IMG/VR virus record: IMGVR_UViG_3300025652_000494
Coordinates: 1 to 25,234 of that record
From: a virus
Strand: one strand, 5' to 3'
DNA: 25,234 bases
The notes under the pieces are model-generated. The model was not told the origin of the DNA. It saw only the letters and a program-made list of their open reading frames with translations, and ran no database searches. Below, piece by piece: positions 1-25,234 of this stretch. Every line of letters starts with the position of its first letter. Within the stretch, counting starts at the first letter, position 1. The translations under genes and the position numbers were made by a program.

Positions 1-648
1 GTAGATACTGTCTTTACAGAAAATAACCAAAGTTTCACGGAATGTGGCTAGCCCTACGATCTCATCGCCAATAGATATCTCTCCTGCCCCTGATGCAGCA
101 CTAAAGTCGTTCTCGCTGTACGGCGCACTAAACTGCAGAAGGTGGCGTTTGCTTGTCATGCCGCAGAAGAAGAGATGATTCTTGTGTTCTATTACAACTT
201 CAGGTGCTGTAGGTTTTGTACCTGCACCTGATCCTGCTCCTCCGGTTAACGCTGTGTACGTACTACCATCAAACATAGCTGCGTCATTGACGCCATCTGC
301 CATTGCAATCTTTTCTGTACCCGCCCAGTTATAAACTGTAAAGGTGTATCGCTCTGCGCTAGTGCGGTTAGTTACAAAGTTTGTCCATCCAGAACCCGTA
401 CTTGTTGCTACATTTGCACCCCGTGCTGCAACAACTTTATTTTGAAATATAGCTACTCCCAGTACGCCGCCAGAACCTGCAACCTGATTGTCGTCATACT
501 TGCTAAAGCCTTTTATCTTGGCATAGCCACCAGTTACAGACGGCTCATAGTTCTGCAGAGTAATGGCTTCTCCGGGTTTTGCAACGAACACACTTTTGTC
601 GAGGACTAACCCACCATCACAGTTTATGGGGAAGGCTTGTATCGGCAT
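1..648 (-). CDS. Tail structural protein, N-terminal part (cut by window edge)
   Basis: An open frame runs without a stop from the ATG at 648 to the left edge, giving 216 residues; the 3' end lies outside. The start shares its A with the stop of the upstream adaptor gene (TAATG), so translation is coupled. The protein begins MPIQAFPINCDGGLVLDKSV and then has LQNYEPSVTGGYAKIKGF at about residues 34-51. A phrase of this 'LxNYEP...GGYxxIxGF' kind is what I know from tail nozzle or tail tubular proteins of podovirus-like phages. The rest is beta-rich, with alternating Gly/Thr/Ser and hydrophobic residues, consistent with a propeller-like tail component. Its position directly after the putative neck adaptor fits a nozzle (P22 gp10 or T7 gp12 role). 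The family assignment is inference from motif and position. Confidence 0.7.
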   Translation of the reverse strand, partial: MPIQAFPINCDGGLVLDKSVFVAKPGEAITLQNYEPSVTGGYAKIKGFSKYDDNQVAGSGGVLGVAIFQNKVVAARGANVATSTGSGWTNFVTNRTSAERYTFTVYNWAGTEKIAMADGVNDAAMFDGSTYTALTGGAGSGAGTKPTAPEVVIEHKNHLFFCGMTSKRHLLQFSAPYSENDFSAASGAGEISIGDEIVGLATFRETLVIFCKDSIY

Positions 649-2018
649 TAAACGGCTCTCATGTAGTCTTTTTGGTTTAGTAGCTCGGTCTTCATTCTGC
701 GAATACCATTTTCGTAGTCACGGAAGGAAAACTGTGCTGCCTGATCATTGCCCCTAAGAATGTGAATGTAGTATTTAACACGGGCTACGATTACATCATG
801 GTATCGTGTGGGTATTTTTGGTTTATCTGTAAAGATAGATAGGTCTGGAGAAGAGTCGTAGAAGTCAAACAGAACATCATACTGTGTGTTCTCAGGTATA
901 GGCGTGATCCCGAAGGAGTTGTCACTCCTCACACGGTACACACAGTCGGGGCTATTAAAGCCATCGTCCGGTGCGGACAGGGCTAAAAACTCGCTCTGCC
1001 TGTATGAAGAGTGATGCCGCCCAAGACCTTCGTGATACTCCTCAAAAGATTTGTACTTGAGAGTGGTAGCTGAAGCGTCTGCCTCAAATACCTCTACGAA
1101 GTCTACATCAAGGTTTTGCGAAGCAGTGTTGCTGAGACTAATAAAAGTTTGTTGTGTAGAAGCTGTAAAGGTAGCAGTCTTAATCTCTCCACCGCCTACG
1201 TTTGTAATAGTAAATGTAGTAGATAAGTCAGAGTCCTTATCGCTGCTAGACCCTGCAAATACATTTAGTGTCTCAGAGGTAGAAGAGATGGTTGCAGAGG
1301 CTATCCTCGCTGTAATGCGATACGTTCTATTCTCTATCGTAGGTATTACCTGTTCTATACACCCAGCGTTTAAGCGCAAAACTCCTGAAGCATATGTCCT
1401 ACCACTAACTGAGTTACTAAGGGCAGGAGTGCCAGAGGTGCTTGTTCCTGCAGGGTCTGTGCTTCTGCTGTCCCAGAAGGAACCTAAAGTAAAGGTCTTA
1501 TCAAAGTCTCCCTGCCGAATAAGATTCTGGGGGCGCAAGAAGAAGCTGTCATAGTCTACGTCTGTGCAGAAAGTGATGTCACCAGATGTAGCTGTAAATG
1601 TAGAGGATACACCCGTTAAAGTCTCAGAGGCTTGGAACTCACCTTCTATCGGCTCAATCAGCATGTACTGTTCGTCCGTGTGTCCTCCATGCGGCGGCAC
1701 TCTACGCAGGATGCCTTTTGCAGAGGACGTACCCCCCGTAATCATTTCGTTAATGGTAAAGCCCCCGCTAACGCTGGACACTTCTACTTTTACTGGGTAC
1801 TTATACTTGCCCTTGCCGCCAAACAGCGTGTATCTTCCATTGTGAAAGTGCCACGGCCACTGTATGTATTCAGCGTCAACATCGCGGATAGCTTTGTTTA
1901 TATCTTTTTTAACTGTAGTCTGTACGCCCCGTGTGCCAGACAGACCTGCAGCAGTTTCTGCAATAGTTGTCTCGTTGAGGTCAAACAGTACAGCGTTGAT
2001 TAGTTCTACATAATTCAT
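648..2018 (-). CDS. Head-tail/neck adaptor-like protein with inserted beta domains
   Basis: 456 residues. The N-terminus (MNYVELINAVLFDLNE) and the C-terminal block (about 320-456, including IPTRYHDVIVARVKYYIH) resemble tail-adaptor proteins of podovirus-like phages, which are mostly helical and join the portal vertex to the tail. Between these ends are two other modules. Residues about 80-150 are a GxSSAxG-type beta module (ITGGTSSAKG, then a matching SETLTGVSS phrase). Residues about 165-315 are rich in Thr/Ser/Gly, starting LIRQGDFDKTF and ending VDFVEVFEA, which looks like a carbohydrate-binding-type beta sandwich. The ATG at 2018 follows an AGG seven bases upstream. It lies between a small virion protein and the tail protein at 1-648. 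The adaptor role is inference; the modular layout is visible. Confidence 0.65.
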   Translation of the reverse strand: MNYVELINAVLFDLNETTIAETAAGLSGTRGVQTTVKKDINKAIRDVDAEYIQWPWHFHNGRYTLFGGKGKYKYPVKVEVSSVSGGFTINEMITGGTSSAKGILRRVPPHGGHTDEQYMLIEPIEGEFQASETLTGVSSTFTATSGDITFCTDVDYDSFFLRPQNLIRQGDFDKTFTLGSFWDSRSTDPAGTSTSGTPALSNSVSGRTYASGVLRLNAGCIEQVIPTIENRTYRITARIASATISSTSETLNVFAGSSSDKDSDLSTTFTITNVGGGEIKTATFTASTQQTFISLSNTASQNLDVDFVEVFEADASATTLKYKSFEEYHEGLGRHHSSYRQSEFLALSAPDDGFNSPDCVYRVRSDNSFGITPIPENTQYDVLFDFYDSSPDLSIFTDKPKIPTRYHDVIVARVKYYIHILRGNDQAAQFSFRDYENGIRRMKTELLNQKDYMRAV

Positions 2019-2025
2019 GGCTTGC

Positions 2026-2382
2026 CTAACTGTGGTTGGCTAAGAAGAGTTCATCTATAGTTAACACTGCTTGTATTCTGTTAGCAGTTCCTGCGGTTAA
2101 CTTTATGATATCTCCCTCGTTCAGGTTTAATTCTAGAGCAAGCAATACAAAATCATTTGCCGCTACGCTCTTGCTACCAAGTAATTTATAAGTAGCACTA
2201 GCACTTGCATCTGTAAGCTCTAGGGTTACAGGTGTGGCATTGCCCGAAGTCTCGCAGATAATTATGTTCTTTAGAACAGCATCGTGACCAGCAGGAACGG
2301 TGTACACAGTTGTCTGACTTGTGCCGTCAAGTGCAACTGCAGCGTTTCTTAGTCGTACCGCTCTTGATAGTGTTGATGTCAA
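2026..2382 (-). CDS. Small beta-rich virion protein (putative)
   Basis: 118 residues with no methionine after the first position, so the start must be the TTG at 2382. That TTG overlaps the TGA of the upstream gene (TTGA) and has AAAGGAA about nine bases upstream. The protein reads as alternating beta strands, for example VYTVPAGHDAVLKNIIICE, followed by a Thr/Ala/Ser-rich stretch and hydrophobic strands. 'YTVPAG...L..I.I.N' phrases are common in small phage fibre-attachment, tail or decoration proteins. No enzyme motif is visible. It lies in the tail gene block ahead of the adaptor. A structural role is likely; the exact one cannot be said. Confidence 0.6.
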   Translation of the reverse strand: MTSTLSRAVRLRNAAVALDGTSQTTVYTVPAGHDAVLKNIIICETSGNATPVTLELTDASASATYKLLGSKSVAANDFVLLALELNLNEGDIIKLTAGTANRIQAVLTIDELFLANHS

Positions 2383-2684
2383 GATTCTGTTCCTTTTGGT
2401 TTATTTACTACAGGGCTAAAACCAAGACCAATAGACGAGAGACATTCAACTTCTGGGTTTACGTCGGAGACACCTGTTAGCGTATATGATCTAGTTTTAG
2501 GATTTATGTACATTGTGAACAGTATTCCGTATAGAACATCTTTAAATACAAAAGCAGGATACTCTCCATGTTTCTCTGCTTGCGGTGCAAAAGCACCAAT
2601 GGGAAGACATACAGTAGGAGGTGCCTGTGCATAGCTAGTTGTTGAAACAACTAACAAAGCTAATACTGTTAAGATATACTTCAC
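2379..2684 (-). CDS. Small secreted (signal peptide) protein
   Basis: 101 residues from a GTG start at 2684, one base after the stop of the oxygenase gene; the in-register ATG at 2686 hits a stop at once, so GTG is the best choice. Residues 1-19 are a clear Sec signal: Lys at position 2, a hydrophobic core (ILTVLALLVV) and a likely cleavage site after SYA. No lipobox cysteine follows it. The mature part has two cysteines, at about 26 and 81, which could form a disulfide in the periplasm, and a central FVFKDVLYGILFTMYINPKT segment. Function is unknown. An exported protein inside a virion operon could modify the host envelope, for example in superinfection exclusion or lysis timing, but that is speculation. 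Confidence 0.65.
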   Translation of the reverse strand: MKYILTVLALLVVSTTSYAQAPPTVCLPIGAFAPQAEKHGEYPAFVFKDVLYGILFTMYINPKTRSYTLTGVSDVNPEVECLSSIGLGFSPVVNKPKGTES

Positions 2685-2685
2685 A

Positions 2686-3351
2686 TCACATGCCCCAAGC
2701 CTTCTTTAAATACGTCTGAACCAGTGTTGATTTTGTAAACATGTCTTTCACTTGCGTTGACCTTGTAAACATATCTTTATTCTGTTTCATAAGATATGTG
2801 TTTACCTCATACATGTTTTGCAAAATAAAAGACTGTTCGTAAGATACGTTAGAAGACATCCATCCAATTATATTTTGCCTAAATCCTTTAGTAACTTTTT
2901 CTACACCGTGAGGGTAAATGATAGGGAAGATTACTGCTTCTCCAGCGTTTAGTTTCTTACCTATCTGGCCTACAGGAGTTGCTAATGTAAACTCCCCACC
3001 CTCGTAATCGTCTGTTAAGTTTATGCTCCAGCCATAGTCAAAGAATACATTGTTTGATTTTGGTCGGGCCTTAAAAGCATCTACATGCAGGTCGTAGTAG
3101 TCTCCCTCCATGTATTTGTTATAAAAATTTACTGATACTCTGGTAGGACAATACACGCTGTCAATGTAATGTGTATCGTATAGCTTGTCGGTAATCAGCT
3201 TCCTTACCTCGTCTGGAACACCTTTAGATTCTTTGTTGCTCTTCAGGTCTTCTAGATCAGGAGCAGTATCTTCCCCGTTCTTAAATGTGTTCTGGTCAAT
3301 CTTGTCCAGACAAAAACTTACTTCATCTTCGGTTAGTAGTTTGATAAACAT
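2686..3351 (-). CDS. 2OG-Fe(II) oxygenase (prolyl hydroxylase-like)
   Basis: 221 residues from the ATG at 3351. This start is set by a GGAGG five bases upstream; a TTG 15 bases further up would put that Shine-Dalgarno inside the gene. Iron ligands are visible as H89-V-D91 (YYDLHVDAF) and distal H148 (IYPHGVEKV), with R158 (KGFRQNIIGW) as the 2-oxoglutarate-binding arginine. An EGGEF strand at about 117-121 is typical of the prolyl-4-hydroxylase/PKHD family. Such enzymes couple 2-oxoglutarate decarboxylation to hydroxylation of a protein or small molecule in the cytoplasm. The substrate cannot be read. It sits between the head decoration gene and tail genes. A second member of the family is encoded at 19165-19794. 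Confidence 0.85.
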   Translation of the reverse strand: MFIKLLTEDEVSFCLDKIDQNTFKNGEDTAPDLEDLKSNKESKGVPDEVRKLITDKLYDTHYIDSVYCPTRVSVNFYNKYMEGDYYDLHVDAFKARPKSNNVFFDYGWSINLTDDYEGGEFTLATPVGQIGKKLNAGEAVIFPIIYPHGVEKVTKGFRQNIIGWMSSNVSYEQSFILQNMYEVNTYLMKQNKDMFTRSTQVKDMFTKSTLVQTYLKKAWGM

Positions 3352-3390
3352 ATGTACCTCCGTCAATTCAATATCAAAACAATTTGAAGG

Positions 3391-3415
3391 GTGGGGTTTT
3401 TAAAAGGAACCCCAC
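3391..3415 (-). terminator. Intergenic hairpin, possible transcript-end or processing stem
   Basis: A perfect 8-bp inverted repeat (GTGGGGTT / AACCCCAC) with a 9-base loop lies between the head decoration gene and the oxygenase gene. On the minus (coding) strand it is followed by CCTTCAAATTG, not a clean T run, so it is at best a weak intrinsic terminator. It could instead protect the 3' end of the abundant capsid mRNA. It is the largest spacer (81 bp) in this part of the cluster. Confidence 0.4.
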
Positions 3416-3432
3416 AAAAACCTTTGGTACAA

Positions 3433-3912
3433 TTACGTACCAGACGACACCGTAGCCGCTTCCGTAAGCGGGTTGCGCGAAATGTCAACCATGCAAACGT
3501 GAACGCGGAAACGAAGCGCACTTTCACCCGTTGAGCCACCATCAAGGATGAGGGCGTCAATCGTGTCAGCACTTGTTAGGATACGAGCGTTGGCCCCGGA
3601 AGCCCCAACAGCGGCTTCAAGGAAAGGCGAGAAGCCAGCAGCACATGCAGAACCGTCAAGAAAACAGTCTACATCACCACCAGTAAAGCCAATATCCATA
3701 GTAATCTGACCATTACCACGCGCTTCAAGAACTTCAAGCGCACCAGCAACAATCATGGTATCTGCAGGAACGTCTACAAGCTGTACAACGTCTCCTCCAG
3801 CACCACCATCGGCAGTATCCCAAACCTGTGAAGTAACCACATACGGAGTGGGCATACGCGAGGGATGACCAACGGTTCCACCGCCGGAAATAGTACGATC
3901 ATAAGTAGCCAT
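3433..3912 (-). CDS. Putative head decoration / minor capsid protein
   Basis: 159 residues, immediately downstream of the major capsid gene with a strong GGGAGG eight bases before the ATG. The sequence is beta-rich and Gly/Ala-rich: VVQLVDVPADTMIVAGALEV, then MDIGFTGGDVDCFLDG and a C-terminal RFRVHVCMVDI strand. Small, strand-rich proteins encoded just after the major capsid gene often bind the capsid surface as decoration or cement proteins. No catalytic motif is seen. The assignment rests on position, size and composition, so it could equally be a head completion protein. Confidence 0.6.
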   Translation of the reverse strand: MATYDRTISGGGTVGHPSRMPTPYVVTSQVWDTADGGAGGDVVQLVDVPADTMIVAGALEVLEARGNGQITMDIGFTGGDVDCFLDGSACAAGFSPFLEAAVGASGANARILTSADTIDALILDGGSTGESALRFRVHVCMVDISRNPLTEAATVSSGT

Positions 3913-3926
3913 AATTCATACCTCCC

Positions 3927-4901
3927 TTATGCGTAATCAACAATGCCAAGGACCAAGCCTTCTGGACGAATGACCTTACGGCCATATACGTGCAGACCGC
4001 GAACCACATCAGCAAATGAATCAGGATCGCGAATAACTTCAGTCTTAGCAATGGAGTTAGCAGTGGCCGTTGACGACATGTGACCAGCAAGAACAATGTT
4101 CTCTCCGGTAGCAACGCCACTGAGTGATACCATGTCCGTCGTCGTAGTTGCATCAGCAGACTGACGAAGGGCATTGGATTTATACAGCGAGAAGCCCATA
4201 ACCTTTTGAGCCGTCAGCAACCCATTACGCATGGGGGACTGATCGTCACCAGTTACTTGAACTTCCGCAATTTTAGCACCCGCTTTGTAGAGAGTTTCAT
4301 AGAAACGCGGGGGCGCTACAAACCAACGGTTCTCTTCTGGAACATCAGCTTGATCAAGATGACGCGCCATAAGAGCGATGATTTGCACAGCCTCATCACC
4401 AGCATCGCTGCCAGCCATCGTATGAGGAGTACCTGAAGTACCAAGATTGGAGTCGGTTTCAACGGAGCCAGAAGCGCCCTTGATACCTGCACCATCAATC
4501 ATGGACTGAAGTACATTTTTGTCGTAGTTACGTTTGAGAGAGAATGCACCTGAAGAGGTAGCAAGCGCCTCAAAGTTAACGTGCGATTGACGCTCTTCGA
4601 TATCATCTACCTTGAACGCAAACGCTTGAGCCTGATCTACAGTCAATTGAATTTCATCGTCTGCCAAGTCCTGCGGAGTAACCACAGCACCACGGGTATA
4701 CGCTGAAATCGAGACAGTGGGTTCTTTCATAATGCGAACCGTGTCACCGAAATTCTCAATCTCCCCCGCATAGTCAGTGTTAGTAATATCTTCTACAACT
4801 GACGCACGGCGGAAAAACTTGAGAACCTTCTGGCTATAGATTTCGGCTTGGAAATTACCGGACGGAAGATTACCGTAACCGGAGGATACACCAACAGCCA
4901 T
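3927..4901 (-). CDS. Major capsid protein
   Basis: 324 residues, preceded by GAAAGG eight bases before the ATG. It starts MAVGVSSGYGNLPSGNF, then has an N-terminal arm, LKFFRRASVVEDITNTDYAG, and a GDTVRIMKEPTVSI strand at about 50-65. It continues with an ADDEIQLTVDQAQAFAFKVD segment characteristic of HK97-fold coat proteins of podovirus-like phages ('f.v.vdd.e..q'). The C-terminal part carries RGLHVYGRKVIRPEGLVLG, a typical coat-protein ending. It lies directly after an acidic coiled-coil scaffold gene and before a decoration candidate, the usual head order. It forms the icosahedral shell around the packaged DNA. Confidence 0.88.
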   Translation of the reverse strand: MAVGVSSGYGNLPSGNFQAEIYSQKVLKFFRRASVVEDITNTDYAGEIENFGDTVRIMKEPTVSISAYTRGAVVTPQDLADDEIQLTVDQAQAFAFKVDDIEERQSHVNFEALATSSGAFSLKRNYDKNVLQSMIDGAGIKGASGSVETDSNLGTSGTPHTMAGSDAGDEAVQIIALMARHLDQADVPEENRWFVAPPRFYETLYKAGAKIAEVQVTGDDQSPMRNGLLTAQKVMGFSLYKSNALRQSADATTTTDMVSLSGVATGENIVLAGHMSSTATANSIAKTEVIRDPDSFADVVRGLHVYGRKVIRPEGLVLGIVDYA

Positions 4902-4924
4902 TTCCTTAACCTTTCTATATAAGT

Positions 4925-5761
4925 TTAGCCATTAACGATACGACCCTCCGCATTCGCCTGATCTAGCTCTGCTTCAAGCCTGTCAAAGTCATGCGGTTTG
5001 AGTTTACGTATCTCTGAGGTTGTCCACACTTTCTTGTTACCACCGCTATCTGTAGAGACATTAACCGGACTAGTCCGAGTAACAGCCTCTGCTGCGGCTT
5101 CTAACTGTTTCTTGGAGGGACGACCTCTAGTTTTTTTTGCACTGCCTGTATCGGCTTTGTACAAATCTAGAACGCGAGAAGCGTACTGAACATCGTTGTT
5201 GTTTTTGGTGATTCCATCAGCAATGTTGGGTGGCTGCTTTCCTAACCATTCTTTAAACTGGTCTGACTTCTTGATATCAGAGAAGTCTGGATGCAGGGCT
5301 AACAACGCTTGGTAAGCACTTTTAGCTTGTAACTGCTCTTCTTTCTGTGAAAGACGTTCTATCTCTTGTTTAAGTTCTTGAACTTCTTTTGCAGAATTTT
5401 TAGTAGTCATAGCCTCAACTACATTATAAACGTCAGGATAGTTCTCTTTAAAGTTTTCAATGTCCGCATTCTCTTCAGGGTATTCCTGCATAGGCTGCGG
5501 CTTTTGTAGAAGCTCTTCGCGCTCCTCCTTCCACTCGTAGAGTTTGGAGTCGTAGTGCTTCTTGAGATCATCATAGCGTTTTTTGTAGTCATGCTCCTCC
5601 GTCTTTATTTCTGTAGAGACGGAAATGGTTTCATCATCAACAACCTCGCTTTCAATTTCACTATCTTCTAGGGTAGCCTGTTCGTTTTGTGCATCGTCCT
5701 GTAAGTCAGAGCGGTACTTGCCACGATAGGGGCCTAGATTTTCCTGTTCTTGGGTTTTCAT
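4925..5761 (-). CDS. Capsid scaffolding protein
   Basis: 278 residues with an AAGGAGG ahead of the ATG. The N-terminal 60 residues are very acidic, followed by charged helices predicted to be coiled coils (about 60-90 and 125-150, KEVQELKQEIERLSQKEEQL). There is a basic RGRPSKK patch at about 213-219 and a helical C-terminus (TTSEIRKLKPHDFDRLEAEL). Acidic, helical, low-complexity proteins encoded immediately upstream of the major capsid gene are assembly scaffolds whose C-terminal helix binds the coat protein and which leave or are degraded before DNA packaging. No protease domain is visible. Confidence comes from composition plus position. Confidence 0.82.
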   Translation of the reverse strand: MKTQEQENLGPYRGKYRSDLQDDAQNEQATLEDSEIESEVVDDETISVSTEIKTEEHDYKKRYDDLKKHYDSKLYEWKEEREELLQKPQPMQEYPEENADIENFKENYPDVYNVVEAMTTKNSAKEVQELKQEIERLSQKEEQLQAKSAYQALLALHPDFSDIKKSDQFKEWLGKQPPNIADGITKNNNDVQYASRVLDLYKADTGSAKKTRGRPSKKQLEAAAEAVTRTSPVNVSTDSGGNKKVWTTSEIRKLKPHDFDRLEAELDQANAEGRIVNG

Positions 5762-5825
5762 TTTTCCTCCTTGCGGGGCCTCTAAGGGGTAGCCGCAGTT
5801 GGGTTAGTCTAGCAGGGCCGTTGTA

Positions 5826-7223
5826 TCAACGGGTGGCTGCTTCAAGTTGCTCTCTTGCTATTTGATTCTCCCTTTCATCTTCAGGAGAACCTATGGGGGG
5901 AGCAGACCCCATAAAACTGTTTTGTGTTTGCTGCGCTGGGGGAGCGGGTTTTCTTTTGGGTCGGGGTATAGCATTTTTAATATAAGTAGAAGAATCTTTA
6001 TCTTTATAAATAGTATGACCGCCTATTGTTTTAAATATTTCAAATCTTCCACTAGCAACCCGTTTATCAAAAAACTCTTGTCCTTGTGCAGTTGAACCCT
6101 CTTTTCCGGGTTTAATATTTTTATTTCTGTAAAAAGTTGCGCCCTCAGTTACATCATCTAAACTTCCTGCTATTTGTCTTTCAGCTAAATCTAAAGCTTC
6201 TTTCCATTTAGGATGTTGTGGGGCATCTTTATAGTTATCATTGTCATAGCCTGTAAACTCTTTGCCTTTTTTGCTAGGAAGGTCTGCACTAATTACTTTC
6301 TGATAACTATCTTGAGCCACAAAATTTGTTTTTCTATCAAATAACCTGTTTCCAACAACATTAGCTACAACTTGCATACCTTCTTTACCTTCACCGCCAG
6401 CTTCAGAAATTAAAAGCCTTGCAAGCATATCTATTTCTTTTGAACTAGCTTTTTTTTTACGTACTTGCGTCCCTTTCGCAGCCCTAACAGGAACTTGCTT
6501 CTGTGCAAAGTCCTGTTGCTGTTGCTGCTGGGGCTGCTGCTCTTGCTCTTCTAGCTTCTTCTCTGTCTCTGCCTCACCACGCTTGTTAATCTTTTCAAGC
6601 AGGTCTGTGCCTATTACTTCCGCTAACTCTGGAGGAATGTGATACTCTTTATTTGAGGCAAGTATTTGCTGATCGCCTTTTACCTGCTGTGCTGGCCTTG
6701 TAATAGTACCCTTATCTACCTCTATACCTTCTTTTTCTTTTAGGTATTCAATAGCAGGTTCAATGATACGCTCTTCAAAGTCCTTTTTACCCACCTTTGC
6801 AATAGCGGCTGCGTTTACAATAAATGCGCCTTCTCTTGCCTTCATGGGTACATCATCAGCCACACCTGTCTGATCTTCTGCACCCGGCTGATCAATCATA
6901 CCTGCTACCTGATCACCAAGGGCTAACTGTTGCATCTGGTCCTGCATGGGAGACGCTTCTGGCAGAGGTGCCTCTACCGGGGCAGGTTCCTCTGGTGCTA
7001 CCGGCTCTTCTGCCATTACTTCATCAAGCACAGAAGGTTGCTCCTGCGGCATTGGCTCCTCTGCCATTGGCTCTTCACCCATCGAAAGGGTGACACCCAA
7101 GCTAGCAGCAAACGCTTGTAGTACAGGAGGTTCGTTCTGCTCTATTAGCTGTACAACCTGCACCTGCGCCCCTTCAGGCATCTGCTCTAGGTTAGCTGTA
7201 AATTGATCTTGTGTTATTTCCAT
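5826..7223 (-). CDS. Virion-associated SleB-like cell wall hydrolase
   Basis: 465 residues. Residues 1-120 are acidic and Pro/Met/Glu/Gln-rich. About 123-155 carry a DDVPMKAREGAFIVNAAAI phrase that I associate with virion proteins of marine phages. A glutamine tract (QQPQQQQQQ) at 229-237 forms a linker. Residues about 262-400 match the SleB/Hydrolase_2 fold: MLARLLISEAGGEGKEGMQ with probable catalytic Glu274, VVGNRL, and a later GATFYRN block. The family cleaves peptidoglycan. With no holin next to it and a large non-catalytic N-terminus, it is more likely a structural lysin used when DNA enters the cell than the lysis endolysin. It lies between the desaturase and scaffold genes. Confidence 0.75.
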   Translation of the reverse strand: MEITQDQFTANLEQMPEGAQVQVVQLIEQNEPPVLQAFAASLGVTLSMGEEPMAEEPMPQEQPSVLDEVMAEEPVAPEEPAPVEAPLPEASPMQDQMQQLALGDQVAGMIDQPGAEDQTGVADDVPMKAREGAFIVNAAAIAKVGKKDFEERIIEPAIEYLKEKEGIEVDKGTITRPAQQVKGDQQILASNKEYHIPPELAEVIGTDLLEKINKRGEAETEKKLEEQEQQPQQQQQQDFAQKQVPVRAAKGTQVRKKKASSKEIDMLARLLISEAGGEGKEGMQVVANVVGNRLFDRKTNFVAQDSYQKVISADLPSKKGKEFTGYDNDNYKDAPQHPKWKEALDLAERQIAGSLDDVTEGATFYRNKNIKPGKEGSTAQGQEFFDKRVASGRFEIFKTIGGHTIYKDKDSSTYIKNAIPRPKRKPAPPAQQTQNSFMGSAPPIGSPEDERENQIAREQLEAATR

Positions 7224-7225
7224 AA

Positions 7226-7984
7226 TTACCTAGCCTTAATAACGTCTATAATCATTCCTGAGATGTCTACTTCCCACCATTTTTCACGAAGATTGCTTTT
7301 TGCTGGATTAGCGTGGTGATTGTTATGCCACCCCTCTCCCCAATTAATTAGAGACAACCATACACAATTACATGAGTTATCTTTAATAGTGTGATTTTTA
7401 TAGCCCACATCAAGATGGTTTACGTAGTTTGTAAGCGCCTGTACTAACATTACTAAAACAGAGGGTATAATAAACATAAAATATAAGAGTTGAAACCCCC
7501 CTAACAATAAAAGCAATCCAACATACGTTGTAATAATTAAAACCCAATATCTATTAGTGTATTTAATATAAGGATCGCGGGATAGTGGTAGTGCTTGTCT
7601 AACCATCTTCATTTCATTTAGCGAGTACCTTAAAAACAACATCTTGATAAACCCACGCGAAGGGTCGTGCGGATCATCCTCTCCACTATCAGAATGTTTG
7701 TGGTGGATTATATGTATTCCTGCCCAGCCTAATGAGCTTCCGGTGCCTGATAATAATGCAAGAGTAGAAAATAAATATTTTATACCCCTGCTCTTAAATT
7801 TAAAGCTTTTATGCGCCCAATACCTATGATTAGTTACTACAATTCCAAGACAGTCATACAAAAAATACATAAGCAAACTTAAAAGTATGGCGGAAAATGT
7901 AAAATCAACAAAATTAAAAAGTAAAACTGCTGAAATTAAATTTATTATAAAAAGGTATCGTACTTTATTTAAAGATGCGCTCAT
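7226..7984 (-). CDS. Membrane fatty acid desaturase (acyl-CoA delta-9 type)
   Basis: 252 residues with all three histidine boxes of membrane di-iron desaturases: HRYWAH (53-58), HIIHHKH (91-97) and GEGWHNNHH (216-224), plus the extra NH at 189-190. Hydrophobic stretches at about 10-50, 70-90 and 145-185 supply the usual membrane helices. The enzyme would insert a cis double bond in acyl chains at the inner membrane, using oxygen and host electron donors. At 252 residues it is short relative to many acyl-CoA desaturases but still has the full ligand set. Its ATG lies 20 bases inside the end of the large virion gene and its stop is 2 bases from the wall hydrolase start, so it is fully embedded in the virion operon. 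Confidence 0.93.
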   Translation of the reverse strand: MSASLNKVRYLFIINLISAVLLFNFVDFTFSAILLSLLMYFLYDCLGIVVTNHRYWAHKSFKFKSRGIKYLFSTLALLSGTGSSLGWAGIHIIHHKHSDSGEDDPHDPSRGFIKMLFLRYSLNEMKMVRQALPLSRDPYIKYTNRYWVLIITTYVGLLLLLGGFQLLYFMFIIPSVLVMLVQALTNYVNHLDVGYKNHTIKDNSCNCVWLSLINWGEGWHNNHHANPAKSNLREKWWEVDISGMIIDVIKAR

Positions 7985-10751
7985 TTAAATAACCTATAGT
8001 TCTGACCACTGGCCTCATGACGCCTTTCAAAAAGATTTGCAAGAGCTTATAGCGAAAAGAAACAACTTTTTTATCCAAATCCATTTTATAATAATTTGTT
8101 AGGACTTTTGCAACTTTAGTTCCGCCAAGCATATTAGCTAGCGTTGGCCCTACAAGGTCATAACCTTTCATAAGATACGGATCGTTTCTACGTAGGTTTA
8201 TTCCATACTTGCGATTAGCACTAAATGTGCTGTAATCTGTTACTCCATTAGCGTAGGCTGCAGTGCATATATATGTTGTTCCGCCGCCGCCGCCGCCACC
8301 GCCGCCATCACCGCCGCCGCTGTCCTCTTCGCCATAGCCATAACCATAGCCCAGCCCTTCAAACCCCGCATCGGGAGCGCCGGGAGCATCGGGAGCGCCA
8401 AAACCACCACTGACTTGACTATCGCCCCCAAAAGGATCAAATTCGGGCGAGTGATAACCGGGCATCTCTCCGAGATCGCTTGTAGGGTCGTTTCGCTGCC
8501 CATACCCACCCAAAGCAGCCATAGCAGCACTTGCGTTTTGGGCGGCTGCAGAAAAGCCTATATCATAACCCGCTGCTATTTCACCAGCCGGATCAAAACC
8601 GACTGCGCTGGATAAGTCAGCATCCATACCACTTAATTGCTCGTTGTTTATTGCTTCAGTCGTAGCGTGGACTGAAGCAAAGCCAAACGCGTTCATTATT
8701 CCACTTACGTGATCTGCTATAGCTTGATCAGTTACATCGTTTACAGTGTCAAACGTATTTTTACCCGTTATGCCCATAGCATAATCTGCCATGCTTACAG
8801 CGTCGAAGCTTGGGGATTGACTGTTATAACCTTCTCCCGTATTCCCCCCTAAAGTCCGGCCATACGCTCTACCTCTTGCTGCTTGCTGCGCCTGAATCTG
8901 CGACCTTATCATTGCAAGGGTTTGTTTGCCCTCCGCTTCCTTTGCCATACTATGAATTGATCCTGCCATACCAAGTTCGTTTGCCATTTCACTTAAAGGT
9001 TCAGCTTTCACCATATCAACATACACTGAAGTGTACATGCTGTACAACGCAGCCATAGCAGGGTCTTCTCTAGCAGCTTTAGCAATACCAAAATCTAAAC
9101 CCGATGCGGCTGGAGGAGCATTGGACAGTTGTTTATCCATTCCGCCTAAAGGATCAGCAGCAAGAGATTCAATACCTTTTGAACTAAAGTCCATACCCAT
9201 CTCAAGACCAAAGGCTTCTCCAAACAAAGATGATAGACTTGCAGAACGATCAGCATAATCTGCTATATCTGCTTTAGTTCCTAGTCCTGCTGCTGAAAGT
9301 TGTCCTGCAATATCTGCAGCCAGCGCCTCTTCTTCATTAAAAGCATCAAACCCCAGAGGTCCGTGACCAAGCATACCTGTTATAGCTGAACTTTGAAAAT
9401 CTTCAAAACTAATGCTACCAACAGTGCCGTCTGGTCCCATAGCCTCTGATAAAGCACCTAAATCAAAACCTACTTGACCATAGCCCTGTTGTCCTAAATC
9501 CATAGATGCAAAGGCACCTGAGATACTTGTGTCACCTGTAGTTGCGTCAAAAGATACTGTCGCGTTAGGAGAAGAGTATACAGAAACAGAAGTGTTTGGC
9601 GTTTCAAATTCTGGCGCGGTATACGCCTCAATAGCCGCTGCATTTCGAGCTTGCATTTGTGCACTATAACCAAGCTCTTTCATTGCCTGTTGACTCAGAC
9701 TGAACGCCGCCTTTAGTGGTCCCGGCATCATCATAGCTAAAAAACCGGGAGTAGCAATTGCTCCTGTTTTAGCGTCAAAGGCAAAGGTTGCAAGACCTTG
9801 ATTAGTTTCAAAAGAATATAGGTCGGGAAACTGTGTCCCATACGCCATGCTCCTGCCATACGCCTCCATAGCTAATGCAGGATTTGTGAGCGTATTATAG
9901 GCATTCTGTGCGAATTTTGAGATGGTTTTCTCAACATCTGAAAAAATATCAGGTATATTCTTTGCTTGACTAAGAAGACCTGAAACGCCTTTTGCCGCAT
10001 TTAAACCTGACGTTACCGCAGCAAGCGCCCCCGCAGGGTTACTTATGTCTGCATTTTGAAGGCTCTGAAAGCCACCAAATGCCTGTGCTGCTGATGATAA
10101 ACTTCCAATTGAGCCTAGTTGCCCTGCAGCAAAACTTCCAAGGCTACCCCCCGGACCAAGAGCGCCAAAAGCCCCACCAAAAGCAGAGGCAGCAAAAGAA
10201 GGATCGCCCAAAGCAGACAAATCTGCAAAATCTCTTGAAGAGCCTATTCCTTCAGTATCAAACCCGCTTGCTGATCCCGTGCTAACATCGCCAGAACCCC
10301 CGCTATCCGTTACGCTTGTAGGCGCAGGAGGTCCAAAAACTTGCTGAAACTGGTTTTGTGAACTATCTCTATCTAAAAAAGGACTAGCTAACGTACTAAT
10401 ATCGCTTGCTACACTAGAAGCTGTTCCTAACACTCTATTAACACTGTCGAGGTCCATCTCATCAATGCGTGTCTGTGCGCTACTTCTAAAAGCATCTACA
10501 CTGCTAGGATCAGAAAAGTTTACCTCATCAAGAAGATCACCAAATAAGTCTTGAATAGCAATCTGAGATGTAGAGGATGTTGTTACAGAAAGATCGTCTT
10601 TCTTGCGTTTTACACCAAGACCTTCAATTGCAAGAGACTGAGAACCACCACCTACATCTATGGTAGCTTCAGGAAGAGCTTCCATAGTTACAGGTTTAGC
10701 AGAGACGGATAGACTTCCGCCGCTCAGTGCTTCTTCAATATTAGTTGCCAC
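7965..10751 (-). CDS. Large Gly/Ala/Ser-rich virion protein (possible internal/ejection protein)
   Basis: 928 residues from a GTG at 10751, overlapping the upstream small gene by 11 bases; the upstream Shine-Dalgarno is weak. Most of the protein is low-complexity Ser/Gly/Ala/Asp/Phe with repeated phrases such as SFAAGQLGSIGSLSSAAQAF, and no enzyme motif. Near residue 811-824 a run of glycines (nine in a row) separates the bulk from a distinct basic C-terminal domain of about 104 residues (TTYICTAAYANGVTDYSTFS, then INLRRNDPYLMKGYD, VGPTLANMLGG). That tail has the look of a conserved phage module. Position after the portal and size suggest a protein carried in the head and ejected with DNA, as for T7 or P22 internal proteins. 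The role is inference. Confidence 0.6.
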   Translation of the reverse strand: MATNIEEALSGGSLSVSAKPVTMEALPEATIDVGGGSQSLAIEGLGVKRKKDDLSVTTSSTSQIAIQDLFGDLLDEVNFSDPSSVDAFRSSAQTRIDEMDLDSVNRVLGTASSVASDISTLASPFLDRDSSQNQFQQVFGPPAPTSVTDSGGSGDVSTGSASGFDTEGIGSSRDFADLSALGDPSFAASAFGGAFGALGPGGSLGSFAAGQLGSIGSLSSAAQAFGGFQSLQNADISNPAGALAAVTSGLNAAKGVSGLLSQAKNIPDIFSDVEKTISKFAQNAYNTLTNPALAMEAYGRSMAYGTQFPDLYSFETNQGLATFAFDAKTGAIATPGFLAMMMPGPLKAAFSLSQQAMKELGYSAQMQARNAAAIEAYTAPEFETPNTSVSVYSSPNATVSFDATTGDTSISGAFASMDLGQQGYGQVGFDLGALSEAMGPDGTVGSISFEDFQSSAITGMLGHGPLGFDAFNEEEALAADIAGQLSAAGLGTKADIADYADRSASLSSLFGEAFGLEMGMDFSSKGIESLAADPLGGMDKQLSNAPPAASGLDFGIAKAAREDPAMAALYSMYTSVYVDMVKAEPLSEMANELGMAGSIHSMAKEAEGKQTLAMIRSQIQAQQAARGRAYGRTLGGNTGEGYNSQSPSFDAVSMADYAMGITGKNTFDTVNDVTDQAIADHVSGIMNAFGFASVHATTEAINNEQLSGMDADLSSAVGFDPAGEIAAGYDIGFSAAAQNASAAMAALGGYGQRNDPTSDLGEMPGYHSPEFDPFGGDSQVSGGFGAPDAPGAPDAGFEGLGYGYGYGEEDSGGGDGGGGGGGGGTTYICTAAYANGVTDYSTFSANRKYGINLRRNDPYLMKGYDLVGPTLANMLGGTKVAKVLTNYYKMDLDKKVVSFRYKLLQIFLKGVMRPVVRTIGYLNERIFK
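8281..8320. repeat. GCC/GGC trinucleotide tract encoding polyglycine
   Basis: A nearly pure GCC repeat on the plus strand (with a few ACC and ATC changes) encodes the glycine hinge of the large virion protein on the minus strand. Such tracts can slip and change linker length between isolates. Confidence 0.8.
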
Positions 10752-10980
10752 GTTTGCTGTATTCTTTCTGCTGCGTGTTAACCTGCGTCTTCAGGGATAG
10801 GAGGTGGTCCACCACCTGCACCTTGCCCTGCAGCAAGCGCATCTCTAAGTCCGATTTCTCCACCGCCAGCAGGGCCTGATGGCGCTCCTTCAGGTCCGCT
10901 AGGTAGTCCTCCAGACTGTCCCATGCCGCCTGATTGTTGACCAGCGGCAGCAGGGTCTGGCATGTTTCCTTGTTGAGCAT
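10741..10980 (-). CDS. Small helical protein overlapping the portal gene 3' end
   Basis: 79 residues, read in a different frame through the last 203 bases of the portal gene. It has its own strong Shine-Dalgarno (GAGAGG five bases before the ATG at 10980). The protein is regular and amphipathic-helical: WDSLEDYLADLKERHQALLA, then MRLLQGKVQVVDHLLSL, ending in LKTQV. A 'YL..R...L...L...qGk...l..LL.L...V' layout is familiar from small proteins encoded right after the portal in T7-like and other podovirus-like phages, whose role is not established. By contrast the portal frame here is only low-complexity Gly/Pro/Ser/Gln, so the overlap costs the portal little. I consider both frames real. Confidence 0.7.
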   Translation of the reverse strand: MLNKETCQTLLPLVNNQAAWDSLEDYLADLKERHQALLAVEKSDLEMRLLQGKVQVVDHLLSLKTQVNTQQKEYSKRGN

Positions 10981-12874
10981 TTAATCCTCTCAATACTTCT
11001 GCAAAGATTTGTGCATCATTGATATCATTTACCAACAAATCAGGATCAATGTCCTGTGCAATGGCTAGCTCACGTACAAGGTTTGGAATCTTGATAAACG
11101 GAGCGAGCATTGGATTTGCCACTGTTTGTAGCAACGCGGTAAGGCGTTGGCTGCGAACTTCTTTCTGCATGACTGCAGAGGTTCCCTGTGGCTTGATTTC
11201 CAAATCTCCCTGTATCTCAGGACGGTCATCAGTAAACTGCATATTCCAAAAGAACATGCACTCACCGAGCGGCTTGAGAAGAAAGTCATCAACATTTTTA
11301 ATAACTGTTTTTACGCTTAGATTAGCACCGCCCATCAACATGCTAAGTCCCGCAGCGGTACGTCCTGTTCCAGACACACCCGTTTGACCGTGCATGATGC
11401 TAGGTAGCCCTGTCTCTTCATCGGCTAATTGTCGTGCAGCCTGATACATTTGTATGTTTTCACCAGCAGTATTAGGAAACTTAACAGCGTTAATAGCTGT
11501 GCCAGTAACGCCAGACTGCCGCCTAAACACTTTACCCGGATAGATATCATAGTTCTGTCCGGGTACAAGGGATGCTTCATCTACATCAAATACTACATTA
11601 CCAGCTAATGCAAGATTGTCAATAGCCATTCTTACATGACCATTCATTAGTAGCTGGGCGTCTTCCATGTTCTCTGGTATGCCTATACCAAACAACTGAT
11701 AGGGGTTAATCTCATACGGAGTTGCAAAGTAAGGAATACGATATGGTACAAACGGATTTAGGACTAATCGTAGCACTTCGTTACCACATATCCATGCGTT
11801 TACAGGAACCTCTGAAAGATCGTCTACTTCCATAGGAATGCCCATATCGCGCATAAGATCGCTGTCTAGATTGCCCCAGAACTCAAGAACTTCGTACCTG
11901 TCAACAGCGGCTAAGTCTTCTAGGCTCTCTGCACGGATAGTGTCTTCAAAGTATTTATCCGTGTAGTTAGGACCGCCACTAAGACATTTAGCAATGGCCT
12001 CACCATTAAAGAATGGTTTGTCCATCAAGTCACGCATCTGCGACCGGTTTAGCCGGTGGCGCTGTACTACATAGGAACAATCATCCACGTTAGTAGCGGT
12101 GGGGTCTGGGTAAAAGTTCCAGCATGAAACCGACTCAAGCCGAGGTACAAGCTTCTTGTACGGGCTGTAGTTTTTTTCGTTATCCCAGCGGTGAAGAGTT
12201 TTACTTTCATTGAGCGGTCCCTTTACAATACCCGTGCCAAGAAGGGCGCACTCAAACAGGGAGTGACGCAAGATATTCGTGGCATTGTTCTCATGCAACT
12301 GATCATGGATGAGCTTTTCCATGTGTCGCGCCGTCTCACGCGAAGGATTAATCTGTGGTTCGCCCATGCGACTTGGGCCTTCCTGCAGATCAACTCCCTC
12401 GTACTTGTCGGCTAATCCGGCTAGAGGGGAAGCTTCTGTAGCCCCCGGTGCCATGTCCCGGCCATCGCCGGGGAAACCGTAGGGGTCTTCAACAGGCTCT
12501 TCTTGTTGCTGTGGAGGCATAGGGACTTTACTAAGGTGTGCAAACTCTGCTACACCTTCAGGCACAGGGCTAGGCTCAACAACAATTGGGAACTTCTTGT
12601 TTGCAAAAAGAACGTCAATTATCTGCCCATACGCAGCCAGAACTTTTGTCTTTGTAATCTTAATAAAAACTTTACTGTTCTCAGACTCTCTAAACTGAGT
12701 AGTTGAGTCGTAGATACCTCTAAAGTTTTTATAGGCTTTTAGCCAGCGCTGTTCATGCTGGTAACGGCCATGTTCAGCTTCTTCAAACTTTGACTTAACA
12801 GTGCCAACTACGTTAGTAGAAGCGTCATCAACAAAAGCAGCCGCTGTGATATCGCCTAAAGGTGAATCGTCCAT
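10778..12874 (-). CDS. Portal protein
   Basis: 698 residues, with AAGGAAG upstream of the ATG. The N-terminal part has FEEAEHGRYQHEQRWLKAYK and an FIKITKTKVLAAYGQIIDVL segment, typical of portal wing/crown helices in podovirus-like phages. It continues through the VSCWNFYPDPTATNVDDCSY block ('n.f.Dp.a.....c.y'), the long clip/stem region and PFVPYRIPYFA. The last 65 residues are a Gly/Pro/Ser/Gln-rich tail that overlaps another gene. Twelve copies of this protein form the ring through which terminase pumps DNA and to which the neck binds. It follows large terminase by two genes, the usual head-gene order. Confidence 0.88.
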   Translation of the reverse strand: MDDSPLGDITAAAFVDDASTNVVGTVKSKFEEAEHGRYQHEQRWLKAYKNFRGIYDSTTQFRESENSKVFIKITKTKVLAAYGQIIDVLFANKKFPIVVEPSPVPEGVAEFAHLSKVPMPPQQQEEPVEDPYGFPGDGRDMAPGATEASPLAGLADKYEGVDLQEGPSRMGEPQINPSRETARHMEKLIHDQLHENNATNILRHSLFECALLGTGIVKGPLNESKTLHRWDNEKNYSPYKKLVPRLESVSCWNFYPDPTATNVDDCSYVVQRHRLNRSQMRDLMDKPFFNGEAIAKCLSGGPNYTDKYFEDTIRAESLEDLAAVDRYEVLEFWGNLDSDLMRDMGIPMEVDDLSEVPVNAWICGNEVLRLVLNPFVPYRIPYFATPYEINPYQLFGIGIPENMEDAQLLMNGHVRMAIDNLALAGNVVFDVDEASLVPGQNYDIYPGKVFRRQSGVTGTAINAVKFPNTAGENIQMYQAARQLADEETGLPSIMHGQTGVSGTGRTAAGLSMLMGGANLSVKTVIKNVDDFLLKPLGECMFFWNMQFTDDRPEIQGDLEIKPQGTSAVMQKEVRSQRLTALLQTVANPMLAPFIKIPNLVRELAIAQDIDPDLLVNDINDAQIFAEVLRGLNAQQGNMPDPAAAGQQSGGMGQSGGLPSGPEGAPSGPAGGGEIGLRDALAAGQGAGGGPPPIPEDAG

Positions 12875-12887
12875 AGGACTTCCTTAC

Positions 12888-13100
12888 TTAGTAGTCTTTT
12901 TCGTCTGCCATACGAAATACAGCCGGGTCAACCGTATTGCTTTTCGGACGGGGCATATCAACATTCAGAGCATCGCGGTCAATCTTGCCGACCAGCATCT
13001 GATCTAGTCCTTCGCGGTGCAAAGCACCTTCCGGGGCAGGGCTTAGTTCGCCCTGTTTCTTCATCATACCCATGATGTAGTCTTTACCATATGCGTACAT
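12888..13100 (-). CDS. Small hypothetical protein before the portal
   Basis: 70 residues starting MYAYGKDYIMGMMKKQGE, with AAAGG eight bases upstream of the ATG and only 13 bases between its stop and the portal start. The middle reads GALHREGLDQMLVGKIDRDA, then Pro/Asp/Arg-rich sequence to the end. No signal peptide, membrane helix or known motif is seen. Its tight fit between two virion genes argues it is real and co-translated; the function is unknown. Confidence 0.65.
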   Translation of the reverse strand: MYAYGKDYIMGMMKKQGELSPAPEGALHREGLDQMLVGKIDRDALNVDMPRPKSNTVDPAVFRMADEKDY

Positions 13101-13118
13101 AGTTTTTCCTTTCTGTAG

Positions 13119-14600
13119 CTATTGGTTCATAAAAGAGGTTCTGCTTTTTACCTCTTCCATAGTTCTCCCCCTTACTTCACTCTCTTCGGGGATTAATTCT
13201 TCTCTTTTAGCTTCTTCCATCATTCTATCATATTCTATTTCAGAAAAAGATGATCTAGCTGTAGGCGTTGCTGCTGCAGCTTCCTCTATTGCTGTTGCTG
13301 CTAAACCAACACCGGGAACAAGAACTTTTAGTCCTTTTCTACCGCCACTCTTAATGATGTTTAGTAGGCGGCTAGTCCTTTCAGATACGGGCCTATCAGG
13401 AGTTGCGGATTGGGGGCCAGTTATCTCTGGCACTGATTTAGCACGGACATGTTGAACATACGGATCAGGCTCTGCACTCAGCTTTCTAATGACTAAAGGT
13501 TCGTTTGATCCTCCAGCGTCTAACACTTTTAAACCTTGCTTATAATACTTCTGACTAGGTTTAACGTACTCTGGCACATCAGCATCTGACAAACGAGATG
13601 GTCCCATCTTTTCTGATACTGCAGCATCGGCTTCTAAATGACCTGTAAAAAACAAATAGTCCTTGATGTCCTGCATCGCGTTCATAGACACTTTAGGATC
13701 GATCTTACGGGCTTCATCTACAATCTCTGTAAACAGATTTACTTTACCGCCCTTGCTAACAGCCTTGCCCATTGCCTGTTTAAACGTATTAACATCGCTT
13801 CGTACAATCACTGCCCCTTTTGCTTTTCGTGAAACTTCGCCTCTGTTTGGCTCTACAGTCTCTCCACCCGGTATGCTTGGAGTATCAACAGTAGAAGGGA
13901 CTCTTGCCTCTCTTCGCGCAACAGCTTTTCTTTGCCTGTCTTGCATTTCAATCTGAGGAGTAATTTCTGTCTGTGCATATACAGGAAGAGATGATTTTTT
14001 AGCTTCTTCTATGCCTTTATCAGAAAGATTAAGCTTGTAAGGACGTGATCTACTTTTATCCTCAACGGGCCTTCCATCCTCATCCCTACCGACTACAACA
14101 GGAACACCGCCTCTATCTTTTATATCTAGTATCTCTCTGCCCTGCCTAGAGCGTCTATTTTGACCACTCTTAGGGAGACTTTTAAATTTCTCATCTAGCT
14201 GTTTAAAATCTGGGTCAGCATCTCGGAGAAAACCATTGTCATACAAAAACTGCTCATACGCTCTAGATTCAGTAAGACCTTTTTCAATGCCTTCAATACC
14301 ATCTGGAAATGCTTGAGTGATGTACCTGCCTAGATCGGATGCTCTGTCAGGATTTGCTTTTCTAAAAGCATCTAAACGTTTTTGTAGCTGGCGTAATGAC
14401 CCTTGTACAGGAAGCCCTGTCTCCTGCATCATCTTTAGTATAAGACTGACACCCCTATCAGTTATAGTAATAGGATTTCTAACGCCCAGCTTTTTTAATT
14501 CGGCTTCAGGCAAATCAGTCACGTTAGGGCGCAACTGACTTCCCGGCCCTACACCTGCTTTTCTTTCTGGAAAAGATGATCTTCCTGAACTATCAACCAT
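13119..14600 (-). CDS. Unknown 493-residue virion-cluster protein
   Basis: I do not recognise this protein. Its ATG lies two bases after the large terminase stop. It is hydrophilic and Arg/Lys/Glu/Asp-rich, with a helical N-terminal half (LILKMMQETGLPVQGSLRQL) and a Pro/Ser/Arg-rich middle (about 215-270). One hydrophobic Gly/Ala segment near the C-terminus (GLKVLVPGVGLAATAI, about 429-444) could insert in a membrane or pack in a virion core. The end is charged and helical. The length, the disordered middle and the place between terminase and portal fit a minor or internal virion protein, but no motif proves this. Confidence 0.6.
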   Translation of the reverse strand: MVDSSGRSSFPERKAGVGPGSQLRPNVTDLPEAELKKLGVRNPITITDRGVSLILKMMQETGLPVQGSLRQLQKRLDAFRKANPDRASDLGRYITQAFPDGIEGIEKGLTESRAYEQFLYDNGFLRDADPDFKQLDEKFKSLPKSGQNRRSRQGREILDIKDRGGVPVVVGRDEDGRPVEDKSRSRPYKLNLSDKGIEEAKKSSLPVYAQTEITPQIEMQDRQRKAVARREARVPSTVDTPSIPGGETVEPNRGEVSRKAKGAVIVRSDVNTFKQAMGKAVSKGGKVNLFTEIVDEARKIDPKVSMNAMQDIKDYLFFTGHLEADAAVSEKMGPSRLSDADVPEYVKPSQKYYKQGLKVLDAGGSNEPLVIRKLSAEPDPYVQHVRAKSVPEITGPQSATPDRPVSERTSRLLNIIKSGGRKGLKVLVPGVGLAATAIEEAAAATPTARSSFSEIEYDRMMEEAKREELIPEESEVRGRTMEEVKSRTSFMNQ

Positions 14601-14602
14601 AA

Positions 14603-16372
14603 TCAGTAACCAAACGTAGAGTCAAATGCTTTAGGCTTTGCTTCTTTCATCTTATTCATCATAGAATTAATAGTTAGATGTCCTCTTGCGCGTGTCATGC
14701 ACATGTATCGCAAAGCATCGTAGGCGTGGTCATCTGCTTTCGTATCTACATCTTCAGGGTTTGTCTTTGACAGAGGTAGTCCTGAGAGAGTGCGTATCAG
14801 ATGTGTACACGTAGAAAGTATCTTTATCTTTGGCTCGCCTGTAAAATCATCAACCCTTAACCGGCTGTGCAACTCCAGCTTACCCGCTATTCTATTTCTA
14901 TCAGAAGGAGTAAACCTAGCACCTCTACGAATAAGGGTTTCTGCAATGGAAGGGCCAGTGCCTGTCCTGTTCCAGCAAGAAGCGTCAAGCACAGAGTAAT
15001 ACATGCCGGGGTCATCCCCCTCTAGGCTTACGATAGTATTTGCCAGCATCTCTGCCGTTTGGCCCTTGCCGTAGAACTCCCTGTAAATCCACAGAGTATC
15101 ATCCCAATCAACTGCGCCCCACAGAACACATGAGGGGGCGGCATACCCGTAATCCGCTGCGCGGACGCGCAACCAGTTGTGGGGTATCTGTGTCTGTGAG
15201 GCTTCCACAACATGAATGTTGCGGGAAAACTCTGGGAACGCCGCTCCCTCTGCGACATCCCAATCCCCTTCTAGAAGCCGCCTTCGTTCGACTTCTGGGA
15301 GCGACCTCAACATGGCTTCATATTCACCAGTTTCAGCGAGGTAGGGGTTATCGGTCAATCGCGCCGGAATGAACTTACGAAGAAAAAGCGGTTGACCTGC
15401 TTTACCGTTAGTTGCTGTGTCAGGCCACAAAAGTGCGTTACCTGTATCAACATCAGTAGCTGCAAAAGGTGCGTTAGGTGGTGCAGGGTCGATGTACATC
15501 TTCTTGACCCACCATCCGCCTACCCCTCCGGGGTTTCCTGTGCAGCGCATGTACGCATTAATTTCAGAATCAGTAGTACGAAGCCTAGAACGCAGATACT
15601 CCCATACGTAGGGTGTCGGGTAGTGCGTGATCTCGTCAATGCCAATCCAAGTAAAGGCTTGTCCTTGGTAGCGTGTTACGTCTTTGTCCTTGTCGAGGTA
15701 GGAGAACCATGCCGTAGCCCCGGACGGGAACTGCCACATCGCTTTCGACTCCCGAAAGATGGCACCGGGAAAAGCTTTTGGATAGAGTTGTTTACTCTTG
15801 TCAACCAGTTCTGTAAGCTCGTCCAGTGTGCGACGAATAATAAGGGCGCGATGATTGGGATTGCTGCAGTAGCGAAGAAGATCAGCAAGCAGAGCGTAAG
15901 ACTTCCCGCCGCCAGCAGCGCCCCCATAAAACACATCCCTTTCAGGGCTTGCCAAAAAGTCCGTTTGTGGCCCTGAATTGGGCTTGAAGATAACCTCTGC
16001 TTCATCCTCTACTAACTCCCTTACGGGCTTTGGTACATTCTGTAGTGTAGTATCTTCAATAAGTTTAGCACCATTCTTGGTGAACAGAGCCTGTTCAACC
16101 TTCTTGATGCTGTCTTTCTTTTCTTTAGCCTTGGAGGCTTTCTTCTGCGCCTTTTTCTTAGCCCTGTCTGCATTACGGACGGCGGCTGCGGATGCTCTCC
16201 GCGCACGTTCTTTTGCGGAGGTGCGGTAGTTACCCTTTTCACCCTCGGCTAACTTTGGGCGACCCCGGCGCTTTACAGGCTCTTCTCTTACATCCGCCTT
16301 ATCAACCAAAGGCAGGGGGCTTTCGTCTAATACTTTTCTTGTGCCTTCGCTCTGGTGATCTAAATCGTCCAA
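14603..16372 (-). CDS. Terminase large subunit (packaging ATPase/nuclease)
   Basis: 589 residues from a TTG at 16372, the first possible start after an upstream stop in frame, with AAAGG eight bases before it. Residues 1-130 form a basic, Lys/Arg/Ala-rich extension. Walker A is GGAAGGGKS (150-158), Walker B WIGIDEITH (242-250), and a coupling-type TGNPGG follows at 278-283. The C-terminal nuclease part has RAADYGYAAPSCVLW with its first metal-binding Asp, and near the end a DDHAYDALRYM phrase, the usual last acidic motif. It cuts concatemeric DNA and drives it through the portal. The 5' end overlaps a 44-residue ORF by 71 bases, so the true N-terminus is less certain than the rest. Confidence 0.93.
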   Translation of the reverse strand: MDDLDHQSEGTRKVLDESPLPLVDKADVREEPVKRRGRPKLAEGEKGNYRTSAKERARRASAAAVRNADRAKKKAQKKASKAKEKKDSIKKVEQALFTKNGAKLIEDTTLQNVPKPVRELVEDEAEVIFKPNSGPQTDFLASPERDVFYGGAAGGGKSYALLADLLRYCSNPNHRALIIRRTLDELTELVDKSKQLYPKAFPGAIFRESKAMWQFPSGATAWFSYLDKDKDVTRYQGQAFTWIGIDEITHYPTPYVWEYLRSRLRTTDSEINAYMRCTGNPGGVGGWWVKKMYIDPAPPNAPFAATDVDTGNALLWPDTATNGKAGQPLFLRKFIPARLTDNPYLAETGEYEAMLRSLPEVERRRLLEGDWDVAEGAAFPEFSRNIHVVEASQTQIPHNWLRVRAADYGYAAPSCVLWGAVDWDDTLWIYREFYGKGQTAEMLANTIVSLEGDDPGMYYSVLDASCWNRTGTGPSIAETLIRRGARFTPSDRNRIAGKLELHSRLRVDDFTGEPKIKILSTCTHLIRTLSGLPLSKTNPEDVDTKADDHAYDALRYMCMTRARGHLTINSMMNKMKEAKPKAFDSTFGY

Positions 16373-16436
16373 GTGTTTTACCTTTGTGAAATACTATCTT
16401 GGTATTCCCTGTAGTCTTCTTCTTTTTTACTGCCAT
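16302..16436 (-). CDS. Tiny basic ORF coupled ahead of large terminase
   Basis: 44 residues (MAVKKKKTTGNTKIVFHKGK, then a basic, Arg-rich end). Its ATG shares the last A of the upstream stop (TAATG), the same junction used by several neighbouring genes, which is the main reason to accept it. The stop is TGA at 16302-16304, inside the large terminase 5' end in another frame. It is strongly basic and might bind nucleic acid. Alternatively it is a non-functional frame, or a leader that carries ribosomes to the terminase TTG start. Confidence 0.45.
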   Translation of the reverse strand: MAVKKKKTTGNTKIVFHKGKTLGRFRSPERRHKKSIRRKPPAFG

Positions 16437-17005
16437 TATTTTAGTCGTGGTTTCCTTGGGGCGTTGGAGTATTGTTTAACGTGTCCGCCTTTTGCAAATC
16501 GTCCTGTAACTCTAGCGCCTACACGCCCTTCTCCGCTTTCAGGATCATAGCTGCCCCTAACACCTGCAGTTCCTTTAAACCTGCCTAGCTCGACGGGCCT
16601 TTCAAAGGATGCTCCTACAGTGGGTACTCTTCCCTCCGCTACATCTTCAAAACCCAAACCCTTGTAGTTAATATTTAGGTTTAGTCCCTCTGGTAACTGG
16701 CGATTAATAAGTTTCTCACCTTCTTGTACAACTCTTGCAACTGCAGTTCTAGACGCTTTATCTTTTAACGCCTCTGCACTGTACTTATCAGGATCAAGAA
16801 AATAATCTGCGGCTAAATAGGCGGCACCCATAGCACCCTTTGCTAATTGTGCATTACTCACATCTCTTTGTATGTCTGGATTAGCAATACCAAGATCACG
16901 GGAACGAGCAGTAAAGGCTGTTTCTTTGCCTCTCTCTGATCTATCAATCTGAGACTTTAGTCCATCCCTGATTGTTGTTACTGCTCTTTTTAAATCATCA
17001 GCCAT
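16436..17005 (-). CDS. Hypothetical 189-residue protein
   Basis: The ATG overlaps the end of the upstream 62-residue gene by 8 bases. The N-terminal half is helical and charged, with a short Ala-rich segment (LAKGAMGAAYLAADYFLD, about 54-71). The C-terminal part is Gly-rich with alternating strands (VPTVGASFERPVELGRFKGT), ending in a basic FAKGGHVKQYSNAPRKPRLK. The 'AKGGHVK' type of ending recurs in other small basic genes of this cluster (17607-17939 and 17939-18337), which suggests related virion or packaging roles. No known domain is recognised. Confidence 0.6.
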   Translation of the reverse strand: MADDLKRAVTTIRDGLKSQIDRSERGKETAFTARSRDLGIANPDIQRDVSNAQLAKGAMGAAYLAADYFLDPDKYSAEALKDKASRTAVARVVQEGEKLINRQLPEGLNLNINYKGLGFEDVAEGRVPTVGASFERPVELGRFKGTAGVRGSYDPESGEGRVGARVTGRFAKGGHVKQYSNAPRKPRLK

Positions 17006-17186
17006 TTTGTACGATCTGGTTCTCTTTGATTAGCCCACGATCAATTGCGTAAGCTTGTACGACGAAATCTTCTACAGTTTTTACTTCTACCGTCTTATAG
17101 AACTGGCCCTTGCCACGGATGTAGCAGGGCTGGCTCAAGGGCTTTCTGGTCCGCGACAGTTTAACTTCTACGAATATCTTATTCAT
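16998..17186 (-). CDS. Small hypothetical protein
   Basis: 62 residues beginning MNKIFVEVKLSRTRKPLSQP and containing a YKTVEVKTVEDFVVQAYAID strand-helix unit. It overlaps the small terminase candidate by 8 bases upstream and the 189-residue gene by 8 bases downstream, so it is tightly embedded in the operon. There is no membrane segment, signal or recognised motif. Function unknown. Confidence 0.6.
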   Translation of the reverse strand: MNKIFVEVKLSRTRKPLSQPCYIRGKGQFYKTVEVKTVEDFVVQAYAIDRGLIKENQIVQNG

Positions 17187-17607
17187 GATTTATGATAATA
17201 GGATCATCCTGCCCAGACTTTGCGGGAAGAAGAACCACTCCATGTAAAGCAGTAACGTTATGTTCAACTTTGTCGTGTTTGCCCACTCCTACCCGATTAA
17301 GAATAGATTCCGCTGCTTTTATACGCTGTTCAGCGCGTGGGATGGTTCCATCATCGTCTAGTGCTTGTACAAGACCTGCTGCCGCTTTTACTGAATTAGC
17401 GGCTAACATATTCTTAGCCCTGCCTACTATCTCGTCTGCAAGAGAGTTCATAACCGCCTTGCCAGTAGTTTCGGAGTATCCGGCTACGCGCAGTGCTGCA
17501 GCGTTATTGCCGCCATTGTCCATGAGAGCGTCTAAGTATGCAGACTGCATCTCAGTTAGCTCTCGCTTCTTCTTCTTCTGTGCGGGTAAGAGTCCTTCCT
17601 GTGCCAT
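17179..17607 (-). CDS. Terminase small subunit (putative)
   Basis: 142 residues; the ATG shares an A with the upstream stop (TAATG). The N-terminal part has KRELTEMQSAYLDALMDNGG followed by NAAALRVAGYSE, the helix-turn-helix pattern ('lT..Q..yl.al...gGn...Aa..AGYs') common in small terminases and used to recognise phage DNA. A helical, Ala-rich middle (NSVKAAAGLVQALDDD, RIKAAESILNRVGV) would form the oligomer core. The acidic tail PIIINHE could touch the large subunit. It lies four genes ahead of large terminase, a little more distant than usual. Motif and position agree, but the family is variable. Confidence 0.7.
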   Translation of the reverse strand: MAQEGLLPAQKKKKRELTEMQSAYLDALMDNGGNNAAALRVAGYSETTGKAVMNSLADEIVGRAKNMLAANSVKAAAGLVQALDDDGTIPRAEQRIKAAESILNRVGVGKHDKVEHNVTALHGVVLLPAKSGQDDPIIINHE

Positions 17608-17939
17608 TAGTAACGTACTTTACGTACTCCACCGCCATGAGCATATTCTTTAACCTTACCGCCACCCATCATGCCTGTAACCTTGTTGCGGTTCATTTGC
17701 ATCAGGCTCTGCTGCGGGTTCTGCTGCATGGAAGCTGCACCCATAATCTTATCTTTGTCCGGGGTGCCTGTAGTAGCCATGCCACCATAAGCTTTCTTAG
17801 CCGTCTTTGCAGCTTGCTTGAAGTTCTTGGCAGTAGGCGCACCTTTAGCCCCTACCTTACGCATCTTCTCTCCAGAGCCACCGGCTATCCGCTTGCGCTT
17901 CTGTTGAATATTATAATATAGTCCTTTTTTTTCTGGCAT
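17607..17939 (-). CDS. Small basic Gly/Met-rich protein
   Basis: 110 residues from the ATG at 17939, which shares an A with the upstream stop (TAATG); an upstream GTG-type start adding four residues is less likely. It begins MPEKKGLYYNIQQKRKRIAG, continues with a Lys/Ala-rich stretch (KQAAKTAKKAYGGMATTG) and ends MMGGGKVKEYAHGGGVRKVR. I know short, basic proteins with this opening from marine phage packaging regions, where their role is undescribed. It is probably disordered and may bind nucleic acid or be a minor head component. Confidence 0.65.
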   Translation of the reverse strand: MPEKKGLYYNIQQKRKRIAGGSGEKMRKVGAKGAPTAKNFKQAAKTAKKAYGGMATTGTPDKDKIMGAASMQQNPQQSLMQMNRNKVTGMMGGGKVKEYAHGGGVRKVRY

Positions 17940-18337
17940 TAGCACTTCCACCTTTTTCTTGCTTGCCTAATACGGCTATTGGGATTAGCCGCTGCCTTGG
18001 GAAACTTCTTCATCTGACCTGCAGAACGAGCGCAGTATGACTTACGCCTCTTTGCGGCCTTACTTCCCGCCTTGACCTCGCCGGTCACTGCGCCTTTTAG
18101 CTTTGAACCTTTGTTAGCCGCACGATAAGCCTTGATACCCTTCTCGGTCATTCCAGCGCCCTGTTTAGTAGGTCGCTTCATTCCTGAACCTGTAGGCATC
18201 TTGGGCTTACGAACTCCACCGCCCTTTGCATACTCCTTACGACTAATCGCTGCTACCTTCTTAGATTGCCGCTTGTGCATCTGTGAGGCTTTGACTAGCT
18301 CCTTGGAGATTTGCTGGAGTTGTTCTTTGGCTGGCAC
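17939..18337 (-). CDS. Small basic protein with C-terminal Cys/Arg motif
   Basis: 132 residues if translation starts at the GTG at 18337, one base after the upstream stop. An ATG at 18454 would add 39 residues but overlap the neighbour by 116 bases with no supporting signal. The protein is very basic. The N-terminal third is helical (EQLQQISKELVKASQMHKRQ); the middle has YAKGGGVRKPKMPTGSG. The end is the most distinctive part: KGIKAYRAANKGSKLKGAVT, then RRKSYCARSAGQMKKFP and finally RQARKRWKC. A 'K.SfCAR..G...........RKRW.C' ending is recurrent in small phage proteins of unknown role. The two cysteines, 32 residues apart, may bind metal or nucleic acid. Confidence 0.65.
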   Translation of the reverse strand: MPAKEQLQQISKELVKASQMHKRQSKKVAAISRKEYAKGGGVRKPKMPTGSGMKRPTKQGAGMTEKGIKAYRAANKGSKLKGAVTGEVKAGSKAAKRRKSYCARSAGQMKKFPKAAANPNSRIRQARKRWKC

Positions 18338-18338
18338 T

Positions 18339-18641
18339 TTATTTTGCTGCTTTGGGTTTTTTGGCGGGAGCGGTTTTGGTGCGAGACACTGAATACTGTT
18401 TATCAGTACCAAAGCTACGGGCCTTGGGGGCGTCTCTGCCATATTGATAAACAAGTTCTTTATCTCGCTTTACAGCCTTTATTCGTCTATCCAAATCAGC
18501 GCTATACACATCTTCAGCAGCTTTTCCGCGATCACCTTCTTTAGTATCGTAGTACTTTTTTATAGCTTTCTTACGATCTGCAGAATCTCTTTCATTAATA
18601 GATTTGTAAAGTTCATAAGTTGATTTTTGTTTCTTTGCCAT
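18339..18641 (-). CDS. Small highly charged hypothetical protein
   Basis: 100 residues. The ATG at 18641 is chosen because it overlaps the upstream stop (TAATG) and has GGAG nine bases before it; a start 30 bases earlier would overlap the neighbour needlessly. It begins MAKKQKSTYELYKSINERDS and is Lys/Asp/Arg/Glu-rich and helical through residue 75. The end is Lys/Ala/Pro-rich and likely disordered (TAPAKKPKAAK). No motif is recognised. Confidence 0.6.
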   Translation of the reverse strand: MAKKQKSTYELYKSINERDSADRKKAIKKYYDTKEGDRGKAAEDVYSADLDRRIKAVKRDKELVYQYGRDAPKARSFGTDKQYSVSRTKTAPAKKPKAAK

Positions 18642-18871
18642 TATTCCATCTCCACCGTTGGTTCTCCCCATCCACTCGTTCCAAATCCAGTGGTTCTTGT
18701 GTACATCTTCTTACAGTGACAGTCTCCACAGTCACAGTGAGCGCAAGGCTCTGGACAATGACAATCTCTCGGCTGACACACGCAGGTTAGGCAGGTGTCA
18801 TCCTCCGGCTGTTTTTCAGGCGCGTTGGATATCATTGTAAAAGCTGCATAAGGCCCTTGATATTGAGGCAT
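18641..18871 (-). CDS. Metallothionein-like cysteine-rich protein
   Basis: 76 residues, first gene of the packaging/virion cluster. Ten cysteines lie within 27 residues (27, 30, 32, 37, 39, 43, 46, 48, 51, 53), as CxxC, four CxC pairs and interleaved histidines at 38, 45 and 52 (CPEPCAHCDCGDCHCKK at 39-55). No aromatic residue falls in the cluster, as in metallothioneins. Ten Cys and three His could bind several Zn, Cd or Cu ions in the cytoplasm. The flanks (1-26 and 56-76) are Pro/Gly-rich and short. The Shine-Dalgarno is weak, while the leader can fold strongly. It could also be a zinc-bound virion or regulatory protein, but the CxC density favours a metal-thiolate cluster. Confidence 0.65.
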   Translation of the reverse strand: MPQYQGPYAAFTMISNAPEKQPEDDTCLTCVCQPRDCHCPEPCAHCDCGDCHCKKMYTRTTGFGTSGWGEPTVEME

Positions 18872-18889
18872 TGTAAATTCTTTGGGGGT

Positions 18890-18973
18890 GCAGCTACTAC
18901 AGTCTTGTCTCCCAACCCTCTAGGGTTAAATATAATACTATTTTTGATAGGGTGTAGACGGACTAATAGCTGC
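18890..18973 (-). promoter_or_regulatory. Structured 5' leader of the metallothionein-like gene
   Basis: The transcript expected from the minus-strand promoter starts near 18976 and carries a foldable leader of about 105 bases. A basal helix pairs GCAGCTA (18967-18973) with TAGCTGC (18890-18896), continues as AGTC (18961-18964) with GACT (18901-18904), then GTCT (18956-18959) with AGAC (18907-18910). Inside are two hairpins: CTAT-CAAAA-ATAG (18938-18950) and AACCC-TAGA-GGGTT (18914-18927). The overall shape is a three-way junction closing about 18 bases before the start codon. This could be a cis-regulatory RNA. The complementarity is seen; ligand and function are unknown. Confidence 0.5.
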
Positions 18974-18982
18974 TAACTATCT

Positions 18983-19010
18983 ATTATAACAATTATATCG
19001 AAGTTGTCAA
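18983..19010 (-). promoter_or_regulatory. Consensus sigma70 promoter for the virion cluster
   Basis: On the minus strand, a perfect -35 TTGACA (19005-19010) and a perfect -10 TATAAT (18983-18988) are separated by 16 bases. An AT-rich stretch lies upstream. The predicted start is near 18976, driving the genes from 18871 downward. Confidence 0.85.
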
Positions 19011-19041
19011 GTAAAAAATTATAAAATAGTGCATTTTATGC

Positions 19042-19069
19042 TTGACAAATCCGATATGAGCTGTATAAT
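19042..19069 (+). promoter_or_regulatory. Consensus sigma70 promoter for the plus-strand oxygenase
   Basis: A perfect -35 TTGACA (19042-19047) and -10 TATAAT (19064-19069) with a 16-base spacer. It is back to back with the minus-strand promoter: the two -35 boxes are 31 bases apart across an AT-rich segment that could act as an UP element for both. Confidence 0.85.
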
Positions 19070-19083
19070 AAGAGTTAACTCTT
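19070..19083. promoter_or_regulatory. Perfect 14-bp palindrome at the plus-strand start site (operator candidate)
   Basis: AAGAGTTAACTCTT is a perfect palindrome abutting the -10 box and covering the expected start point. This is the usual place for a repressor dimer. No repressor gene is recognised in the window. It might instead be a start-site feature of the transcript, but its symmetry and position favour an operator. Confidence 0.5.
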
Positions 19084-19164
19084 CTCCGGGGGTTTAATAT
19101 ACATATATCCCCTTACTATTAGCCCTCATTGTAATATAATTACCCAAAAGGACTCAGTATCAGT

Positions 19165-19794
19165 ATGTTTGTTACCCCCTCAGAGGATGTTATAAGGCCG
19201 TGGCCGTTGACTTCGTACACCTTTAATACTTTTGCCCAGTATATTCAATACTTTAATGCCGATGAGTGTAAACAGTACATCCGCGACGGGAAAGAAAATG
19301 AACGGACTACTGTCTTAAAGAAGGGTGAGGTTGGTAATGCAGAGGCCAACACTAACTTTGAGGTAAGAAACTCTGATGTGTGTTTCTTCAAGACACATAA
19401 CCCAGCAAATAATCCCCTATACTCAAAATTAACCGAAGTTCTGATAAACGCTAATCAATCCTTTTTTGAATATGATATTTTTGATATAGAAGCTGTGCAG
19501 TTTTCTACCTACTCCGCTGGATATGACGGTTTCTATACAAAGCATATAGATACTATGACAAACTCTGCCGCTACAGGAGTTAGAAAGTTAAGTTTCAGTG
19601 TGCAGTTAAGCCCTGCAGACTCCTACGAGGGGGGTGATCTCCTCTTACACACCGACATGACGCCTACAGTTGCACCCAGAGAGATTGGAAGCCTGATCGT
19701 ATTCCCAAGTTTTACACTGCATGAAGTTACACCTGTAACTGAGGGGGTGCGGCACTCTCTAGTAGGCTGGGTAACAGGACCAGCGTGGAAATAA
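19165..19794 (+). CDS. 2OG-Fe(II) oxygenase (second copy)
   Basis: 209 residues, the first gene of the only plus-strand unit. Iron ligands are H127-I-D129 (YTKHIDTMT) and H186 (FTLHEVTPV), with R196 (GVRHSLVGW) for 2-oxoglutarate. An EGGDLLLH strand at 155-162 is characteristic of prolyl-4-hydroxylase/PKHD-type enzymes. It is clearly of the same family as the minus-strand gene at 2686-3351, but only the core motifs align by eye. AAAGGA lies 12 bases before the ATG, a little far. Its own regulated promoter suggests a different expression time from the virion copy. The likely role is hydroxylating a host or phage protein or small metabolite; the substrate is unknown. Confidence 0.88.
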   Translation: MFVTPSEDVIRPWPLTSYTFNTFAQYIQYFNADECKQYIRDGKENERTTVLKKGEVGNAEANTNFEVRNSDVCFFKTHNPANNPLYSKLTEVLINANQSFFEYDIFDIEAVQFSTYSAGYDGFYTKHIDTMTNSAATGVRKLSFSVQLSPADSYEGGDLLLHTDMTPTVAPREIGSLIVFPSFTLHEVTPVTEGVRHSLVGWVTGPAWK

Positions 19795-19804
19795 TATTAA
19801 AATA

Positions 19805-19963
19805 ATGACTTCACTTGGATATCTATACGCAGTAATACTCGATATGGATAAAAAAAATAAAAAAGTACCCTTAAAACGCAATCCTTACTACAAGGAATTA
19901 GCCCAGTTAGGCCATAAGGTATTGAAAAACAAGAAGATTTATTCTAGAAAGGGTAAAAAATAG
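19805..19963 (+). CDS. Small basic ORF after the plus-strand oxygenase
   Basis: 52 residues, 10 bases after the oxygenase stop and ending TAG at 19961-19963. It starts MTSLGYLYAVILDMDKKNKK, then reads VPLKRNPYYKELAQLGHKVL, and ends in a lysine-rich tail. Codons look coding-like and the composition is even, but there is no good Shine-Dalgarno, so it may rely on coupling. No function is recognised; its basic charge might suit nucleic acid binding. Confidence 0.5.
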   Translation: MTSLGYLYAVILDMDKKNKKVPLKRNPYYKELAQLGHKVLKNKKIYSRKGKK

Positions 19964-20302
19964 TAAAAATATACCGGGATTGCATATAGATATATACCCA
20001 CCCCCGGTGGCCCATGCGCGCCCCTGCATGGCTAAGTCTTTGTTTTTATTAAGTTTGACTAGTATCCATAATATACACTATGAGACTATGCTTTCCGGCA
20101 CTAATACCCCGGCTAATAGTTCCGCGATCCCTTTCATATATCCGCACTCCCGCGCGCGTTGTTCTAATCATGCCGACAAGATCCCCCGGCGGCCTTTTTG
20201 GTGGTGCTTTGGGGTGGCATGGGCGTGCAATACAGCGCACACAAACCCGGCAGCCATATCCGAAACGCTAGCAATATCCAGACGCTAAGTATTATTGCAG
20301 GT
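19964..20302. other. Convergent intergenic region, no confident gene
   Basis: About 340 bases between the end of the plus-strand unit and the terminator of the minus-strand accessory block, locally richer in GC than its surroundings. It contains the hairpin at 20012-20031. On the minus strand there is a 19-codon ORF (20078-20137, beginning MKGIAELLAGVLVPES) with GGGAG upstream, ended by TAG. The same frame continues beyond the TAG with a hydrophobic CILWILVKLNK, so a decayed or amber-interrupted membrane peptide is possible. Longer frames here look like chance. Confidence 0.5.
20012..20031 (+). terminator. Possible terminator of the plus-strand unit
   Basis: CCATGC (20012-20017) pairs with GCATGG (20026-20031) across an 8-base loop. 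It is followed six bases later by a T-rich stretch (CTTTGTTTTTATT). The T run does not start at the stem, so termination would be weak; it is the best candidate downstream of 19963. Confidence 0.4.
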
Positions 20303-20328
20303 AAAAAAAGGCCCCAGTTAAGGGGCCT
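20303..20328 (-). terminator. Intrinsic terminator of the minus-strand accessory unit
   Basis: On the minus strand AGGCCCC and GGGGCCT form a 7-bp GC-rich stem with a 6-base loop, directly followed by seven T. It lies 20 bases after the stop of the gene at 20348-20542 and ends that transcription unit. Confidence 0.9.
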
Positions 20329-20347
20329 CAGTTTATTGTGGGTTGTG

Positions 20348-20542
20348 TTAACTGTGAGTGTATCCATCGGGTTCTATGCCGAGCCACATTCCACACCACG
20401 GCACAATCACGCAATTAGCGATAACATCATTGTAAGCGGTGCGCCTGAACTGCAGATAAGTCTTAGGTTTGGGATTTCCTCCCCATCCTCTGCCGTAAAC
20501 CTTTAGCAGGGCCTCGCGTTGTTTTCTGGTCAGGGGCTTCAT
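20348..20542 (-). CDS. Small conserved-looking phage protein
   Basis: 64 residues from the ATG at 20542, chosen for a GGAG eight bases upstream and an ATGA overlap with the preceding 32-residue ORF; an earlier in-frame ATG at 20569 has no such support. It opens MKPLTRKQREALLKVYGRGW and ends VPWCGMWLGIEPDGYTHS. A 'PLTR.QR.AL..VY.R' opening with a 'GCxMVPWxGMWLGIEPDG' ending is familiar to me from small proteins of marine phages with no assigned role. The gene is the last of its unit, followed by a strong terminator. Confidence 0.75.
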   Translation of the reverse strand: MKPLTRKQREALLKVYGRGWGGNPKPKTYLQFRRTAYNDVIANCVIVPWCGMWLGIEPDGYTHS

Positions 20543-20637
20543 AAGAGCAACTCCGATCCCACAATACATCCGGCCAAGAAGCCGATCAAGAATGCGCCAT
20601 ATACCGCGAAATAATCGCTTTTGGTTGGTCTAGCCAT
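20539..20637 (-). CDS. 32-residue single-span membrane peptide
   Basis: ATG at 20637 shares an A with the upstream stop (TAATG) and its TGA overlaps the ATG of the next gene (ATGA), so it fits exactly between two accepted genes. It reads MARPTKSDYFAVYGAFLIGF, then LAGCIVGSELLL: a short positively charged N-terminus and one transmembrane helix with small residues (Gly, Ala) on one face. Membrane peptides of this size in phages can be holin-like, lysis regulators or host membrane modulators; nothing here decides which. Confidence 0.6.
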   Translation of the reverse strand: MARPTKSDYFAVYGAFLIGFLAGCIVGSELLL

Positions 20638-20963
20638 TAGCCCTGCTCCCCGTAAAAGTCAGGCGTTTCGTATGGTTGCACGTCCTGCTCCGTTGGTTCT
20701 GTGATGTCTTTCCAATCATCAATGCCGCAAGCGCCCATGAATTTATTTGCATCGTAACGTGGGTTATCCACTCTGAACAAGTTGTGGAAATCCAGCGCCG
20801 TATCCTTAAGCGCAACCCGCGCCGTCGCGGTAGCATAAATCTCGTTCACGTCGTCGTCGTCATTACCAGTGTTATGCTCCGCAGAGTCATATTCATACCG
20901 CATCAAATTGGTTTTCAGTACGTGGGCAACTTTGTAATAGTGCTTTTGTGTAAAGCTTGCCAT
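20637..20963 (-). CDS. Hypothetical protein with 'DNPRYD' motif
   Basis: 108 residues, with an AGGAG ten bases before the ATG. The N-terminal half is helical (KHYYKVAHVLKTNLMRYEYD), then an acidic stretch of four aspartates. The conserved-looking core is LFRVDNPRYDANKFMGACGI at about 62-81; this 'LF..DNPRFD...F..AC' pattern is common in small phage proteins of unknown role. The C-terminus is acidic (ITEPTEQDVQPYETPDF). It starts right after an intrinsic terminator and no promoter is seen between, so it probably depends on readthrough. Confidence 0.65.
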   Translation of the reverse strand: MASFTQKHYYKVAHVLKTNLMRYEYDSAEHNTGNDDDDVNEIYATATARVALKDTALDFHNLFRVDNPRYDANKFMGACGIDDWKDITEPTEQDVQPYETPDFYGEQG

Positions 20964-20987
20964 TAGTCCGATCTCCTAATTAGAGTT

Positions 20988-21016
20988 AAAAAAACCGCCC
21001 CCAATTAAGGGGACGG
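20988..21016 (-). terminator. Intrinsic terminator between accessory genes
   Basis: On the minus strand CCGTCCCC and GGGGGCGG... form an 8-bp stem with one T-G wobble and a short loop (about TTAATT), followed by seven T. It comes about 40 bases after the stop of the gene at 21055-21276. The loop resembles that of the terminator at 20303-20328. Confidence 0.85.
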
Positions 21017-21054
21017 CTAGAGTTTACCGGCAGGGAGTACCGGGCGTCAACTAA

Positions 21055-21276
21055 TTATTCTGCCTCTTTCACTTGAGGGGTAAAAAGCCCCTGTTTCGCA
21101 AGCTTCTCAATCACGCGGGAAAAAGCCCCCTTCGCACCTATGCCATAGAGCCGGGCATGTTCAATATCAATATTTTGCATCTTGAACTGCAAACCCTCGA
21201 TAGCGTCGAGTGCTTCCTGAGACACAAAAACCTGTTTCCCGCCATTAGTCGTGGTCGCTGTTTTCTTGGTCGTCAT
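21055..21276 (-). CDS. Hypothetical 73-residue protein
   Basis: Preceded by TAAGGA about nine bases before the ATG. It opens with a Thr/Lys-rich, probably disordered MTTKKTATTTNGGKQ. A compact helical part follows: VSQEALDAIEGLQFKMQNID, then GIGAKGAFSRVIEKLAKQGL. The second half could be a helix-turn-helix-like or ribbon-helix-helix-like pair, but no key residues confirm it. It is the last gene before the terminator at 20988-21016 and shares the transcript of the DUF932-like gene. Confidence 0.6.
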   Translation of the reverse strand: MTTKKTATTTNGGKQVFVSQEALDAIEGLQFKMQNIDIEHARLYGIGAKGAFSRVIEKLAKQGLFTPQVKEAE

Positions 21277-21288
21277 GGTTCTATTTCC

Positions 21289-21366
21289 TTACAATATGAA
21301 GTGATAAACGATTAGACAAACTGCTAATACTACGCATATTCTATAAGCTGCCTCTATGATTTCGAT
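21289..21366 (-). CDS. Possible 25-residue membrane peptide with ATC start
   Basis: Between the DUF932-like gene and the 73-residue gene lies a frame reading (if ATC is the start) MEIIEAAYRICVVLAVCLIV then YHFIL and a stop. It is a charged N-terminus followed by one hydrophobic helix. GCAGGAG sits seven bases before the ATC, a good Shine-Dalgarno spacing, but ATC is a rare start codon and no ATG, GTG or TTG exists in the frame. It may be a real non-canonical gene, a decayed one, or chance. Confidence 0.25.
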   Translation of the reverse strand: MEIIEAAYRICVVLAVCLIVYHFIL

Positions 21367-21381
21367 GGCACATCTCCTGCA

Positions 21382-22446
21382 CTAGTTAATCGAAGCCCAA
21401 GCCGGTGCGGAAAGCACTGCCCAGATACCGCGTGCGCGATCCATTTGTTCGTTGAGCGTATAGCCGCCGCGATCAGTGTTTACCATGTTGTCATTTGCAC
21501 GACCAAACGTATGAGTTTTTTCTACACCATTAATCTCAAACGTTCTGCTGTCATGGGTATGCGTGGCGTAGTGGGTCAGCACATTGTACAAAGCCCATTT
21601 ATTTTTGCCCAAGCCACCGCCCTGCGAGTAATCCCGGCTGTACTCTTCCCACAAGTCGTACAAGGCGTGGAACTTCTTAATGTTCAAGTCTTCTGCCTTC
21701 TCAATCCCGTGCTGCTGTTCACGTTCTAGCCGTTTCTGTCCTGTAACATCCTTCGGGCAAATATGCTTGATAAACGCTCCCGCTGTAGCATCTTCAACAG
21801 GCGTGGCTTTCCATTCTTTAAAGCGGTCGATGTTATCGCGGAAAGTACCAAACACTGTATTGGCTGTACGCAACAAACTGGCGGCGTCAAAGTGCTTGGA
21901 ATGTTTCACTTTGTTGTAGACTGCCTTATCGCCACCAAAAACCATTGAGTTTTCACAATATGAACGATAGGCACCTGCAAACTGCTGGAAAGCCCATTTG
22001 CTATTAACTGAATTAATCTGATCAGAACGGCAATAAACCATGTCACCGCCGCCGGACATGTCCACGGCCTCGTCCAAATACTGGATGGAACGTTTAGCCT
22101 TCATGCCGAAGTCGGAATATTCGTCACGGACTAGCACGTTGTCGGTAGGAAGCTCACTGTCTTTGAGAATGTCGGCGTGTTTGCCAAACAAGTCTACGTG
22201 GTTTTCCAGTGTGTAGCTGGATGATACCGCGCTGGTATCGGCTAAGCTTCCATCGTGAAGATACCGCAAAGCTCTGCTACCAGTTATCTCCGTACCGTCG
22301 GCGGTGTAAATGTGAAACTTATCGACCTTGAGCGGCTCAAAAAAGCTGAGGTCAAACACGTCGTTGTGTTCGCGAACGGCGGCAGGTTTAATCTGCGCTA
22401 CTTCCGGCACGTTGTGGGCGGGTTCGATAATCTGTATCTGGTTCAT
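21382..22446 (-). CDS. DUF932-like phage/plasmid protein
   Basis: 354 residues, with AAAAGGA ten bases before the ATG. The body shows the features of DUF932 proteins found in phages and plasmids: a SYTLENHVDLFGKHADILKD segment at about 77-96, a YRSYCENSMVFGG motif at about 160-172, and a C-terminal GGLGKNKWALYNVLTHYATH at about 277-296. The C-terminus (MDRARGIWAVLSAPAWASIN) looks complete. The biochemical role of the family is not established. It has its own promoter candidate downstream of a terminator, so it is likely an independently expressed, probably early, gene. Confidence 0.8.
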   Translation of the reverse strand: MNQIQIIEPAHNVPEVAQIKPAAVREHNDVFDLSFFEPLKVDKFHIYTADGTEITGSRALRYLHDGSLADTSAVSSSYTLENHVDLFGKHADILKDSELPTDNVLVRDEYSDFGMKAKRSIQYLDEAVDMSGGGDMVYCRSDQINSVNSKWAFQQFAGAYRSYCENSMVFGGDKAVYNKVKHSKHFDAASLLRTANTVFGTFRDNIDRFKEWKATPVEDATAGAFIKHICPKDVTGQKRLEREQQHGIEKAEDLNIKKFHALYDLWEEYSRDYSQGGGLGKNKWALYNVLTHYATHTHDSRTFEINGVEKTHTFGRANDNMVNTDRGGYTLNEQMDRARGIWAVLSAPAWASIN

Positions 22447-22478
22447 GGTTCTCGTCCTTTTGTTGATGAAACAAAGCT

Positions 22479-22507
22479 GGCATAAACTAAACCGCGATCA
22501 ATGTCAA
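22479..22507 (-). promoter_or_regulatory. Candidate promoter for the DUF932-like gene
   Basis: A perfect -35 TTGACA (22502-22507) is followed after 17 bases by TATGCC (22479-22484), a weak -10. It lies between a terminator and the DUF932-like gene, where a promoter is expected. Confidence 0.5.
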
Positions 22508-22532
22508 ACACTCATTTTAATCTAAACAGAAT

Positions 22533-22585
22533 AAAAACCGGCGGGAGCAGTGGTCAGGGAGACTAGAACCGCCGCTCACCGCCGG
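22533..22585 (-). terminator. Long-stem intrinsic terminator
   Basis: On the minus strand CCGGCGG (22579-22585) pairs with CCGCCGG (22538-22544), extended past one bulged base by GAGC/GCTC, with a loop of about 25 bases and then five T. It ends the unit containing the gene at 22753-23286 and isolates the DUF932-like gene. Confidence 0.75.
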
Positions 22586-22632
22586 GGAGTACAGGGGGAG
22601 AACCAACAAAACCCTGCACAAACTAATCTAAA

Positions 22633-22666
22633 GGCCGACAAAATTTAAGGGCCGACAAATTTACTG
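22633..22666. repeat. Two imperfect 17-bp tandem repeats
   Basis: GGCCGACAAAATTTAAG (22633-22649) is followed at once by GGCCGACAAATTTACTG. The first ten bases are identical. The second copy overlaps the 3' end of the 30-residue ORF. It could be a duplication scar or a protein-binding site. Confidence 0.55.
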
Positions 22667-22753
22667 CGTATAATGTTCCATCATCCAAGTGTACCAAAAC
22701 ACACTGTTTGGATGTAGTTCTTCATTGTATAGTACATCTTCAAGTGCGTGCAT
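22661..22753 (-). CDS. 30-residue coupled ORF
   Basis: The ATG shares the last A of the upstream stop (TAATG). It reads MHALEDVLYNEELHPNSVFW then YTWMMEHYTQ and TAA. It is acidic with many aromatic residues. Its only support is the exact coupling, a pattern used repeatedly in this genome; function unknown. After its stop there are about 75 bases before the terminator with no further gene. Confidence 0.5.
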   Translation of the reverse strand: MHALEDVLYNEELHPNSVFWYTWMMEHYTQ

Positions 22754-23286
22754 TATGCTACCTCTTTCACAGTTTCGGTAAACCAATCTGGTACAGGACG
22801 ATTAGTCCACTTAGCAAAGTATGCCTTATCACCAATGTAGTACGCCTTGTACGCAGAGATTGCATCGTCTAACGACGCAGAGTTAGGATTACATTTGTAG
22901 TGGTCAGGCATACATTGCGGTGGTGCTGAAGTTAATCCTGTAAAGACTGTTCTGTGTGGTATGTTGTCAGGCGCGTAGAACAACCATTCTTTCGTAGCAG
23001 CCTTGTGTACTTTGTTGTAGCGGTGCGTGTACTCAATACCAAGATATCCCCATAGGTCCGACAACCAATTGTAATTGCCACGGCCTAGCCTTGCCCATGC
23101 AGTAGAGGGGTGGTTCTTGTGAGCTATCTTGTACAAGCCCTCACGGTCAGCAACTTCATCACCGTCAATTACTCTATGTGCGGTGGATAGGATTTGTGCA
23201 TACTCCAGCACCATTTTGACTACATGCTTGTCACAGTGCATTTGCGCTGCAATCTTGGGGTTTTTATCTAGATAGAATATATTCAT
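22753..23286 (-). CDS. Hypothetical protein, possibly a distant pyrimidine-dimer glycosylase relative
   Basis: 177 residues. The opening MNIFYLDKNPKIAAQMHCDK then HVVKMVLEYAQILSTA, and later KNHPSTAWARLGRGNYNWL and a PPQCMPDHYK motif at about 122-131, form a set I know as a conserved phage protein of no fixed name. Its order of motifs resembles the bacterial Pyr_excise family ('LD..RL.KQRvE.lQIL' followed by 'NHPAV.MW.GY..aL..Yg'), so a DNA-repair-type fold is possible. That link is inference and the catalytic residue is not evident. It lies after the tRNA-like element and before the 30-residue ORF. Confidence 0.65.
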   Translation of the reverse strand: MNIFYLDKNPKIAAQMHCDKHVVKMVLEYAQILSTAHRVIDGDEVADREGLYKIAHKNHPSTAWARLGRGNYNWLSDLWGYLGIEYTHRYNKVHKAATKEWLFYAPDNIPHRTVFTGLTSAPPQCMPDHYKCNPNSASLDDAISAYKAYYIGDKAYFAKWTNRPVPDWFTETVKEVA

Positions 23287-23311
23287 TGTTGGTTCTCCAT
23301 GTAAATAAGGT

Positions 23312-23421
23312 GAGGGGAGAAGGAATCGAACCTTCTGCTTGGCACACTTGAAACGTTTGCTTTCGCAATCCTATGCCATGCCTTATTCAAGTTATACAGC
23401 ATTCGCCTAGCCTTGCCCCTC
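23312..23421 (-). ncRNA. tRNA-like element (non-canonical)
   Basis: The 3' part looks like a tRNA: a perfect T-arm, GAAGG-TTCGATT-CCTTC (23319-23335), followed by one base and CCCCTC (23312-23317), which pairs with GAGGGG at 23416-23421 as a 6-bp acceptor stem, then ACC. The distance between acceptor strands is 110 bases, too long for a normal tRNA. The middle folds as TGGCAT/GTGCCA (23373-23378 with 23340-23345) enclosing TTGC-GAAA-GCAA. No good anticodon arm is found. It could be a tRNA with an insertion, a decayed tRNA, or a tRNA-mimic RNA. Confidence 0.4.
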
Positions 23422-23485
23422 TTGAAGAATTGACCCCTAGCATATCCGTCTAGCGTCCGTCAAATGTTTTTTTAATCCACACAGA

Positions 23486-23665
23486 CTAATCTTCTGGCTC
23501 CTTAACCACTGGTCCTAAATATGCTACTAACCTTGTATGGTCTATTAGTATCTTAGACAACATACTCTTAGAAACGATTACAGTTTTTTTACGTCCATCG
23601 CCGTTTACAGTTTGATGTAGTTTGTCTAGATCATCCATAGACGTTTCTAGTTTTATCTGTCTCAT
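23486..23665 (-). CDS. 59-residue ORF coupled to the PP-loop gene
   Basis: ATG at 23665 overlaps the TGA of the PP-loop gene (ATGA). It reads MRQIKLETSMDDLDKLHQTV, has a basic NGDGRKKTVIVSKSM middle, then a helical LSKILIDHTRLVAYLG end, stopping at TAG. A strand followed by helices gives it a plausible small fold; no motif is recognised. The overlap and even codon use argue that it is real. Confidence 0.65.
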   Translation of the reverse strand: MRQIKLETSMDDLDKLHQTVNGDGRKKTVIVSKSMLSKILIDHTRLVAYLGPVVKEPED

Positions 23666-24777
23666 AGTTGAACTATCTTTTCAAAGTTATTGAGATAATC
23701 TCCGACATTATCTCTAGTGACAACAGTTCCGTCAGCAGTTACAGCAAGAACTCTATTTGTTTGACTAACTAAATTATCCTTAGACCACTCTGTTCTAGTC
23801 TTACCAATGTTGTAAGCCCAATCCCTGTCACAAAAATCTCCGACAAATTGTCTTAGCATAGGTTTTGATGCAAGGAAGTTACTCTTGTGGAATTTTGGGT
23901 TGCCGTGATACCACTTTATTTGTTTGTTGTAGTGCTGGTTTATACACCACTTAAATATGTTGTCCCCCATGTAGAACGGGCAGTAGTTTGACAAATCCAT
24001 CTTCTCACCAGAGAAGTTTTTTATAATACGGAATGATCTCATTCTGCTAAAGTATCTCTGGTTGTGCCACCAGAAATCGTAGTTCCAATCTTCGTTAACC
24101 AAAAGATGCAAGTCCGGCTCGGCATCTAAGGCGAACTTATAGCCAAACAAATCTGTTTTATCTCTTTTAATATTTTTCATTAGTATAGGATTACCGACAG
24201 AACCAAAAAGAGGGTCGGCCTCTATTCCTGTAGTAACTATATTTTTAGAGGGGTCAGCCATACCATATAAATTACCTGTACTGTCTATCGTATGATTACC
24301 CGATAAAATGTAATCTTTCAGATTGTCCGGTCCTAGACTGAGAGGGTCACTGCCACCCATTATTATGTGTAATTGGTGCCTGATAGGGACTTCTCTAAAA
24401 GCAACTAGCATGGCTACACTATCTAAACCACCGGAGTAGTAGAAATCAATCTGCTTATTCTTTCTAGCAAACTCCTGCGCTCGCATCAGCATTAAATCAC
24501 TAAAGTCATACCTATCTATTTCATCATAGTACCTGTAATCAATATCACCAAAATACTTTGACATATTATCCATAGGCCATATGAAACTGCGTTTTCCTAG
24601 AGAATCATTAATACACGTTGTTCTAGCAGGTGTCCTGTTATACTCCATAAAGGCTTCTTCTCTAGTCCTAGCCAGAACATAATCAGTCTTCCACTCTCTA
24701 TCAATCTTAGAGTGTTCACCCACATGTATATCCATCAGCTTACGAAAAGCATCATCAATGTATACAAAGCTGTACAT
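23662..24777 (-). CDS. PP-loop ATPase-like protein (asparagine synthase/QueC superfamily)
   Basis: 371 residues with GAGG eight bases before the ATG, which directly follows the upstream stop. Strand IDFYY (110-114) leads into SGGLDS (115-120) and the helix VAMLVAF: the PP-loop that binds ATP pyrophosphate in N-type ATP pyrophosphatases (asparagine synthase, QueC, TilS, ThiI). These activate a carboxyl, amide or nucleoside by adenylation. An IIMGGSD (138-144) strand-loop follows. The 110-residue N-terminus lacks the Cys2 start of a glutamine amidotransferase domain, so it is not a complete asparagine synthase. The C-terminal 150 residues are aromatic-rich (WNYDFWWHNQRYF). The substrate cannot be read from the sequence. 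Confidence 0.75.
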   Translation of the reverse strand: MYSFVYIDDAFRKLMDIHVGEHSKIDREWKTDYVLARTREEAFMEYNRTPARTTCINDSLGKRSFIWPMDNMSKYFGDIDYRYYDEIDRYDFSDLMLMRAQEFARKNKQIDFYYSGGLDSVAMLVAFREVPIRHQLHIIMGGSDPLSLGPDNLKDYILSGNHTIDSTGNLYGMADPSKNIVTTGIEADPLFGSVGNPILMKNIKRDKTDLFGYKFALDAEPDLHLLVNEDWNYDFWWHNQRYFSRMRSFRIIKNFSGEKMDLSNYCPFYMGDNIFKWCINQHYNKQIKWYHGNPKFHKSNFLASKPMLRQFVGDFCDRDWAYNIGKTRTEWSKDNLVSQTNRVLAVTADGTVVTRDNVGDYLNNFEKIVQL

Positions 24778-24981
24778 TTATTTTACCTCGGTTATAACCC
24801 AACGCCCACGTTCTGCTAAATGTGGAAAACGTCTAGACCAATCTTTAGGGTAAATGTTCAATTCAGTTTCATACTTCCACTCCCAACGCAGTGTTTTACC
24901 ATCATATGCGCGAGTAGAGTATTCCGGTTGTGGCCGCTTGCTACGTTTGACAAAATGCTTGTTCTTTTTTACTTCCGACAT
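24778..24981 (-). CDS. Small hypothetical protein
   Basis: 67 residues, with its ATG 13 bases inside the 3' end of the upstream nuclease gene. It opens with a basic MSEVKKNKHFVKRSKRPQPE and continues YDGKTLRWEWKYETELNIYP, ending in RGRWVITEVK. Strand-rich with many Trp/Tyr/Arg, it may be a small nucleic-acid-binding fold, but no motif is recognised. Overlap and spacing place it in one operon with the nuclease and PP-loop genes. Confidence 0.6.
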   Translation of the reverse strand: MSEVKKNKHFVKRSKRPQPEYSTRAYDGKTLRWEWKYETELNIYPKDWSRRFPHLAERGRWVITEVK

Positions 24982-25234
24982 TTTACCTGTCCTGTATTAA
25001 TATTGTAGTATACAAGCTCCACACCTAACTGCTTCTGTATAGGTGAAAGCTGACGGTTAATCATTGTACCCGGCTTCCAGTTAGCGTTCTTGGAACGGAA
25101 CGACATTGTTTTAACCTCGACAAGTTTCACGTCCTTTGTATCAGGATTTATAGCTATGAAATCTACAGGGCCTGTGTTGTTAGTCTCGTTGTACACATGG
25201 TAGCCGCTATCAGCATAGTATCGCATAGCGCCTA
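24969..25234 (-). CDS. PD-(D/E)XK-type nuclease, partial (right edge)
   Basis: The frame is open to the right edge; an ATG at 25226 exists but is probably internal, since related proteins begin with an extra helix. Visible sequence: YYADSGYHVYNETNNTGPVD, then FIAINPDTKDVKLVEVKTMS. The pattern G-P-x-D followed after a strand by L-V-E-V-K-T gives the Asp and the Glu-x-Lys of a PD-(D/E)XK nuclease core, of the small Holliday-junction-resolvase or restriction-like type found in phages. The rest is short (about 30 residues, KPGTMINRQLSPIQKQLGVE). It would cleave DNA using a divalent metal. The specific role is unknown. Confidence 0.65.
   Translation of the reverse strand, partial: GAMRYYADSGYHVYNETNNTGPVDFIAINPDTKDVKLVEVKTMSFRSKNANWKPGTMINRQLSPIQKQLGVELVYYNINTGQVKCRK

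Follow-up and report, generated by a model that had tools for sequence, protein, structure and literature searches.

What kind of protein is encoded by a small cysteine-rich gene that stands directly upstream of the virion genes of a phage, and does it bind metal as metallothioneins do? We addressed this question in a stretch of viral DNA of 25,234 nucleotides, referred to as the window in what follows, and in its relatives among IMG/VR viral contigs. The features of the locus are compiled in Table 1.

Table 1. Position and description of the features of the ten-Cys locus in the window.
Feature	Positions	Strand	Description
Ten-Cys metallothionein-like protein gene	18641-18871	-	Conserved ORF of 76 aa (ATG at 18871, stop at 18641, stop codon included); strong purifying selection; ten Cys in 41/41 untruncated copies (42 loci)
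Core C27-C53	18713-18793	-	27 residues: half-site 1 (CxxCxCx4CHC), variable loop, half-site 2 (CxxCxCGxCxC)
Leader, 109 nt	18872-18980	-	Predicted long imperfect hairpin, directly upstream of the start codon
Sigma-70-type promoter	18983-19010	-	TTGACA-16-TATAAT, 12/12 matches, reading into leader and gene
Divergent sigma-70-type promoter	19042-19069	+	TTGACA-16-TATAAT, 12/12 promoter-like site, towards the 2OG-Fe(II) oxygenase gene
Downstream genes	17179-18638	-	g99, DUF6321 protein (17939-18454), g114, terminase small subunit (17179-17607)

A conserved gene with ten invariant cysteines

The encoded protein has a mass of 8.4 kDa and a pI of 4.8, and its core, from C27 to C53, has the sequence CLTCVCQPRDCHCPEPCAHCDCGDCHC. 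The composition given in the preliminary description was confirmed: these residues hold ten cysteines and three histidines in CxC/CxxC order, with no F, W or Y. Four CxC and three CxxC motifs can be read from the sequence, and aromatic residues are present in the protein outside the core. None of the other 32 listed proteins of the window has more than two cysteines per 27 residues, and in 2000 residue shuffles of all 33 window proteins the count never exceeded five.

Scans of IMG/VR viral contigs gave 17 loci with a first small alignment and 42 with a wider one. The full ten-Cys pattern is present in 41 of these 42 loci, which represent 18 distinct cores; the sole failure, L007, is cut by the end of its contig. 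All ten cysteines are thus conserved in every untruncated relative, and relatives lacking most of them did not occur. Ten pairwise comparisons of the core gave dN values of 0 to 0.09 against dS values of at least 0.15, with four of the ten dS values not computable, which we read as saturation. Since both TGC and TGT are seen at each of the ten Cys codons among the 41 untruncated copies, and dN is far below dS, the cysteines are kept by selection on the protein; the ORF is a real gene under purifying selection at the protein level.

The variation within the core is as informative as its conservation. The spacer between C3 and C4 has three or four residues and the loop between C5 and C6 has 3, 4, 6 or 13 (41 copies), giving six combinations of spacer lengths among the 18 distinct cores. 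Length changes are confined to this spacer and this loop, a pattern to be expected where selection acts on Cys ligands and not on a packed core. Across the family, the half-sites follow C-x2-C-x-C-x3/4-C-H-C and C-x2-C-x-C-G-x-C-x-C, with a loop of 3 to 13 residues between them, so that the protein reads as two five-Cys half-sites on a tolerant loop. The histidine of the CHC motif is invariant (41/41), while the other two positions are His in only 18 of 41 copies each. Consequently, of the metal-thiolate hallmark that had been recognized in the window protein, the metallothionein-like Cys pattern is kept in the family and two of the three histidines are not. An eleventh cysteine is found in seven of the 41 copies (L254, L258, L290 and L292-L295). 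In short, the family appears as a protein reduced to its ligands, with ten cysteines fixed and the spacers free.

The flanks of the core are conserved in parts of the family only. In the clade of the window phage, which we call lineage I, the N terminus carries a conserved GP[YF]xx[FY]xM stretch that is missing in a second phage lineage, lineage II; a C terminus similar to GWGEPTVEME is present in part of the family and absent in L006, L018, L020, L021 and L025.

Cysteine spacing and the proposed metal cluster

No signal peptide is apparent in the protein on inspection by eye, and it would therefore be expected in the reducing cytosol. In this compartment a metal-thiolate cluster fits a protein with ten invariant cysteines in CxC/CxxC order and no aromatics in its core. 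Disulfides are rare between the cysteines of CxC pairs. That the protein could instead be a small disulfide-rich virion or exported protein, its cysteines paired and not metal-bound, we regard as most improbable, given its four CxC motifs, the lack of an apparent signal peptide and the copies with 11 cysteines; on the other side stand the even number of ten and the place of the gene, which in lineage I is first in the virion operon and in lineage II last in a block with the endolysin gene.

Zinc ribbons consist of two CPxCG-type knuckles and a beta fold. A conventional zinc ribbon had been named beforehand as an outcome that would contradict a thiolate cluster, and it was rejected because CPxCG is found in none of the 18 cores and no fold is predicted; the sequence part of this check is clear, while the metal-free AlphaFold2 model (pLDDT 47, no fold) proves nothing either way. 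The absence of a fold in this model may be what one would expect of a metal-dependent protein.

The main rival of a buffering protein is a structural one, in which two or more zinc ions would be held in a rigid knob with a spacing similar to that of the fungal Zn2Cys6 clusters; the conserved tails would then bind a phage or host protein, with the ten-Cys protein acting, for instance, as an assembly or takeover factor, and the metal would be structural rather than buffered. We consider this explanation unlikely, although it carries real weight. Zn2Cys6 domains follow the pattern C-x2-C-x6-C-x(5-12)-C-x2-C-x(6-8)-C, and their DNA-binding members have a basic loop. The window protein fits this spacing, whereas five of the 41 copies have x5 in place of x6 and the copies with the 13-residue loop exceed x12; for the family, six of the cysteines fit C-x2-C-x5/6-C-x(5-15)-C-x2-C-x6-C, with length variation mainly in the middle loop. 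A first, narrower profile matched nothing in the PDB, and with the wider profile the sole matches up to E 10 were the chains 6o19 (E 0.05) and 6e33 (E 2), neither of them significant. We take these chains to be the fungal Zn2Cys6 regulators Pho7 and C27B12.11c, perhaps one and the same protein. The likeness to Pho7 (6o19) consists in the spacing of six cysteines and the variable middle loop. However, the family has four further cysteines that are equally invariant and are left unexplained by such a cluster, and the spacer between the second and third cysteines of the six-Cys pattern is not basic, so that the DNA-binding loop of the fungal proteins is lacking. The conservation of both tails in parts of the family favors a structural cluster, and yet the N-terminal tail is missing throughout lineage II and the C-terminal one in the five copies listed above.

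Genome setting in lineage I

Puniceispirillum phage HMO-2011, Pelagibacter HTVC phages and Roseobacter CRP phages have large terminase subunits (TerL) that share about 51-56% identity with that of the window, and by this sequence kinship the window phage is a relative of the HMO-2011-type phages. Because of this relationship, and because seawater is the stated source in the CRP and HTVC records that were opened, the window phage is probably marine. The small terminase subunit (TerS), TerL, portal and major head protein of the window were identified by profile.

The ten-Cys gene is the first ORF after a promoter with 12/12 matches and is followed by small basic genes, the terminase subunits, the portal and the major head protein. 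Nine of the ten aligned leader sequences, including that of the window, possess the promoter (12/12 in eight, 10/12 in L023), and the tenth, L018, starts downstream of the promoter position. The small basic proteins between the ten-Cys gene and TerS, one of which is a DUF6321 protein, form a cluster (17607-18638, minus strand) whose make-up differs among relatives. The gene immediately downstream varies among lineage I members, while the ten-Cys gene is the constant element.

To sample lineage I with an independent bait, we used the small terminase, which gave 47 related loci. The ten-Cys gene is present in all 32 contigs that reach the site, three of the copies (L007, L239, L262) being cut by the contig end. 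The remaining 15 contigs start downstream of the site; this was read directly for L253, L248 and L242. For the other 12 it was judged from how little sequence precedes the terminase and from a DUF6321 match that is either absent or placed at the edge of the contig. The ten-Cys gene is a core gene of the window phage clade.

On the other side of the locus, a 2OG-Fe(II) oxygenase gene recognized by profile (19165-19794, plus strand) is divergent from the ten-Cys gene and has its own promoter-like site. A second ORF of the window (2686-3366, minus strand) is weakly similar to this oxygenase, and both match the same places. No oxygenase match is found beside the lineage I gene in L017, L019 and L025, nor adjoining it in L235, L238, L254, L256, L257, L264 and L268, seven loci on contigs that extend sufficiently far upstream. 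With several relatives lacking the oxygenase, a functional tie between the two genes is weakened, and no metal-related gene is a constant neighbor. Within the virion gene block, an ORF at 7226-7984 (minus strand) has histidine boxes seen by eye, and we presume it to be a membrane fatty-acid desaturase.

The leader RNA of lineage I

A covariance model built on ten leaders matched the leader in 22 of 22 lineage I sources, four of them contigs used for the model and 18 not, with no more than about 15 nt between the end of the match and the start codon. L240 has one additional, weak match (E 0.14), on its opposite strand. The same model found no leader in the nine lineage II loci, in eight GenBank relatives (named below), or in the 35 of 37 loci searched that encode the group B mini-proteins described in the last section. 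The conservation of the leader in lineage I is therefore certain. Since lineage II does without it, the role of the leader probably concerns the late transcript and not the protein.

Its structure is graded lower, as probable. When folded singly to minimum energy, all 19 leaders examined give a long imperfect hairpin, and the z-scores of nine tested leaders range from -1.05 to -4.35. In the model-fitted alignment, which is biased towards the structure and contains the weak match from the opposite strand, two-sided changes are seen in 7 of 21 pairs (shuffle mean 4.6; 24 of 500 shuffles reach the observed value) and in 20 cells (shuffle mean 6.9; none of 500 shuffles reaches it). The first ten leaders have one double-change pair, which is no more than in shuffles (372/500), and RNAalifold did not recover the hairpin from the wider sequence-only alignment A8. 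Rfam returned two sub-threshold matches only, to one microRNA family and one snoRNA family.

A second phage lineage carries the gene

Nine of the 42 loci (L278-L282, L288, L289, L297 and L298) belong to a different phage lineage, that of record G002 and its kin. The two lineages differ in their major head proteins (phrog_267 in lineage I, phrog_1328 in lineage II), and their portals share 24% similarity over 267 residues. In lineage II, the ten-Cys gene overlaps the end of a gene for 146-147 amino acids and closes a block with the endolysin gene, which was identified by profile in L027 only. The statement that the ten-Cys gene comes first after the virion promoter therefore holds for the window and does not extend to a general link with virion genes.

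On the opposite strand, each of the nine lineage II loci has genes for a 2OG oxygenase and for a ribonucleotide reductase, and four (L288, L289, L297, L298) also have an Hsp20 gene. The nearness of oxygenase genes, in the window and throughout lineage II, could suggest a thiol redox buffer, or an Fe-S or sulfur-transfer protein, that serves the iron enzymes of the phage. We give this explanation a slight chance, as the adjoining oxygenase match is missing in ten lineage I loci and the protein has neither a ferredoxin-like spacing nor a significant family match.

In a gene tree of 20 proteins, lineage II appears in two places, each alongside lineage I rows, and the starred branches require the lineage to change at least twice; as the protein is short and five of the 17 inner branches are starred, this is to be read with care. 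With the same care, the tree suggests that the gene came to be in two lineages by at least two exchanges, which argues for a portable biochemical benefit. A 177-aa gene of the window (22753-23286, minus strand) has a counterpart with 50% identity in the lineage II record G002, a possible sign of exchange in common hosts. Records G001 and G002 have no tRNA genes and thus provide no clue to the host.

Database and literature searches

Profile searches against metallothionein families, proposed in the preliminary description, gave a negative result: neither Pfam, searched with 14 and 17 family members, nor NCBIfam, searched with the window protein, produced a metallothionein model (up to E 10 in Pfam) or any significant match. 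The weak Pfam matches were DUF4326 (E 0.027) and VESA1_N (E 3.2), with two members each; DUF4326 was set aside as too weak. PHROG gave no meaningful match for the family members, since phrog_27696, matched by 14 of 14 and 11 of 17 members, is too weak (best E 0.05) and also scores in four of 14 control genomes.

A tblastn search of four family members against 50,697 GenBank phage records found nothing, with a low-complexity filter that may hide Cys-rich matches, and 84,980 prokaryote species genomes, scanned twice with short peptides of the window-like subgroup, which could miss diverged relatives, yielded no confirmed relative. Eight GenBank relatives of the window phage were considered whole: HMO-2011, CRP-13, CRP-345, CRP-738, HTVC033P, HTVC103P, HTVC115P and record ctYwJ313, of which seven are cultured and ctYwJ313 is not described as such. 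Neither the ten-Cys pattern nor its first seven cysteines occur in any of their frames. At least six cysteines per 27 residues are present in 56 frames, 44 of which are nested in a frame of over twice their length.

In the open literature, no paper on a phage-encoded metallothionein was among the PMC matches listed. The main text of a paper on HMO-2011-type phages (PMC9038755) does not mention metallothionein, and in the consulted part of PMC3974807 the word appears in a table of bacterial genes. The ten-Cys family corresponds to no named protein family among those searched, and its best reading is that of a new phage family.

Comparison with metallothioneins and proposed function

The beta domain of animal metallothioneins has about nine cysteines in some 30 residues, in CxC/CxxC order and with no aromatics, and binds about three divalent metals. 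The phage protein resembles it in Cys density, motif order and the lack of aromatics, but no sequence relationship was found, and the family differs in its ten cysteines, one invariant His and variable middle loop. Bacterial metallothioneins are small, Cys-rich and contain CxC and CxxC motifs, and the ten-Cys protein shares its small size, its Cys richness and these motifs with those of the SmtA/BmtA type and with PflQ2MT. According to the portion of PMC10612145 consulted, His is commoner in bacterial and plant metallothioneins than in those of animals, and the bacterial proteins bind zinc more tightly than the animal and plant ones, with affinities that set their zinc-buffering capacity. The same portion of that source describes a GATA-type zinc-finger fold in bacterial metallothioneins, whereas the ten-Cys protein has neither a predicted fold in a model made without metal nor a profile match.

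In the functional sense of the term, metallothioneins bind several d10 metal ions in thiolate clusters. The protein shows sequence traits of this class: low mass, Cys richness in CxC and CxxC motifs, no aromatics in the core, and cysteines that are invariant in 41 of 41 untruncated copies. We favor, as somewhat more probable than all other accounts together, a new phage family of metallothionein-like metal-thiolate proteins for buffering or sequestering metal late in infection. In this proposal, which draws on sequence patterns, a small, acidic and probably cytosolic protein would fold around a metal-thiolate cluster as metallothioneins do, its ten cysteines forming two five-Cys half-sites joined by the loop. 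Lineage I would synthesize it late in infection from the late promoter, and lineage II by coupling to the preceding gene that it overlaps. The protein would bind and buffer soft metal ions, most likely Zn(II) and possibly Cu(I), during host protein breakdown and particle construction.

We counted against a buffering role the lack of a metallothionein model match, the first profile's want of any PDB match, the two variable histidines and the inconstancy of metal-related neighbors; in addition, the conserved flanks suggest a partner or a structural role beyond plain buffering. As to a supply of metal to zinc-dependent virion proteins, which had been suggested, nothing in this analysis tied the protein to a particular virion protein. 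A wider proposal, which we consider rather doubtful, is that phages possess a metallothionein class of their own: a core late gene that buffers metal, controlled in cis by a conserved structured leader that perhaps senses metal or the protein itself, and passed as a module between lineages sharing hosts. If the protein does bind metal, this group of phages would have metal handling built into its infection program, and the questions raised would be the competition of phage and host for zinc or copper, the protection of new virions from metals set free when the cell is dismantled, and the export of metal from cells.

Other small Cys-rich proteins of phages

Our searches also brought up a group of phage mini-proteins, group B, of about 27-33 aa with 6-9 cysteines and the pattern CPxCG[CG]x4CxCx3CESCG, in 37 viral loci (L070:6906-7004 on the minus strand, L122, L148-L150 and L193-L229). 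In the nine loci read, their genes lie in late clusters near terminase and portal or tail and lysis genes. In L070, the gene is upstream of the terminase genes, as is the ten-Cys gene in the window, and the terminase and portal are 39-51% identical to those of the window. The cysteines shared with the ten-Cys family are spaced alike in both; group B, by contrast, has zinc-knuckle-like CPxCG and CESCG motifs. A comparison of the two by hhalign gave a pairwise E of 0.0013 with a probability of 18.8%. In profile cross-searches, the family profile scored at most 26 bits on group B, against 57 bits on poly-Cys frames and 142 bits on a Cys-repeat frame of L103; since poly-Cys frames score higher, kinship of group B cannot be told apart from Cys content by profile scores. 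No family match of group B was better than E 0.16. A spacing pattern of eight cysteines gave mostly simple repeats among the matches listed, of which only L070 and L122 looked sensible, and the same spacing with two Gly and one Lys fixed returned five stretches, adding L148-L150.

The L103 frame (3-1187, minus strand) is open over 395 codons with 158 cysteines in CC-rich repeats, and may be a real gene or the shadow of a repeat. Another tiny Cys-rich protein, with the motif HCCCCCGCCxCEK, occurs in six viral contigs of 23-289 kb (L009, L010, L012, L013, L014 and L015).
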